DNA from: Arcobacter sp.
GTDB taxonomy: Bacteria; Campylobacterota; Campylobacteria; Campylobacterales; Arcobacteraceae
NCBI GenBank assembly: GCA_002869535.1
Contig: PKUK01000008.1
Span: 302,541 to 366,540 of the forward strand
Direction: 5' to 3'
DNA: 64,000 nt
Of the stretch, positions 1 to 64,000 are shown piece by piece (within the stretch, counting starts at the first letter, position 1; the number at the start of each line of letters is the position of its first letter). The translations under genes were made by a program, and so were the position numbers. Below the pieces are notes generated by a model, which worked only from the letters and a program-made list of their open reading frames with translations, was not told the origin of the DNA and searched no databases.

Positions 1-1101
1 AAAGGTAAAGATTTTGTTTGGCCAGATGATGCAACAAATGAAATTGCTAGAACTATTAAAACTATTGGATTAACTGGTTGGACTGCTGATAGATTGAAAA
101 AACATCAAGAAAATTGGCATATGTTTGATGAAGTATCTGGTAGAGGATATGGTGAAATGACTGGTGAGTACTATGGTTTACCATGGCCTTGTTGGACAAC
201 ATCACACTCTGGAAGCCCTGTTTTATATAATATAAACAGATCAGTAAAAGAAGGTGGTATGGGATTTAGGAATAGATTTGGATTGGAACATGATGGTGTA
301 GATTTACTAGCAGGTAAAGGAAGTGCTCCAAAAGATTCAAATAATAAAGATGGATATCCTGAAATTACAAAAGATAATATTGAAGCAGTATTAAAAATCA
401 AGTTAACTGAGGCAGAGAAATCTAAAATTGGTAAAAACTGGAAAGTTGATACGTCAAATATTATTGCTGAAAAATGTATGGAGGCAGGTATTGCTCCTTA
501 TGGAAATGCAAAAGCAAGAGCAAAAGTATGGACATTTGCTGATCCGATTCCAAAACATAGAGAGCCATTACACTCTCCAAGAACGGATTTGACAAAAGAG
601 TATCCAAGTTTTGCAGATAAAAAAGATCACTATAGAGTTGATACAAGATATATCTCTGAGCAAACTAAACAAGACTGGGCAAAAGATTTCCCAATCAATT
701 TAGTTACAGGAAGACTTGTAAACTTAAATGGTGCTGGTATGGAAAATAGAGCAAGTAAATATCTTGCGAAATTAACTCCAGAAATGTTCTGTGATATTCA
801 TCCAGACTTAGCTGGAACATACGGAATTAGAGATGGTTCAATGATGTGGATTCATTCACCTCAAGGAACTAAAATAAAAGTAAAAGCACACTATTCTTTC
901 TCTGTTAGTAATGACAGAGTATTTATTCCAATTCACTTTGCGGGTGTAATGGAAGGTGAAAGCTTATTACATAAATATCCTGATGGAACTGCTCCTTATG
1001 CGACAGGTGAAAGTGCAAACACTGTTACTAACTACGGTTATGACATAGTTACACAAATCCCTGAAACAAAAGGTGGTTTATGTCAGATTTCAAGAGCGTA
1101 G
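1..1101 (+). CDS. fdhA: Formate dehydrogenase catalytic subunit FdhA, C-terminal part (5' end outside window)
   Basis: The frame is open from the first base, so this is the last 366 residues of a larger protein; no start lies in the window. The segment ends with the molybdopterin-dinucleotide-binding domain of the DMSO reductase superfamily, recognisable from INLVTGRLVNLNGAGMENR and the following GIRDGSMMWIHSPQG stretch. The family oxidises formate to CO2 at a bis-pterin Mo or W centre on the periplasmic face. The iron-sulfur and cytochrome b subunits follow immediately, as in epsilonproteobacterial fdhABC operons. The active-site Cys/Sec position is upstream and cannot be judged. Assignment is confident from sequence and context. 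Confidence 0.95.
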   Translation, partial: KGKDFVWPDDATNEIARTIKTIGLTGWTADRLKKHQENWHMFDEVSGRGYGEMTGEYYGLPWPCWTTSHSGSPVLYNINRSVKEGGMGFRNRFGLEHDGVDLLAGKGSAPKDSNNKDGYPEITKDNIEAVLKIKLTEAEKSKIGKNWKVDTSNIIAEKCMEAGIAPYGNAKARAKVWTFADPIPKHREPLHSPRTDLTKEYPSFADKKDHYRVDTRYISEQTKQDWAKDFPINLVTGRLVNLNGAGMENRASKYLAKLTPEMFCDIHPDLAGTYGIRDGSMMWIHSPQGTKIKVKAHYSFSVSNDRVFIPIHFAGVMEGESLLHKYPDGTAPYATGESANTVTNYGYDIVTQIPETKGGLCQISRA

Positions 1102-1111
1102 GAGAAGTAAC

Positions 1112-1726
1112 ATGAGTAGTAATAAAGTAGACTTTTCAAGAATGAAATTTTACTGCGATGAACACAGATGTATTCATTGTGACGGTTGCTCTGTTGCTTG
1201 TGCCGAAGCGCATGAGTTACCAGTTGAAATCTCTAGAAGAAAAGTAATAACAGTTAATGAAGGTAAGCAAGGGATGGAGTTCTCTTTATCTATTGCTTGT
1301 ATGCACTGTACAGATGCACCTTGTGAACAAGTATGTCCAGTAGATTGTTTCTATATCAGAGAAGATGGAATCGTTTTACATGATAAAGATACATGTATTG
1401 GTTGTTCATATTGTCTATATGCCTGTCCTTTTGGAGCTCCACAGTTTCCTAAAGATGGAGCATTTGGAACAAAAGGTGTTATGGATAAATGTACTATGTG
1501 TGCTGGTGGTCCTGATGAAACTAATAGTGAACACGAAAGAGAACTTTATGGTCAAAACAGAATATCTGAAGGTAAAGTTCCAGTTTGTGCAGCAATGTGT
1601 TCTACAAAAGCATTATTAGTTGGTGATTCAGAATCTATAGCAAACATTTACAGAGAGAGAGTGCTATCATTTGGACATGGAGTACAGTCTATGCCTTATG
1701 GTTGGGACAAAGCATATGGAAAATAA
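1112..1726 (+). CDS. fdhB: Formate dehydrogenase iron-sulfur subunit FdhB
   Basis: A 204-residue ferredoxin-like electron-transfer subunit carrying electrons from FdhA to the cytochrome b subunit. Four cysteine groups suited to [4Fe-4S] clusters are visible: CIHCDGCSVAC near residue 20, CMHCTDAPCEQVC near 63, CIGCSYCLYAC near 93, and CTMC paired with CAAMC near 120-155. The reading frame extends upstream to 1073, but the ATG at 1112 is preferred because GGAGAA sits just before it and it begins 10 bases after the fdhA stop. The end overlaps the start of fdhC by 11 bases, indicating a translationally coupled operon. Confidence 0.95.
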   Translation: MSSNKVDFSRMKFYCDEHRCIHCDGCSVACAEAHELPVEISRRKVITVNEGKQGMEFSLSIACMHCTDAPCEQVCPVDCFYIREDGIVLHDKDTCIGCSYCLYACPFGAPQFPKDGAFGTKGVMDKCTMCAGGPDETNSEHERELYGQNRISEGKVPVCAAMCSTKALLVGDSESIANIYRERVLSFGHGVQSMPYGWDKAYGK

Positions 1727-2675
1727 AAGTTTTCTAAGTGAGTATAAAGCCTATTGTATTATAGGCTTATTATTCATCCTTTTAACATATTGGTATTTTT
1801 GGTTAGCAACGATAGCTGATATAAATTATGTATATCAGTTTTTATTGCAAATGGCACAAGGTAATTTTACAGGTCAAGTTGTTCCTTTTGAGAGTTTAAC
1901 TCATTATCAACAAATGGAAGTAGGATTATTTGGTCCAAGATATGATGCAATTGCACCAGAAGTTATAAGAGCATTTGAAGAGAGACAACATCTTCTACCA
2001 ATAGTATTTTTAGTAGAATTTTTTCTATTTTTAACAATGTTCATTGTAGCAAAAGGAAGAAAACAAGCAGAAATTACAAGAGAAAATGACAAAGTACAAG
2101 TCTATTCACTTTTTCAAAGAGTTGTGATTTTATTAAACATCGTAATTATGATTTATCTTTTTATCACTGGTTTTTCAATCACATTTGGAAACTGGACTGG
2201 TGGAGGATATTTAGCAAGAATGATGAGAGCAACACATGAAATTGTGGGACTAGGATGGATGCCTATTTGGTTTTTAATGACAATAATTGCCTTTAAAGAT
2301 CATAAGTATTTTGTAAGACCTAGTGTAAAAATATGGAATAAAATTTTCTTAAGAGGAAAATATAAGCATATGGATAGAATCAATTACTACATGTTTGTGG
2401 CATTTGGTTCAAAATTAGTAATTAGTGGTTTTATCATCTGGTATATGTTTCCAGATGCAGCTACTCATGCTGAGACAATCCAAATAAAAAGATTTCTTCT
2501 TTTTATCCATTTTATGGGAAGTGCAATTATTTCATTTTTTACATTTGAAACAGTTTACTCTTATTTTGTATCTGTAAAAGGATATATTCCAGGTGTAATA
2601 ACAGGGAAGTTACCTGTTGAGTATTTAGAGCAGATAAGACCTGACGTTCTAGAAGAAGACAGTAGTTTAAGATAA
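1716..2675 (+). CDS. fdhC: Formate dehydrogenase cytochrome b subunit FdhC
   Basis: A 319-residue membrane protein with several hydrophobic segments (first around residues 13-33, then pairs in the middle and C-terminal parts). It fits the di-haem cytochrome b subunit that passes formate-derived electrons to menaquinone. Histidines in membrane-proximal stretches such as RATHEIVGLGW and FIHFMGSA are candidate haem ligands. The ATG at 1716 overlaps the fdhB stop region; the upstream in-frame ATG at 1671 lies deep inside fdhB and is less likely. A hairpin terminator follows at once, so this ends the fdhABC unit. Confidence 0.92.
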   Translation: MENKSFLSEYKAYCIIGLLFILLTYWYFWLATIADINYVYQFLLQMAQGNFTGQVVPFESLTHYQQMEVGLFGPRYDAIAPEVIRAFEERQHLLPIVFLVEFFLFLTMFIVAKGRKQAEITRENDKVQVYSLFQRVVILLNIVIMIYLFITGFSITFGNWTGGGYLARMMRATHEIVGLGWMPIWFLMTIIAFKDHKYFVRPSVKIWNKIFLRGKYKHMDRINYYMFVAFGSKLVISGFIIWYMFPDAATHAETIQIKRFLLFIHFMGSAIISFFTFETVYSYFVSVKGYIPGVITGKLPVEYLEQIRPDVLEEDSSLR

Positions 2676-2684
2676 GATTAGCAC

Positions 2685-2704
2685 AAAAGCTCTTTTGAGC
2701 TTTT
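2685..2704 (+). terminator. Rho-independent terminator after fdhC
   Basis: Eight-base arms AAAAGCTC and GAGCTTTT enclose a TTTT loop and are followed by a T-rich stretch. It lies 9 bases after the fdhC stop and separates the formate dehydrogenase structural operon from the maturation operon. Confidence 0.75.
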
Positions 2705-2739
2705 TGCTTCTCTTTTTTCATTTTTTTACTTCTTTTAAC

Positions 2740-2758
2740 ACTGTAAATAAATTACAGT
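2740..2758. promoter_or_regulatory. Palindrome upstream of the fdhD operon (operator candidate)
   Basis: Seven-base arms ACTGTAA and TTACAGT flank a 5-base spacer. It lies about 80 bases before fdhD in the only intergenic gap of the cluster, where a promoter is expected. The symmetry suggests a dimeric regulator site; no regulator can be assigned from sequence alone. The ModE-type protein encoded in the downstream operon is one candidate. Confidence 0.4.
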
Positions 2759-2778
2759 TGAAGAAGCAAATCCTAAAG

Positions 2779-2795
2779 AGAGCAACGTTTGCTCT
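2779..2795 (+). promoter_or_regulatory. Hairpin in the fdhD leader
   Basis: Arms AGAGCAA and TTGCTCT around CGT form a 7-base-pair stem, extendable by weaker pairs, followed by TTTAAATATTTAAAT. It could act as a weak terminator or attenuator in the leader, or as an operator. Function is inferred only from symmetry and position. Confidence 0.4.
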
Positions 2796-2806
2796 TTAAA
2801 TATTTA

Positions 2807-2827
2807 AATATGCAAATTTTGCATATT
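2807..2827. promoter_or_regulatory. Perfect 21-bp palindrome abutting the fdhD ribosome binding site
   Basis: Ten-base arms AATATGCAAA and TTTGCATATT around a single T, immediately followed by the AAGGA ribosome binding site and the fdhD ATG at 2838. A protein bound here, or the RNA hairpin, could control expression of the whole Mo/W operon. The odd centre and length fit a dimeric HTH operator. Confidence 0.5.
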
Positions 2828-2837
2828 AAGGAAAGAT

Positions 2838-3629
2838 ATGGACGACAACACAAAATATTTAAAAACAGTAGTAATTGACAAACTTATAGAAAATGAAGCT
2901 CATGAATTTGAAGACGTAACTATAGAAGAGGCACGTCTGAATCTATTTTTAAATGGAGAAAAAGCCATATCGATGATGACTATACCAAAAGACCAAGATG
3001 CCCATGCAATTGGTTTTTTGATGAGTGAAAATGTAATATCAAGTATTGATGATATAGAACTCTTAGAAGTTAGTGCTGATGGCTTAAGAGTTGATATTAA
3101 AGCAAAGATTGATGAAAAATCTTTACAAAATCTTTATAAAGAAAAAACATTAGTTAGTGGCTGTGGTGGTGGAGTCACTGGCAATGTAGAGGGTAGTTTG
3201 GAAATACCATTTAACCAAACTGCTTTTAAAATAAAACCTGAGACAATTTATACAGAAGTAAAAAAGTTTTATCAAGATAGTGAACTTTATAATTTAACAG
3301 GTTGTGTTCACAAAGCTATGATTTATCTACTTGATGGCACAACTATTACAGCTGAAGATATAGGAAGACACAACGCTATTGATAAGGTTATGGGAAAATG
3401 TAAACTTCAAAAACTAGATACTTCAAAGTCCATACTTTTTGTATCGGGAAGATTGAGTTCAGAGATGGTTACAAAAGCAGTAATGCACAAAATCCCAATA
3501 GTAGTTTCAAGAACAGCTCCAACTTATCTTGGAGTTCAAACTGCACACAAACATGGGCTTACTCTTATAGGTTTTGCCCGTGGTAAAAAGATGAATTTAT
3601 ATACACATAGTGGAAGAATAGATGTCTAG
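2838..3629 (+). CDS. fdhD: Formate dehydrogenase accessory sulfurtransferase FdhD
   Basis: A 263-residue FdhD homologue. In the family this protein relays sulfur from a cysteine desulfurase to the molybdenum cofactor of formate dehydrogenase, which is needed for activity. The characteristic loop is present as SGCGGG near residue 109, with one cysteine where E. coli FdhD has a CxxC pair. The conserved EDIGRHNAIDK and the C-terminal SGRLSSEMVTKA and SRTAPT motifs confirm the family. It is the first gene of the operon, has AAGGA before the ATG, and overlaps the next gene by 8 bases. Confidence 0.96.
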   Translation: MDDNTKYLKTVVIDKLIENEAHEFEDVTIEEARLNLFLNGEKAISMMTIPKDQDAHAIGFLMSENVISSIDDIELLEVSADGLRVDIKAKIDEKSLQNLYKEKTLVSGCGGGVTGNVEGSLEIPFNQTAFKIKPETIYTEVKKFYQDSELYNLTGCVHKAMIYLLDGTTITAEDIGRHNAIDKVMGKCKLQKLDTSKSILFVSGRLSSEMVTKAVMHKIPIVVSRTAPTYLGVQTAHKHGLTLIGFARGKKMNLYTHSGRIDV

Positions 3630-4050
3630 TATTGATGATAATATAAATATAGAGTTGGACTCTACTCAAAAAGAGTTCATATTTACAAACTTAGATGAAG
3701 AGGGGAAACTCTCTTGTCTAAAAGCTTTTAAAGTGGCAAGAAAGATTGTAAGAAAACCAATAGAGATGTCTGCTATTACAAAAAGCTTAGGTATAAAAAT
3801 TACAAATTGTGAGCTTGGAGTTTTTGGGAAGTTAAAATTCAGACAATCAGATATAAATGTATATAACAGAATAAAACAAAACTACATGGGACACAAAGAT
3901 TTAGAGTGTAAAGTTTTATGGGATGAAGCCCAAAAATCAACACTAAATATTGTAGGTTCAACTGTAAAAAACTCAGATATTGAAGTAACACACTGTCAAC
4001 TTGGATGTTTTAGAGAAAAGAAAGGCTTAAAGAATGCACATAAAAGTTAA
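3622..4050 (+). CDS. Uncharacterised Cys-rich protein with an internal duplication, between fdhD and the ModE-like gene
   Basis: A 142-residue soluble protein that I do not recognise as a named family. It contains two similar modules of about 45 residues: LSC (Cys32) leading to IKITNCELGVF (Cys63), and LEC (Cys96) leading to IEVTHCQLGCF (Cys125, Cys129). Within each module the two aligned cysteines are about 30 residues apart and the second sits in a CxLGxF motif. There is no signal peptide or membrane segment. It overlaps fdhD by 8 bases and the next gene by 17, so it is co-translated with molybdenum and FDH-maturation genes. A role in metal, sulfur or cofactor handling is inference from context and paired cysteines only. 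Confidence 0.8.
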   Translation: MSSIDDNINIELDSTQKEFIFTNLDEEGKLSCLKAFKVARKIVRKPIEMSAITKSLGIKITNCELGVFGKLKFRQSDINVYNRIKQNYMGHKDLECKVLWDEAQKSTLNIVGSTVKNSDIEVTHCQLGCFREKKGLKNAHKS

Positions 4051-4411
4051 AGTCTGGATAGAAGATGAAAATAGAAATCTTGTTTTTGGAAGTGGAAAAA
4101 CTGAGATATTAGAATATATTGACATAACGGGTTCTATTTCAAAAACTGCCCAAAAAGTAGGTATGAACTATAAAAAAGCATGGAGTCACATAAAAATACT
4201 TGAGAACTATATAGAAGAAGATTTGGTAATTACAAAAAAAGGTAGAGGAGAAGATAGTGGAACAAAACTTACTCCAAAGGCTAAAGAGCTAATGTCTTTA
4301 TATAAAACTTTAGATGAAGATATAAAAGAGTTCGCTACAAAAAGATTTGAAGAGCTATTTATTTTGAAGAACTCTGAACTAATAAATACAAAGGAAAATA
4401 GCAATGACTAA
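4034..4411 (+). CDS. ModE-type winged helix-turn-helix regulator lacking molybdate-binding domains
   Basis: A 125-residue protein matching only the N-terminal DNA-binding half of ModE. The helix-turn-helix lies around GSISKTAQKVGMNYKKAWSH (residues 34-53), followed by a wing with KKGRGEDSGTKLTPKA. Full ModE proteins add two molbindin (TOBE) domains that sense molybdate; here the chain stops at about 125 residues. It probably controls the local uptake and maturation operon, perhaps through the palindromes upstream of fdhD, but how it would sense metal is not visible. It overlaps both neighbours. Confidence 0.85.
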   Translation: MHIKVKVWIEDENRNLVFGSGKTEILEYIDITGSISKTAQKVGMNYKKAWSHIKILENYIEEDLVITKKGRGEDSGTKLTPKAKELMSLYKTLDEDIKEFATKRFEELFILKNSELINTKENSND

Positions 4412-5393
4412 GTTAAATATTTTGCAATATAGTAATATGCAAAATCTACATATTAGACCTGAGTTAAAGTTAAGCATATTAGAAAATAACCAAAGCTATT
4501 TAGAGTTAGAAAAAAAGTTTCTATCAAAATATAGTTTCAATTTTTTAAATACTTTTTCCTTTGATAAAGCCGGTTTTTTAGAGCTTTTACTTCAACTAAA
4601 CAAAAAAGGCAAGATAGCTATAAGTGTGGGAGAAACGCAGAGTTTAATAGAAGCTGCAAAAGAGTTTGAAAATCTTGGACTAAAGCTATCTTGGATAAAT
4701 CTACAAAAAGATGGGAATATAAATAAAGCAGATATTTCAACAGAATTTGACTTTATCTTTATCTCTTCATATGTTATGGATACCTTTGTAAAAACCAATT
4801 TAAAAGAGATAAAAAAACTTACAAATGCAAAAATCATCTCAAATGCAAGTGCAAACTATGATATTTCAAGTGATGCAATATATTTTGACTCTTATAAATT
4901 GACTGGCTTTTTTATGGGAGGAGTGATACTTTTTGATGAAGAGTTATTTGAAGAAAAAACTATTGGTTTTACAAATTCTATTGCCGTTGATTTTATATAT
5001 GAAGCTTTAGAAAAACAGAGTTTTGATGGGAGTTCTAAAGAGCTTTTTGAAAAGAGTTTAAAAGAGGTTTTAAAAGATGATATTTACTTTTTTGTAGATA
5101 ATAAACAAACCCTCCCCTACTCTTTACATTTTGCACTAAAAGGCATTAAAGCAAGGGAGCTTATACGAACTTTGGCCTTAGATGATATTCATATTACAAA
5201 TGGAGAAGGATGCTCTTTAGGACTATCAAAACCATCAAGAATCATACAAGCTATGGCTTATGATGAAACTACAAGTAGAAACTCTATCTCTTTTAGTTTT
5301 GATAAAGCGTATACACAAGATGAAGTTGAAAAAATAGTACAAAAACTAGCAAAAAAATATAGACAAATAAAAGTCTTAAATGAAGGAAACTAG
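4404..5393 (+). CDS. Divergent cysteine desulfurase (NifS/SufS-like, aminotransferase class V) homologue
   Basis: A 329-residue protein of the class V aminotransferase fold, shorter than typical NifS/IscS (about 400). Two landmarks remain: a lysine in DSYKLTGFFMGG (Lys165), aligning with the PLP-binding lysine, and a cysteine in NGEGCSLGLSKPS (Cys270), aligning with the persulfide cysteine loop, followed by RNSISFSF. The usual N-terminal segment with the GGTEANN motif and the HVDAAQ strand carrying the PLP-binding Asp are not recognisable (SNASAN occupies that place). In the family such enzymes feed sulfur to FdhD, which fits this operon. Whether it is active is uncertain. Confidence 0.75.
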   Translation: MTKLNILQYSNMQNLHIRPELKLSILENNQSYLELEKKFLSKYSFNFLNTFSFDKAGFLELLLQLNKKGKIAISVGETQSLIEAAKEFENLGLKLSWINLQKDGNINKADISTEFDFIFISSYVMDTFVKTNLKEIKKLTNAKIISNASANYDISSDAIYFDSYKLTGFFMGGVILFDEELFEEKTIGFTNSIAVDFIYEALEKQSFDGSSKELFEKSLKEVLKDDIYFFVDNKQTLPYSLHFALKGIKARELIRTLALDDIHITNGEGCSLGLSKPSRIIQAMAYDETTSRNSISFSFDKAYTQDEVEKIVQKLAKKYRQIKVLNEGN

Positions 5394-6641
5394 ATGAATC
5401 AGAAATTAAACTTTTTGGATTTCGATGAAGCTTTTACTAAAAGTTTAGAGCTTGCAAATAAAAATTCAAGGGTAGAAATAGTCTCAATATCTGAAGCTTT
5501 AGGAAGAGTTATATCTAAAGATATTATTTGCAAAAAGAATCTTCCCTCTTTTGATAACTCTGCTATGGATGGTTTTGCCATTAAGTTTAGTGATGCTGGA
5601 AAAACACTTAAAATAAACAAAGTTATTTTTGCAGGAGATAAGGGTGAAAAAGTACAAGAGTCATTGGGACAAAATGAGTGTTATAAAATCATGACAGGGG
5701 CAAAAGTTCCAAGTGATGCAGACACAATTATACCTATAGAAAATTGCCTTGATGTTACAAAGGATAGTGTAACTATTCCAAAAGATATAAAAAAAGGTGC
5801 AAACCTAAGACTTAAAGGTGAAGAGCAAAAAGAGGGAAACAGACTTTTTGCAAAAGGTGAAGAGATAAACTCATCTCATATAACACTTCTAGCTTCACAA
5901 GGTATTGTGATGATTGAAGTGTATAAAAAAATCACTATAGCTGTTCTTTCAACGGGTAATGAGATAAAAGAGCCATGGGAAAATGCAGATGAAGAAGAAA
6001 TATACAACTGTAACTCTTATGCTTTAATCTCACAGCTAAAAGAGAAAGGCTTCGATGCTACATATTGTGGAGTAGTTCCTGATAGTTTAGAAGAATCAAA
6101 AAATTATATCTCAAACTTGAAAAGCTACGACGTGATAATTACAACGGGAGGCATCTCTATGGGTGATGCTGACTTTGTGGGAGAGGCATTTTTACAAAAT
6201 GGTTTAGAGACATCTTTTCATGGGGTAAATATAAAACCAGGACGACCTATCATGATGGGAAAAATGGATAAAAGTGTTGTTATATGTCTTCCTGGAAATC
6301 CACTAACTGCCATGGTAAATATCTATTTGTTTGTAATACCAATGCTTAAAAAACTACAAGGAGCAAATGAGTATTACCATGATATATCAAAAGCTACAAA
6401 TACAAAAGAGTTTAAAACTAAAAACGGGAGGGTCAATATAGTATTAGGAAGTCTCAAAAATACAATGTTTGATGTGACAAGAGATAACAAATATGGTTCA
6501 GGAATGATAACAGCACTTTATGAGAGTAACTCTATTTTGGTTACGGGAAATTCTACTTCACTTATAAATGCAAATCAAGATGTTTTTGTAATTGAGTTTA
6601 ATAAAAAATTACAAAACAAACAAATCAATATATTTAACTAA
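5394..6641 (+). CDS. moeA: Molybdopterin molybdenumtransferase MoeA
   Basis: A 415-residue cytoplasmic MoeA. It inserts molybdate (or tungstate) into adenylylated molybdopterin to give the metal cofactor. The substrate motif NSAMDGFA is at residues 55-62, the MoCF-like domain shows TTGGISMGDADF, and PGNPLTAM lies in the C-terminal half; the domain IV beta-barrel follows. Length is normal. It begins directly after the desulfurase-like gene and precedes the oxyanion transporter, joining uptake to cofactor assembly in one operon. Confidence 0.96.
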   Translation: MNQKLNFLDFDEAFTKSLELANKNSRVEIVSISEALGRVISKDIICKKNLPSFDNSAMDGFAIKFSDAGKTLKINKVIFAGDKGEKVQESLGQNECYKIMTGAKVPSDADTIIPIENCLDVTKDSVTIPKDIKKGANLRLKGEEQKEGNRLFAKGEEINSSHITLLASQGIVMIEVYKKITIAVLSTGNEIKEPWENADEEEIYNCNSYALISQLKEKGFDATYCGVVPDSLEESKNYISNLKSYDVIITTGGISMGDADFVGEAFLQNGLETSFHGVNIKPGRPIMMGKMDKSVVICLPGNPLTAMVNIYLFVIPMLKKLQGANEYYHDISKATNTKEFKTKNGRVNIVLGSLKNTMFDVTRDNKYGSGMITALYESNSILVTGNSTSLINANQDVFVIEFNKKLQNKQINIFN

Positions 6642-6651
6642 AAGGAAAACA

Positions 6652-7611
6652 ATGATTAAAAAAACATTATTAACACTAGGATTAAGTGCAGTAGTTGCAA
6701 GTAGCCTTATGGCAAAAGAGAAAATAGTAGTATTTCATGCAGGAAGTTTAGCGGTTCCTTTTTCTCAAGTTGAAAAAGCATTTGAAGCAAAGTATCCACA
6801 ATATGATGTACAAAGAGAAGCATCAGGAAGTAGAGCAGCTGCTAGGAAAATATCTGAGATTGGTAAAGCTGCTGATGTTATGGCAAGTGCTGATTATAAA
6901 GTTATTGATAACTTATTGATTCCAAAAGATGCAAAATTCAACGCTCAATTTGCAACAAATGAGATGGCAATAGCATTCACTCCAAAAGCAAAATATGCAG
7001 ATGAAATCAATGCACAAAACTGGCCAGAAATCTTCCTAAGAGATGGTGTTAAAGTTGGACATTCAAATCCTAATATGGACCCTTGTGGATATAGATCTAT
7101 CCTTGTTACAAAATTAGCAGAATCACACTACAAGATGCCTGGTTTTTATGAAAAACTATTTGGATATGGAGAGTCATATAAAGTTGGTGAAGAGAATAAA
7201 GATAAAGTAATAGTTAGACCTAAAGAGACTGATTTACTAGGACTTATTGAAGCAAATGCTTATGATTATCTATATATTTATAAATCAGTAGCAGAACAAC
7301 ATGGTTTAAAATATATTACTCTTCCAAAAGAGGTTTCTCTAAAAGATAATGAAAATGCAGAGTTTTATAAAACTGCATCATTTAAAATTGATGGAAAAAA
7401 GCCAGGTGAACTAATCAGTAAAAAAGGTGGAGCTATGGTTTATGGTATTACAGTTGCACAAAACAAAAAATCTCCACAAAACAAAGATGGAGCAATCAAG
7501 TTTGTAAACTTTGTATTATCAAGTGAAGGACAAGCTATTATGACTAAAAATGGTCAAGGTGTAATTAACCCACCAATTATAACTGGTGATGCATCAATTA
7601 TAGGAAGATAA
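6652..7611 (+). CDS. wtpA: Tungstate/molybdate ABC transporter, substrate-binding protein (WtpA/ModA archaeal type)
   Basis: A 319-residue periplasmic binding protein with a signal peptide over residues 1-21 ending SSLMA. It resembles the WtpA/ModA branch best known from archaea, which coordinates the oxyanion octahedrally. The Asp of NPNMDPCGYRS (Asp143) and the Glu of RPKETDLL (Glu192) correspond to the two carboxylates of that site. The ATG at 6652 is chosen because AAAGGAAAACA precedes it and the signal peptide starts there; the longer frame from 6592 would run back into moeA. ATPase and permease genes follow without gaps. Confidence 0.88.
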   Translation: MIKKTLLTLGLSAVVASSLMAKEKIVVFHAGSLAVPFSQVEKAFEAKYPQYDVQREASGSRAAARKISEIGKAADVMASADYKVIDNLLIPKDAKFNAQFATNEMAIAFTPKAKYADEINAQNWPEIFLRDGVKVGHSNPNMDPCGYRSILVTKLAESHYKMPGFYEKLFGYGESYKVGEENKDKVIVRPKETDLLGLIEANAYDYLYIYKSVAEQHGLKYITLPKEVSLKDNENAEFYKTASFKIDGKKPGELISKKGGAMVYGITVAQNKKSPQNKDGAIKFVNFVLSSEGQAIMTKNGQGVINPPIITGDASIIGR

Positions 7612-8597
7612 TGAGCTATTTAAGAATAGAAAAATTAACAAGCAAGATAGATAATTTCTTGCTTGATAATATAGACCTAACCATAGACAAAAATGAGTAT
7701 TTTGTACTTCTTGGACAAAGTGGTAGTGGAAAGACAAGACTTCTTGAGACAATTGCAGGCTTAAATGAGGGTTCTGGAAGTATATATCATCATGACATTG
7801 ATATAATAAATTTTACTCCTGAAAAAAGAGATGTTGGATTTGTATATCAAGAGTTTGCACTTTTCCCTAATCTAAATGTGGAAGAGAATATACGATTTTC
7901 TGCACGTTATAAAAAAATAGAAAAATCAAAAGAGTTATTTGATGATATAGTAGGTTTTTTAAAGCTTGAAAAATTGCTAAAAAGAGAGATAGAAAACTTA
8001 AGTGGTGGAGAAAAACAGCGTGTTGCTATTGCTAGAGCTTTATTTTCAAGACCAAAGATTTTACTTCTTGATGAACCTTTAAGTGCAATAGATCCAACTT
8101 TTAGAAACTCTATTATGAAAAGTCTTAAAGATATTCATAAAAGATATGATTTAACAACTATTCATGTAACCCATAACTTTAGGGAAGCCTCGTATTTAGC
8201 CGATAAAATTGCTATTTTAATGGAAGGTAAAATTCAACAAGTAGGAAATGCCGAAGAGGTATTAAACAATCCTATAAATATTGATGTTGCAAAATTCTTA
8301 GGATTTAAAAATATTTTTCCAGCTTCTTTTATAGATAACAACTCTTCTTGTGAGTTTTTTTCAGTTGACCCAAATGTAATAAAAGTATCTGTTGAAGATG
8401 AACTTTTTTGTGATTATATTTTTAAAGGTAGACTTGAAGAGTGTATGGGAATAGTTGACCACTATAAACTCTTTGTAAATGTAAACGAACATCAATTTTT
8501 TATAAAAATACTTAAAAGAGATTACGAAGGGTGTTATGCTCACAGTGGAAGTATTATAAATATCGGATTTGACAAAAAGGATATCAGTTTTATATGA
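7611..8597 (+). CDS. wtpC: Tungstate/molybdate ABC transporter, ATP-binding protein
   Basis: A 328-residue ABC ATPase energising oxyanion import. Walker A is GQSGSGKT (residues 35-42), the signature is LSGGEKQR, and Walker B is ILLLDEPLSAID followed by a switch histidine in IHVTHNF. About 100 residues follow the ATPase domain, in the place of the TOBE-type regulatory extension of ModC/WtpC proteins. Its start overlaps the binding-protein stop by one base and its end overlaps the permease start by four (ATGA), so the three are translationally coupled. Confidence 0.92.
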   Translation: MSYLRIEKLTSKIDNFLLDNIDLTIDKNEYFVLLGQSGSGKTRLLETIAGLNEGSGSIYHHDIDIINFTPEKRDVGFVYQEFALFPNLNVEENIRFSARYKKIEKSKELFDDIVGFLKLEKLLKREIENLSGGEKQRVAIARALFSRPKILLLDEPLSAIDPTFRNSIMKSLKDIHKRYDLTTIHVTHNFREASYLADKIAILMEGKIQQVGNAEEVLNNPINIDVAKFLGFKNIFPASFIDNNSSCEFFSVDPNVIKVSVEDELFCDYIFKGRLEECMGIVDHYKLFVNVNEHQFFIKILKRDYEGCYAHSGSIINIGFDKKDISFI

Positions 8598-9364
8598 AAA
8601 GTAAATCGTTTATTATCACCCTAGTAGCTTTAGGATTTATTATTATATTTTTCCTATCTATTCCTATTTTAAAAATGTTTGTTGGCGTTGGAAGTGCAAA
8701 ATTAATAGAGACTATTCAAGATGGAGAAGTTATTGACTCAATCTTACTTACCATGAAAGTATCGGCATGGGCCATGGTTTTCGTACTTTTTACTGGACTT
8801 CCTTTAGCATATATAATTGCGCGATATAACTTTTATGGAAGAAGTCTTTTAGAATCAATAGTAGATATACCTATTATGATTCCTCATACTGCTGCTGGTA
8901 TTGCACTACTTACAACTTTTGGTGATACCATGCTTGGAGATTTTTTTAAGTTTTTTGGCATAGAGTTTGTAGGAACTGAGTATGGGATTATGATTGCTAT
9001 GATGTTTTTATCAGCTCCTTTTTTAATAAACTCTGCAAAAGATGGATTTAGAAAAGTAGATGTAAAACTAGAGAAAGTAGCAAGAACACTAGGGGCAAAC
9101 CCCATATCAGTATTTTTTAGAATCACCATACCAAATGCTAAAAAAGATATTATAAATGGTGCACTTATGATGTGGAGTAGAGGTCTAGGAGAGTTTGGAG
9201 CAGTTGTTATACTTGTATATCATCCTATGACAACACCTGTGCTTATTTTCGATAGATTTAACTCCTATGGACTAAGTTTCTCTGCACCCGTTGCTGCTGT
9301 TATTATTGGGTTTTCTGTTGTTGTATTTTTAATAGTTAGATTTATAACGGGAAGATTAAAATAA
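8594..9364 (+). CDS. wtpB: Tungstate/molybdate ABC transporter, permease
   Basis: A 256-residue inner-membrane permease with about six transmembrane helices. The EAA-type loop that contacts the ATPase is visible as ARTLGANPISVFFRITIPNA, and GALMMWSRGLGEFGAVV is typical of ModB/WtpB permeases. It completes a three-component importer for molybdate or tungstate; the substrate preference cannot be told from sequence. It is the last gene of the operon starting at fdhD. Confidence 0.92.
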   Translation: MKSKSFIITLVALGFIIIFFLSIPILKMFVGVGSAKLIETIQDGEVIDSILLTMKVSAWAMVFVLFTGLPLAYIIARYNFYGRSLLESIVDIPIMIPHTAAGIALLTTFGDTMLGDFFKFFGIEFVGTEYGIMIAMMFLSAPFLINSAKDGFRKVDVKLEKVARTLGANPISVFFRITIPNAKKDIINGALMMWSRGLGEFGAVVILVYHPMTTPVLIFDRFNSYGLSFSAPVAAVIIGFSVVVFLIVRFITGRLK

Positions 9365-9380
9365 AAAAGTTAAAAATAGA

Positions 9381-9386
9381 TATAAT
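9381..9386 (+). promoter_or_regulatory. -10 box for the 64-residue protein gene
   Basis: A perfect TATAAT lies 22 bases before the ATG at 9409, after an A/T-rich stretch, with a strong AAGGAG ribosome binding site between. The small gene therefore appears to have its own promoter separate from the transporter operon. Confidence 0.55.
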
Positions 9387-9408
9387 GTCACAAATTTAAG
9401 GAGAACAA

Positions 9409-9603
9409 ATGTTTATAAAACTAAATGAAAGAGTACATTTAAACCTAAATAGAATCACAAGAACAAAGATTGACCATGTGGAAGATGGTATTCGAGTTAG
9501 ATTTTATGAAGGTAAAGACCAAGTAGCAAAATCAAAAAGATTTGAAACAATTGAAGATGCTAGTAAATGGTTAGAAGAACTTATAAAACCATTTAATAAA
9601 TAA
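9409..9603 (+). CDS. Small conserved-looking protein (64 aa), function unknown
   Basis: A 64-residue soluble protein starting MFIKLNERVHLNLNRI, with alternating beta-like segments and a C-terminal helix (EDASKWLEELIKPF). It has a perfect -10 box, a strong AAGGAG ribosome binding site and a terminator hairpin, which together support a real gene. No family is recognised and no metal-binding or catalytic motif is seen. It lies between the Mo/W transporter and the convergent sulfide dehydrogenase gene. Confidence 0.75.
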   Translation: MFIKLNERVHLNLNRITRTKIDHVEDGIRVRFYEGKDQVAKSKRFETIEDASKWLEELIKPFNK

Positions 9604-9608
9604 AAGAA

Positions 9609-9628
9609 TAAGAGATTTTCATCTCTTA
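9609..9628. terminator. Hairpin terminator between convergent genes
   Basis: Arms TAAGAGAT and ATCTCTTA around TTTC. The T-rich flank is on the minus-strand side, so it best terminates the sulfide dehydrogenase unit, but it may also serve the small gene at 9409. Confidence 0.65.
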
Positions 9629-9640
9629 CTCTACTTTAAC

Positions 9641-10918
9641 CTATCTAAAGATATCTGCCATTTGATTTTTATACCAACCTTCTGCATACTCAGCTTCTTG
9701 TAGTCTAAAATTCGCTTGTGCATTTGATGGACTTAATCCCCCCGCACCTTCTACCGTTACAATTTTATCTTCATGTGCTTCATAAACTGCAGCAACAGAA
9801 ATTCCATAAGTTGGAGAGAGTAAACTATAACAAGTATTTGCAAGTTTTGGAGGATTTATTATTGGCTGATTTGCTAAAACCCTTGAGATTTGCAATGCAG
9901 CAATTTTTCCTTGTGAGTTTGCAGAAAATCCTGATTTTGGCATTTTTGTAGCTATTGAAGCATCACCAATCACATAAACATCTTTTACTAATTTAGATTC
10001 AAAAGTTTTTGTATTTACAGGACACCAGTCACCTTTTGTAAGTCCAGAGTTAAATGCCAACTCCCCAGCTTTTTGTTGTGGAATATAGTTTAATACATCT
10101 GCTTTAACTTCTTCATCTTCAGTTGTTACAACATTTGTTTTTGGATTTACAGATAGAACTTTTCCTCCAAACTCAGCACTTCTCCACTCAATCATATCTG
10201 GATAGAGTTTTTCCCAACCCTCTTGAAATAAGCCTTGTTTTGAGAACTTGTTTTTTTGGTCTAAAATTACAATCTTAGAATTAGGCTTATGATTTTTTAA
10301 ATAATGTGCAACCAAAGATACTCTTTCATAAGGACCAGGAGGACATCTAAAAGGATTTGCAGGAGCTACCATTACAAAAGTCCCACCATCTTTCATATTT
10401 TCAAGTTGTTTTCTTAAAAGTTCAGTTTGAGAACCTGCTTTATAAGCATGAGGGGCAAGAAGTTCTGAGCCTTTTTCATAACCTTTTTCATACTTAAAAT
10501 CAATACCTGGAGATACTATTGCTTTAGTATAAGGTATGATTTTCCCACTTTCTAAAATAACACTATTTGTTGCACCATCAACTTTTTTTACTTTTTCATG
10601 CAATACTATAACTTTGTATTTACTCTCTAAAGTTTTATAATCATGTTTTATAAAATCCATATCATTTATTCCTGCAATTACAGTATTACTAAATGGACAA
10701 GTATAATACTCTTTGTTTTGTTCTATCAAAACAACTTCTGTTTGGGGAGAGAATTTTTTGAGATATTTAGCAGCAGTTGCACCACCAAAACCACCTCCAA
10801 CTATTACAACTCTTTTTTTATCAGCAGGAAAAGAAAGAGAAGTCATACCATTACATGCAGCAAAAGAGAGTGCAGTTGTTCCTAAAAGTATTTTGTTAAA
10901 ATTTCTTCTATTCATCAT
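9641..10918 (-). CDS. fccB: Sulfide dehydrogenase flavoprotein subunit (FccB/SoxF family)
   Basis: A 425-residue exported FAD protein of the flavocytochrome c sulfide dehydrogenase family, which oxidises sulfide and passes electrons to a cytochrome c partner. A twin-arginine signal begins the protein (NRRNFNKILLG), with a Cys22 after SFAA that could also be a weak lipobox. The FAD-binding GGGFGG is at residues 41-46. Cys192 (FRCPPGP) and Cys299 (GDWCPVN) are candidates for the redox-active disulfide, and YYTCPFSN contains another conserved Cys. Two adjacent ATGs (10918 and 10915) are possible starts. The cytochrome gene lies just upstream on the same strand. Confidence 0.88.
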   Translation of the reverse strand: MMNRRNFNKILLGTTALSFAACNGMTSLSFPADKKRVVIVGGGFGGATAAKYLKKFSPQTEVVLIEQNKEYYTCPFSNTVIAGINDMDFIKHDYKTLESKYKVIVLHEKVKKVDGATNSVILESGKIIPYTKAIVSPGIDFKYEKGYEKGSELLAPHAYKAGSQTELLRKQLENMKDGGTFVMVAPANPFRCPPGPYERVSLVAHYLKNHKPNSKIVILDQKNKFSKQGLFQEGWEKLYPDMIEWRSAEFGGKVLSVNPKTNVVTTEDEEVKADVLNYIPQQKAGELAFNSGLTKGDWCPVNTKTFESKLVKDVYVIGDASIATKMPKSGFSANSQGKIAALQISRVLANQPIINPPKLANTCYSLLSPTYGISVAAVYEAHEDKIVTVEGAGGLSPSNAQANFRLQEAEYAEGWYKNQMADIFR

Positions 10919-10930
10919 AATAATATCCTT

Positions 10931-11227
10931 TTATCTTTCAACATTAGAAAAATAATAAGCAATTTGCTCTAATTCTTCATCCGTAAAACCTTTTGCATGT
11001 TTTTGCATCATAGTTTCAACTCTTTTTCCATTTTTATAATCCAATAATATTTGGTAAAGACTAGCTTTGCCCATACCAGCTATATATGGAGTGATAGCTT
11101 CTGATTTACCATCTGTCCCATGACATGAGGCACAAGATAATGACAACATCTGACCTCGAATAGGATCATATTCAGCTGCATATGTTAAGCTGTACAAAAA
11201 GACCAGTAAAAGCGCAATTTTTTTCAT
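10931..11227 (-). CDS. fccA: Class I cytochrome c, partner of the sulfide dehydrogenase
   Basis: A 98-residue periplasmic monohaem cytochrome c. A signal peptide covers residues 1-18, the haem-binding CASCH is at 32-36, and methionines in VETMMQKHAKGF can supply the distal ligand. It is transcribed just ahead of the FccB-type flavoprotein, with a 12-base gap, forming an FccAB-type pair. A good AAAGGGGAG ribosome binding site precedes the ATG. Confidence 0.88.
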   Translation of the reverse strand: MKKIALLLVFLYSLTYAAEYDPIRGQMLSLSCASCHGTDGKSEAITPYIAGMGKASLYQILLDYKNGKRVETMMQKHAKGFTDEELEQIAYYFSNVER

Positions 11228-11386
11228 TTTCTCCCCTTTTATGTAAAAATTATGTAAGTAAAATATAATATTTCTATTAAACTAAAATTTAGCTTAAAAT
11301 ATCACACCATTTTCATACTGTTATCATAAAAATCTTACATGCTATGGCTAAAATGATTTTTGAATATAAATATAAGGATAGAGACA

Positions 11387-11830
11387 ATGATTTCAAAAAT
11401 TGCGAAAATAGGTTTAGGTTTAGGGCTTTGTATGACATTAAGTTTTGCTACAACTTCAGATGAAGCAAAGACATTTGTTGAAAAAGGTGCACAACTTTGT
11501 GCAGATAAAGGTGTTGATGCATGTTTAAAAGCATTTAACGTTAAAGAAGGTGAATTTGTTCAAGGTGAACTTTATATCTTCGCTTATGATTTTAAGGGTA
11601 CTGTACAAGCATTTGGTGGAAAACCAGTAATGGTAGGTAAAAACCTTATTAATGTAAAAGGTGCAGGTGGTAAAATGGTTATTCAAGAGTTAATTGAAAC
11701 TGCAAAAACTGGTGAGGGATGGGTAGATTATAAATGGTCTAATCCTACAACTAAAAAAATTGCAGATAAAACATCTTATGTTAAAAAAATCAATGATAAC
11801 TTGTGGATTGGTGCAGGATATTATAAATAA
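11387..11830 (+). CDS. Secreted single-Cache-domain protein
   Basis: A 147-residue protein with a signal peptide (residues 1 to about 22, ending LSFA) followed by one Cache-type sensor fold: AKTFVEKGAQ, the central LYIFAYDFKGTVQAFGG and the C-terminal NLWIGAGYYK are typical. Free-standing Cache proteins bind small ligands in the periplasm; the ligand here is unknown. The ATG at 11387 is preferred over one at 11360 because AAGGATAGAGACA precedes it and the signal peptide starts there. A terminator hairpin follows, so it is probably monocistronic and divergent from the cytochrome. Confidence 0.82.
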   Translation: MISKIAKIGLGLGLCMTLSFATTSDEAKTFVEKGAQLCADKGVDACLKAFNVKEGEFVQGELYIFAYDFKGTVQAFGGKPVMVGKNLINVKGAGGKMVIQELIETAKTGEGWVDYKWSNPTTKKIADKTSYVKKINDNLWIGAGYYK

Positions 11831-11839
11831 TAATTAAAT

Positions 11840-11857
11840 GGCTTCTTTAGTGAAGCC
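11840..11857. terminator. Hairpin terminator between the Cache and MOSC genes
   Basis: Arms GGCTTC and GAAGCC around TTTAGT, followed by TTTTAATTA on the plus strand. It lies just after the Cache-domain gene and ahead of the convergent MOSC gene's stop, and can serve both. Confidence 0.75.
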
Positions 11858-11863
11858 TTTTAA

Positions 11864-12334
11864 TTACAATACTTCAATCTGACAGTTTAAGTCTATACTT
11901 CCACCCTTAATAATTTCAGCTCTAAGTCCTGCTTTATGTACCATCTGAGTCAATGTTTTTTGTTCAGCTAGTTTATCAGCTAGATATTTACAAGGCTCAC
12001 AAAGTCTAATACCTTTTAAAATAACTTCACCTATTTGAAACTCTTTATCAACTAGTGAGTTTAAATCACAATTAGAAACAACAATATTTCGTCTAAAATC
12101 TTCAGGTGTAATTGAAAGATTATGTTCTTCATTTAATGCATTTATATTTTCAATCTCTATTAAAGTAACATCTCTATCAGGCTCAACTGTACCTTTGTTT
12201 GAAAATGTCCCTTCTTGATTATAATATCTATCTCCAAATATACCTTTACCAACTTCTAAAACCACTTGGTTTACATTTTGCATAGAACTTTCAATACTTT
12301 TTGAAATAAGAAGATTTGATATTTTTCCCGACAT
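11864..12334 (-). CDS. MOSC domain protein
   Basis: A 156-residue MOSC protein. The fold is related to the C-terminal domain of Moco sulfurases and carries sulfur or binds molybdenum cofactor. Visible landmarks are GIFGDRYYN, VTLIEIENI, DFRRNIVVS and the cysteine motif LCEPCKYL that holds the conserved MOSC Cys. It is single-domain and cytoplasmic. A link to the nearby molybdenum genes is plausible but it has its own transcription unit. Confidence 0.85.
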   Translation of the reverse strand: MSGKISNLLISKSIESSMQNVNQVVLEVGKGIFGDRYYNQEGTFSNKGTVEPDRDVTLIEIENINALNEEHNLSITPEDFRRNIVVSNCDLNSLVDKEFQIGEVILKGIRLCEPCKYLADKLAEQKTLTQMVHKAGLRAEIIKGGSIDLNCQIEVL

Positions 12335-12424
12335 GGTGTTTCCTTTTTTTCTTTTGATTATAGCTTAATAATATAACTAGTTACTGAACTTTTAAAATTT
12401 CTCTCTTGAAGAGGTAAACCTCTC

Positions 12425-12527
12425 CGCTCTTTTCTTCTTTGATGGCAAAGAAGAAACAAGAAAGCCACCAGACGAGTTGATGAAGTCAAAGATTCCCTCC
12501 CAGTTCTAAATTTATTTTCTAGTCTGC
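12425..12527 (-). repeat. Dispersed hairpin repeat, copy A
   Basis: Read on the minus strand, this copy runs GCAGA, an A-rich spacer, GGGAGGG, CTTTGA, ACTCGTCTGGTGG and then an 11-bp hairpin (TTTCTTCTTTG, loop CCAT, CAAAGAAGAAA; plus-strand 12431-12456). The same order of blocks occurs in copy B at 12843-12942. It resembles short intergenic repeats found in many copies in some genomes. Confidence 0.7.
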
Positions 12528-12534
12528 GAGACTC

Positions 12535-12567
12535 ATAAAAAAGAGTGAGTTTATCACTCTTTTTTAT
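12535..12567. terminator. Long perfect bidirectional terminator-like hairpin
   Basis: Fourteen-base perfect arms ATAAAAAAGAGTGA and TCACTCTTTTTTAT around GTTTA. The A-tract/T-tract symmetry is typical of a bidirectional intrinsic terminator. No gene end is nearby (the MOSC gene starts about 200 bases away), so it may be a relic of a lost gene or part of the repeat element. Confidence 0.65.
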
Positions 12568-12842
12568 TTCAAACATGTCCTCGACTTTTTCCGAAAAAAA
12601 TTTAAAACTACTCGGCTTCATCAAAGTCTGGGAAGAAAGAAAGTTCAAACTATCATTTATAAATTTAGCATATATAAGTTACAAGTCTAAACAAATCAAA
12701 AATACAATGTCCTTATCCCACCTTTTATCTCCAACATTTGCAAAAGCCGAACGTTTATTTTTTTCTTTTCTAAACAAGGTTGGCAACTGTTTGAGTGTTT
12801 AAAAGTTCCTAAATGGAAGTTTTAATAAGCGAGTTTTGCCAA

Positions 12843-12942
12843 GCAGAAAAGATAAAAATAATAAGTGAGGGTACCCAAAGGGCTTTGAAACTCTGTTGGT
12901 GGTTTTGCTTACTTTGTCCACACAAAGTAAGAGAAAGGGAAT
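12843..12942 (+). repeat. Dispersed hairpin repeat, copy B
   Basis: On the plus strand it runs GCAGA, an A-rich spacer, GTGAGGG, CTTTGA, ACTCTGTTGGTGG and then a 10-bp hairpin CTTACTTTGT, CCAC, ACAAAGTAAG (12908-12931). Block order and the GGTGG-plus-hairpin layout match copy A in opposite orientation, while the stem sequences differ by compensating changes, so hairpin structure appears conserved. Confidence 0.7.
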
Positions 12943-13008
12943 ACCTTTAGGTGTTTATGATAAATATTTTTAATTAAATAGTCAAATAATTGTCCTATAC
13001 TCGAAACT

Positions 13009-14808
13009 TTAATCAGCAAGCTCTAAAAAGTCATTGAACATTTCTGTAAATTCATATTTATCAATACCATCAATATTATATTTTTCTACTTCTCTAATTT
13101 GTTCTACATTCATTCTAACCCAGTAATCTTCTAATACATTGGTTCTTCTAGTACCTTTTTCTTGACTAATCAATATCTTTGCATCATCTAAATCAGTGAA
13201 ACTAAATGTACTTCCTGCTTCTAAGTCTAAACAATCTAAATGTACATAATTTTCAGGCTCTCGCTTACGAGTTAAATAAGCTTTTACACCATCATTATGA
13301 AGTTCACATTGTTTTGCTATGTTCTGTGCTTCTTCTGCTGTTCCTTTATCAGAATCTAATAAAACACAATATGGAATATCAAATTGATTAGCCAATTGCA
13401 TGGTTCGCCAATGCTTAATATTTCCACATCCCCCAATTGGTACAATAGCTATCCTTTTTTCAATAAAAGTATGTGCTATATAACCTGCATTTTTCAATTG
13501 TTCGGCTGTATGATTAATAAATGTCACATCACCTTTCCCTTCAACTAAGAGTAATGCTTTAGCACTTTTAGAAATTGGGTCAGCAAGGATTCCTAATGTA
13601 TCAGCAATTTTTTCAAATATCTCATCTGTTCCATATTCAATATTATTATTTTCAATAAAACGTAAACTTTCTAATGGTAATAATCCAGCTAAAGCTGGAG
13701 TGTGTGTTGTTAGAATAATTTGACTATTTGATGTATTGGATAACTCTAAAAAAGCATTGATAAGCATTTCTTGATGGTCGGGGTGTTGAGATGTTTCAGG
13801 CTCTTCAAATGCAAATATCACCTCATTTGTATTATTAGCATTTCTTCTTCGTTCTGCTTCCGCTCTAAAGAAGTTTAATAATATTAATCTTCGAACACCA
13901 CTCCCTCTTTTATTAATTGAAATATTATCATCTGATTTAATGGATAATTTAAATTGTGAATCAAATTTTGGTTCAGCTTTAAACTCTGGCACTAACTGGC
14001 TTGCAAGTTCAGGAGACATTTCTTGCAATTTAGCAAGAGTTCTATTCGCGGTTTCAATTGCTTTATTTTTTACTTGTGTTCTTATATGTTCAAGTTCAGT
14101 TGCTAATTCAGATAATGCTTGTTGAACAGCTATTTTCATGGGGTCAACAACTTCTTTGTCATCATCCGTACTTTGTCTATCTGATTGAAACAATGCAAAA
14201 AGTGGTAAATAGTTTTTAATAGATTCATATACTTTTTTAGAGTCTTCCTTGTCAACTAAGAGTTCAGTATGACTTAATCCAAGATTTGGAAAGTTTGCTA
14301 ATATTGCTTGTCTAATTGAAGTGTTAATTGAAGCATTATATAATGTTTCATCAATATTTAGAGATATTGCTCTCGCTCTTAATTCGTTTCTTTTTAAGGT
14401 AAGTAAATCATCTGCATTTTCTACAGTTGGATGATTACATACAATATATATATTTTCTTTTGGTTTTGCAATAGTAGCAACAAATACTTTTTTAATTTCT
14501 AGTTTACCATTTATATTTAATAAGTGTTCATCTAATAGTGTTGTTGGCTGTGTAGCATCAATTATTATTTGTGCAGGTAAATCAGAAAATATACATGTGA
14601 TTTCAATTTGATTAGAAGTAGCATTTATATTGAGGTCATCTTTTTCACAAGTTACTTGTTTGTTATTAAAAAAAATTTCTAAAGCTTCTAGTACTGTAGT
14701 TTTACCGGCATCATTTTTACCTATTAAAGCAGTTAAATTAGATATAGGAATTGTTATTTCATTTCTATACCCTCTAAAATTTTTTATTTTTACAGCATCT
14801 AGTTTCAT
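13009..14808 (-). CDS. OLD-family ATP-dependent nuclease (AAA ATPase plus TOPRIM domain)
   Basis: A 599-residue OLD (overcoming lysogenisation defect) family protein. The N-terminal ABC/SMC-like ATPase shows Walker A GKNDAGKTT (residues 30-38), a Walker B region FAFEEPETSQHP and a histidine switch TTHTPAL. The C-terminal TOPRIM nuclease shows LLVEGKGDV and LLDSDKG metal-binding acids. OLD proteins are known in anti-phage defence, either alone (class 1) or with a UvrD-like helicase (class 2, Gabija). No helicase gene is next to it, so class 1 is likely. It is flanked by AT-rich noncoding DNA and repeats, consistent with an accessory insertion. Confidence 0.9.
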   Translation of the reverse strand: MKLDAVKIKNFRGYRNEITIPISNLTALIGKNDAGKTTVLEALEIFFNNKQVTCEKDDLNINATSNQIEITCIFSDLPAQIIIDATQPTTLLDEHLLNINGKLEIKKVFVATIAKPKENIYIVCNHPTVENADDLLTLKRNELRARAISLNIDETLYNASINTSIRQAILANFPNLGLSHTELLVDKEDSKKVYESIKNYLPLFALFQSDRQSTDDDKEVVDPMKIAVQQALSELATELEHIRTQVKNKAIETANRTLAKLQEMSPELASQLVPEFKAEPKFDSQFKLSIKSDDNISINKRGSGVRRLILLNFFRAEAERRRNANNTNEVIFAFEEPETSQHPDHQEMLINAFLELSNTSNSQIILTTHTPALAGLLPLESLRFIENNNIEYGTDEIFEKIADTLGILADPISKSAKALLLVEGKGDVTFINHTAEQLKNAGYIAHTFIEKRIAIVPIGGCGNIKHWRTMQLANQFDIPYCVLLDSDKGTAEEAQNIAKQCELHNDGVKAYLTRKREPENYVHLDCLDLEAGSTFSFTDLDDAKILISQEKGTRRTNVLEDYWVRMNVEQIREVEKYNIDGIDKYEFTEMFNDFLELAD

Positions 14809-15026
14809 TTAATTCACTTATCTCTAATGTATGTAACTATTGATTAATGATTTATTTTATATAAAATAACCTTAATGTAATGACATTATTTGTTGCTTTA
14901 TTGTGATATATTAACAACTTTATATAGACTATTATTTAAATTTTTAATATATGTTTTGACTTATATTTATCAAACAAAACACCCACCCTATTTTCTTAAC
15001 CCAACATAAAAAAGAAAAACTATACA

Positions 15027-15045
15027 ATAATGATAATGAATATTA
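15027..15045. promoter_or_regulatory. Fur-box-like sequence upstream of the DoxX gene
   Basis: ATAATGATAATGAATATTA resembles the classical Fur consensus GATAATGATAATCATTATC at about 14 of 19 positions by eye. It lies some 25 bases upstream of the TATAAT at 15070. In an AT-rich genome the match could be chance. Confidence 0.35.
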
Positions 15046-15069
15046 ATATATATTAAAGGTATAGAAAAG

Positions 15070-15075
15070 TATAAT
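15070..15075 (+). promoter_or_regulatory. -10 box for the DoxX gene
   Basis: A perfect TATAAT 18 bases before the ATG at 15094, followed by the AAAAGGAATAAT ribosome binding site region. Confidence 0.5.
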
Positions 15076-15093
15076 TTCAAAAAAAGGAATAAT

Positions 15094-15513
15094 ATGACAA
15101 AAACAATTGAATTAATTAGAATCTCTTTAGGGATAATCTTTTTATGGTATGGAATCCTAAAATTCTTCCCTAACCTAAGCCCCGCAGAAGTACTAGCCAC
15201 TAAAACTATAGATATACTCTTCTTTGGACTAATACCTGAAACACTATCTATAAAGTTATTGGCTATATGGGAAGTTTGTATTGGACTTGGATTTATATTT
15301 GGAGTTTATACTAGATTTATCGTAGCTATATTTTTAACGCATATGCTGTTTACATTTACCCCACTATTTTTATTGCCTGAGCTTTCATTTACACAAGCTC
15401 CTTATGCCTTTACACTTGTGGGACAATATATTGTAAAAAATATTATATTTATTTTAGCAGGTGTACTTATCTATCAAAATACAAAAAAAGCACCAAAAGA
15501 GGCCTTGATTTAA
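15094..15513 (+). CDS. DoxX-family membrane protein
   Basis: A 139-residue protein with four predicted membrane helices (about residues 5-22, 48-70, 75-95 and 108-128). The pattern RISLGIIFLWYGILKF at the start and GLGFIFGVYTR fit the DoxX/DoxD-like family of small membrane proteins, which have been tied to redox or oxidative-stress functions in some bacteria. The exact role here is unknown. It has its own promoter and ends at a terminator shared with the convergent PPOX gene. Confidence 0.75.
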   Translation: MTKTIELIRISLGIIFLWYGILKFFPNLSPAEVLATKTIDILFFGLIPETLSIKLLAIWEVCIGLGFIFGVYTRFIVAIFLTHMLFTFTPLFLLPELSFTQAPYAFTLVGQYIVKNIIFILAGVLIYQNTKKAPKEALI

Positions 15514-15535
15514 AAGAGAGTTTTCTCTCTTTTAA
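15510..15535. terminator. Bidirectional terminator between the DoxX and PPOX genes
   Basis: Eleven-base arms TTAAAAGAGAG and CTCTCTTTTAA around TTTT, overlapping both stop-codon regions of the convergent genes. Confidence 0.8.
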
Positions 15536-16080
15536 TCTTCGAAAAGCTTTGTATCTTTTCCATCAAAGCTTACTTGATTTTTCTTCTTCATGTAAGATAT
15601 GTGTTCTTCTTTAGTCATCTTATTATAAAGATTTGTTAACTCATCTCTTTGACCTAAGAAGTCATATAAAGGAACACCCATACCACATGAGTTGTTTACA
15701 TTTTCAATAGTTACTTCAAAAACTTGTCTTGCTGCTCTTTTGGTAGAGAAGTTAGAGATATACTCTTCCCACTCATCATCTCTTTCTTGTATGGCTTTTG
15801 CTTTACAATATAGTCTTAAAATATTTGCATCACCTTCAAAAGCACAGAACATGATTGTCATTCTGTTATCTTCTAGTAAGTGAGCTGCTGTTTCATTTCC
15901 ACTACAAAAGTAGTTTAGCCATAGGATTTTGTTTTCATCTATTATTTTAAAAGTATCATCTAAACCCTTTGGTGAAAGGTTTATTTTTCCATCTTTTGGA
16001 GCAGTTGAAATAAAAAACATCTTTTGATTTTCTATAAATTCTATATCTATTTTGCTAAGTTTATCTGTAATATTTGCCAT
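15532..16080 (-). CDS. Pyridoxamine 5'-phosphate oxidase-family (PPOX) protein
   Basis: A 182-residue cytoplasmic protein of the split-barrel flavin-binding PPOX class. Landmarks are FFISTAPKDGKINLSPKG near the N-terminus, ILWLNYFCSGNETAAHLLED, and RMTIMFCAFEG followed by RLYCKAKA. Members bind FMN or F420 and act as small-molecule oxidoreductases; the substrate cannot be named from sequence. It is divergent from the selenoprotein gene, with a 91-base shared promoter region. Confidence 0.82.
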   Translation of the reverse strand: MANITDKLSKIDIEFIENQKMFFISTAPKDGKINLSPKGLDDTFKIIDENKILWLNYFCSGNETAAHLLEDNRMTIMFCAFEGDANILRLYCKAKAIQERDDEWEEYISNFSTKRAARQVFEVTIENVNNSCGMGVPLYDFLGQRDELTNLYNKMTKEEHISYMKKKNQVSFDGKDTKLFED

Positions 16081-16171
16081 AAATTTCCTTTTATAATTAG
16101 ATGTAGACTTTAAGCTTTTTCTTCTTATATTTTGATAAATTTATTAATATAAAAAATTTCAAGGATATACA

Positions 16172-16426
16172 ATGAATATAGAAATATATTACTGCGGTAT
16201 GTGAAATTATCTACCACAAGCTTCTAGGTTAGAAGAGGAATTAAAGGATGATTTTCCAGATGCAAAAATAAATCTTATAAAAGGTAGCGGCGGCACGTTC
16301 ATAGTAGAAGTTGATAAAAAAGAGATTTTTAGTAAACTAGCTTTACCAAAAGAGAAAAGAAGATTTCCAAAGGATAATGAAATCAGTGACAAAATAAAAA
16401 GCCTTATTACTAATGAAGAGTTTTAA
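16172..16426 (+). CDS. SelW-like (SelT/SelW/SelH, Rdx family) selenoprotein with in-frame UGA
   Basis: Reading from the ATG at 16172 through TGA at 16202-16204 as selenocysteine gives an 84-residue protein. It starts MNIEIYYCGMU and continues NYLPQASRLEEELKDDFPDA, IKGSGGTFIVEV and EIFSKLALPKEKRRFP. This is the thioredoxin-like Rdx fold with CxxU (Cys8, Sec11) after the first beta strand, as in SelW. The match to the family continues for 73 residues beyond the TGA, so the frame is conserved rather than terminated. AAGGATATACA precedes the ATG, a SECIS-like hairpin lies just after the TGA, and a perfect terminator overlaps the final stop. Standard gene finders that stop at TGA would miss it. 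The biochemical role is probably thiol redox; its partner is unknown. Confidence 0.88.
16221..16235 (+). promoter_or_regulatory. Bacterial SECIS-like hairpin for Sec insertion
   Basis: CTTCTA pairs with TAGAAG to give a 6-bp stem with a GGT loop (16227-16229). The stem begins 16 bases after the TGA and the loop guanines lie 22 bases after it. Bacterial SECIS elements bind SelB inside the coding region just downstream of UGA, and G-rich apical loops such as the GGUC of E. coli fdhF are characteristic. The stem is short and A/U-rich. Confidence 0.6.
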
Positions 16427-16436
16427 CTCTTCATTA
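16411..16436. terminator. Bidirectional terminator after the selenoprotein gene
   Basis: Twelve-base perfect arms TAATGAAGAGTT and AACTCTTCATTA around TT, then TTTT on the plus strand. It overlaps the selenoprotein stop and lies next to the stop of the convergent aldolase-like gene. Confidence 0.8.
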
Positions 16437-16438
16437 TT

Positions 16439-17407
16439 TTACTCAGCTAGTAAGTTTCTATAAAACTCTCTATACTTAGTATCACCCTCATCTCTTGCTT
16501 TCATAGCAGCTCTTGGGTGTTCGTTTAACTGACCAGTTAGCATGTATGGAATTGAGTAACCCCAATCAAGCTCTTTTTCTAAAGGTACGATATACTCTTC
16601 TATGAACTTAAGTACTGGCATAAGTTTATATTTTGGGTTTTTCAAAAATCCAATTAAAAGCTCAAGTGGACAGTTTCCTGCCCCTCGTCCAAGACCTGAA
16701 ATAGTAACATCTAGAAAACTTGCTCCATACATCATAGCTTCAATTGTATTTGCGTATGCAAGTTGTAAGTTGTTGTGAGCGTGAATACCTATTTTTTTAC
16801 CAGTTTTTTCTGCATAACTTAAATATTTTTCTGTAAGTTTATTGATTTGTTCAGGGTAAAATGATCCAAAACTATCAGCAATATAAATAATATCAACATT
16901 TGTTTTAGCTAGTTGTTCTAGTACTTCATTTAACTCATCATCAAAAGATTTTGATATAGCCATGATATTTACAGTTGTTTCATAACCTTTTGCATGAGCC
17001 TCTTCAATTAACTCAATTGCAGCAGGAAGTTGGTGAATATATGTTGCTATTCTAATCATATCAACAACACTTTCACTTTTAGGTAATAGCTCAGATGGAA
17101 CTGTTCTACCAATATCAGACATTACTGCTATTTTCATATCTGTGTTATTTTCACCAACGATTTTTCTAATATCTTCTTCTTTACAGAAATTCCATGCTCC
17201 AAACTCATCTTCACTCATGATAGTTGGAGAGTTGTTTTTCCCTATTTCCATATAATCAACACCAGCAGCAACACAGGTTTCGTAGTGTGCTTTTATAAAC
17301 TCATCTGTAAAGTGGTAGTTATTTACTAATCCACCATCTCTAATAGTACAATCAAAAACTTTGATGTCTTCTCTAACTGATAGTATTGAACCTTTTTTTT
17401 CAATCAT
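16439..17407 (-). CDS. DRE-TIM metallolyase family aldolase-like protein
   Basis: A 322-residue TIM-barrel protein related to HMG-CoA lyase and 4-hydroxy-2-oxovalerate aldolase. The catalytic/metal motif FDCTIRDGG (Asp19, Arg23, Asp24) and the metal-binding HxH in IHAHNN are present, with GLGRGAGNCPLELL typical of the family C-terminal half. Such enzymes cleave or form C-C bonds using divalent metal. The specific substrate is unknown. It lies downstream of pepA on the same strand, 76 bases away, with a weak hairpin (17445-17461) between, so it may be read separately. Confidence 0.8.
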   Translation of the reverse strand: MIEKKGSILSVREDIKVFDCTIRDGGLVNNYHFTDEFIKAHYETCVAAGVDYMEIGKNNSPTIMSEDEFGAWNFCKEEDIRKIVGENNTDMKIAVMSDIGRTVPSELLPKSESVVDMIRIATYIHQLPAAIELIEEAHAKGYETTVNIMAISKSFDDELNEVLEQLAKTNVDIIYIADSFGSFYPEQINKLTEKYLSYAEKTGKKIGIHAHNNLQLAYANTIEAMMYGASFLDVTISGLGRGAGNCPLELLIGFLKNPKYKLMPVLKFIEEYIVPLEKELDWGYSIPYMLTGQLNEHPRAAMKARDEGDTKYREFYRNLLAE

Positions 17408-17483
17408 TGTTTATATCTTTCCCTTACATTTTTACTTGCGAAATAATACCCAAAAGGTATTCAAAATCCTCTTTAATGAAAAA

Positions 17484-18902
17484 TTAAGCCAAGTTTTTAA
17501 GAAACTCAACTGTCATTCTCACCCCTGCACCACTTCCACCATGAGGATTATAACCCCAAGATTTTTCAACAAATGCAGGACCTGCAATGTCAAAGTGAAG
17601 CCATTTTTCTTTATTTTCATCATAGATAAAGTTATCTAAAAATAGACCTGCTGTAATAGCTCCACCATATCTTGTGTTAGCGATATTACAAATATCTGCA
17701 ATCTCTGATTTGATAGTTTTTCTTAAAAATCTATTAAATGGTAAAGTTGTAGCATACTCTCCAGAGTTTAAAGCAGAACATACTGCATCTCTTTTTAATA
17801 CTGTATTATTTCCCATAATTCCTGTTGTGTATTCTCCAACACCAACAACACAAGCACCTGTTAAAGTAGCATAATCAAAAATATAATCAAAATCTTTTAT
17901 CTTATCTTGGGCATAACATAAACAATCAGCAAGTACAAGTCTTCCTTCTGCATCTGTATTTCGCACTTCAATAGTTTTACCATTTTTAGCCACAAGTACA
18001 TCATCAGGTTTATAAGCATCTCCACCTATCATATTTTCAACAGCCCCAATTACTCCATGAACTTCAATTGGTAAGTTTAGTTTTGCAACAGCATTTAAAA
18101 TACCAATAACTGCACAACCTCCACTTTTATCTGATTTCATTGTAACCATAAAATCAGCAGGTTTTAAAGACAATCCACCAGAATCATAAGTTAAACCTTT
18201 TCCTACAAGTATGATTTTTCTTGTTGCATTTTTAGGTTTGTATGTCATGTGAATTAGTTTTGGTTCATGAACACTTGCTCTTGCAACACTTAACATGGCA
18301 TTCATATGATTTTTTTCTAAATACTCTTCACCATGGATTTTACAAGTTATATTATTATCTTTTGCAACTTTTCTAGCCTCTTTAGCCATCACTTCTGGAT
18401 AAAAGTCTTGAGGTGTAGTATTTACATAATTTCTAACTTTATTTACAGAGTCTGCAATATAAGTTGATTCTTCAACTATCTTTTCTAGCTCTTTAGAGGC
18501 TTGGCAAATAATAATTAGCTCTTTTTTAATCTCTTTTTCTTTTTCACTTTTATATTTATCAAAAATATATGAACCTAAAATAGCACCTTCAACTAGAGCT
18601 TTTAGTGTTGATTTTTCTTCACCAAAAATCTCTATTTTGGCATCTTTGTATTTTGTAGAGTTAAACTTTTTGATAGCTGCTGATATTGCAATTGCTATTG
18701 CATCATAAGACTCTTCTTCACAACCTACATAAATCTTTTTTGACTCAACTAAAAATACTACTTCTTCATCTTTTGCTTTAAAGTTTAAATCATCTAAAAT
18801 CTCTTTATCATATTTACATATATTTTCTAAATCTAAAACAACTTTAATCTCAACTGCTGTATCAACTTTTTTTATATTTTCACTACTTAACGTTATTTTC
18901 AT
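17484..18902 (-). CDS. pepA: Leucyl aminopeptidase PepA (M17)
   Basis: A 472-residue cytosolic M17 metallo-aminopeptidase that removes N-terminal residues during peptide turnover. The two-metal site is recognisable from MKSDKSGGCAVIG and the NTDAEGRLVLADCL signature; the C-terminal catalytic domain occupies roughly residues 150-472. Length is normal. Its start overlaps the dedA end by 20 bases, indicating co-transcription. Confidence 0.95.
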   Translation of the reverse strand: MKITLSSENIKKVDTAVEIKVVLDLENICKYDKEILDDLNFKAKDEEVVFLVESKKIYVGCEEESYDAIAIAISAAIKKFNSTKYKDAKIEIFGEEKSTLKALVEGAILGSYIFDKYKSEKEKEIKKELIIICQASKELEKIVEESTYIADSVNKVRNYVNTTPQDFYPEVMAKEARKVAKDNNITCKIHGEEYLEKNHMNAMLSVARASVHEPKLIHMTYKPKNATRKIILVGKGLTYDSGGLSLKPADFMVTMKSDKSGGCAVIGILNAVAKLNLPIEVHGVIGAVENMIGGDAYKPDDVLVAKNGKTIEVRNTDAEGRLVLADCLCYAQDKIKDFDYIFDYATLTGACVVGVGEYTTGIMGNNTVLKRDAVCSALNSGEYATTLPFNRFLRKTIKSEIADICNIANTRYGGAITAGLFLDNFIYDENKEKWLHFDIAGPAFVEKSWGYNPHGGSGAGVRMTVEFLKNLA

Positions 18903-19578
18903 AGTTCTTTTCCTTCTTTTTTGATGCTTTACTAAAATAATAAATCATACTTCCACCAATAATGATTGCAAATGGAGCTGCAAAATACCAGTGTTCTTTT
19001 ACCCAATGAATCACTTTTAAAATCTCTTCTCCAAAATACCAAACAGGAACAATAGTAAGCGCTGCCCAACACCAAGCACTTATAAGGTTGATAAAGGCAA
19101 ACATCTTTGCACTATATCTTGTAAGTCCAATTGAAATTGGGATTATTGTTCTCATTCCATACATATATCTTTGAACAAAGATTATTGGCCAACCATATTT
19201 TTGTAGCAATAAGTGTGCCAAAGCAAACTTTCGTCTCTGCCCTGCAAATTTTTTATGCACATAAGCTTTATTAAATCTTCCTATATAAAAATAGATTTGA
19301 TCACCAACAAAGCCACCAATACCAGCTACAAAAATAGCCATATACAAGTTCATAGAGCCATCATGAGACATAAGACCTGCCATGATTAAACCTAACTCTC
19401 CTTCTAAAATAGACCAGGCAAAAAGAATAATATATCCATACTCTTTTAATAAATATAAAAATTTATTTTCCAATCCACTAACTGGTGCTTGATACAAACT
19501 ATATGCAATAAATGAAAAAAATGTCGCTACTACAACAAAAAGTATCTTACCTGAGTTATTTTTTAATCGTTTAGTCAA
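18883..19578 (-). CDS. DedA-family inner membrane protein
   Basis: A 231-residue DedA (SNARE-associated/VTT) membrane protein. Members are implicated in undecaprenyl phosphate or phospholipid translocation. Typical features are EGELGLIMAGLMSHDG, GGFVGDQIYFYIGR and VQRYMYGMRTIIPISIGLT, with membrane helices before, between and after. It sits between the interrupted trpB and pepA with gaps of 8 bases and an overlap, so it belongs to the same transcription unit. Confidence 0.9.
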   Translation of the reverse strand: MTKRLKNNSGKILFVVVATFFSFIAYSLYQAPVSGLENKFLYLLKEYGYIILFAWSILEGELGLIMAGLMSHDGSMNLYMAIFVAGIGGFVGDQIYFYIGRFNKAYVHKKFAGQRRKFALAHLLLQKYGWPIIFVQRYMYGMRTIIPISIGLTRYSAKMFAFINLISAWCWAALTIVPVWYFGEEILKVIHWVKEHWYFAAPFAIIIGGSMIYYFSKASKKKEKNYENNVK

Positions 19579-19586
19579 AAATTATC

Positions 19587-20798
19587 CTATTCAAAATTTA
19601 ATAAATCTTTTGCTTGAACCATATCCTTATCCCCACGTCCTGATAAGTTTACAATTACTGTTTTACCTTTAAATTTCTCTTTTGCTTTTTTCAAATATGC
19701 TATGGCATGTGAACTTTCAAAAGCTGGAATAATTCCCTCTTTTCTACTTAACCATACAAAAGCATCTAAGGCCTCTTTATCTGTTACTGAATCATAGTCT
19801 ACACTCTTATTTACCATATGAAAAGAGTGTTCAGGACCAATTCCTGGGTAATCTAATCCAGCACTAAAAGAGTGAGCTTCTGTTACTTGTCCATCTTCAT
19901 CTTGAAGTAAATATGAGCATTGTCCATGTAAAATACCAGGAGTTCCTTTCTCTAAAGAACAACCATGCTTATTGGTATCAATTCCTAGTCCACCTGCTTC
20001 AATACCTATACAAGTTACCTCTTCATCTTCTAAGAAGTGTGAAAAAATACCAATAGCATTAGACCCACCGCCAATACAAGCCAATACATAATCAGGTAAT
20101 CTTCCATCTTTTTGTAAAATTTGACGTCTTGCTTCCCAACCAATAACTGCTTGGAAATCTCTAACCATCATTGGGTATGGGTGAGGACCTGCAACTGTTC
20201 CTATTATATAAAAAGTATCTCTAGCGTTTGTAACCCAGTATCTAATTGCATCATTCATAGCATCTTTTAATGTTTTACTTCCTGATTAAACAGAGACAAC
20301 TTTTGCACCTAAAAGTTTCATTCTAAATACATTTAGTTCTTGTCTTTCAACATCTTTTGCACCCATAAATACTGTACACTCTAAACCCATAAGTGCAGCA
20401 ATAGTTGCAGTTGCAACCCCATGTTGACCAGCACCAGTTTCAGCTATAACTTTTGTTTTACCAAGTTTTTTAGCAAAAAGTCCTTGAGCAATTACATTAT
20501 TTACTTTATGTGCACCCGTATGGTTTAAATCTTCTCTTTTTAAATATACTTTTGCCCCTATCTCATCAGAGATATTTTTAGCATGATATAAAGGTGTATC
20601 TCTTCCAACATACTCTTTTAGAAGTTCATTTACCTCTTCCCAAAACTCTTTATCAAATCTATATTTTTCATACTGTTTTTCAAGGTCAAGTAGAATAGGC
20701 ATCAAAGTTTCTGGAACATACCTTCCCCCAAACTCTCCAAAATGACCATTTTCATCTGGATCAAATTTACTTCTTTTTGGAATATAAACTTCTCTCAT
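19587..20798 (-). pseudogene. trpB: Tryptophan synthase beta subunit TrpB interrupted by an in-frame TAA
   Basis: The 403-codon frame is complete in length for TrpB (about 400), but codon 171 is TAA (plus-strand 20286-20288). The break falls between GAKVVSV and [13 protein letters not shown], which are contiguous in TrpB. Before the stop, the PLP lysine region HTGAHKVNN and ETGAGQHG are intact; after it, the GGGSNAIG phosphate loop and the C-terminus NLSGRGDKD are intact. There is no frameshift. TrpB condenses indole with serine to make tryptophan. The residue replaced is at a variable position, so the original codon is unknown (GAA, CAA and AAA are one base away). The cause is a recent nonsense mutation or sequence error. 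Confidence 0.88.
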
Positions 20799-21340
20799 TA
20801 GATATCCAATACAGAATATACTGGGGCATGTTCAGAAACTTTTTTATCCCCTTTTAGGAATTTAAGATTAAGTAAAAAACACACTTCTACTAAATTAGCA
20901 TCAACATGTTTGATAAGTTTTGCAGCAGCATTTGCAGTTCCACCTGTTGCAATTAAATCATCAATCATTAAAACTCTTGCATTTTTCTTAGGGAAAGCAT
21001 CTAAGTGAATTTCAACCTCATCAAAGCCATACTCTAACTCATATTTTTCACAAACTGTAGTACCAGGTAGTTTTCCTTTTTTTCTAACTGGAACAAAACC
21101 AATATTAAGTCTATCAGCTAAAGCAGCACCAAAAATAAATCCTCTTGAATCAATACCTGCAACATAATCCAAATCATAAGATTTGTATCTTTCCTCAAGA
21201 TGATTCATTAGTGCTTGATATGCCTCTTTATTATTTAACAGTGTTGTAATATCTTTAAATACTATTCCCTCTTTAGGAAAATCTTTTATATCTCTTATTG
21301 AATTAAAAATTAAATCTCTATTTTCTTGTGTTAAACTCAT
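20798..21340 (-). CDS. apt: Adenine phosphoribosyltransferase
   Basis: A 180-residue cytosolic enzyme of purine salvage that makes AMP from adenine and PRPP. The PRPP-binding signature [13 protein letters not shown] is near residue 123 and the N-terminal [15 protein letters not shown] matches Apt. It shares one base with the start of trpB downstream and follows gmhA by 2 bases, so it lies inside the same long minus-strand unit. Confidence 0.95.
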
Positions 21341-21342
21341 TA

Positions 21343-21912
21343 TTATCCTTCGTAAGCATCATCAATTAGTTGGCATATAGTATGTCCAAAAAGTATATGC
21401 ATCTCTTGTATTCTTGGAGTATTATTTGAAGGAACTATTAAGTTAACATCACAATAAGAGTCCATCTCTCCACCATCTCGTCCTGTAAAACCTATAATCT
21501 TACAACCTAAGTCTTTTCCTACTTCAAAAGCATTGATTACATTTTTTGAATTTCCTGATGTTGAAATTCCAATTAAAAGGTCACCTTCATTTGCTAAACT
21601 TTCAACTTGTCTATCAAAAACTCTATCATATCCATAGTCATTTCCAATAGCAGTAAGGGCACTTGTATCTGTTGTAAGGGCAATTCCTGGTAAGCCTCTT
21701 CTTTCAGTTTTGTATCTTCCAGTAAGTTCTGCTGCTATATGTTGAGCATCTGCAGCACTTCCACCATTTCCAAAAATCAAGATTTTATTTCCAGCTTTTA
21801 GTGTCTCAACTGCTAACTTTGAAGCTTTTTTCAATGGCTCTGTCATAGTTTCAATCACTTTTTGAATAGTCTCTAAATGTGATTGAAATTCATTTTCTAT
21901 TGTTTTCTTCAT
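21343..21912 (-). CDS. gmhA: Sedoheptulose-7-phosphate isomerase GmhA
   Basis: A 189-residue SIS-domain isomerase making D-glycero-D-manno-heptose 7-phosphate, the first step to the ADP-heptose of the LPS core. [31 protein letters not shown] and the C-terminal [15 protein letters not shown] are characteristic. It is packed with hldE and hldD on the same strand (1-base gap to hldE). Confidence 0.95.
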
Positions 21913-21913
21913 A

Positions 21914-23344
21914 TTATCTACCTAATATTCTCTCAATTGTTGAAGTTGTACTTTTACCCTCAACAAAATCAATTAAAACTGTCTCTTTAGCAATATCAGA
22001 ACCAACTACCTCTTTACCTTCATAGTCAGCACCCTTTACTAAAACATCTGGTTTAACTCTCTCTATTAACTCATAAGGTGTATCTTCATCAAATATAACC
22101 ACATAATCAACACACTCTAAAGCAGATAAAATATATGCTCTATCGTCATGGTCATTTATAGGTCTATTTTCACCCTTTAATCTTCTAACACTATCATCAG
22201 AATTTAAACCAACTATTAATATATCACCTAAGGCTTTTGCACTATTTAAATAAGTTACATGTCCTTTATGCAAGATATCAAAACAACCATTTGTAAAGAT
22301 GATTTTTTTATTTTGTTTTCTTAATCTTTTTGCTACTTTTTTTATCTCTTTTACTGTTTTTATATGTAGTTCAATAGAACTTTTATGTAAAGTTGCTTTA
22401 TAATCTTCTATCTCATCAAGGGTAACTGTTGCACTTCCAAGTTTTCCTACAACAACACCAGCTGCTAAGTTTGCAAACTCAATTGCAGAATAGATATCAT
22501 CAACCAATGCTAAAGAGTAACCAAGTGATGCTAAAACTGTATCTCCAGCCCCTGTTACATCATAAACTTCCCTTGCAACAGTTGGTTTAACTGTTACTTC
22601 TTTATCTTTAAGTACTGCAATTCCCTCTTCACTTAGAGTTATTACTGACATTTGAAGATTTGCTATTTTTTGAAGCTCTTTTAAGGCATCTCTTAAACTA
22701 TCATCTGAATTTATTTTTATACCAGTTGCTACTTCTGCTTCTTTTTTATTTGGTGTTAAAAAGTATGCTCCTGAATACTTAGCATAATTTGTACCTTTTG
22801 GGTCAACTATTACTTTTTTATTATGAGAATTTGCTATTTTAATAATTCTTTGTGTTAAATCATTTGTTAAAACACCTTTTCCATAATCAGATAATAAGAT
22901 TAAATCATATCCATTGATTATCTGTTGTAATTTAGCATACATTTTATCAGTAGAATCAAAAGAGATATTATTCTTACTCTCATGGTCATATCTTACAACT
23001 TGAGATTTTGATGCCATGATTCTTGATTTTTTAGAAGTTTTTCTTCCCTTTTGAAGTATTAAAAAACTTTTAGCATCAGTTGCATCAATTAGATATTTCA
23101 CCTCTTCTGCAACCTCATCATCTCCCACAACTGATAAAACACCAACATCAGCACCAAGGCTTAAAAGGTTATTTATAACATTACCAGCTCCACCTAAAAC
23201 TTTTGTCTCTTTTTGTACATCAATTATTTGAACAGGAGCTTCTGGTGAAATTCGATCACAAGTTCCCCATAAGTAGTGGTCGACCATCAAATCACCAATA
23301 ACTAAAATATTTGGTTTTTTATCATTTTGTAAAATTCTTTCCAT
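21914..23344 (-). CDS. hldE: Bifunctional heptose 7-phosphate kinase / heptose 1-phosphate adenylyltransferase HldE
   Basis: A 476-residue fusion. Residues 1 to about 320 form a PfkB-type kinase ([14 protein letters not shown]-like start, [16 protein letters not shown] anion hole near the end). Residues from about 340 form a nucleotidyltransferase with [17 protein letters not shown]. It phosphorylates heptose 7-phosphate at C1 and later adenylylates heptose 1-phosphate. It shares a base with hldD and lies next to gmhA, giving three ADP-heptose steps in one unit. Confidence 0.95.
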
Positions 23345-24354
23345 TATTTAACCTCAACTTCATATATTCTTTTTATTTCGCTTATATAATCTTTTATTCC
23401 ATCTTCCATCTCATATCTTGGCTCATAATCTAGATTTAATCTTGTCTCTTCTATATTTGCTTCTGTGTGAAATTGGTATTGTCCAACATATGGATTTGGA
23501 ATATAGTTTGTTCCTAAATTAGTTCCTAACTCTTTTTGTAAAATATCTGCAATATCTTGAAAAGATCTAGCTTTTCCAGTTCCTACATTATAAACTCCGC
23601 TTTTTTTAGGAGTTGCTGCTTTTATATTTGCTTGAATTACATCTTCTATATAGATAAAATCTCTAAGTATTTTATCACTTCCTTCAAAAAGCTTTGGTGT
23701 ATTACCTGCTATTATTTGATGTCCAAACTGTATCACTGTAGAGGCTGTTTTATTTTTATAAAACTCCCTTGGACCATATACATTAAAATATCTTAGTCCT
23801 ACAATAGAAATATCTAAATCATCTTTTAAATAATCATAAGTAATGTTATCCATCATAAGTTTTGAAAAACCATAAACATTACCTGGGTTTTCATTTCCCA
23901 CAGTTTGAGGAGATGCAGCATCCCCATATGTTGCGGCACTACTTGCATAAATCATATTTGCATTATGTCTAATTGCCATTTTTAATAAATCTTCATAGGC
24001 ATTAACATTTGTTTTTATCATCAAGTCTTGTTCACTGGCAGTTGTATCAGAGATAGCAGCTTCATGAAAAATAAAATCAAAATTATAATCTTCATCGATT
24101 TGTTTTAATAACTCTTTATCATTTATATCACCACTAATAACTGTACCCTTAAAGCCTAATAAGTTTTTATAGTGTCCAAAAGACTTTAGGTTTCCATTGC
24201 TTAGTGTTTCACCACTTCTAAATGAATCTAAAGCAATAATATTTGCCAAGGGATAGTTGTTTTGAAAATAAAAGCATAAGTTTGAGCCAATAAATCCAGC
24301 AGCCCCTGTAATTAATATAGTTTTTTCATTAAAATCGTATTCTGTATATTTCAT
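23344..24354 (-). CDS. hldD: ADP-L-glycero-D-manno-heptose 6-epimerase HldD
   Basis: A 336-residue short-chain dehydrogenase/reductase-type epimerase, the last step of ADP-L-glycero-D-manno-heptose synthesis. The nucleotide-binding GAAGFIGSNLCFYF is near residue 18, and the YGFSKLMMD stretch supplies the catalytic Tyr/Lys. It is the first gene of the hldD-hldE-gmhA-apt-trpB-dedA-pepA run and is divergent from the DNA ligase gene. Confidence 0.95.
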   Translation of the reverse strand: MKYTEYDFNEKTILITGAAGFIGSNLCFYFQNNYPLANIIALDSFRSGETLSNGNLKSFGHYKNLLGFKGTVISGDINDKELLKQIDEDYNFDFIFHEAAISDTTASEQDLMIKTNVNAYEDLLKMAIRHNANMIYASSAATYGDAASPQTVGNENPGNVYGFSKLMMDNITYDYLKDDLDISIVGLRYFNVYGPREFYKNKTASTVIQFGHQIIAGNTPKLFEGSDKILRDFIYIEDVIQANIKAATPKKSGVYNVGTGKARSFQDIADILQKELGTNLGTNYIPNPYVGQYQFHTEANIEETRLNLDYEPRYEMEDGIKDYISEIKRIYEVEVK

Positions 24355-24434
24355 ATTTACCTACTTTACATAAATGGGCTTTATTCTAGCGAAAAATAAG
24401 TTACGGTTTTATAATAAAATCAGACAATTTAAAA

Positions 24435-24440
24435 TATAAT
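24435..24440 (+). promoter_or_regulatory. -10 box for the secreted DNA ligase gene
   Basis: A perfect TATAAT 25 bases before the ATG at 24466, with ATGGAG as ribosome binding site. Confidence 0.5.
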
Positions 24441-24465
24441 TTTTTATATTATTTATGGAGTTCAT

Positions 24466-25263
24466 ATGAAAATATTAATTATCTTTATTTTTATTATCTC
24501 AAATATCTTTAGTCTTGATTTAGAAAAACCCAAAATATACAAAGAACATAATATAAATAATTGGCTTATGAGTGAAAAGTTAGATGGTATTAGAGCCTAT
24601 TGGAATGGAAAAACTCTATATACCAAAAACGGAAATAAAATATTTACACCAAATGGATTTACAGATAATTTTCCACCCTTTGAACTTGATGGTGAACTTT
24701 GGAGTAAAAGAGATGACTTTGAGAATATTCAAAGTATAGTTTTAGATAAAACTCCAAGTTCAAAATGGAGTGAAATAACATACAACATTTTTGAAACTCC
24801 AAATACTAAGGGCAACTTTTATGTACGGTTAGAAAAAATTAAAAATTGGTTTAATCAAAATCCAAATATAAATGTACATATAATCAAACAAATACAATGT
24901 AAAAATAAAAAAGAACTAAATACCTTCCTTGAAAAAATTGTATTATTAAAAGGGGAAGGAGTAATAATAAAAAATCCAACTCTTGAATACATAAATAAAA
25001 GAAGTAAAAACTCTCTGAAGGTGAAGAGGCATTATGATGATGAAGGAATTATTCAAAAAATTAATTATGTCGATCATAAAATGAAAAGTTTAAGTATCAA
25101 ATTAAAAAATGGAATTTCCTTTAACCTTGGCAATGGATTTACAGATAAACAAAGGTTAAACCCGCCAAAGATAGGAGAGCAAATAACATTTAAATATTAT
25201 GATTTAACTAAAAATGGCAAACCAAAATTTGCTTCATTTTTAAGAGTTAGAGAGAAGGAGTAA
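24466..25263 (+). CDS. Small ATP-dependent DNA ligase with signal peptide (Lig E type)
   Basis: A 265-residue minimal ATP-dependent ligase. The nucleotidyltransferase motif I is SEKLDGIRA (Lys38 is the adenylated residue). ELDGELW, EGVIIKNP and LKVKRHYDDEG correspond to motifs III, IV and V, and an OB-fold region follows. Residues 1-16 form a hydrophobic signal peptide, so the protein is probably periplasmic, as known for Lig E proteins of Neisseria and Campylobacter. A role with incoming or extracellular DNA is inferred from that. It has its own promoter and its end overlaps the convergent gmhB by 17 bases. Confidence 0.88.
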   Translation: MKILIIFIFIISNIFSLDLEKPKIYKEHNINNWLMSEKLDGIRAYWNGKTLYTKNGNKIFTPNGFTDNFPPFELDGELWSKRDDFENIQSIVLDKTPSSKWSEITYNIFETPNTKGNFYVRLEKIKNWFNQNPNINVHIIKQIQCKNKKELNTFLEKIVLLKGEGVIIKNPTLEYINKRSKNSLKVKRHYDDEGIIQKINYVDHKMKSLSIKLKNGISFNLGNGFTDKQRLNPPKIGEQITFKYYDLTKNGKPKFASFLRVREKE

Positions 25264-25777
25264 TTATATTTTTTGCTTCTTTTATAGAGTCACATACAAA
25301 ATCCGCAGGGCAATCTTTTTCATCAAAAGCATGTCCTGTTTTTACTTGAATTGTACTTTTTATACCAGCATTTTTTGCACATAGGATATCTGATTTCTTA
25401 TCTCCTATTAGCCAAGATTTTTCCAAGTCAATATTATGGTTTTTTAAAATATTATCTATCATACCACTTTTTGGTTTTCTACAAAGGCACATCTCATCTG
25501 GATTGTGAGGGCAATGTTCTACTTGAGAAATAGAGATTTGTTTTTTTTCAAATTCACTTAACATCCATGATGTTAATTTATCAAAATCATCTTTAGTATA
25601 ATAGCCTCTACCTATACCTGACTGATTTGTGATGATAAAGAGTTTGTAACCACTATTTTGTAAATGTTTTAATGTATCAAAAACACCATCAATAAACTGG
25701 AAATCTTCTATTTTTGAAACATAGTTTTTTTCTATATTTATAACACCATCTCTATCTAAAAAAATTGCTTTTTGCAT
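25247..25777 (-). CDS. gmhB: D-glycero-beta-D-manno-heptose 1,7-bisphosphate 7-phosphatase GmhB
   Basis: A 176-residue HAD phosphatase supplying heptose 1-phosphate in ADP-heptose synthesis. The nucleophile motif FLDRDGVI (Asp8, Asp10) starts the protein, and the zinc-binding loop HCPHNPDEMCLCRKP is characteristic of GmhB. The frame is open up to 25813, but the ATG at 25777 is preferred: it places the HAD motif at the usual N-terminal position, is preceded by GGA, and avoids overlapping the pseudopilin gene. Confidence 0.92.
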   Translation of the reverse strand: MQKAIFLDRDGVINIEKNYVSKIEDFQFIDGVFDTLKHLQNSGYKLFIITNQSGIGRGYYTKDDFDKLTSWMLSEFEKKQISISQVEHCPHNPDEMCLCRKPKSGMIDNILKNHNIDLEKSWLIGDKKSDILCAKNAGIKSTIQVKTGHAFDEKDCPADFVCDSIKEAKNIITPSL

Positions 25778-25787
25778 TATTTGTCCA

Positions 25788-26183
25788 TTATAATTCATAA
25801 ATTGTTGAGGCAATACCAGAATCTTTTATTTTTTCGCAAATTTTCCCGCTATTGTCATTGGCTACTATAACATTTAATTTTTTATCTTCTATTGAAATAG
25901 TTATACAAGGAGTTTCGTTATCATTAAATGTAGCTGTTATTCCATCTACTTCCCATATATTTTGATTTAAAGTTAAAGCACTCGTAAAGTCATCTAAACT
26001 ATCATTTACAAGATAATAAGATCTAACAGAAGAAACAATAGTAGCAATATCTTTTTTTATTATTGCAACTTCAGCATTTGCTTTAGTATCCATCAATTTT
26101 GGAACAGCAACAGTAGATATAATTCCAATAATAACTATTGCAAAAATCAACTCTAAAAGTGAAAAAGCTTTTTTATATGCCAT
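25788..26183 (-). CDS. Type II/IV pilin-like protein with N-methylation motif (pseudopilin)
   Basis: A 131-residue protein with a short leader followed by the prepilin signature KKAFSLLELIFAIVIIGI. The Glu5 and hydrophobic helix are typical of type IV pilins and type II secretion pseudopilins. The cleavage site has Ala instead of the usual Gly before Phe. The C-terminal half contains two cysteines (TPCITI and GKICEKI) that could form the common pilin disulfide. No other pilus gene is adjacent. It overlaps nothing and precedes gmhB by 10 bases. Confidence 0.85.
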   Translation of the reverse strand: MAYKKAFSLLELIFAIVIIGIISTVAVPKLMDTKANAEVAIIKKDIATIVSSVRSYYLVNDSLDDFTSALTLNQNIWEVDGITATFNDNETPCITISIEDKKLNVIVANDNSGKICEKIKDSGIASTIYEL

Positions 26184-26238
26184 GTTAAACCTTTTTAATA
26201 ATAAAAAAGATTATATCATGAAATTTTTAAATTACTTT

Positions 26239-26958
26239 TTAATTACTAAAAGATAAAAATTTATTAATTGCTTCTTTTACTTCTTTTACTCTATTTTCAT
26301 CACCTTGTAATCTATCAAAATATTTTTCTATTGGCTCAGATTTATCAATTTGTGATATTTTTGAAAAAATCTCTAAAAATACATAAAAAGGAACATCATC
26401 CCCTCTGCTTAAGAAGTGAATTGCACGCTGTAGTGACACAAAAGGATTTGTATTAACCCTTGATAAGCCATTTTTCTTTGTTAAAACATAGTCAACAAAC
26501 TCTTTTCTTATATCTGCTTCTACAATTTCTATAGTAAAGTTTTTTGTATTTAAAACACACTTAAAACCTATCTTTGTCGAATAAAAATCAAAAATATCAA
26601 CTATAAACTTTAAATCTTTTTCTAAAAATCTTTCTCTGTAAACTAGTTGAATCAAATCTGTATCATAAAAATAGGTATTTGAGTTATTTTCATACAAAAA
26701 ATATTTTCTATCTAAGTTTGAGCATACTCTTTTTAACTTCTCTTTTGTAGTTAAGAAAATATCAATATCTCTAAAACTATCCGCTTTTATACAAGAACCA
26801 GCCAAATAAAACTCAACATATTCATCTTCAAAGGAGTCAATTTTTACATTTTTGAAAAAATTTTCTAATTTGTAAATTACATTTTCTAATCTATACTCAA
26901 ATTTTAATACTAAATCATATGGTATAAAATCAAAATCATTAAAAAATTCATATTTCAT
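26239..26958 (-). CDS. Nucleotidyltransferase-like protein, function unknown
   Basis: A 239-residue soluble protein. The stretch FYLAGSCIKADSFRDIDIFL (residues 50-69) has the G-S...D-x-D arrangement of the polymerase-beta nucleotidyltransferase fold, with Gly54, Ser55, Asp64 and Asp66 as candidates for nucleotide and metal binding. A helical C-terminal part follows. I do not recognise a named subfamily. It lies 27 bases downstream of cysQ and may share its transcript. Confidence 0.6.
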   Translation of the reverse strand: MKYEFFNDFDFIPYDLVLKFEYRLENVIYKLENFFKNVKIDSFEDEYVEFYLAGSCIKADSFRDIDIFLTTKEKLKRVCSNLDRKYFLYENNSNTYFYDTDLIQLVYRERFLEKDLKFIVDIFDFYSTKIGFKCVLNTKNFTIEIVEADIRKEFVDYVLTKKNGLSRVNTNPFVSLQRAIHFLSRGDDVPFYVFLEIFSKISQIDKSEPIEKYFDRLQGDENRVKEVKEAINKFLSFSN

Positions 26959-26985
26959 CTTAACTCCTTTTTATTTTATTATATA

Positions 26986-27735
26986 TTATTTAACCACAAA
27001 ATCAGGATTCAACAACTCTTCTTTGTTGTAAATAAGTGGTTTTTGCGTCTCAAAATGATATGTCATCTTTCCTGCAATTCTTACAATTGCATCTGCTGCT
27101 GCTGTATCCCACTCCATGGTTGGAGCAATTCTAGGATAACAATTGGCACTTCCATCTGCTACTAAACAAAGTTTTAAAGAACTTCCCATTGAAATTAACT
27201 CTTTTTCTTTTGAAGTTTCTATATTATCTATATACTCTTGTGTCTCTTTTGACATATGAGATTTACTTGCTACTATGATATATTTATTATCATCTCTATT
27301 TATTGGTAGTTTGTGCGTGTTTTTAAATGCTCCCACACCTATTTTTGCACTATACATTACATCAATAGCAGGAGCGTAAACCACTCCTAGAACTGGTTCG
27401 TGATTATGTATTAAAGCAATATTTACAGTAAACTCATCATTTTTTTTCACAAACTCTTTTGTTCCATCTATTGGGTCTATACACCAATAATACTCCCAAT
27501 TTTTTCTTATCTCATAATCTGTTTGTTTATTCTCTTCAGACATGATTGGGATATTTGGATATAGATTTTTTAAACTATTACATATGATTTCATTTGCTTG
27601 TAAATCAGCTTCAGTTAAAGGTGACTTATAATCTTTATACTCAACTTTGAAATCTCTTTTGTAAATTTCCATTATCACTTTGCTAGCTTCTAGGGCTATA
27701 TTTTTTATATCATTTAAATCTATATTTTCTAACAA
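26986..27735 (-). CDS. cysQ: 3'(2'),5'-bisphosphate nucleotidase CysQ
   Basis: A 249-residue inositol-monophosphatase-family enzyme that removes the 3'-phosphate of PAP from sulfate assimilation. Metal-site motifs are SEENKQ, WCIDPIDGTKEF and MEWDTAAADAI. It follows dnaB with a 9-base gap on the same strand. Confidence 0.92.
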   Translation of the reverse strand: MLENIDLNDIKNIALEASKVIMEIYKRDFKVEYKDYKSPLTEADLQANEIICNSLKNLYPNIPIMSEENKQTDYEIRKNWEYYWCIDPIDGTKEFVKKNDEFTVNIALIHNHEPVLGVVYAPAIDVMYSAKIGVGAFKNTHKLPINRDDNKYIIVASKSHMSKETQEYIDNIETSKEKELISMGSSLKLCLVADGSANCYPRIAPTMEWDTAAADAIVRIAGKMTYHFETQKPLIYNKEELLNPDFVVK

Positions 27736-27744
27736 AAAGCTCCC

Positions 27745-29184
27745 CTATAATATATTTGGTATGTCAATATTTGTCTCTTTTTGATTATCAGCAACAGACT
27801 CAAAAACAACTTCAATAGGAGCTTCGCCTCTATGTTCTTTATCTATAAATTTTGTTAAAGCTTTATGGAAGTCAAGTTTTACTGTTCCTATTGGTCCATT
27901 TCTTTGTTTACCAATAATAACTTCTGCCTCTTCTATTGGTTTATTTATAAATGATGATTTATACTCATCACCTTTATCTTTTGCCTCTTTTTCTTTTCTA
28001 GCTTCATCTCTTTCTTTGTATACATCATCCCTATATACAAACATAATAATATCCGCATCTTGTTCTATAGAACCAGACTCTCTTAAGTCACTTAGCATTG
28101 GTCTTTTATCAGGTCTATTCTCAAGTCCTCTATTTAGCTGAGAAAGGGCAATAATAGGTATTTTCATCTCCCTTGCTAACATTTTAAGACCCCTTGAAAT
28201 ATCAGAAACCTCTTGGTGTCTATCCTTATTTCCTGTTCCTTGCATAAGTTGCAAATAATCGATGATAACTAAAGAGATATTATTATCTTTATTTTGGGCT
28301 AGTTTTCTCACTCTTGCTCGAAGTTGGTTAATATTTACACTTCCCCCATCATCAACAAAAAGTTTCTTTTTATTTAAATCTTCAAAGGCAGCACTTAATG
28401 TTGACCATTGTTGGTCATTTAAATCACCTTTTCTAAGATTTTGTAACTCAATTGAGGTCTTAGCAGCTAGCATTCTTAGCATCAGTTGTTCTGCTGGCAT
28501 TTCCAGTGAGAAAAAAATCACCCCTTTATTTGCTTCAACATTTTTAAGTGCCATATTTAGCACTAATGCTGTTTTACCCATAGCAGGACGTGCTGCAATA
28601 ATAATTAAATCCCCATCATTAAAACCAGTTGTTTTTTTATCTAACTCATAAAAACCTGTTGTTTCACCAATAAGATGTTTTCCACCTAGTTCTTTCATTC
28701 TTTTGATATATGACAAAGTATCATCTGTTATTACATGAATATCTTTCAGTTCACTAGATGCCGAATCAGTAGTGATTTTATAAAGTTCATTTTGAACTGT
28801 ATCTACAGCTTGAGTTGCTGGAATATCATCTTCAATTGCTACTTTTTTTATGGTTGTTGCAAGTGTTGAAAGCTCTCTTTTTACACTTCCATCTTTTATC
28901 TCTTTTGTATAAGCTAAGGTATTTGTTATTGGATTTGCGGAAAGAATTTCAATAAGAATATCATCATCAACATCTTTTGCACTTACTCTTTTTCTAATGA
29001 ACTCTTCATCGATTGGCATATCATCATTATGAAGTTTTTCCATCACAGCAAAGATTTTTTGATGAGCAGGAAGATAAAAATCTTTTGCTTTTAAAATCCC
29101 TAAAACATCTTCTATCTCATCGGGATTAAATAAAATTGAGCTTAAGACTGCTCTTTCTATGTTTATACTATAAATACTATCCAT
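27745..29184 (-). CDS. dnaB: Replicative DNA helicase DnaB
   Basis: A 479-residue hexameric replicative helicase. The N-terminal primase-interacting domain (IERAVLSSILFNPDEIEDVL) is followed by a RecA-type motor with Walker A ARPAMGKTAL, IIDYLQLMQGTGNKD, SQLNRGLENRPDKRP and the arginine-finger region. Normal length, no intein. Confidence 0.96.
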   Translation of the reverse strand: MDSIYSINIERAVLSSILFNPDEIEDVLGILKAKDFYLPAHQKIFAVMEKLHNDDMPIDEEFIRKRVSAKDVDDDILIEILSANPITNTLAYTKEIKDGSVKRELSTLATTIKKVAIEDDIPATQAVDTVQNELYKITTDSASSELKDIHVITDDTLSYIKRMKELGGKHLIGETTGFYELDKKTTGFNDGDLIIIAARPAMGKTALVLNMALKNVEANKGVIFFSLEMPAEQLMLRMLAAKTSIELQNLRKGDLNDQQWSTLSAAFEDLNKKKLFVDDGGSVNINQLRARVRKLAQNKDNNISLVIIDYLQLMQGTGNKDRHQEVSDISRGLKMLAREMKIPIIALSQLNRGLENRPDKRPMLSDLRESGSIEQDADIIMFVYRDDVYKERDEARKEKEAKDKGDEYKSSFINKPIEEAEVIIGKQRNGPIGTVKLDFHKALTKFIDKEHRGEAPIEVVFESVADNQKETNIDIPNIL

Positions 29185-29241
29185 TATTTCTCCAATTAAA
29201 GGATACGATTCTAGCTAAGAATAGATTATTCTTTTGTTAAT

Positions 29242-30306
29242 CTACTCTTTTTGTTTTTCTACTTCTTTTTCAACCTCTTGCAAAAATCGTTCAAGTAGTT
29301 CTTCTGTAGGAAGTTTGGCTATGGTTTCACCTTTTTTTATAATCAAACCACTACCTTTTCCATATGCAATTGCCACATCAGCACTTTTTGCTTCACCCAA
29401 GGCATTTACAACACAGCCCATAACAGAAACATTTAGAGGAGTTTTTATATGTTTTGTTCTCTCTTCTACCTCTGCTACTGCACTTACTAAATCAGCTTCA
29501 ATTCTTCCACAAGTTGGACAAGAGATAATGTTTAAGCCCTCTTTAGTAAGCCCTGCATCTTTTAATATAGCTCGCCCTACTTCAATCTCTTTTTCCAACT
29601 CACCAGTTATAGAAATACGCATAGTATCACCAATACCATCAAGAAGTAGGCTTCCTAATGCAATAGATGATTTAATAGTTGAGTGAAAAAGTGTCCCAGC
29701 TTCAGTTACACCTAAATGAAAAGGATAATTATTCATAGGTCTTAAATCTCTATAAGCTTGAACAGTTCTTTGAACATCACTAGCTTTTAGAGATACTTTT
29801 ATATCTGTAAATCCTAAATCTTCTAAAAATTTGATATTGTAATCAGCAGAGGCAACCATACCCTCAGGTGTTTGTCCATATTTATCTTCAAACTCTTTTT
29901 CTAAAGAACCACAATTAACCCCGATTCTTATTGGTAGATTTCTATTTTGGCAAGCACGAACTACCTCTTTTACTCTATCTTTACTTCCAATATTTCCCGG
30001 ATTTAATCTAATACAATCAACACTTTCAGCAGCAATAAGTGCAAGCTTATAGTTAAAGTGTATATCTGCAACAAGGGGTAAAGAAGTTTGTTCTTTGATA
30101 CTTTTTAGTGCAAGGGCAGCTTCCATATCTGGAACAGCAACTCTAACTATATCAGCACCAGCAAAGTGTAATTGTCTTATTTGCTCTACTGTAGCTTGGA
30201 TATCTGATGTTTTACTATATGTCATAGATTGAACAGATATTGGAGCATCTCCACCAATTGCAACATTACCAACATATATTTTTTTTGTAGGGTATCTTTT
30301 TATCAT
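29242..30306 (-). CDS. ispG: 4-hydroxy-3-methylbut-2-enyl diphosphate synthase IspG (GcpE)
   Basis: A 354-residue [4Fe-4S] enzyme of the MEP isoprenoid pathway. The N-terminal TIM barrel starts [14 protein letters not shown], and the C-terminal cluster ligands appear in CPTCGR and [11 protein letters not shown]. The frame is open upstream to 30423, but that extension is hydrophobic and A/T-encoded and matches no Isp[14 protein letters not shown] is the family start. No ribosome binding site precedes this ATG. Instead a TACAAT -10 box ends 6 bases before it, suggesting a leaderless transcript. Confidence 0.93.
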
Positions 30307-30312
30307 GACGGG

Positions 30313-30318
30313 ATTGTA
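30313..30318 (-). promoter_or_regulatory. Extended -10 box positioned for leaderless ispG transcription
   Basis: On the minus strand TGCTACAAT follows a run of T residues and ends exactly 6 bases before the ispG ATG. With usual -10 to start-site spacing, transcription would begin at or next to the A of the start codon. Confidence 0.55.
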
Positions 30319-30376
30319 GCAAAAAAAGATAAATTTTAAAATAAAAAAAAACTTTAATATTTTATATAAGAAATGG

Positions 30377-30382
30377 TACAAT
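30377..30382 (+). promoter_or_regulatory. Extended -10 box for the histidine kinase gene
   Basis: TGGTACAAT has the TGn extension and lies 18 bases before the ATG at 30401, with GGAGA as ribosome binding site. It is divergent from the ispG promoter. Confidence 0.5.
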
Positions 30383-30400
30383 TTTATATATGGAGAAATA

Positions 30401-32590
30401 ATGAATAAAAAAGCATTTACCATTTACATATTATTATCTATACTTATACTTCTAACAGTAATAATCATTTCATTTAAGTACCTTGAAAATGAAGAAGATA
30501 GGTTATTGAACACAAAATTTACACTTCTATCAAAAGAGATTAAAAAAAATATTAGTTTTTTAATTGAAGATAAAAAAGTAGCAACACTATCTTTTAGTAT
30601 TGCAGCATCTAAAATTGAAAGAGTAAAAAATGCTTTTATTTCAAAAGATGTAGATAATTTAGACTTTTCTTCTTTTTCCAATGAGCTAAGAACTGAAACA
30701 AAATTTAAAAATGTTTGGTTTCAGCTTATTAACAAAGAAGGTAAAAGCATTTATAGAAGCTGGAGTGAAAAGAGAAATGACTCTTTATTATTTAGAGATG
30801 ACATAAAAGATATACTTAAAAATAAAAATATAAAATCCACTATAAGTGTGGGACGTTATGATATGACATTTAGCTCATTGATTCCTATTTTTGAAAATAA
30901 TCAATTTATAGGAATTTTTGAAGTTATAACACACTTTAACTCCATATCAAGAGCCTTAGAAAAAACAAAAAGCGATACTATCGTTTTAGCTGATAAAAGA
31001 TTCTCCAAGACTGTAGTTTTTCCTTTTACCAATAATTTTATAGATGAATATTATATTGCAAATGTAAATGCTAAAGAGTATTTGATAGATTTAATTAAAA
31101 ATTATGAAGTAGATACTATCTTAAAAAGTAATGATGACTTTTTGATTTTGGATAATCATTTCGTAATAAGCTATAAAGTAGATGATTTTAAAAATAAGCA
31201 CGTTGGATATATAATTCTTTCAAAAAAACTTCAAGATATAGATATTAGTGAAATAAAAAAGTTTAAAACTAATTTCATGTTTAATATAGTCTTTACACTT
31301 GTTATTTTATTCTTTATTTTAACACTTATTTTTTATTACTTCTTTTCAAATAAAATTATCCTTGAAAAGAGAAAAGCTCAAAAGATACTTGATTCACAAC
31401 AAAATATTATTATCTTAACAGATGGTGAAAATCTAAATAATGCAAATAAACAGTTTTTAAACTTTTTTAATCAATATAAAACAATAGAAGAGTTTAAATT
31501 AGAACATAAATGTATCTGTGAGATGTTTGTAGATTTAAAAGATGAAAGTTATTTAATAGAAAAAGATTATGATGGCAAAAACTGGGCTGAATATATCTTG
31601 ACAAATCCAGAAAAAAGCTTTAAAGCTGCCATGAAAAAAGATGGAAAATTAGAACACTTTGTTTTAAATGTGAGCTTAACACAGTTAAAGGGTGAAAATA
31701 TACCATATATTGTAGTTACACTTACAAATATAACAGCTGATATCAAACAAAAATCTGAACTAAAACGTCTAAATAACAACTTAGAAAGTTTAGTTGATAT
31801 AAAAACAAAAGAGTTAAAAGATTTAAATGAATTTCTTGAATTTAAAGTTGAAGAAGAGATTAAAAAAAATAAAGAAAAAGATAGAATACTTTTTCAACAA
31901 AACAAAATGGCTTCAATGGGAGAGATGTTAAATAACATTGCCCATCAATGGAGACAACCATTAAGTGCAATATCAACTTCTGCAAGTTCTATTTTATTGA
32001 AAAAAGAGTTAGATGTATTAGATGGTGAATCAGTAAAGTTTTTATGTTCACATATTGTTGAGAGTTCAAATTTTTTATCAAAAACTATTGAAGACTTTCG
32101 AATGCTTTTTAAAGATAATGAAAAAGAGAGTAAGTTCCTTTTAAAAGAGGTAATATCAAAAGATATTGAGCTTATTAATAACATACTTGTTCGTGAAAAA
32201 ATAGAAGTAGTTATAGATATTCCAAATGATATTGAACTTTTTTGTAGTAAAAATCAATTTCAACAATCAATACTGAACTTGATAAATAACTCAATTGAAG
32301 CACTTATTGAAAATATAGATGAAAATAGATTAATTATTATCTCTTATGCAAACTCAATCTTAAGTATTCAAGATAATGCAAAGGGAATAGAAGATGATGT
32401 AATTGAACACTTATTTGAACCCTATTTTACAACAAAACATAAAAGTCAAGGAAAAGGACTTGGTTTGTATATGTCTAAAATGATTTTAGAAAAAAATATG
32501 AATTATAAACTTCATGCAAAAAATGACCATTTTACCTATAATTCAAAAGAATATTTTGGTGCAAATTTCATTATAAACTTCAACAAATAA
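30401..32590 (+). CDS. Membrane sensor histidine kinase
   Basis: A 729-residue two-component sensor kinase. Membrane helices near residues 8-27 and 291-313 enclose a large periplasmic sensing domain of about 260 residues, Cache-like by position and pattern. A PAS-like cytoplasmic region and a coiled coil (about 450-500) lead to the kinase core: H-box [11 protein letters not shown] with His515, N-box [11 protein letters not shown]1 QDNAKGI, F-box FEPYFTTKH and G2 [10 protein letters not shown]. The HQWRQPL variant is common in Campylobacterota kinases. No response regulator gene is adjacent, so it is an orphan here; the signal is unknown. Confidence 0.9.
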
Positions 32591-32631
32591 ACCAATAACT
32601 AACCATTAACTTTTATTTTAACTATTTTCGA

Positions 32632-32637
32632 TATAAT
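32632..32637 (+). promoter_or_regulatory. -10 box for the cvpA-lysS unit
   Basis: A perfect TATAAT lies 27 bases before the ATG at 32665, with AAAGGA as the ribosome binding site. It falls between the histidine kinase stop and cvpA. Confidence 0.5.
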
Positions 32638-32664
32638 TGCCAAATATTATATAAAAGGAACTAG

Positions 32665-33381
32665 ATGCAAGAGTTTTCTACTTTTGACATGATTGTTGTT
32701 GGGATTTCAGTAGTTTTAGGACTAAAAGGTCTATTTAAAGGTTTTATAAAAGAAGTTTTTGGACTTGTTGGTATCATTGGAGGTATATTTATAGCTTCAA
32801 GAATGTCAGAAGTTGTAGGCAATCTTATTAAACCAATAATTGGAATACAGAGTAATGCAACTCTTTCACTTATAGGATTTGTAGCTACTTTAATTGGATT
32901 TTGGATTTTAGTTTATATCCTAGGTTCTATTTTAAGTAAAATTACTGAAATGAGTGGACTTGGTGCAGTAAATAGACTGCTTGGGTTTATTTTTGGTACA
33001 GCTAAAATATTTTTAATAATTTCTGTAATTGTTTATGCCCTATTTCAAATCGAATCATTCAAATCAACACTAAATGAGAAATTTTCTAAATCTTTAGTTT
33101 TTCCATATTTAGTAAAAACTGGTGGTTTTATAGTTAAACTTGATACTTCAAAATTCATGCCAGCAAAAAATGATGAGCCAGTAAAAAAAGAACAAACAGA
33201 AGTAAAAGAGACAACTAGTGAAGAGGAAGTATTAGAAAATACTCCTGCACCAACTGAAGAGCCAAAAGAGACTCTAGGTGATAAAATCACTGAATCAACA
33301 AGTGAAGCTGTTAAAAAAGTAAAAGAGACAGCAAGTGAAATAATAAAAGATACACTTACAAAACCGGCAGAAGAAAAATAA
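32665..33381 (+). CDS. CvpA-family membrane protein
   Basis: A 238-residue protein with four membrane helices in the first 165 residues, matching the CvpA (colicin V production) family: FDMIVVGISVVLGLKGLFKG at the start and GLGAVNRLLGFIFG later. A long acidic and lysine-rich C-terminal tail (about 170-238) is predicted to be disordered or helical and cytoplasmic. In other bacteria CvpA is linked to envelope stress. It precedes lysS by 12 bases and is likely co-transcribed. Confidence 0.85.
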   Translation: MQEFSTFDMIVVGISVVLGLKGLFKGFIKEVFGLVGIIGGIFIASRMSEVVGNLIKPIIGIQSNATLSLIGFVATLIGFWILVYILGSILSKITEMSGLGAVNRLLGFIFGTAKIFLIISVIVYALFQIESFKSTLNEKFSKSLVFPYLVKTGGFIVKLDTSKFMPAKNDEPVKKEQTEVKETTSEEEVLENTPAPTEEPKETLGDKITESTSEAVKKVKETASEIIKDTLTKPAEEK

Positions 33382-33393
33382 AGGATTTAAATA

Positions 33394-34911
33394 TTGTTTG
33401 AAAATAAATATATACAACAAAGAATTGAAAAAGCAAATAACTTAAGAGAACTTGGGGTAAATCCATATGCCAATGAATCAAAAAGAAATACAACAGTAGC
33501 AAAATATTTAAATGTAAATAGTGATATTTTTCAAAAAGAAGATAAAAGAGATGAAAAAAGACACTATATAGTTTCAGGAAGAATCAAATTTTTCAGACTA
33601 ATGGGAAAAGCCTCTTTTTTAAAAATTGAAGATGAGAGCGGTATTTTACAAATTTATGTATCAAGAGATAATTTACCAGAAGGATTTTATAACGATATAT
33701 TTAAAAAGAATATTGAAGTTGGTGATATTATAGAAGTGGGTGGATATCCTTTTGTTACGGGAAAAGGTGAGTTATCACTACATGTTGATGATGTACAAAT
33801 CCTTACAAAATCTATTTCTCCTCTACCAGAGAAATATCATGGTATTCAAGATAAAGAGTTAAGATATAGACAAAGATATTTAGACTTAATTATGAATAGC
33901 GAAGTTAGAAAAACTTTTCATGTTAGAAGTAAAGTGGTAAGTCTTACTAGAAGATTCTTTGAATCAAAAGGCTTCTTAGAAGTAGAAACACCTATGATGC
34001 ATCCAATTGCAGGTGGAGCTAATGCTAAGCCATTTACTACTCATCACAATGCACTTGGTGTTGATAGATTTTTAAGAATTGCACCTGAGTTATATCTAAA
34101 AAGATTAATTGTAGGTGGGTTTGAAGCCGTATTTGAAATCAATAGAAACTTTAGAAATGAAGGAATGGATGCAACACATAATCCTGAGTTTACATCTATT
34201 GAGTTTTATTGGGCTTATAAAACATATAAAGATTTAATAGCAATTACAAAAGAGTATTTTGAGTATCTGTTTGAGCATTTAGATTTACCAACAGTTTTAC
34301 CATATGGAGATTTTGAAATAGACTTTAATCAATTTTCAGAGATTCCTCTTATCCAATCACTTTATGAAATAGGTGGAGTTCCACAAGAGATTGTTGAAGA
34401 TAGAGATAAAATCATTGCATTTATGAAAAAAGAGAATTTAGAAGTAAATGAAAATATGAATATTGGTCAACTTCAAGGTGAACTTTTTGATGAGTATGTT
34501 GAAGCAAAATTAATTAATCCAACATTTATAACTGAGTATCCAGTTGAAATCTCGCCATTAGCTAGAAGAAATGATGAGAAGACACACTTAACAGATAGAT
34601 TTGAGCTTTTTATTGCAGGTAAAGAGATTGCAAATGCATTTTCAGAGTTAAATGACCCAATTGATCAACTTGAAAGATTTGAAAGTCAAATGGCAGCAAA
34701 AGATGGTGGTGATGACGAAGCACATGAAATGGATGAAGATTTTGTAAATGCTTTATCTTATGGTATGGCTCCAACAGCCGGCCAAGGTATAGGAATAGAC
34801 AGACTTGTTATGATGTTAACAAATCAACACACTATTAGAGATGTATTGCTATTTCCAGCAATGAAACCAATTAAGCATGAAATAGATTTACATGCAGATG
34901 AGGAGAATTAA
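33394..34911 (+). CDS. lysS: Lysyl-tRNA synthetase, class II
   Basis: A 505-residue class II aminoacyl-tRNA synthetase charging tRNA-Lys. The N-terminal OB-fold anticodon domain occupies about residues 55-150 and the catalytic domain shows motif 2 ([20 protein letters not shown]) and motif 3 ([11 protein letters not shown]). The start is TTG at 33394 with AAAGGA eight bases upstream; no ATG lies in frame nearby and homology begins at once. A terminator hairpin overlaps the stop. Confidence 0.95.
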
Positions 34912-34940
34912 AAAAAGTGATAAATTCACTTTTTTTAATT
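34906..34940. terminator. Terminator hairpin after lysS
   Basis: Fifteen-base perfect arms (AATT, seven A, GTGA and its complement) around TAAAT, starting inside the lysS stop region. It separates lysS from glyA. Confidence 0.85.
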
Positions 34941-34977
34941 CGAGTAAAAATATTAAACAAAATCGGAGAATTAAAAA

Positions 34978-36240
34978 ATGAGTTATATTAGTAGTAAAAA
35001 TTTAGAACAAGCAGATAAAGAAATTTTTGACATCATAGAAAATGAGCTAGAAAGACAAACTCATCATTTAGAAATGATTGCAAGTGAAAACTTTACAAGT
35101 CCAGCTGTAATGCAAACTATGGGTTCTGTATTTACAAACAAATATGCAGAAGGTTATCCATATAAAAGATATTATGGTGGATGTGAATTTGCTGACCAAG
35201 CTGAGCAATTAGCAATAGATAGAGCTTGTGAAATTTTTGGTTGTAAATATGCAAATGTACAACCACATGCAGGTAGTCAAGCAAATGGTGCTGTTTATGC
35301 TGCACTAATTAAAGCAGGTGATAAAATTCTAGGTATGGATTTATCTCATGGTGGACACTTAACACATGGTTCTAAGCCTTCATTTTCAGGTAAGAACTAT
35401 CAAGCATTTTATTATGGTGTAGAACTTGATGGTAGAATTAACTATGACAAAGTTATGGAAATAGCAAAAATCACACAACCAAAAATTATTGTTTGTGGTG
35501 CTAGCGCATATGCTAGAGAGATTGATTTTGCAAAATTTAGAGAAATAGCTGATGCAGTTGGTGCAATTTTATTTGCTGATATTGCTCATATTGCTGGTTT
35601 AGTTGCTGCTGGTGAACATCCATCACCTTTTCCTCATGCACACGTTGTAACTACTACAACACACAAAACATTAAGAGGACCAAGAGGTGGACTTATATTA
35701 ACAGATGATGAAGAGATTTCTAAAAAAATCAATTCTGCAATATTCCAAGGACTTCAAGGTGGACCTTTAGTTCATGTTATGGCTGCAAAAGCTGTTGCAT
35801 TTAAAGAAGTACTTGATCCTTCATGGAAAGATTATGCAAAACAAGTTAAAGCAAATGCAAAAGTTTTAGCTGATGTATTAATGAAAAGAGGATATGATAT
35901 CGTTAGTGGTGGAACAGATAATCACTTAATATTAGTATCATTTTTAAATAAACCATTTAGTGGTAAAGATGCAGATGCTGCATTAGGAAATGCTGGGATT
36001 ACTGTTAATAAAAATACAGTTCCAGGAGAAACAAGAAGCCCATTCGTTACAAGTGGTGTTAGAATCGGAAGTCCTGCACTTACAAGTAGAGGGATGAAAG
36101 AAAAAGAGTTTGAAATAATTGCAAATAAAATTTGTGATGTTTTAGATGACATTGAAAACAGAGATTTACAAGCAAAAGTTAATAAAGAGTTAGAAGAACT
36201 AGCTAAAAACTTTGTTATTTATACTAGTTCAACATATTAA
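34978..36240 (+). CDS. glyA: Serine hydroxymethyltransferase
   Basis: A 420-residue PLP enzyme interconverting serine and glycine and loading one-carbon units on tetrahydrofolate. [16 protein letters not shown], the PLP lysine in [14 protein letters not shown] and GQ/GS-rich [12 protein letters not shown] confirm it. Normal length. The folD gene of the same folate pathway lies later in the window but is not linked. Confidence 0.97.
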
Positions 36241-36261
36241 TAAACAATATAAAGGCTTATT

Positions 36262-37242
36262 ATGGAAATAAAAGGCGAAGATTTTATAAAAAATGTTCAA
36301 ATAAAAAGAGAACAAACAGAATTGGAAGAGAGATTAATGGAACTTGAATCACAAGCTAGAAATGTAAACTCTACATCTAGCAACCCATATGAGCAAAATA
36401 ATCCTTACGCAAGTAATGATAATTTTACTTATGAAGAAGAAGTTAATAAAACAGAATCTGAATTGGATGATATTCTTTTAGGAGCAAATAACTCTTCACA
36501 AAATAAAGATAATAAGAAAAAATATATTATCTTAGGATTGGTTCTTGCTGTTTTATTTTTAATTACAATTATAATCTTTCGTCTTTTAGATAATGAATCT
36601 AAAATAGATGACTCATTAGCAGAGAATAAAGAGACTATTCCTCAAGATAAACAATTAGGTGATAATATTGAGCAACAGTACCAAAAAATAGTAAATGAAA
36701 AACTAAAAAGTATTGAAGCTTTAAATAAAAAAACAGAAGAAGAGAAAAAAGAGATTAGTGAAGCTATGGACTTAACTAATATTCAAAAAGAAGAAAAAAA
36801 GGTTGTAGTACCAGAAGCTTCACCTAAAGATATTCAAAAAGCTCAAGAACTAAAAAAAGATATTTTTAATGTAGAAGAAGAAAAAGTTGAAAAACCAAAA
36901 CCAGTAGTTGTAAAAACAACTCCAAAACCTACACCTAAACCAGTTGTTAAACAAGAAGTAAAAAAACCAGTTACTAATACTGGTTTTAAAAGTGCAAGTA
37001 CAAGTAAACCTAGTGGAACATTTATTCAAGTGGGTGCATTTTCAAAAAGTATTGATAAAGAGTATATGGACAACTTAAGAAATAGCAGACTTAACTATCA
37101 ACTTTATAAAGTAGATGTAAAAGGAACTACATTTACAAAAGTATTAGTAGGTCCTTATAACACTAGAAATGATGCCCTAAAAAATATTAATAGTGTAAAA
37201 GCTAAATTGAATATCAAAAGTGCTTTTATTTTAAAATTATAA
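36262..37242 (+). CDS. SPOR-domain membrane protein
   Basis: A 326-residue bitopic inner-membrane protein. A cytoplasmic N-terminus of about 88 residues is followed by one membrane helix (about 90-112), a long Lys/Glu- and Pro-rich periplasmic linker, and a C-terminal SPOR domain (GTFIQVGAFSKS to KSAFILKL, about 252-326). SPOR domains bind denuded glycan strands at division septa, so a role in cell division or envelope is likely. It precedes trpE by 15 bases. Confidence 0.88.
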   Translation: MEIKGEDFIKNVQIKREQTELEERLMELESQARNVNSTSSNPYEQNNPYASNDNFTYEEEVNKTESELDDILLGANNSSQNKDNKKKYIILGLVLAVLFLITIIIFRLLDNESKIDDSLAENKETIPQDKQLGDNIEQQYQKIVNEKLKSIEALNKKTEEEKKEISEAMDLTNIQKEEKKVVVPEASPKDIQKAQELKKDIFNVEEEKVEKPKPVVVKTTPKPTPKPVVKQEVKKPVTNTGFKSASTSKPSGTFIQVGAFSKSIDKEYMDNLRNSRLNYQLYKVDVKGTTFTKVLVGPYNTRNDALKNINSVKAKLNIKSAFILKL

Positions 37243-37257
37243 AAAAGGTTCTAATAT

Positions 37258-38667
37258 ATGCAAATTTTTTCTAAGGAACTTTTTTTAGATCAATTTACAC
37301 CCGTATCAATTTATAAAAAAGTAAAAGAAATCTATAAAGATGAAATTACTTTTTTATTTGAAAGTACTATAAACTCTAGCGATGGAAACTACTCTTATAT
37401 CATAATTGGTGCACGTGAGAGAGTATGGCACGAAGGCTCAAAAACATTTTTTAGAAATGAACTAAATGAAGTAAAAGAAGTTGATTCAAACCCTTTAAAG
37501 TTTTTAAAAGAGTATTACAAACAGTTCGATAAAGAGTTCTATAAAGAGAAATCTTTAGAGTTAGGAATTGGCCTAATTGATGGTTTTATTGGAAATGTTG
37601 GTTATGACATTGGAAAAGAGTTTGAGCCTGTATTAAAGCCATATATGGATAACTTAGAAGATGAATTAAATATCCCTGATTTGGACTTAATACGTCCTAA
37701 AATTATTTTAGGATTTTCACATAAAACTTCTAAACTAGTACTTCTTACATCCATATCAGAGTGTAAAGATGATTTAGACCTTATTGAAAAAGAACTTTTC
37801 ACACCTTATGATTTTTTACCTCTAAAAAAAGCCGAGCTTTTAGATGAAGGAAAATTCAATTATACAAAAGAGCAATTTTTTGAAATGGTAGAAAAATCAA
37901 AAGAGATGGTAAGAAGTGGAGATGTTTTTCAAATACTTATGTCAAATAGATTTACACAAAAAGCAATTGTGGATCATTTGAGTTTTTATAGAGCATTAAG
38001 AAGTAAAAATCCAAGTCCATATCTTTATTTACTACAATTTGAAGACTTTTCTATTGCAGGAAGCTCGCCAGAAGTTATGGTTAGACTTATCGATGGACAT
38101 ATTCTTTTACGTCCAATAGCAGGTACTAGAAAAAGAGGAAAAACCATCGATAAAGACTTAGAGATGGAAAAAGAGCTTATTTCTGACCCAAAAGAGAGAG
38201 CTGAACATATTATGTTAATTGATTTAGGTAGAAATGATGTGGGAAGATGTGCAAAACCGGGAACTGTAAAAGTTACTGATTTAATGAGAATAGAGAGATA
38301 CTCTCATGTTATGCATATAGTTTCAGATGTAGAAGCAATTATTGATGAGAAGTATGATATGTTTGACCTTTTTGCAGCCACTTTTACAGCAGGAACTATG
38401 ACAGGAGCTCCAAAAATTAGAGCTATGGAATTAATCGCAAAGTTTGAAGGAATAAAAAGAAACTTCTACTCTGGAAGTATTGCATATTTTGGTTTTGATG
38501 GAAATATGGATAGTGCAATTACAATTAGAACTACAATGCTAACTGATGATAAAGTGATATTCCAAGCAGGTGCAGGAGTTGTTGCAGATTCTGTTCCTGA
38601 ACTTGAATACCTTGAAGTACAGAATAAATTAGCTGCAAATATTGCAACACTAAAAGATTTAGCATAA
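37258..38667 (+). CDS. trpE: Anthranilate synthase component I TrpE
   Basis: A 469-residue chorismate-utilising enzyme. [20 protein letters not shown] matches the N-terminal region of TrpE, where tryptophan feedback binding occurs. The catalytic half shows [24 protein letters not shown]-like [18 protein letters not shown] and [14 protein letters not shown]. It makes anthranilate from chorismate with a glutaminase partner, which is not in the window. PabB is the main alternative; the N-terminal motif favours TrpE. It is separated from the interrupted trpB by about 16 kb. Confidence 0.85.
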
Positions 38668-38689
38668 AACATTAAAAGATTTATCTTAA

Positions 38690-38734
38690 TTAATATTGGA
38701 TATGATGTTGTTTTAAAATAACAACCAATATTAA
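38690..38734. promoter_or_regulatory. Nested inverted repeats in the pdxJ leader
   Basis: Ten-base outer arms TTAATATTGG and CCAATATTAA enclose an inner palindrome with arms TTGTT and AACAA (38708-38724). The right outer arm runs into the AAAAGGAT ribosome binding site of pdxJ. It could be an operator or an RNA hairpin that masks the ribosome binding site. Confidence 0.5.
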
Positions 38735-38745
38735 AAGGATAAACT

Positions 38746-39528
38746 TTGCTACTTGGCGTAAATATAGACCACATTGCCGTTTTAAGAGAAGCTAGAAAAA
38801 TAAATGACCCCAATCCCCTTGATTCACTTGGCATTTGTAAATTAGCAGGTGCAGATCAAATTACAATTCATCTAAGAGAAGATAGACGTCACATACATGA
38901 TGATGACGCAAAAAATATTATTAAACTTTCAACTCTACCTGTAAACTTAGAGTGTTCAATCAATGAAAAAATCATAGAAATAGCATGTAAATTTAAACCA
39001 GCTCGAGTTACTCTTGTTCCTGAAAATAGAGAAGAAGTTACAACAGAAGGTGGCTTAGATTTAAAATCTAATTTTGAAAAAATTAAAAGTGCTGTTAATA
39101 AACTACATGAAAATGAGATTGAAGTTTCACTTTTTATAGATCCAACTAAAGATATGATAGAACTATCAGAGCAACTTCAAGTTGAGTGGGTAGAACTTCA
39201 TACTGGAACATTTGCAAATATTTACGCGATGCTTCATGGGAATCTAATCAATACACACCACAGTATAAAAGAGTTAGAATTACCACGTGAAGAGTTAAAA
39301 AAACTTTTAACAAAATCAAGAAAAGAGATAAAAAAGTCTGCTCTTTTAGCAGATTATTTAAATATAAAAGTAGCTGCTGGTCATGGACTAAATTATCAAA
39401 ACGTTACTATGATATCAAGAATAAAACAAATACGAGAATTGAATATTGGACAAAGTATAATTGCAAGATCTGTATTTACAGGCCTTAAAGATGCAATTAT
39501 TGATATGAAAAATCTAATTAAGGACTAA
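38746..39528 (+). CDS. pdxJ: Pyridoxine 5'-phosphate synthase PdxJ
   Basis: A 260-residue TIM-barrel enzyme that forms pyridoxine 5'-phosphate from 1-deoxyxylulose 5-phosphate and 3-amino-2-oxopropyl phosphate. LGVNIDHIAVLREAR, DQITIHLREDRRHI and VELHTGTFAN are typical. The start is TTG at 38746 with AAAAGGAT upstream. It is followed by pdxA after 4 bases, so the two vitamin B6 enzymes are coupled. Confidence 0.96.
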   Translation: MLLGVNIDHIAVLREARKINDPNPLDSLGICKLAGADQITIHLREDRRHIHDDDAKNIIKLSTLPVNLECSINEKIIEIACKFKPARVTLVPENREEVTTEGGLDLKSNFEKIKSAVNKLHENEIEVSLFIDPTKDMIELSEQLQVEWVELHTGTFANIYAMLHGNLINTHHSIKELELPREELKKLLTKSRKEIKKSALLADYLNIKVAAGHGLNYQNVTMISRIKQIRELNIGQSIIARSVFTGLKDAIIDMKNLIKD

Positions 39529-39532
39529 TATA

Positions 39533-40444
39533 ATGAAAATTGCAATATCTATTGGAGACCTAAATGGTGTTGGTTTACAAATAGCCCTTGAAGCCCACGA
39601 GAAAATCAAAAAACTCTGTACTCCAATTTATTGTATAAATAAAGATTTGTTAAAAGATGGTGCAAAACTATTAAATCTAGATGTTCCTGAAGACTTTGAG
39701 ATTGAAAAAGTAAAAGGTAAATTTACTATAAAACCAGGTACTGTTACAAAAGATGCAGGAGCTTACTCTTTTGACTCTTTTACAACAGCCATAAAACTAG
39801 CTTCAAAGAAAAAAGTGGATGCAATAGTAACCCTACCTATAAATAAAGAGTCATGGAATAAGGCTGATTTACATTATAAAGGTCACACAGAAGTTCTAAG
39901 AGACTATTTTGGAAAAGATGCAATTATGATGCTTGGATGTTCTAAAATGTTTGTAGCTTTATACACTGAACATATAGCATTTAGAAAAGTTGCAAAAAGA
40001 ATCGAAGAAGAGAAAATAACAAAATTTCTACTTGACTTTTATAGAAATGTAAAACAGACAAATATTGCAGTTCTTGGGCTTAATCCCCACGCAAGTGATA
40101 ATGGAGTTTTAGGAGATGAAGAAGTTGAGATTGTAAAAGCCATAAAAAATGCAAATAAAGAACTTGGCAAAAATATTTTTAAAGGTCCATTAGTACCTGA
40201 TACTGCCTTTTCTCCAATGAATAGAAAAAGATATAAACACTACGTATGTATGTATCATGACCAAGGATTAATACCACTAAAAGCACTATATTTTGAAGAG
40301 AGTATTAATGTAAGTTTAAATATTCCAATTATTAGAACATCAGTTGACCATGGAACTGCATTTGACATAGCTTATAAAAACTCAAAAGTATCTTTAAAAA
40401 GCTACATTAATGCAGTAAAAGAAGCTATTAATTTAAGTAAATAA
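39533..40444 (+). CDS. pdxA: 4-hydroxythreonine-4-phosphate dehydrogenase PdxA
   Basis: A 303-residue metal-dependent dehydrogenase that generates the amino-ketone substrate of PdxJ. GDLNGVGLQIALEA, the metal-binding histidines in YKGHTEVL and YHDQGLIPLKAL, and the C-terminal RTSVDHGTAFDIAYKN confirm it. Coupled with pdxJ upstream. Confidence 0.96.
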   Translation: MKIAISIGDLNGVGLQIALEAHEKIKKLCTPIYCINKDLLKDGAKLLNLDVPEDFEIEKVKGKFTIKPGTVTKDAGAYSFDSFTTAIKLASKKKVDAIVTLPINKESWNKADLHYKGHTEVLRDYFGKDAIMMLGCSKMFVALYTEHIAFRKVAKRIEEEKITKFLLDFYRNVKQTNIAVLGLNPHASDNGVLGDEEVEIVKAIKNANKELGKNIFKGPLVPDTAFSPMNRKRYKHYVCMYHDQGLIPLKALYFEESINVSLNIPIIRTSVDHGTAFDIAYKNSKVSLKSYINAVKEAINLSK

Positions 40445-40446
40445 TA

Positions 40447-41514
40447 ATGAAAACCTTAGACTCTTGTTATGAACTTGAATTTAATAAAATAAACTTTCAA
40501 GAGAGAAAAAATAAAATAACACATCCTAAAACAATAGTTTGTGGACCTCCAAAAACAGGAAAAAGTTACCTAATATATGACTATTTATCTAACTTTGAAA
40601 GTGAAGATTATCTCTATATTAATTTGGATGATTTTAGAAATCAAAAAGAAGAAATAATTATTTTTTTAGATGACTTTATAAAAGAAAAGAAGATAAAAGT
40701 TTTAGTTTTAGAAAACTTTGATTTTGATTTTGAAATTCCTATTATGCAAAGTGTTTTAATTACTACAACAAATTATAAAAAACTTTTTGGATTTAAAACT
40801 ATATTTGTACATGGCTTAGATTTTGAAGAGTTTTTATTACATGATAATAAACACCAAAATACAATTGCCTCTTTTAATCATTTTTTTAAATATGGCAATT
40901 TACCTGAAATGATAGCAATAGATGAAAACAAAAAATTTAATAGATTACAAGAAATTATTAAACTCTTTTGTAAAGATAAAACTGAGATTGAAGTTTTGAA
41001 ACTCTTATTTTCATCAATAGATGAAAATAAATCTATCAATCAACTTTTTACCATACTTAAAAAAAGCATAAAAATTTCAAAGGATAGATTTTATGAACTT
41101 TGTAAATTTTATGAATCAAATCAATTAATATTTTTTTTAAAAAAATTTAACCATGAAAAATCAACAAAAAAAATATATGCCTACAATCACTCCTTTTTAA
41201 GCTCAATTTCTCATAATAAAAAGTTTAAAAATGAGTTTACAAATATGATTTTTTTACATCTTCAAAAAGAGTATAAAAATATATACTACCTAGATAAAGT
41301 TGACTTTTTTATTGAAGATAATAAAAGTCTAGTTTTATCAATTGCTTTTTTTAATACCATGCTTCATGGTGCAATTATTAAAAAAATTCATAATATTATT
41401 GATGAGTTAAATATTACACAAGTTTATATAATAACTGCTGGAAATAGTGATGTTTTAAGCTACAAAAAAATAGAAATAAATATTTTACCCTTTTATGAAT
41501 GGGCTGTTCAATAA
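40447..41514 (+). CDS. AAA-type ATPase of unknown function
   Basis: A 355-residue cytoplasmic protein. Walker A is GPPKTGKS (residues 33-40), and VLVLENFDF resembles a Walker B strand. The remainder, including FGFKTIFVHGLDFEEFLLH and a C-terminal nuclease-like region (FFIEDNKSLVLSIAFF), recalls ATPases of the DUF4143/archaeal ATPase type, but a precise family is not certain. Codon use is more A/T-rich and lysine-rich than in neighbours. It begins 3 bases after pdxA and is probably co-transcribed with it. Confidence 0.65.
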   Translation: MKTLDSCYELEFNKINFQERKNKITHPKTIVCGPPKTGKSYLIYDYLSNFESEDYLYINLDDFRNQKEEIIIFLDDFIKEKKIKVLVLENFDFDFEIPIMQSVLITTTNYKKLFGFKTIFVHGLDFEEFLLHDNKHQNTIASFNHFFKYGNLPEMIAIDENKKFNRLQEIIKLFCKDKTEIEVLKLLFSSIDENKSINQLFTILKKSIKISKDRFYELCKFYESNQLIFFLKKFNHEKSTKKIYAYNHSFLSSISHNKKFKNEFTNMIFLHLQKEYKNIYYLDKVDFFIEDNKSLVLSIAFFNTMLHGAIIKKIHNIIDELNITQVYIITAGNSDVLSYKKIEINILPFYEWAVQ

Positions 41515-41568
41515 TTCGTTTAAATGAGTATTTAGTTTAATTTATATAAAATCCAAAAATTATATTAA

Positions 41569-42288
<720 letters not shown>

Positions 42289-42301
42289 ATAAAGGAATAG
42301 T

Positions 42302-42514
42302 ATGAGATTAGAAGAGAGATTATCACAAGCATTAAAAAGAGTAAACAATGATAGATATATCCTTTCATTAGCAGTTGGTCAAAGAGCTGATGAATTAAGT
42401 AAAGGTGCAAAACCACTTTTAGAAAAAAATACACAACATATGAAATATACAGATATTGCAATTGACGAAATTGGTCAAGGACTATTAGTTATTGAAGGTT
42501 TAGTAAATAAATAA
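42302..42514 (+). CDS. rpoZ: RNA polymerase omega subunit
   Basis: A 70-residue omega subunit, which stabilises beta-prime in RNA polymerase. RLEERLSQALKRVNNDRYIL and VGQRADELSKGAKPLL fit the family. AAAGGAATAGT precedes the ATG. Its place directly before spoT is a common arrangement and fits the link between omega and ppGpp. Confidence 0.9.
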   Translation: MRLEERLSQALKRVNNDRYILSLAVGQRADELSKGAKPLLEKNTQHMKYTDIAIDEIGQGLLVIEGLVNK

Positions 42515-42519
42515 TTAAT

Positions 42520-44661
42520 ATGGACCCATATATTAATAAAATTCAGCGTATAAACACTATTAAAAGTGCTTATGCTGAGTTAAACTCTCAAATTGAAATA
42601 ACCCCCAAATTAAAAGACATTGTTAATTTTACAATTCAAGCCCATGAAGGTCAATATAGAAAAAGTGGTGAACCTTATGCGGTACATCCTCTTTTAGTAG
42701 CTTGTATAACTGCCCACTTTTCAGCAGAAGAGACTATTGTTGCAGCTGCCCTACTTCATGATGTTGTAGAAGATACAAAATATGACTTAGAGTTTGTAAA
42801 AGAAAAATGGGGCGAAGATATTGCCCATGTTGTTGATGGACTTACTAAAATTGATGAGATAAGAGAGCATGAGTTACTACCATCAAGCTCAGACAAGAAA
42901 CTTATAACCTCTGCACTATCTTTTAGAAAAATGCTAATTGCCTCAATTGATGATCCTAGAGTTTTAGTTGTTAAACTTTGTGATAGACTTCACAACATGC
43001 TTACCCTTTCTGCTTTACCTGAAAATAAACAGTTTATAATTGCTGAAGAGACTTTAGTTGTTTATGTTCCTATTGCCCATAGACTTGGTATTTCAACTAT
43101 TAAAAATGAGCTTGAAGATTTAGGTTTTTTTTATATATACCCAGAAGAGTATAAAAAAATCGATGATTTTATGAAAGAGCATCAACAAACTATTCAAGTA
43201 AGTTTCAATCAATTTATTTCATCAACAAAAATTCTTTTAGAAAAAAATGGTTATGATGATAGCAAAATTAAAATATATACAAGGGTTAAACACTACTACT
43301 CAATCTATATGAAGATGCAAAGAAAAGGTGTAACTATAGATGAAGTCTTAGACTTGATGGCTATTAGAATTCTTGTTGATAAAGAGATTGATTGTTATAA
43401 AGTCTTAGGACATATACATTTAGAGTATAAACCTTTAATCTCAAGATTTAAAGATTATGTGGCAACACCTAAAGAGAATGGCTATCAAACTATTCACTCA
43501 ACAGTTTTTTATAACTCTAAGATTCATGAAGTTCAAATTAGAACATATGATATGCATAAAGTTGCAGAGTTTGGAATTGCAGCACATTGGAAGTATAAAA
43601 GTGGGGCAAAACACTCTCCAAATCTAAATTGGCTAAAGGCCTTAGAATACTCAAATGAAAACATAGAAGAGTTTTATAGTGAAGCTAAAGAAAACCTATA
43701 TTCAGAAGATATGGTAATCTATTCTCAAAGAGGTGATACTTTTACTCTTCCTAGAAATGCAACTGCTTACGATTATGCTTATATGATTCACACTGATGTT
43801 GGAAACAGAGCAATTGATTGTTTTATAAATAAGGTTCGAAAGCCACTTCTAACAGAACTTCAAAGTAGTGATATAGTCTCAATCAATACTACAGACCACA
43901 ATATTCCAAGATGTTCTTGGATTGATATGGTTAGAACAAATAGAGCAAAAAAACAGATTAAAATATTATGTACACAAAGAGAAAAAGAGATAAATGAGTA
44001 CAGTGGTAAAAATATTTTAAATACAATTTTTATAAAATATAAACCAAATATTGTGGATATATATAAAGTTGAACATCTCCATAGAGTTCCTTTATTATTA
44101 GATTTTTTAAAACATACAAAAAGATTAGTTGAAAAAAAAATACAAGAAAATATGAACTTTGTTGCAAGGTTTAAAATGCCTACAACAAAGCTAAAAGAGT
44201 ATAAATTTGAAAATATTCTTTTTTATTCAAACACTTCAATTAGTTCAATCTCTTTTGAACACTGCTGTCATCCAAAATTTGGAGATGATATTGTTGCATT
44301 TAAAGAGGGAAATAAAGCTATAATTCACCACAAAATGTGTGATAAAGCCTACAAAAAAATAAAAACTGAAAAAGAGATGCTTTTTTGTAAATGGATAGAA
44401 AATAAACTCTACCAATATAAAATGGTTGTTAGTTTACCAAATACAAAAGGTGAGTTAGCAAAACTATTAACTTATATGAGTCAATATGAAGGCTATATAT
44501 TATCTGTTAGTTATGGTAGAGAATCACATAGTTATATTCAATATTGTGATATAGAATTTGAAATAAATAAGAAAAATAGAGATGAAGTTCGTAAATTAAT
44601 AGAACAAAAAGTAAAGGTTATAGAGTTTTTTTCAAAAAAAGATGCATATAACAAAAACTAA
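42520..44661 (+). CDS. spoT: Bifunctional (p)ppGpp synthetase/hydrolase (RelA/SpoT)
   Basis: A 713-residue RSH enzyme controlling the stringent response. The hydrolase HD site is ALLHDVVEDT (His80, Asp81) within residues 30-180. The synthetase region includes TRVKHYYSIYMKMQRKG near 250-270 and ENGYQTIHSTVF. TGS (QRGDTFTLPRNATAYDYA) and a C-terminal ACT domain (from about 635) follow. Both catalytic centres look intact. No ribosome binding site is visible; translation probably couples to rpoZ, 5 bases upstream. Confidence 0.95.
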   Translation: MDPYINKIQRINTIKSAYAELNSQIEITPKLKDIVNFTIQAHEGQYRKSGEPYAVHPLLVACITAHFSAEETIVAAALLHDVVEDTKYDLEFVKEKWGEDIAHVVDGLTKIDEIREHELLPSSSDKKLITSALSFRKMLIASIDDPRVLVVKLCDRLHNMLTLSALPENKQFIIAEETLVVYVPIAHRLGISTIKNELEDLGFFYIYPEEYKKIDDFMKEHQQTIQVSFNQFISSTKILLEKNGYDDSKIKIYTRVKHYYSIYMKMQRKGVTIDEVLDLMAIRILVDKEIDCYKVLGHIHLEYKPLISRFKDYVATPKENGYQTIHSTVFYNSKIHEVQIRTYDMHKVAEFGIAAHWKYKSGAKHSPNLNWLKALEYSNENIEEFYSEAKENLYSEDMVIYSQRGDTFTLPRNATAYDYAYMIHTDVGNRAIDCFINKVRKPLLTELQSSDIVSINTTDHNIPRCSWIDMVRTNRAKKQIKILCTQREKEINEYSGKNILNTIFIKYKPNIVDIYKVEHLHRVPLLLDFLKHTKRLVEKKIQENMNFVARFKMPTTKLKEYKFENILFYSNTSISSISFEHCCHPKFGDDIVAFKEGNKAIIHHKMCDKAYKKIKTEKEMLFCKWIENKLYQYKMVVSLPNTKGELAKLLTYMSQYEGYILSVSYGRESHSYIQYCDIEFEINKKNRDEVRKLIEQKVKVIEFFSKKDAYNKN

Positions 44662-44684
44662 ATTTTTATTTAATAAATAAAAAG

Positions 44685-44690
44685 TATAAT
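44685..44690 (+). promoter_or_regulatory. -10 box for tyrS
   Basis: A perfect TATAAT lies 23 bases before the ATG at 44714, in the gap after spoT, with AGAGGG as ribosome binding site. Confidence 0.5.
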
Positions 44691-44713
44691 AAACGATTAT
44701 TTAAAGAGGGATT

Positions 44714-45922
44714 ATGGAAAACAAAATAAAAGAAGCACTATTAGAAATTCAAAGAGGAAGCTTTGAAATAATAGATATTGAATCAATTGAAAAATTATTA
44801 AAAAATTATTATGAAAAAGGTGAAAATTTCTATGTGAAAGCTGGATTTGATCCAACTGCTCCAGATTTACATCTTGGACATACGGTTCTTCTTCAAAAAC
44901 TATCAGTTTTCCAAAAATTTGGAGGAATTGTTCAATTCTTAATTGGTGATTTTACAGCAAGTATTGGTGATCCAACTGGTAAAAGTGAAACAAGAAAAAT
45001 ATTATCAAAGAGCCAAGTTTTAGAAAATGCTCAAAGTTATAAAAATCAAGTATTTAAAATCTTAGATGAGAGTAAAACTGAAGTGGTATTTAATTCAAAT
45101 TGGCTAAATGACTTAGGGGCTGCAGGAATTATTGCCTTGGCTTCAAATTTAACAGTAGCTAGAATGTTAGAGCGAGATGATTTTTCTAAAAGATATGCTT
45201 CAAATACTCCTATTGCAGTAAGTGAATTTACATACCCCTTACTTCAAGGTTATGATTCTGTTCATCTAAAGTCTGATATAGAACTTGGTGGAACAGACCA
45301 AAAGTTCAACTTACTTATGGGTAGAACCTTACAAAAAGCGTATAATACAGGAAAACAACAAGCTGTTTTAATGATGCCAATTTTGGAAGGGCTTGATGGA
45401 GTTCAAAAGATGTCAAAATCCTTAAACAATTATATTGGTGTAACTGATGAAGCTAATAATATGTTTGGAAAAGTATTATCTATATCAGATGAACTTATGT
45501 GGAGATATTTTGAACTTTTATCGTCTAAATCATTAAAAGAGATAGAAGAGTTAAAAACAGGTGTACAAGATGGAACTATTCATCCAAAAGTTGTAAAAGA
45601 CTCTTTAGCTATTGAGATTGTTGATAGATTTCATGGAATGGGAGAGGGTTTAAAAGCTCAAGAAGAGTTTAAAAAAGTTTTTGCAAAAAAAGATATCCCT
45701 ACAGATATAGAAGAGTTTGAATTAAGTGATAACACTTGGGTTTGCCAAGCATTAGTTGATTCAAAATTAGTTAATTCAACTTCACAAGCTAGACGAGATG
45801 TTAAAGCAGGTGCTGTTAAAATTAATCAAGAAAAAGTAAGCGATGACAAACTAAATTTATCAAAGGGTGAATATATTTTACAAAAAGGTAAAAAAAGTTT
45901 CGCTAAGATAATAATAAAATAA
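44714..45922 (+). CDS. tyrS: Tyrosyl-tRNA synthetase
   Basis: A 402-residue class I synthetase. The HIGH-type motif is PDLHLGHT (about residues 50-57), the KMSKS loop is QKMSKSLN (about 235), and an S4 RNA-binding domain ends the protein ([20 protein letters not shown] to the C-terminus). Normal length. Confidence 0.96.
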
Positions 45923-45932
45923 AGGGCTAATT

Positions 45933-47009
45933 TTGAAAATAGGAAAATATGAAATAAAACATCCAATTATACAAGGTGGTATGGGTGTTGGTATAAGCTG
46001 GGATAAATTAGCAGGAACCGTAAGTTTAGAGGGAGGACTTGGAGTAATATCAGCAGTAGGAACTGGATATTATAAAGAAAACAAAGACCTATCTATTAAA
46101 ATGAGAAGAGAAAAACCTGTAGATGTAATGAACTTCTACAATAAAGATGCCCTTAAAAAAATCATTGACAATGCAAGAAAAATCTGTGGTGATGCACCAC
46201 TTGCTTGTAATATATTATATGCGTGTAATGACTATGGAAGAATAGTTGAAGATGCATGTGAAGCGGGTATAGACATCATCATTACAGGTGCTGGTATTCC
46301 AACAAATATGCCAGAATTTACAAAAAATTATCCAGATGTTGCACTTATACCTATTGTATCAAGTGCAAGAGCCTTAAAACTTATCTGTAAAAAATGGAAA
46401 AGATATAATAAACTTCCAGATGCAGTAATAGTAGAAGGTCCATTAAGTGGTGGACATCAAGGTTTCTCTTATGAACAATGTTTCCAAGAAGAGTTCCAAT
46501 TAGAAAATATTGTGCCTCCTGTTATTGAAGAAGCTAAAAACTGGGGAAATCCTCCAATTATAGCAGCAGGTGGAATTTGGGATAAAAATGACATTGATAA
46601 ATATTTAAATATGGGCTGTGCTGGGGTTCAAATGGCAACTAGATTTATAGGAACTTTTGAATGTGATGCTGATGTTAATATGAAAAATGTTTTAATTCAA
46701 GCTAAATCTGAAGATATAAAACTTATGAAATCTCCTGTTGGACTTCCTGCACGTGGTGTTCAAACAAACTTACAAAAATCTATGCTAGAAGGTACTGCTC
46801 CAAAAGTAGTATGTATTTCAAACTGTGTGGCTCCATGTCATAGAGGAGTTGAAGCAAAAGCTGTTGGATACTGTATTGCAGATAGACTAGGTGCTGCTTA
46901 TCAAGGTGATGTAGAGACTGGATTATTTTTTACAGGTTCAAATGGATATAAAATTGATAAAATAATTACTGTTCATGAACTTATGGAAAAATTGATAAAA
47001 GGGGAATAA
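45933..47009 (+). CDS. Nitronate monooxygenase / 2-nitropropane dioxygenase-family flavoprotein
   Basis: A 358-residue FMN-binding TIM-barrel protein. HPIIQGGMGVGISW at the start, VIVEGPLSGGHQG (active-site histidine region) and PPIIAAGGIWDKNDIDKYL are typical of the family. C-terminal cysteines (VCISNCVAPCHRG) are an unusual addition that could hold a cluster or disulfide. Real substrate unknown; the family also includes enoyl reductases. The start is TTG at 45933 with AAAGGG upstream. The amidase gene follows after a single base. Confidence 0.85.
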   Translation: MKIGKYEIKHPIIQGGMGVGISWDKLAGTVSLEGGLGVISAVGTGYYKENKDLSIKMRREKPVDVMNFYNKDALKKIIDNARKICGDAPLACNILYACNDYGRIVEDACEAGIDIIITGAGIPTNMPEFTKNYPDVALIPIVSSARALKLICKKWKRYNKLPDAVIVEGPLSGGHQGFSYEQCFQEEFQLENIVPPVIEEAKNWGNPPIIAAGGIWDKNDIDKYLNMGCAGVQMATRFIGTFECDADVNMKNVLIQAKSEDIKLMKSPVGLPARGVQTNLQKSMLEGTAPKVVCISNCVAPCHRGVEAKAVGYCIADRLGAAYQGDVETGLFFTGSNGYKIDKIITVHELMEKLIKGE

Positions 47010-47010
47010 A

Positions 47011-48363
47011 ATTTTAATCAAATTTATTCTTCTAATTCTCTTATCATATAATTTATTTGCTACATCTTCTGAATTAACTACAAAATTTAATTCAGCTAAG
47101 ATGAACTATTTAAGAGCTGTATTAAATAGTGACCAAAAAAATGAAAAAATACATTTACAAGACTTAGTCAAAATTGGGAAAAAACTCAATAAAAATACAA
47201 CAACATATGAAAAAGAACTGGAAAAACTAGCTTCAAATAATCAACCAATTCAAAAAATCGATAAAGTTCAAAAAATAGACAAAATCAAAAAAATTGAGCC
47301 TTTAAAAAAAGAACCAGAATATAAAAATTCTACATATAACATTGACAATGTTTTTGTAAAAGACAATCAAATTATTATTGATTTTAAACATTATCTTAAA
47401 AAAGATTATATTAAATTTATAGAAGAAAAAAGAGGAAATAAATATTTAGATATTTTTGATTTTAATGGTAGATTTAAAGATGCATCTCCTACTGTACTTA
47501 AAATGAATGGTGTAGATAGAATTAAAATTTTTCAATACAAATATAGAAAAATAAGAATAGAATTAATACATAGAAAAAATCTAAAAACAATATATATTAT
47601 AGGTAAAAAAAGAATAATAATAAAAGTTCTTGATATAAAAGAGAGTAAATCAAATGTTACTGCAGTAAAAACTTTATTAAATAAAAATAAAGTTATTGTT
47701 ATTGATTCAGGACATGGAGGAAAAGATTCAGGTGCAGTTGGAGATAAAAAGAGATATGAAAAAAATACTGTTTTTGCGGTAAGTAAGTATTTATACAATG
47801 ACTTGAAAAAAAGAGGTTATAGAGTTTACCTTACAAGAAATAAAGATAGATTTATTCAAGTAAAAAATAGAACAGTTTTAGCCAATAGAAAAAAAGCAGA
47901 TATTTTTATTTCCATACATGCAAATGCAGCACCTAAATCTGTAAGAGCAAAAGCAAGAGGTATTGAAACTTACTTTTTAAGTCCTGCTAGAAGTGCTAGG
48001 GCAAAAAGAGTTGCAGCCTTAGAAAATAGTTCAGATATGAATGCAATGAGTAATAACTCTCAAAATACATTTTTAACAATCTTAAATCAAAGTAAAATTA
48101 CTTCTAGTCAAAAGTTAGGTATTGATGTACAACAACACCTCTTATATAGTGCAAGAAAGAAATATAAAGATGTAGTTGATGGTGGAGTTAGAGAAGGTCC
48201 ATTTTGGGTTCTAGTGGGAGCTCAAATGCCCTCAATTCTTATAGAAATTGGTTACATTACTCATAAAGAAGAGGGAAGAAGACTTTTTGTAAAAAGCTAT
48301 CAAAAAACCTTGGCTAAAGGTATTGCTGATGGAATTGATGCTTATTTTGCAAAAAATCAGTAA
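47011..48363 (+). CDS. N-acetylmuramoyl-L-alanine amidase (Amidase_3), ATT start proposed
   Basis: A periplasmic zinc amidase that cleaves the stem peptide from peptidoglycan. The frame open from 47011 encodes a clear signal peptide (LIKFILLILLSYNLFA) upstream of the first ATG at 47101; starting at that ATG would lose it. No ATG, GTG or TTG precedes the signal peptide. ATT at 47011 lies 5 bases after AAAGGGGA, the normal spacing in this window. The catalytic domain starts VIDSGHGGKDSG, with SIHANAA and the C-terminal ILIEIGYITHKEEGR; a Lys-rich linker and an AMIN-like region (about 110-200) lie before it. The 3' end overlaps the convergent Nudix gene by 50 bases. Confidence 0.88.
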   Translation: MLIKFILLILLSYNLFATSSELTTKFNSAKMNYLRAVLNSDQKNEKIHLQDLVKIGKKLNKNTTTYEKELEKLASNNQPIQKIDKVQKIDKIKKIEPLKKEPEYKNSTYNIDNVFVKDNQIIIDFKHYLKKDYIKFIEEKRGNKYLDIFDFNGRFKDASPTVLKMNGVDRIKIFQYKYRKIRIELIHRKNLKTIYIIGKKRIIIKVLDIKESKSNVTAVKTLLNKNKVIVIDSGHGGKDSGAVGDKKRYEKNTVFAVSKYLYNDLKKRGYRVYLTRNKDRFIQVKNRTVLANRKKADIFISIHANAAPKSVRAKARGIETYFLSPARSARAKRVAALENSSDMNAMSNNSQNTFLTILNQSKITSSQKLGIDVQQHLLYSARKKYKDVVDGGVREGPFWVLVGAQMPSILIEIGYITHKEEGRRLFVKSYQKTLAKGIADGIDAYFAKNQ

Positions 48364-48769
48364 TATTATCTATTAGTTTTATCTGTTTAGTTCTAATATT
48401 TGGTAATTTAAAGATAGAAAAAAACTTCACTTTTGAGTTTTCCCAAGATAAATTATTATCTAAAAGTCTATCTTCTAAAAAATAATGGTCTAAATCTGCT
48501 ACTTTATTCGCATTTATTAGCCAAATCCCAATATCTTTTTCTAAATTAACTTGATCAAAATACTCTTCAAAATCTGAAATTTCAACTTTAATATTGCTCT
48601 CTTCAAAAAACTCTCTTTTTGCGCACTCATGTGCAGTTTCATTACTACACTTCACGCCCTTGAGACAGCCCCATTTATTAAAACTCTTTACAGACTTACA
48701 TAATAATATTTTTATATCATTATCTTCAATCTTGTACAAACACACACCATAAGCATACTTTTTTGCCAT
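48314..48769 (-). CDS. Nudix hydrolase
   Basis: A 151-residue Nudix protein. The Nudix box is recognisable as GVKCSNETAHECAKREFFEE (GxxxxxExxxxxxxREFxEE), about residues 38-58. Substrates of this group are nucleoside diphosphate derivatives or related compounds; the specific one is unknown. It starts one base from the LptF/G-like gene's stop and overlaps the convergent amidase gene at its 3' end. Confidence 0.85.
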   Translation of the reverse strand: MAKKYAYGVCLYKIEDNDIKILLCKSVKSFNKWGCLKGVKCSNETAHECAKREFFEESNIKVEISDFEEYFDQVNLEKDIGIWLINANKVADLDHYFLEDRLLDNNLSWENSKVKFFSIFKLPNIRTKQIKLIDNITDFLQNKHQFHQQYL

Positions 48770-49839
48770 TATTTATAACCTATTTTTTTGTTTATTAAAA
48801 TGTACGTAATAATATACCATAAAATAATTGGTAATAAAATAGAAAACTCTGGATTTAATACACCTGAAGATGAAAATTTATGTAGCATAAAAAATATCCC
48901 CCATATAACTAAAGTTGAAGCAATAGATAAAGAGGTAAATTTTCCTATATTAAAAAATCTACTATTAAATGATGTATATGAAAATATTAAAATTATCAAA
49001 GGTATAAAATATAAAGGGGCAACAATTTCATAGTATAGGGAAGCCCTTATTTTATCAGTATTAACATCTTGGTCATTTAAAAGTACCAATGCTGATATTG
49101 CATCTACTATTGAAAAAGATGATGTTGATTCATAAACATTATCTAAAATTTTAGGTTTAAAGCCCTCAAGGGTATATAAAAATTTTTCATAATGTATCTC
49201 AACTTTAGAACTGTTCCAATCTATATTTTTTGGTTTTTTATTAATTTTTGCATCTATTACATACCATTTGTTATTTTGAAAGTATGCTTTTTTTGCAACA
49301 ATCCCCTCTTCTATATCTTCACCTACAACTTTATAAATATGTATATCTTCAGCATATTTTTGAAGAGTATATAACTTCTTAAAGTAGACAAAATAATCAT
49401 TATATTTAACAAAAATATCACTCTTTGAATTTGTAAAGTATGTCCCTTTTAAAATCTTTGAAGTGTAATCATATGAATAAGCAAGAGGTGTAGTTTGAAG
49501 TCCAATTAGTAAAATAACTAATACCATAGATACTCTAACTACAGGCATAAAAATTTGTCTATGTCCAACCCCTAGAGATAAAGATGCAACCATTTCATTT
49601 GTTTTAACCATTATTACAATTGTAATAATCCAACCAAAAACTAAAGATAAAGGTAAGGTAAGTGTAAGTGTAAAAAAACTGTTATACAGCATGTATAATA
49701 GTTGAAGGTTTGCTGAATTTGGAAGTTCATCATAATTTTGCAAGAAGTCAATTCCCACAAAAAATATCTCTAAAGATATTAAAACTATGACAAAATTTCT
49801 AATAAATTTTTGTAGTAAATATTTTGTTATTATTCTCAT
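48769..49839 (-). CDS. LptF/LptG-family permease (YjgP/YjgQ)
   Basis: A 356-residue inner-membrane protein with six helices in two groups of three around a periplasmic domain (about 110-260), the layout of LptF/LptG in the LPS transport complex. PLSLVFGWIITIVIMVKTNEM is the coupling region typical of the family. Epsilonproteobacteria often encode the two paralogues apart; which one this is cannot be told here. It begins one base from the pth stop. Confidence 0.85.
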   Translation of the reverse strand: MRIITKYLLQKFIRNFVIVLISLEIFFVGIDFLQNYDELPNSANLQLLYMLYNSFFTLTLTLPLSLVFGWIITIVIMVKTNEMVASLSLGVGHRQIFMPVVRVSMVLVILLIGLQTTPLAYSYDYTSKILKGTYFTNSKSDIFVKYNDYFVYFKKLYTLQKYAEDIHIYKVVGEDIEEGIVAKKAYFQNNKWYVIDAKINKKPKNIDWNSSKVEIHYEKFLYTLEGFKPKILDNVYESTSSFSIVDAISALVLLNDQDVNTDKIRASLYYEIVAPLYFIPLIILIFSYTSFNSRFFNIGKFTSLSIASTLVIWGIFFMLHKFSSSGVLNPEFSILLPIILWYIITYILINKKIGYK

Positions 49840-50391
49840 TTATTTCATTGTAAATTTGGATTTTACTTCATCTATTGAATCAGTTTTCAGTGATTCTATA
49901 GCTTTGATAGTATGAGAGATTATACCTTCTAGTTTATTTAATTCTTCTTTTGAAAAGTCTGATAATACATAATTAGCAACATCCTCTTTAGATTGAGGTT
50001 TTCCAATTCCTATTCGAACACGTATATACATATTTCCAATATGAGAATCTATTGATCTTAAGCCGTTATGTCCACCATGTCCACCACCTATTTTAAACTT
50101 AACAGTTCCAAAAGGTAAATCTAAATCATCATGGATTACAATGATATCATCAAGACATAATTTATAGTACTCTTTTATTGCATGAACTGATAGTCCAGAG
50201 TTATTCATATAGGTTATTGGTTTTACAAGAAGATCATTTGATGATTTTAAAACATCTGCATTGAAGTTTGATTTGTTTATATTTGAAGTTGTAAGGTTTT
50301 TAGCTATCTCATCGATAACTAAAAAACCTACATTGTGGCGATTGTTTTCATATTTAGTCCCTGGATTACCAAGTCCTACTATTAAAAACAT
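49840..50391 (-). CDS. pth: Peptidyl-tRNA hydrolase
   Basis: A 183-residue enzyme recycling peptidyl-tRNAs. VGLGNPGTKYENNRHNVGF contains the catalytic His, and HDDLDLPFGTVKFKIGGGHGGHNGLRS region residues are conserved. It follows rplY after 9 bases, a common bacterial pairing. Confidence 0.96.
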   Translation of the reverse strand: MFLIVGLGNPGTKYENNRHNVGFLVIDEIAKNLTTSNINKSNFNADVLKSSNDLLVKPITYMNNSGLSVHAIKEYYKLCLDDIIVIHDDLDLPFGTVKFKIGGGHGGHNGLRSIDSHIGNMYIRVRIGIGKPQSKEDVANYVLSDFSKEELNKLEGIISHTIKAIESLKTDSIDEVKSKFTMK

Positions 50392-50400
50392 ATTTTTTTA

Positions 50401-50937
50401 CTACTTAGCTTTAATTACACCAACGATTGGTACTCTTGGGTCTAAATAACAATCAACACCTTCTGGCATTGTAAGATTTCTTACTAAAACGTTATCACCT
50501 GTATCTAAATCAGAAATTTTGATATGGAAATTTTCTGGTAAGTTTTCAATTGTACATTTTACTGCAACTCTTTTTTTATGGAAAACAAAAAGACCTTTGT
50601 TTTTTAAACCTTTTGGAGTTCCCTCAACAGTTACTGGCACAGTATAATTAGTTTTTACACCTGGTAAAGCAATCATTAAATCTACATGTAATAATTCAGA
50701 AGTAATAGGTGCTTTTTGGTACTCTTTTACAACTACTTTACAAGTAGTATCTCCAACTTTTACATCAAATGCAATTGTTGTTTTGTTTTTTAAGAATCTG
50801 ATAAAATAATTTCTTTTAAATGCAGCATTGATATTCTCAACACCTTTTCCATAAATATTAGCTAAAATGTAACCATCTCTTTTTAGTTGTTTAGCATTTT
50901 GCTTAGTTATACTATCTCTTACGATACCCTCTAACAT
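50401..50937 (-). CDS. rplY: 50S ribosomal protein L25/general stress protein Ctc
   Basis: A 178-residue bL25 of the long CTC type: the N-terminal 5S rRNA-binding domain (about 1-90) is followed by a beta-rich C-terminal domain ([16 protein letters not shown] onward). It is first in the rplY-pth-LptF/G-Nudix unit and has a TATAAT on the minus strand. Confidence 0.93.
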
Positions 50938-50968
50938 TTTAATTCCTTATTTTAATTTAAAGTTGGGG

Positions 50969-50974
50969 ATTATA
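50969..50974 (-). promoter_or_regulatory. -10 box for rplY
   Basis: A perfect TATAAT on the minus strand, 31 bases before the rplY ATG, preceded by a T-rich stretch (AATTTTTAG). Confidence 0.5.
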
Positions 50975-51009
50975 CTAAAAATTAATTTAAACTAAGTTTA
51001 AGTTGGACT

Positions 51010-51372
51010 CTATTTTTTTAAGTTTTTTAAATAAAAGTATATAGACTTGATTTCATCATTAGTCAAAAAGTATGAAGGCATAATATTAGAACTACCTCTT
51101 TTTGTAGTCAATACATCTACAAATTTTTCAAAAGGTACGTTATTTATTGCGGGAGAATTTAAGGTCTTAGTCTCATTTTTTTTATTTTTATATTTTGCAA
51201 TAATTACACTTTTATCACCTCTATCATGGCATTTGTTACACCCTATTCCTCTTGGGTTTTCATATAACATTGCCCCATATTCATAATCAGTAATAAAAGA
51301 GTTATTTATAATATCTTTTGCAAAACATACATTATAAAATAAAAGTCAAATCGCAAAAACTACTATTCTCAA
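51010..51372 (-). pseudogene. Cytochrome c with an in-frame TGA inside its signal peptide
   Basis: The uninterrupted part (from 51270) encodes MLYENPRGIGCNKCHDRG with a CxxCH haem motif and a candidate Met ligand in NIMPSYFLT, but no signal peptide, which a c-type cytochrome needs. Reading upstream in the same frame recovers one: TTG at 51372 with AAAGG six bases before it gives MRIVVFAI, then TGA (51346-51348), then LLFYNVCFAKDIINNSF and on into the cytochrome. TGG to TGA would restore Trp in the hydrophobic core. It is 121 codons including stops. Nonsense mutation or sequence error are both possible. Confidence 0.72.
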
Positions 51373-51444
51373 ACTTAACCTTTGTATAAATTCTTTTTGG
51401 GTATTATAGCAAGCTAAAATTAAAACAGTTATAAGGTAACTAGA

Positions 51445-52305
51445 ATGGTTATATTAGATGGTAAGGCATTATCAGCAAAAATAAAAGAAGAAGTAAGAGT
51501 TGAAGTAACAGAACTTGTAAAAAATGAGCAAATCACACCAGGACTTGCAGTTATATTAGTGGGTAATGACCCTGCAAGTTCTACTTATGTAAATAGTAAA
51601 CACAAGTCATGTGAAACAGCAGGTATATATTCAGAAGTTCATACAAAAGATGAATCAATAACTCAAGAAGAGTTATTGGCTTTAATTGAAGGTATGAACA
51701 ATAACCCAAAACTTGATGGTATTTTAGTGCAATTACCACTTCCAAAACATATTGATACAACAACAGTTTTAGAAGCTATAAATCCTCTAAAAGACGTGGA
51801 TGGTTTTCACCCATACAATGTAGGAAGAATGGTTTCAAACTTAGATTCATTTTTACCAGCAACCCCTTTTGGTGTTATGAGAATGTTTGAAGAGTATGGT
51901 ATAGAATTAAGTGGTAAAAATGCAGTTGTTATTGGAAGTAGTGACATAGTTGGTAAACCAATGGCATCACTTTTAATCAATGCAAAAGCTACAGTTACAG
52001 TTTGTAACTCAAGAACAAAAGATTTAAAAGCTCATACAAAAGAGGCTGATATAGTTGTTATTGCTGTTGGCGTTCCACATTTACTAAAAGCAGACATGAT
52101 AAAAGATGGGGCTGTTGTTATTGATGTTGGTATCAACAGACTAGATAGTGGTAAATTAACAGGTGATGCTGATTTTGAAGATTGTAAAGATAAATGTTCA
52201 TTTATCACTCCAGTTCCAGGTGGAGTTGGACCTATGACTATTGGGATGTTATTAAAAAATACTCTTAAAGCTGCAAAATTAAGAGAGAAAAGAGAAAGTA
52301 ATTAA
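51445..52305 (+). CDS. folD: Bifunctional methylenetetrahydrofolate dehydrogenase/cyclohydrolase FolD
   Basis: A 286-residue enzyme interconverting methylene-, methenyl- and formyl-tetrahydrofolate. VILVGNDPASSTYVNSKHKSC with the catalytic Lys, QLPLPKHID, VIGSSDIVGKPMASLL for NADP and TPVPGGVGPMTIGML are typical. Its last base overlaps lepB's start. Confidence 0.96.
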   Translation: MVILDGKALSAKIKEEVRVEVTELVKNEQITPGLAVILVGNDPASSTYVNSKHKSCETAGIYSEVHTKDESITQEELLALIEGMNNNPKLDGILVQLPLPKHIDTTTVLEAINPLKDVDGFHPYNVGRMVSNLDSFLPATPFGVMRMFEEYGIELSGKNAVVIGSSDIVGKPMASLLINAKATVTVCNSRTKDLKAHTKEADIVVIAVGVPHLLKADMIKDGAVVIDVGINRLDSGKLTGDADFEDCKDKCSFITPVPGGVGPMTIGMLLKNTLKAAKLREKRESN

Positions 52306-53090
52306 TGTTAAAAAAACTATACAACTGGTCTAGTTCTTGGACTGGTACTATTGTAATTGTATTGAGTATCATATTTTTTGTTGCTCAAGCTTTTGTAATT
52401 CCAAGTGGGAGTATGAAAAACACTCTTTTAATAGGGGATATGCTTTTTGTAAAAAAATTTTCTTATGGTATCCCAACACCTAGACTTCCTTGGCTTGAGG
52501 TAAAAGTACTTCCTGATTTTAATGATAATGGACATCTTATAAGTGCAGAAGGACCAAGTCGAGGGGATATAGTTGTTTTTAGATATCCAAAAGAAGAGAC
52601 AATTCATTATGTAAAAAGATGTGTAGCAGTTGGTGGAGACATTGTTGCTTTACAAGATAAACATCTATTTTTACATCCAAAAGAGGGAAATGAATTTGTT
52701 AAGAAAAACTATGTTGGATATCATGTAACAGAAGTAGATGGAAAACTATTTGTAATGGACCCTTATAAAAAAGAGCATCCTGGTATTCATAACGACCCCT
52801 CAATATCAAGAATTGGAACACCTTTTAGACAACTTTTTGATATGAATCCGATTAAAATACCTGAAAATGAATATTTTATGATGGGTGATAATAGAGACCA
52901 TTCAAATGATTCTAGATTTTGGGGTACTGTTCCATACAAATATATAGTTGGAACTCCTTGGTTTATCTATTTTTCTTGGGATAAAAACTATGAAGTTAGA
53001 TGGAATAGAGTTTTTAGAACAGTTGAAAGTATAGAAAAAGAGATGGAAGGCAAAGAGCTTTCTATCAATCATGAAAAAGGAATTTATTAA
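52305..53090 (+). CDS. lepB: Signal peptidase I
   Basis: A 261-residue inner-membrane serine/lysine protease that removes signal peptides. One membrane helix (about 12-31) is followed by the catalytic PSGSMKNTLLIGD (Ser36) and the lysine motif YVKRCVAVGGD (Lys104), with MGDNRDHSNDSRFWG near the C-terminus. It is coupled with folD and rpiB by one-base overlaps. Confidence 0.96.
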   Translation: MLKKLYNWSSSWTGTIVIVLSIIFFVAQAFVIPSGSMKNTLLIGDMLFVKKFSYGIPTPRLPWLEVKVLPDFNDNGHLISAEGPSRGDIVVFRYPKEETIHYVKRCVAVGGDIVALQDKHLFLHPKEGNEFVKKNYVGYHVTEVDGKLFVMDPYKKEHPGIHNDPSISRIGTPFRQLFDMNPIKIPENEYFMMGDNRDHSNDSRFWGTVPYKYIVGTPWFIYFSWDKNYEVRWNRVFRTVESIEKEMEGKELSINHEKGIY

Positions 53091-53539
53091 TGAAATATTA
53101 TATTGGCGCAGATCATGCAGGTATTGATATAAAAGCTTATGTAAAAAAGCTTTTTGAAGCAAGAGGTCATGAAGTTATTGATTTGGGACCACAAAGCAAA
53201 GATAGAGTTGATTATCCTGATTTTGCAGAAAAAGTTTGTAAAGAAGTTTTAGCAAATGAGGGTTCAAAAGGTATTTTAATTTGTGGTTCAGGGATTGGTA
53301 TGAGTATGGCTGCTAATAAATTTGATGGAATTAGAGCAGCACTTTGTCATAATGAATACTCTGCACAAATGGCAAGAGAACATAATGATGCAAATGTAAT
53401 CTGCTTAGGTGAAAGAGTTACAGGTCCAGTTATGGTTGAAGCTATAGTTGAAGCTTGGGATAAAGCAACTTTCCAAGGTGGAAGACATGAAGGTAGAGTT
53501 AAAAAAATCAATAACCTTTTTGGTAGCTGTAGAAACTAA
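53090..53539 (+). CDS. rpiB: Ribose-5-phosphate isomerase B
   Basis: A 149-residue RpiB/LacAB-family isomerase interconverting ribose 5-phosphate and ribulose 5-phosphate. GADHAGIDIKAYVKKLFEAR, the catalytic Cys in ILICGSGIGMSMAANKF and LCHNEYSAQMAREHNDAN match RpiB. Confidence 0.95.
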   Translation: MKYYIGADHAGIDIKAYVKKLFEARGHEVIDLGPQSKDRVDYPDFAEKVCKEVLANEGSKGILICGSGIGMSMAANKFDGIRAALCHNEYSAQMAREHNDANVICLGERVTGPVMVEAIVEAWDKATFQGGRHEGRVKKINNLFGSCRN

Positions 53540-53565
53540 AGACTAAAGAGTTATCTCTTTAGTCT
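53540..53565. terminator. Bidirectional hairpin between rpiB and the GNAT gene
   Basis: Eleven-base arms AGACTAAAGAG and CTCTTTAGTCT around TTAT, overlapping the GNAT stop codon and lying just after the rpiB stop. Confidence 0.65.
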
Positions 53566-53973
53566 CATCTTAATCCCATCTTCATCATCATAAAAATTCT
53601 CTAAAATCTTTACTTTTTTAAATTCAAATTTTTCATATAGTTTTATTGCAACAGTATTTTTAACTCTTACTTCAAGTTCAAATATATCTTTGTCAAGATT
53701 TGTCAAAGAGTATTCCAACAAAGCTTTTCCCAATCCTTTTCCTTGAAACTCTTTTAAAATAGCTACAGAATAGAGTCTATAATAATTTTTTCTTTTAAGC
53801 CATAAAATATAAGCAATTATTTTTTTATCAATTACTACTTTATAAATTATATTTTTTTTCAAATGATATGAAAAAGAAGCTTTTGATAAAGCCGAACTAT
53901 CATTTGTAAAAAGAGCTTCTTCTATATTTAAAAGCTCTTTTATATCTTCCTTATTTGCTACTTGAATTTTCAT
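53551..53973 (-). CDS. GNAT-family N-acetyltransferase
   Basis: A 140-residue GNAT fold protein. The acetyl-CoA-binding motif A is visible as FQGKGLGKALLEYSL (about residues 75-90), followed by ELEVRVKNTVAIKLYEKFEF, which is reminiscent of RimI-type N-terminal acetyltransferases. The substrate is not identifiable. It overlaps the 3' end of the broken DUF2156 gene by 4 bases. Confidence 0.85.
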   Translation of the reverse strand: MKIQVANKEDIKELLNIEEALFTNDSSALSKASFSYHLKKNIIYKVVIDKKIIAYILWLKRKNYYRLYSVAILKEFQGKGLGKALLEYSLTNLDKDIFELEVRVKNTVAIKLYEKFEFKKVKILENFYDDEDGIKMRLKR

Positions 53974-54950
53974 TTTTGGTAAATTGTATACTTTGGTACT
54001 AACTTATTTGGTCTATATGACATTTTCACTTTTTTTAGGTTTTCAAATCCCATATCATCACCAACATTTATATATTCGATATCAAACTTTTCTTTTAATA
54101 TTTTAGTAAACTCTCTAAAGATAAACTGAGCACAACCAAGAATCTCAAAATCTGTTTTTTCTATAATAACGCTTGCAGTTTGTTCATTTATTTGCTCTCC
54201 AACTGTAAAGCCTTTTAACTCATCATTTATATAAATAACAAGTCCTATAATATCCAAGTTATCATAATCATTTATCAATCTTTTGATGGCAAATCTCTCA
54301 AAATATATCCCATCCATAAAAATTTCTACTTCTTCTTTTGGCATATATGTTGTTCTATCTTTTACCCATTTATTAAATAAGTTTAATACTTCAGTTCCAT
54401 GTTTTTCTTTATTTAAAATTTCTATTCTATGATCTGGATAAATTTTCTTAAATTTATTTATCTCATTTCTTTTTGATTTATAAGAGTCACCCTTTAATTC
54501 AATTAAATCTTCAACTTTATAAATATAATCTACAAGTTTTTTCTCAATAATAAAGTCTTTTAGCATCTCATATACTAAAGTACCCTCTTCCAAATAATCA
54601 ACAAACCCTTCTAATAACTCTTCATGTACATACTCTATTTTTGAATAGTTTCTATTACTGTTGTGTGCATTCATTATTTCAAAACATTGAAGCATGGCAT
54701 CATAGGTATTATCTTTTTTTCCAATTGGAGGTAAAAGCATAGATAATTCACCAGAATTTAAAATAAATAGACAAAAGGTATCATTTACTATTGCATAAAA
54801 CCCAGTAGCTGTTTATAGCCAAATATAGTTACCTGCAAATGTGTAATCACTTACGTCTACATTGATGAGTTCTAAATACTCAGTCATAGTATCACGTGCT
54901 TTTAAATCAAAGTGTTTTAAAGTGTAGTTGCTTATTGTCAAAGTTGACAT
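53970..54950 (-). pseudogene. DUF2156-family protein (GNAT-like) interrupted by an in-frame TAA
   Basis: An open frame begins at ATG 54740, but the family N-terminus lies upstream in the same frame: ATG at 54950 with AAGGA before it, then LKHFDLKARDTMTEYLEL and DYTFAGNYIWL, then TAA (54813-54815), then TATGFYAIVNDTFCLFIL joining MLLPPIGKK. DUF2156 proteins, related to the lysyl-phosphatidylglycerol synthase C-terminal domain, typically have this N-terminal 'DYTFA..YIW' segment, so the protein was continuous. One base change (for example CAA to TAA) explains the stop. A truncated product could restart at 54740. Function unknown. Confidence 0.8.
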
Positions 54951-55088
54951 TATTTATCTTTTTCCTTATATTAATTTTTGGAATTATACATCTTATTTTT
55001 CATTTTGCATCAAATTTAAAAAAAGAATTTTCTAAGTACCTATTTATCAATATTATGGGATAATCAAAACAAAAATAAAGAGTCAAAG

Positions 55089-55208
55089 ATGCAGGAACCT
55101 TGGGTAGCTTATGTAGTAGTTGGAACAGTAGTTACATTGATGATGATAGGTAAAAAAATGATATTCTTTAGCGATGACTCAAAAAAGAAAGATAAAAAAG
55201 ATGATTAA
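55089..55208 (+). CDS. 39-residue single-pass membrane protein
   Basis: A short ORF with a start at 55089 encodes one hydrophobic helix (AYVVVGTVVTLMMIGKKMIFF) and a charged tail rich in Lys and Asp (DDSKKKDKKDD). It is preceded by a TATGGGATAAT promoter-like stretch, and its stop overlaps the ATG of the HD-domain gene by 8 bases (55201-55208), which argues for real translation and coupling. Function unknown. Confidence 0.6.
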   Translation: MQEPWVAYVVVGTVVTLMMIGKKMIFFSDDSKKKDKKDD

Positions 55209-56430
55209 CCACAAGATTATAGATTATATTTTCTCTTCAGCTTCAATTCAAAGATGGAATGACTATCCTAGAATGGTTGAGCTAGTAGAACTTGATAAAC
55301 AAGCACATAAGTTTATAATAGCTTATTTTATAGCAAAACTTGAAGATAATGTAAATTATACCCACCTAATAGAAGCAGGAATTTTTGAATTTTTACGACG
55401 GGTGGTAGTTACTGATATAAGACCTGATGTATTTAGAAAAGCTCTGCAAAGAAAATCAAAAGAGATAAATAGCTGGGTTATAAGTAAACTACATGACTCT
55501 ATAAAAGATATAGATGGTGGTAATTTTCTTAAAAAATTTGAAGAGTATCTTGAAAATCCAAATATGTACAAAAAAGAGAGATTTATAAATAAAGCAGCCT
55601 CATATCTCTCTACTAAATGGGAGTTTTCAATTGTATATCAAACAAGTGCTTTTTTAAGTGATATTGAAGAGGTTAAAAAAAGTGTTGAAGAAGAGATTGA
55701 AGACTATTATGAGTTAATAGGAGTGCGAAAAATTGCACTTAATAAAAAGCTATCAAAAGTTATTGATTTAAGTGGAAGACTAAGATTTCAAAAAAGATGG
55801 TCTCAAACTCCAAGAATACCAGAAACGTCTGTTTTAGGTCATATGTTAACTGTAGCTTTATTTGGATATTTTTATTCACTTGATGTAAATGCTTGTGAAA
55901 AACGATTGCAAAATAACTTTTATACAGCCCTTTTTCATGATTTACCAGAAGCTCTTACAAGAGATATTATTTCGCCTGTAAAATATTGTGTTGATGATTT
56001 ATCTGATATTATAAGTGAGTATGAGATTATCAAAATAGATGATGATATTATGCCAAATGTTCCAGAAAAAATAAAAGATGAGTTTTCATACCTTTTAGGT
56101 TTATATGATGGAATAAAAGATGAGTTCTTAGACAAAATTTATGAAGATGAAATAAAAGTTGTAACTAACGGACTAGCATCATATAACGTAGATAAATACA
56201 ATGCAATAGATGGTCTTGCATTAAAACAGTGTGATAAGTTATCAGCTTTTATTGAAGCTAGTTTATCAATCTCCCATGGAATAAAATCAAAAGAGTTAGT
56301 AAATGGGAAAAAAGAGATTTTAAAATCTTTAAAAATCGTACAAGACGTTGACTTTAAAGAGATTGCAACCAAAATAGACTTAGCCTTTGGAACTACAGGA
56401 CAAACTCAAGTTAGAATGGATTTTGAATAA
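55201..56430 (+). CDS. HD-domain protein (YfbR-like HD phosphohydrolase superfamily)
   Basis: A 409-residue cytoplasmic protein with an HD metal-dependent phosphohydrolase domain in the second half: LGHMLTVALFGYF, then ALFHDLPEALTRDIISPVK with the His-Asp pair, and a later ASYNVDKYNAIDGLALKQCDKLSAF region carrying the distal Asp. The helical N-terminal 200 residues are of unknown role. HD enzymes of the YfbR type hydrolyse nucleotides; substrate not known here. ATG 55201 is preferred for overlap coupling with the small membrane gene; an in-frame ATG at 55174 lacks a ribosome binding site too. Confidence 0.82.
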   Translation: MINHKIIDYIFSSASIQRWNDYPRMVELVELDKQAHKFIIAYFIAKLEDNVNYTHLIEAGIFEFLRRVVVTDIRPDVFRKALQRKSKEINSWVISKLHDSIKDIDGGNFLKKFEEYLENPNMYKKERFINKAASYLSTKWEFSIVYQTSAFLSDIEEVKKSVEEEIEDYYELIGVRKIALNKKLSKVIDLSGRLRFQKRWSQTPRIPETSVLGHMLTVALFGYFYSLDVNACEKRLQNNFYTALFHDLPEALTRDIISPVKYCVDDLSDIISEYEIIKIDDDIMPNVPEKIKDEFSYLLGLYDGIKDEFLDKIYEDEIKVVTNGLASYNVDKYNAIDGLALKQCDKLSAFIEASLSISHGIKSKELVNGKKEILKSLKIVQDVDFKEIATKIDLAFGTTGQTQVRMDFE

Positions 56431-56452
56431 AAGGAAGAGTTACTTCCTTTTA
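56428..56452. terminator. Terminator after the HD-domain gene
   Basis: Ten-base arms TAAAAGGAAG and CTTCCTTTTA around AGTTA, followed by TCTTTTTAG. It overlaps the HD-domain gene's stop and can serve the convergent receptor gene as well. Confidence 0.75.
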
Positions 56453-56457
56453 TCTTT

Positions 56458-58425
56458 TTAGAATTTATATCTTAGATTAACATAAGCATATCTTCCTGGG
56501 TCATTTATAAGTGTTGGATTTCCACCTGTTGACACATAAGTGATATCTTTATAAGTATTTGTTGAAGCATAAGTTTTATCAAAAATATTATCAACTCCTA
56601 GAGTAAGTTCAAAATTTTTGTTGATTTTATTTTTATATTTTAGATTAAAAACAGCATATCCACCTAACTCTTGCTCCCCATTATCACTATCATTATTACT
56701 CCAATTATCAACAGCTATCATTTCTGCTGTTATTTTTTGTGCTAAAAATTCATAATTTAGTGCTAAATTAGCTTTTAAAGGTGGAAGGTCTGCTAAGTCT
56801 TTGTCTGTTTGTCCAGCAAGTGCTTCATCCTTTTGACCTCTTTGATAAGCAATTCCATAATCAAGTGATAGTGCATCATTCATATAATAAAACCCACTTA
56901 CATCTATCCCATATATTTTTGCATCAATATTTGTAAAGCCTGTTCCATTTACACTATAAATATAATCTTTTAAAACAGAATAGAAAAGTTTTGATTTAAT
57001 ATTAAAGTCACCAATAGTTTTTTCAAAACCAAAATCAGCTTCATAGTTTTTTACAGCTTTTAAATCAGGATTTCCAACCACTGTACCACCTGAATTTACA
57101 AAATATAACTCTCTAGCATCAGGAACTCTTTCTGACTTTCCAAAGCCAGCAAAGATTTTTGTTTTTTTATCTAAGTTATATATTGTAAAAATATTTGCAT
57201 TTAAAGCATCATAATCATTATCTTTTTTTGTTGCATCAACATTATCTATTGAAGTGTTATCATATCTAGTTCCAAGTTCAATATCTAAGGCACCAACACT
57301 TTTTTCATATGTTGCAAATATTGCTTTGTTTTTTGTATCTGTACTAGCAATTGAGTCTCTAATATATGGATTTGTCTTATTATAATATTTACCTTTCCAG
57401 TTTCTTACACTTGTGTCTAAGCCAAGAGATAATATATCATCTTCTATATCCATACTGTTTTTTATTTTGGCACCCCAAATTGATGATTTCATGTGATTTG
57501 TCATCTGCATTGCACCATTATTTCTCAGTGTTGTACTCATAGGATGATCAACATTGGAATAGTAATAATCAAAATTTAACTCTTTAGAATATTTTCCTAA
57601 ATCTCTTTTTGCATATGCAAAAGTATAAATATTTGAATCATCATAATTAGCATCCATTGGTGTGTTTGGATAAAGAACATTATCACTTCTATTTGCAGTG
57701 TATGATAATTTGATTTCTGAACTATCATCTATATTAAATATTGCTTTTGAAAGTAATGTTTTTTTAGTATAGGCTTTTTTATCCCTATTATTTGTTGAAT
57801 ACTGATTTGCTGCAGGCATTCCAGATTTAACTTGCTGTTCATAAAAATCATTTCCATTTCCATCTTCGTACTGGTCACTGCTTTCTGTTGAAGCAGAAAG
57901 CAACAATTTAAATCTATCAGTTCCACCACTAATAGTTGCACTTGCTTTTCTATAATTAAAGCTTCCTGCATTTAAGTTGATTTCACCTTCTAAATCTTTT
58001 CTTGGCTCTTTTGTATTTACTTTTACTTTTCCACTAAGTGTTCCAAAGTTCTCTACATCATATGGACCTTCTGTTACCTCAACACTTTCTACATTGTTTG
58101 ATAGAATATGTGATGTTGGTGGATCCATTCTATTTGGACAAGCTCCGTAAATCTTTGCATCATCAATCATTACGTTAATATTATCTCTCTTTTGACCTCT
58201 AAGAATAATATCATTTGCAATTCCACTTCTTCTAACAAGTGATATTGAAGGGATGTTTTGAGTTAAAGCTTCTGCTAAATCAGCACTTTTAATCTCATTT
58301 TCACTTACACTTTTTACAACTTTTGTATTAACTTTTTCCTCAACATTTACAGTTGGCACTTCAATCTCATTAGCTAATAAAAAAGTTGAAGCAATAATAC
58401 TAAATAAACAAATAGATTTTTTCAA
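56458..58425 (-). CDS. TonB-dependent outer membrane receptor, OprC/NosA copper-receptor type
   Basis: A 655-residue TonB-dependent receptor with a signal peptide (1-19, ending LLAN). The plug domain contains NIPSISLVRRSGIANDIILRG and the beta-barrel ends in a C-terminal Phe (YVNLRYKF). The plug motif GACPNRMDPP (Cys96, Met100) matches the CxxxM copper-binding motif of OprC and NosA, and a Met/His-rich loop HPMSTTLRNNGAMQMTNHMK in the barrel could add ligands. It therefore probably imports copper, though substrate is inferred. TonB box region is likely EIEVPTVNVE (20-29). Confidence 0.88.
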   Translation of the reverse strand: MKKSICLFSIIASTFLLANEIEVPTVNVEEKVNTKVVKSVSENEIKSADLAEALTQNIPSISLVRRSGIANDIILRGQKRDNINVMIDDAKIYGACPNRMDPPTSHILSNNVESVEVTEGPYDVENFGTLSGKVKVNTKEPRKDLEGEINLNAGSFNYRKASATISGGTDRFKLLLSASTESSDQYEDGNGNDFYEQQVKSGMPAANQYSTNNRDKKAYTKKTLLSKAIFNIDDSSEIKLSYTANRSDNVLYPNTPMDANYDDSNIYTFAYAKRDLGKYSKELNFDYYYSNVDHPMSTTLRNNGAMQMTNHMKSSIWGAKIKNSMDIEDDILSLGLDTSVRNWKGKYYNKTNPYIRDSIASTDTKNKAIFATYEKSVGALDIELGTRYDNTSIDNVDATKKDNDYDALNANIFTIYNLDKKTKIFAGFGKSERVPDARELYFVNSGGTVVGNPDLKAVKNYEADFGFEKTIGDFNIKSKLFYSVLKDYIYSVNGTGFTNIDAKIYGIDVSGFYYMNDALSLDYGIAYQRGQKDEALAGQTDKDLADLPPLKANLALNYEFLAQKITAEMIAVDNWSNNDSDNGEQELGGYAVFNLKYKNKINKNFELTLGVDNIFDKTYASTNTYKDITYVSTGGNPTLINDPGRYAYVNLRYKF

Positions 58426-58504
58426 TACTTTCTCCTTAAATTTTGAGAAAGATTATTATATATCTCTGTTAATTTTATGTTAATTTTTATTTTTTATTTT
58501 TTAT

Positions 58505-60301
58505 TTATTTTTTTGGAGGTATAAACATTATAAGAATTTTTAAATCTTTATCTATTTTATCTTCTTCAAAAGGGTAAAGAAAAATATGCTCACTTTTTGT
58601 TATAATAGCAATAGTCAAAGAATCATCTTTCTTTTTATTTATTGCATCTTCATATGTAAATTCTTCAGATAATAAAATTGTTTGAAACTTCCATCCTTCT
58701 CTAAACTTAGCTACAAAATCACTATAATATATTTCTGAATCAAAGAGAGTATTTCCTCTTACTGCTTCACTTGGTATTTTCTTTTCATTTTCCTTTATTT
58801 CATACCAACCTATTTCATAAACATTATTCTGTCCAAGTTCTGGAGCAAACTGTGAGCATACTAAAGTATTATATGACTTATTTGATGTCAATGCAAGAAG
58901 CTTAGTAATATGAGAAAGTTCTAAGACCTCCTCTGTCCTCTCTGCTAATATTTCTCCGTAAAAAGTAGGAATACTTTGCATTCTTGCAGGTTTTAAATTA
59001 TCCCACTTTTTATCAACTATCAATACAGGAATTTCATTCTTTTTTAATTCACTAGCTAAGGCTATACACCAAGAAGATGCGCCAATTAACATCAATCCAT
59101 CGGGATGATTAGATGCCAAATCAAGTTTTTTAGCCAACCAACCAATACTTAATCCATGAAATACAACAGTAAGAATAATCAAAGCAAAGACTAAAGGAAG
59201 TAATAATTCAGCACCAACATAACCCTTTTCCATAAGTTGTGGACTAAATAGACCAGCAATAGCAGCAGCAACTATACCTCTAGGAGCAACCCAAGCTATA
59301 AATAGTCTCTCTTTCCATTTAATATTAGTTTTGATTGTAGAAAGATAAACACTTACAGGTCTAAATATAAATATTATTAAAAATAGAAGTAGCCAACTTT
59401 CCCAACCCAATCTTTGCAGTATTTCAGGGTCTATATCTGCTGTTAATATAATAAATATAGTTGAAACTAAAAGTATTGTTACATACTCTTTAAAGCGTCT
59501 TAATTCATCCAATGAACTTAATCTTGTATTTGCAAGTGTAATACCTAATATAGTTGTTGCCATAAGTCCAGCTTCACTTTGAACAAGATTTGCTAGGGTA
59601 TAAACTAAAAAAATACTAATTAAAATAATAGGTGATTTTAAGTGTTCAGGAACTTTTCCCTTTTTAAAAGATTCTGCAATAATATGACCAATACCAACAC
59701 CAAGTATCAAAGAGGTAAAAAGACTTAATCCTAGCCCTATAATTACATCAATTATCAAAGTTTCACTCTCTGATAACATATAATAACCATATATCAATAC
59801 GACTAATAATGCTCCAATAGGATCATTAATAATCCCTTCCCATTTTAAAAGTGCCGCTGGTCGTCTATTTAGATTTGCTTGCTTTAATAAGGGTACAATT
59901 ACAGTAGGTCCAGTTACTATAATAATAGCTCCAAAGATTAATGCTACAGGCATAGATAAGCCCACAAGATAGTGCGAAGCAACTACACCTAATGAAAAAG
60001 TAACTAAAACATTCCATGTTACTAAGCGGTTTATGACTTGAGAGTTTTGTTTAAATTCATGCCACTTTAAATTTACTCCACCCTCAAATAGAATTATTGC
60101 AACACCAAGAGAGATTATAGGATGCATTATATCGCCAAGATCTTCTTTAGGGTTAATCCATCCTGTAATTGGTCCTAAAACAAATCCAGCAATTATCAGA
60201 AGTATTAATGCAGGTATTTTTAAACGCCACCCTAACCATTGTAAAACAATACCAACTATAATTATGGATGCCATGATTTCAGTGAGATGTTGGTGTTGCA
60301 T
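58505..60301 (-). CDS. CPA1-family cation/proton antiporter with C-terminal regulatory domain
   Basis: A 598-residue inner-membrane antiporter with about 12 helices (residues 1-400). The ion-binding ND pair lies in LKWEGIINDPIGALLVVLI and GPTVIVPLLKQANLNRRP precedes it. After residue 405 a TrkA-N/RCK-like nucleotide-binding domain appears (LMLIGASSWCIALASELKK), then a C-terminal extension. It likely exchanges Na+ or K+ for H+. It has its own TATAAT promoter. Confidence 0.9.
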   Translation of the reverse strand: MQHQHLTEIMASIIIVGIVLQWLGWRLKIPALILLIIAGFVLGPITGWINPKEDLGDIMHPIISLGVAIILFEGGVNLKWHEFKQNSQVINRLVTWNVLVTFSLGVVASHYLVGLSMPVALIFGAIIIVTGPTVIVPLLKQANLNRRPAALLKWEGIINDPIGALLVVLIYGYYMLSESETLIIDVIIGLGLSLFTSLILGVGIGHIIAESFKKGKVPEHLKSPIILISIFLVYTLANLVQSEAGLMATTILGITLANTRLSSLDELRRFKEYVTILLVSTIFIILTADIDPEILQRLGWESWLLLFLIIFIFRPVSVYLSTIKTNIKWKERLFIAWVAPRGIVAAAIAGLFSPQLMEKGYVGAELLLPLVFALIILTVVFHGLSIGWLAKKLDLASNHPDGLMLIGASSWCIALASELKKNEIPVLIVDKKWDNLKPARMQSIPTFYGEILAERTEEVLELSHITKLLALTSNKSYNTLVCSQFAPELGQNNVYEIGWYEIKENEKKIPSEAVRGNTLFDSEIYYSDFVAKFREGWKFQTILLSEEFTYEDAINKKKDDSLTIAIITKSEHIFLYPFEEDKIDKDLKILIMFIPPKK

Positions 60302-60341
60302 TTACTTTCCTTTCTCATTTTTATTTAGTTAACAGTTTAAC

Positions 60342-60347
60342 ATTATA
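60342..60347 (-). promoter_or_regulatory. -10 box for the antiporter gene
   Basis: A perfect TATAAT on the minus strand, 40 bases before the antiporter ATG, with AAAGGAAAGTAA as the ribosome binding site region. Confidence 0.5.
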
Positions 60348-60406
60348 TAAATTCAATAAAACTTCTCTTATATTTTAAATGTAAAGATACCAATGAACTA
60401 TATTGA

Positions 60407-61177
60407 TTAGTATTTATACTTTAAATTTTCATCACTAAAGATAGCTTTTATGCCATTTTTATATAAACTATGTTGGACTTCTTTTTTATTTATAGTATAA
60501 ATATTTGTGTAGATGTTTTTTTCTTTTAATATATCTATTTGCTCTTTATTTACCAAAGATAAATCAATATGATAAGAGTCTACTTCCAATAATTTTAAAT
60601 ACTCCAATAAGTTATTAGGTACACTCTCCCAAAAAACAGCAGCTGTTGAAATAGATTTATCCATAGCTTTTAGTATTTTTAAATAGTTGTGATTGAATGA
60701 TGAGATTAAAACTTCATTTATCATCTTTTGTTTTTCTAAAATATAATAAATCTCTTTTACATAAAACTCATCAAAAATAGTTTCACTCATATCTTTTATC
60801 TCAATATTTAAAGAGATGTTATATTTTTTTGATAACTCTAAAACTTCCTCAAGTAAAAGTATCTTTTGGAGAGGAATATTTTTATCAAACCAAGAAGAAA
60901 AATCTAAAGTTAAAAGTTCTGCATAGGTAAAATCACAGACAAAATAAGAGTCTCTATTCTTAAATATATCAATAGCATTTGAAGTTCTAAGTAATGTTTC
61001 ATCATGTATTACCACTACCTTTTTATCCTTTGTAAACGTAATATCAAACTCAATAATATCTGCATAAGTTGTAGCATTTTCTAAAGCTATTAGTGTATTT
61101 TCTGGAAACTTTGCACTATATCCCCTATGGGCTATAAGCAAATTCTCTTTTTCAAACCTATCAAAAAAATTCATCAA
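60407..61177 (-). CDS. Glycerophosphodiester phosphodiesterase
   Basis: A 256-residue GDPD-family TIM-barrel enzyme hydrolysing glycerophosphodiesters to glycerol 3-phosphate and an alcohol. Catalytic motifs are AHRGYSAKFPENTLIALENA, EFDITFTKDKKVVVIHDETL and NIEIKD. No signal peptide, so cytoplasmic. Its start overlaps the GlpD gene's end by 4 bases, and the two make a route from glycerophosphodiesters to DHAP. Confidence 0.92.
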   Translation of the reverse strand: MMNFFDRFEKENLLIAHRGYSAKFPENTLIALENATTYADIIEFDITFTKDKKVVVIHDETLLRTSNAIDIFKNRDSYFVCDFTYAELLTLDFSSWFDKNIPLQKILLLEEVLELSKKYNISLNIEIKDMSETIFDEFYVKEIYYILEKQKMINEVLISSFNHNYLKILKAMDKSISTAAVFWESVPNNLLEYLKLLEVDSYHIDLSLVNKEQIDILKEKNIYTNIYTINKKEVQHSLYKNGIKAIFSDENLKYKY

Positions 61178-62589
61178 AACCTACTTTTTATATAATCTTT
61201 TGAAAACTCTATTTCACTATCTTTTTTTTCTTCATTCCAAGAAAAATATTTAGCCATAATCTCACAAATAAACTCTATATTTTTTAAAGCAGTACTTCTA
61301 TTTTTATAAGCTATATTTGTAATACGAAGTAAAATATCTATTGGTCTTTTTACAAAATAATTCTCTATTGCAAAAATAATATCTGCCTCATTTATTTCTA
61401 AACTCTCTAAAGATAAAAGTTCACACTCTTTTGTTTTACAACTAGCTTTTTCCTTTATTAGTGATTTAGAAAAAATTACATTTAAGCAATCTTCAGCCAT
61501 CTTTCTATAGCTTGTCCATTTACCTGCACTTATACTTACTAAATTTGTTTTGGATATATTTATTATATATTCACGCACAATTGAAGATAAGGGAATATCC
61601 TTTTTTATTAATGCTCTAGTTCCACTAAAAGTTGATAAAACATCTTCTTTTTTAGCCTCTTTTTTTAAATACTTATTTGCATAAAATAGAAGATAGTCTA
61701 TCTCATCATCACTTATTTTTTTAGCTTTATTATCTACTTCAGTTGTGCCTATTATTAGTATATTTTCCCATGGATGAAAGAATATCACTCTTCCATCATG
61801 AGTTTTAGGAATTAATAGCCCTACGTCTAAATCCATAAATTCTTTTGATAAAACAATATGTGAGCCCTTACTTGTAGTAATTAATTCAGAGCAATTATAA
61901 TCATCAACTCTTCTAAGAGTATCAATACTTACACCTGTGGCATTTACAACTACTTTTGAGCTTATTTCAAACTCTTTATTTTCTATCTTATCAAAATATT
62001 TAAGTCCAACAATTCTTTTATTATCATATAAAAACTCTTTTACCTCACAATAGTTTTTGACATCTGTTCCTAAGTTCTGAGCTGTAATTAGAAGTGAAGT
62101 TATCATTTTACTATCATTAAAACTACCATCAAAATATGAGATTGCACCTTTTAAATTTTTTTGCTTTAAAAAGCCTAAAATCTTTTTTGATACAAATGAT
62201 GACTTACCCAAAGAGTAAGATAGGGATATTAACTCATAGATTTTAAGTCCAATATATAAATAAATAGCCTCAAACCAATTATAAAGAGGTGTGAAAATTT
62301 GAAATTTTTTTGAAATAGTTGAAGAGTTTTTTAAAAAGATTGCCCTCTCTTTTAAGGCTTCATTTACAAGCTTATATTGGGCTTTATTAAAAGTTAAAAT
62401 TGCTTTTTCTAAATAGCGTACTCCTCCATGAACCAACTTTGTACTTTTAGAACTAGCACCTGAACCAAAGTCATTTTTCTCTAATAAAAGCACTTTATAA
62501 CCACGAGTTATAGCATCAAGTGCAATTCCACACCCAACAGCTCCTCCTCCAATAATAATAAAGTCATAATCAAACTTTGTTTTATCCAT
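61174..62589 (-). CDS. glpD: FAD-dependent glycerol-3-phosphate dehydrogenase (GlpD family)
   Basis: A 471-residue flavoprotein oxidising glycerol 3-phosphate to DHAP with quinone as acceptor. The FAD-binding IIGGGAVGCGIALDAITRGY (residues 11-30) and DFGSGASSKSTKLVHGGVRY are characteristic. Later FSGTRALIKK, and GKWTSYRKMAEDC near the C-terminus, fit the family. Peripheral membrane location expected. The GDPD gene follows with a 4-base overlap. Confidence 0.9.
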   Translation of the reverse strand: MDKTKFDYDFIIIGGGAVGCGIALDAITRGYKVLLLEKNDFGSGASSKSTKLVHGGVRYLEKAILTFNKAQYKLVNEALKERAIFLKNSSTISKKFQIFTPLYNWFEAIYLYIGLKIYELISLSYSLGKSSFVSKKILGFLKQKNLKGAISYFDGSFNDSKMITSLLITAQNLGTDVKNYCEVKEFLYDNKRIVGLKYFDKIENKEFEISSKVVVNATGVSIDTLRRVDDYNCSELITTSKGSHIVLSKEFMDLDVGLLIPKTHDGRVIFFHPWENILIIGTTEVDNKAKKISDDEIDYLLFYANKYLKKEAKKEDVLSTFSGTRALIKKDIPLSSIVREYIINISKTNLVSISAGKWTSYRKMAEDCLNVIFSKSLIKEKASCKTKECELLSLESLEINEADIIFAIENYFVKRPIDILLRITNIAYKNRSTALKNIEFICEIMAKYFSWNEEKKDSEIEFSKDYIKSRF

Positions 62590-62668
62590 TTTATTCCAAT
62601 ATATTAGTTTCTAATATTAATATAATAAAACTAAATATGTTATACTAAAAGAAAGTTATAGGAGAACT

Positions 62669-62899
62669 ATGAGTAAAATTACACTAGAAATTGAAGATAA
62701 AGATTTAGAAACCATTTTAACAATTTTAAGAAGTATCAAATCTGAACTCATCTCAACTATTAGTGTTGATGATACAACTCTACCAAAACAAGCATTTAAG
62801 TATGTACCAAAAAATGCAGTTAAACAAAGAGTATCAAAAGTTGAAGAACCAATAAAAGGTGCAATAAGTCTGAAAAATGACTTTAAAACAAATAGCTAA
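62669..62899 (+). CDS. Small protein, function unknown (76 aa)
   Basis: A 76-residue soluble protein starting MSKITLEIEDKDLETILTIL, with an amphipathic N-terminal beta-alpha stretch and a charged tail. TATACT at 62641-62646 and AGGAGAACT before the ATG support expression. No family recognised. It is followed 14 bases later by a membrane protein gene. Confidence 0.7.
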   Translation: MSKITLEIEDKDLETILTILRSIKSELISTISVDDTTLPKQAFKYVPKNAVKQRVSKVEEPIKGAISLKNDFKTNS

Positions 62900-62913
62900 A
62901 AATAGGAAACCAT

Positions 62914-63315
62914 ATGCAAATATTAATATCAATCATATTAATCATCATTCTAATAGGATATATAGTTTATAAAATAGATAAAAAATTTGAGAAAAAAGAA
63001 GCCATAATTTTAACTGCAGTTGTAGTTGTTGTTATACTTGTTTTTACTCTTTATCAAAAAAATCAAAAGGATTTTTTACCCAATCAATTTAAAGAAATAT
63101 ATAAAAAAGAGAAGAATATAGATATTTTAAAACTTTCAAGTGAACTTTTAAATAATAAAAACGTCTCATCAAAAAAGCATTTTATCTATAAGTTTACTTA
63201 TATTATCAATAAAAACAATAAAGAGTATTTGTGTGTTGCAAATAGTGTTGAAATTAATAAGATTGAAGATACATATGTATTTGGAAAGTGGGAAGAAGAG
63301 TGCAAAGAAAAATAA
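62914..63315 (+). CDS. Membrane protein of unknown function (133 aa)
   Basis: A 133-residue protein with two N-terminal hydrophobic segments (about 3-21 and 30-47) and a soluble remainder with two cysteines (YLCVAN and EEECKEK). AGGAAACCAT precedes the ATG. Its 3' end overlaps the next frame by 16 bases. Confidence 0.7.
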   Translation: MQILISIILIIILIGYIVYKIDKKFEKKEAIILTAVVVVVILVFTLYQKNQKDFLPNQFKEIYKKEKNIDILKLSSELLNNKNVSSKKHFIYKFTYIINKNNKEYLCVANSVEINKIEDTYVFGKWEEECKEK

Positions 63316-64000
63316 AATCAAATAAAAAAGAGTACATTAAAAGAGTAGATAAAACAGTTGAGGAGATTAAAAAGCTTCCTCTTCATAAAATGGATGAAGA
63401 GCTAAGGTATTTAAAAAAAGCTTTTGATATAGCTTATAAAAATGATATTTTCAGCCTATATAATTTTGATAAAAATACCCAAGAAAAACTAAAACTAAAA
63501 CTCTTTTCAAAACTTACACCCTACTCTGGAAACCTCTCTTTTTTAGCTATTCAAATACTTGCAGCAAATTCAATTATGGCTAAAAACGATTTTAAAAGAA
63601 AAAAATACTTTTTTAATAAAAAATGTGGAATAGCAATAAATCATTTACGTTCAAATAAAACCCATGTAAGAGCAAAAAAATATAAAAATGGATACTTACT
63701 AAATGGAATACTAACATGGGCAAGTGGTTATAGAATCTTTGATAGACTACTTATTGGATTTCATTATGAAAACAAAGAGTATGAAGTATTAGCCTCTTTT
63801 GAAAAAAGTAAAAGCTTCAAAATACTAGAAACTCCGAAAACTTTTGTAGGACAAGGACTAAATACTATAAATGTCTACTTAGAAAACTTTTTTGTAAAAG
63901 AGATAAATATAGTCTCAGCAAACAATATTGGTAATTATACAAAAAATAAATCTTTATCTAAAACTGTGCATTTTGCACTTTATGGTATAGCCTTAGGAGC
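63300..64000 (+). CDS. Acyl-CoA-dehydrogenase-like protein, N-terminal part (runs off the window)
   Basis: A frame open from GTG at 63300 to the last base, at least 233 codons, with no stop in view. The beginning (MQRKIKSNKKEYIKRVDKT) is charged. The middle part NGYLLNGILTWASGYRIFDR resembles the middle beta-domain of acyl-CoA dehydrogenases (a 'GY.LNG...W.SG' pattern), and LAIQILAANSIMAKN could belong to the helical N-terminal domain. The match is by eye and weak. The GTG overlaps the preceding gene by 16 bases, and GAAGAAGAG lies just before it. Confidence 0.5.
   Translation, partial: MQRKIKSNKKEYIKRVDKTVEEIKKLPLHKMDEELRYLKKAFDIAYKNDIFSLYNFDKNTQEKLKLKLFSKLTPYSGNLSFLAIQILAANSIMAKNDFKRKKYFFNKKCGIAINHLRSNKTHVRAKKYKNGYLLNGILTWASGYRIFDRLLIGFHYENKEYEVLASFEKSKSFKILETPKTFVGQGLNTINVYLENFFVKEINIVSANNIGNYTKNKSLSKTVHFALYGIALG

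Follow-up and report, generated by a model that had tools for sequence, protein, structure and literature searches.

The question raised by this locus is whether a short reading frame interrupted by a TGA codon encodes a SelW-like selenoprotein. Direct reading of the window (the whole 64,000-nucleotide stretch of Arcobacter sp. DNA analysed here) gave an ORF of 84 codons at 16172-16426 on the forward strand, hereafter selW, which starts with an ATG at 16172 and ends with a TAA stop at 16424-16426. Its codon 11 is a TGA (16202-16204, +) that falls within the motif CGMU (C8-G-M-U11) and would be read as selenocysteine. With this TGA translated as U, the product is MNIEIYYCGMUNYLPQASRLEEELKDDFPDAKINLIKGSGGTFIVEVDKKEIFSKLALPKEKRRFPKDNEISDKIKSLITNEEF. 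A ribosome binding site, AAGGA, lies at 16161-16165 (+), 6 nt 5' of the ATG, and 15 of the 16 aligned selW copies described below have a box containing AGG before their ATG. At the other end, a terminator-like hairpin (16411-16436, +; 11 pairs followed by TTTT) overlaps the end of the ORF, with one such hairpin observed against 0.1 expected from shuffles. The standard ORF list contained no forward ORF of at least 60 codons at the locus, only a 61-codon antisense frame, so a conventional gene call would lose selW. The ORF with its TGA and CGMU motif, the ribosome binding site, the terminator and the loss of the gene in conventional calling had all been proposed in a preliminary description of this DNA, and all of them were borne out. 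A search of the whole window at Rfam gathering thresholds gave no match, and no tRNA genes were found within the window.

The read-through product belongs to the Rdx family. It matched Pfam Rdx (3.4e-18, residues 2-76, 66 bits against a cut-off of 22.6), TIGR02174 (55.9 bits against 34.2) and NCBIfam NF041051 (96 bits against 88), the last of which is a curated Campylobacterota equivalog named "SelT/SelW/SelH family (seleno)protein" (SelTWH_Campy). The matches to Pfam Rdx and NF041051 both span the TGA. The 73 residues after the TGA had been described earlier as family-like, with a comparison to Rdx proteins as the proposed check, and in that comparison the cut-offs of all three models were exceeded. 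A profile search also returned the Rdx-family PDB entries 2obk, 2fa8, 3dex and 2npb (E-values from 1.7e-12 to 2e-6); here, 2npb is selenoprotein W and 2obk is a bacterial Rdx protein, both of the same family as selW, while the best-matching chain, 3dex, has Cys at the position where selW has Sec. The CxxC or CxxU motif that Rdx proteins carry after the first beta strand is present as CGMU, and C8 and U11 are, together with 15 others, the invariant columns among the 16 aligned selW sequences. The stop codon itself is all that would speak for a chance open frame, or for a peptide of 10 codons with unrelated sequence behind it; against this, the family matches that cross the TGA have E-values of 1e-15 to 1e-27, and identity to the relatives is 40-73% in an alignment over the full protein, which leaves such a reading a practically negligible probability.

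The TGA is conserved along with the protein. Within a set of 100 relatives, selW was found in 16 genomes (source genome included), with one in-frame TGA in every match, and in all 16 aligned copies (the source and 15 relatives) the TGA occupies the same column. In a phylum sample of 298 Campylobacterota genomes, an Rdx match was present in 95, of which 94 carried at least one copy bearing a TGA, a count in which the codon position was not verified singly; in the 95th genome, the match starts after the motif. The orthologues thus keep an in-frame UGA, as is expected of a selenoprotein gene, and the relatives, which had been named as the place to look for a TGC or TGG codon, retain TGA. A second Rdx copy without a stop was found in two genomes of the phylum sample. 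Tandem Rdx gene pairs were seen in three genomes of one genus (G330:C1:1266854-1267444, G230:C1:1241581-1242186 and G184:C1:1224553-1225188); in two of these pairs, one copy has a TGA and the other has no stop, which may represent a Sec/Cys duplicate pair.

The same data bear on the possibility of an ordinary CxxC Rdx gene whose TGA arose by mutation or by a sequencing error. The assembly contains many suspected single-base errors (see below), and a change from TGC to TGA would be of the same class; because assembly errors could turn TGC or GGA into TGA, the selW TGA was judged from the relatives. Homologues retrieved by Cys-coding patterns do exist in Nitrospirota-type MAGs. A pattern scan of contigs returned only distant homologues (of the Nitrospirota type, and one Caulobacteraceae MAG), since its pattern specified Cys in place of Sec. 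However, an identical TGA in 15/15 aligned relatives and in most family members of the phylum, as well as a covarying SECIS-like hairpin 3' of the TGA, make an error or mutation extremely improbable. As judged from the alignment, assembly error is ruled out as the source of the selW TGA by its conservation in 15 other genomes.

This hairpin was not among the earlier claims on the locus and provides additional support for the selenoprotein reading. RNAalifold, applied to the 60 nt from the TGA in the 16 sequences, predicted a single hairpin with 5 bp and a 5-nt loop, located 16 nt after the TGA. In the window, this SECIS-type hairpin lies at 16221-16235 (+), with the stem CUUCU/AGAAG, the loop AGGUU and the loop G at 16227. 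All 80 cells of the stem alignment pair (100%, 16 sequences), double-sided compensatory changes occur at three of the five pairs, and none of 500 shuffles reached the covariation score; moreover, the covariation was lost when the pairing partners were slid. All 16 sequences have G as the second base of the loop. In L021 and L035, pairing is preserved despite amino-acid changes on both sides of the stem, in which Ser and Glu are replaced by Ala and Ala, or by Phe and Lys. A SECIS hairpin directly downstream of the UGA, another feature expected of a bacterial selenoprotein gene, is therefore present. The SECIS of Epsilonproteobacteria has been described as a hairpin of 5 or 6 bp with an invariant loop G (PMC4607533). 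Both that element and the one in selW have a 5-bp hairpin a few nucleotides after the UGA and an invariant loop G, with no noteworthy difference between them; by its predicted structure, the window hairpin is the element described there for epsilonproteobacterial selenoproteins.

Decoding of the UGA would require selA, selB, selC and selD, which the preliminary description expected in this genome. All four were found, 10-15 kb upstream of the window on the same contig, although selB as assembled has a premature TAA. ARAGORN identified a tRNA-Sec with the anticodon TCA (tRNA-SeC) at G000:C5:291233-291327. The Rfam tRNA-Sec model gave 42.1 bits on the same gene, below its cut-off of 47, and this score is in keeping with the 7-bp acceptor stem reported for these tRNA-Sec (PMC4607533). 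The selB match was above cut-off, and selD has an in-frame TGA of its own. In addition, a formate dehydrogenase gene, fdhA, whose 3' part occupies positions 1-1101 (+) of the window, carries a Sec TGA at codon 187 in the DNA before the window (L038, about 16837). Thus, selA, selC and selD occur in the same genome as selW. Among the 100 relatives, selA was present in 15 of the 16 genomes with selW and in 38 of the 84 without it (Fisher p = 0.0003, which is only indicative for related genomes); the exception that has selW without selA is G018, a genome that is 74% complete.

The premature stop in selB raises the question of whether the UGA can be decoded in the sequenced isolate. The TAA is at codon 33 (L038 5194-5196, -; G000:C5 about 289736), 13 kb upstream of the window, in the context ...DDTN*EKERGITID..., and in G001, a complete genome from a second species of the genus, a Glu codon, GAA, stands at this position. 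The first long ORF after this TAA would give a 540-residue protein lacking the N-terminal region with the GTPase P-loop motif. In both congeners, G001 and G002, selB is intact. If the stop were real, UGA decoding would fail in the sequenced isolate.

The selB stop was therefore viewed against the frequency of such stops in the assembly, by comparing 475.8 kb (G000:C5:264541-740340, which includes the window) with the syntenic part of G001. In the 330 shared ORFs, the source genome has 37 in-frame stops, as against nine in the reciprocal comparison, and six of those nine lie no further in than codon 35 and may be due simply to start choice. Of the 37 stops, 27 stand where G001 has a Glu, Ser or Gly codon, and these are mostly explained by G:C to T:A changes. 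The affected genes include ispH (which has no second copy), glmS (twice), hemA, infB, prfB, secF, a mutS-like gene and trpB. Several of these genes are essential in bacteria.

Premature stops and a changed start codon are seen in the window too. The trpB gene has a premature TAA at codon 171 (20286-20288, -), where G001 has the Gln codon CAA; a conserved gene of 326 residues is split by a TAA at codon 46 (54813-54815, -), where G001 has the Ser codon TCA; and the start of pyrH reads ATT at 41581, where G001 has the start Met, which may mean that the start codon was lost or that the sequence is wrong here. Two other causes of the stops were considered and rejected. With in-frame TAA codons in both selB and trpB, TAA might have been a sense codon, but the residues opposite the stops include Glu, Ser, Gly, Lys, Gln and others, and TAG and TGA stops occur too. 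Loss of mutY was also considered: no full mutY was found above cut-off in the source genome, but the same holds for G001, where there is no such excess of stops.

On these data, it might be argued that selW is a true selenoprotein gene that the isolate cannot decode, selB having been broken by a real nonsense mutation in a mutator lineage or during a recent loss of Sec decoding, so that the UGA acts as a stop. The TAA at selB codon 33, the higher number of in-frame stops than in G001 (37 versus 9, with 27 at Glu, Ser or Gly codons) and the presence of a mutS-like gene among those with stops all fit this explanation. However, the stops also fall in ispH (single copy), glmS (twice), hemA, infB, prfB and secF, and pyrH opens with ATT; losing this whole set of genes would hardly be compatible with life, which makes sequence errors likelier. 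Furthermore, selA, selC, selD and the selenoprotein genes show no decay. Overall, we consider a broken selB unlikely. Most of the in-frame stops are likely consensus errors, with a mutator lineage less likely, and we do not read them as a specific loss of selenocysteine decoding; the reason is that the loss of so many essential functions is implausible in a living cell. On the same grounds, selB is expected to be intact in the organism, its TAA being most likely one of the many assembly errors. Slightly less likely still is that the isolate is a real hypermutated lineage caught just after SelB loss, in which the UGAs of selW, fdhA and selD are intact but undecodable; if true, such a SelB-less isolate would offer a snapshot of the first step in losing selenocysteine. 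In either case, it should be kept in mind that this assembly carries many premature stops, false or real, including the one in selB.

The best explanation is that the source, an Arcobacter-like member of the Campylobacterota, encodes in selW a selenoprotein of the SelW type (Rdx family). The UGA at codon 11 would be decoded as selenocysteine by tRNA-Sec and SelB, the latter being positioned by the short SECIS hairpin 16 nt downstream, inside the coding sequence; for the source organism itself, we infer this decoding from the relatives and the family. The predicted product is a small protein with a thioredoxin-like fold, in which a CxxU redox motif follows the first beta strand; together with the family, this motif suggests that the protein is probably a thiol/selenol oxidoreductase. 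We regard this explanation as a whole as very probable. The original proposal that the TGA is read as selenocysteine is thus supported by the family match, the conservation of the TGA, the covariation of the SECIS hairpin and the presence of the Sec genes. The locus also illustrates that raw sequence can reveal a selenoprotein gene which standard calling would break in two at its UGA.

Bacteria are known to have a family of SelW-like selenoproteins (PMC1794560), and SelW selenoproteins missed by annotation were reported in Epsilonproteobacteria in 2015 (PMC4607533). Thus, selW is genuine, but for this bacterial group the literature already covers the family, its motif, the type of SECIS and the gap in annotation; what is added here is a well-supported SelW member with a covarying SECIS, which opens no new biology. 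The closest comparison is with Campylobacter jejuni, in which full-length SelW across the UGA was detected by Ribo-seq and peptides (PMC11955535). Like selW in the window, C. jejuni SelW (CJnc60) and NF041051 have about 80 residues, a CxxU motif close to the N-terminus, a single UGA and Sec machinery in the genome. In contrast to C. jejuni SelW, for which translation past the UGA has been demonstrated (PMC11955535), the window selW comes from a different genus and is known from sequence alone, and the selB of its source assembly has a premature stop.
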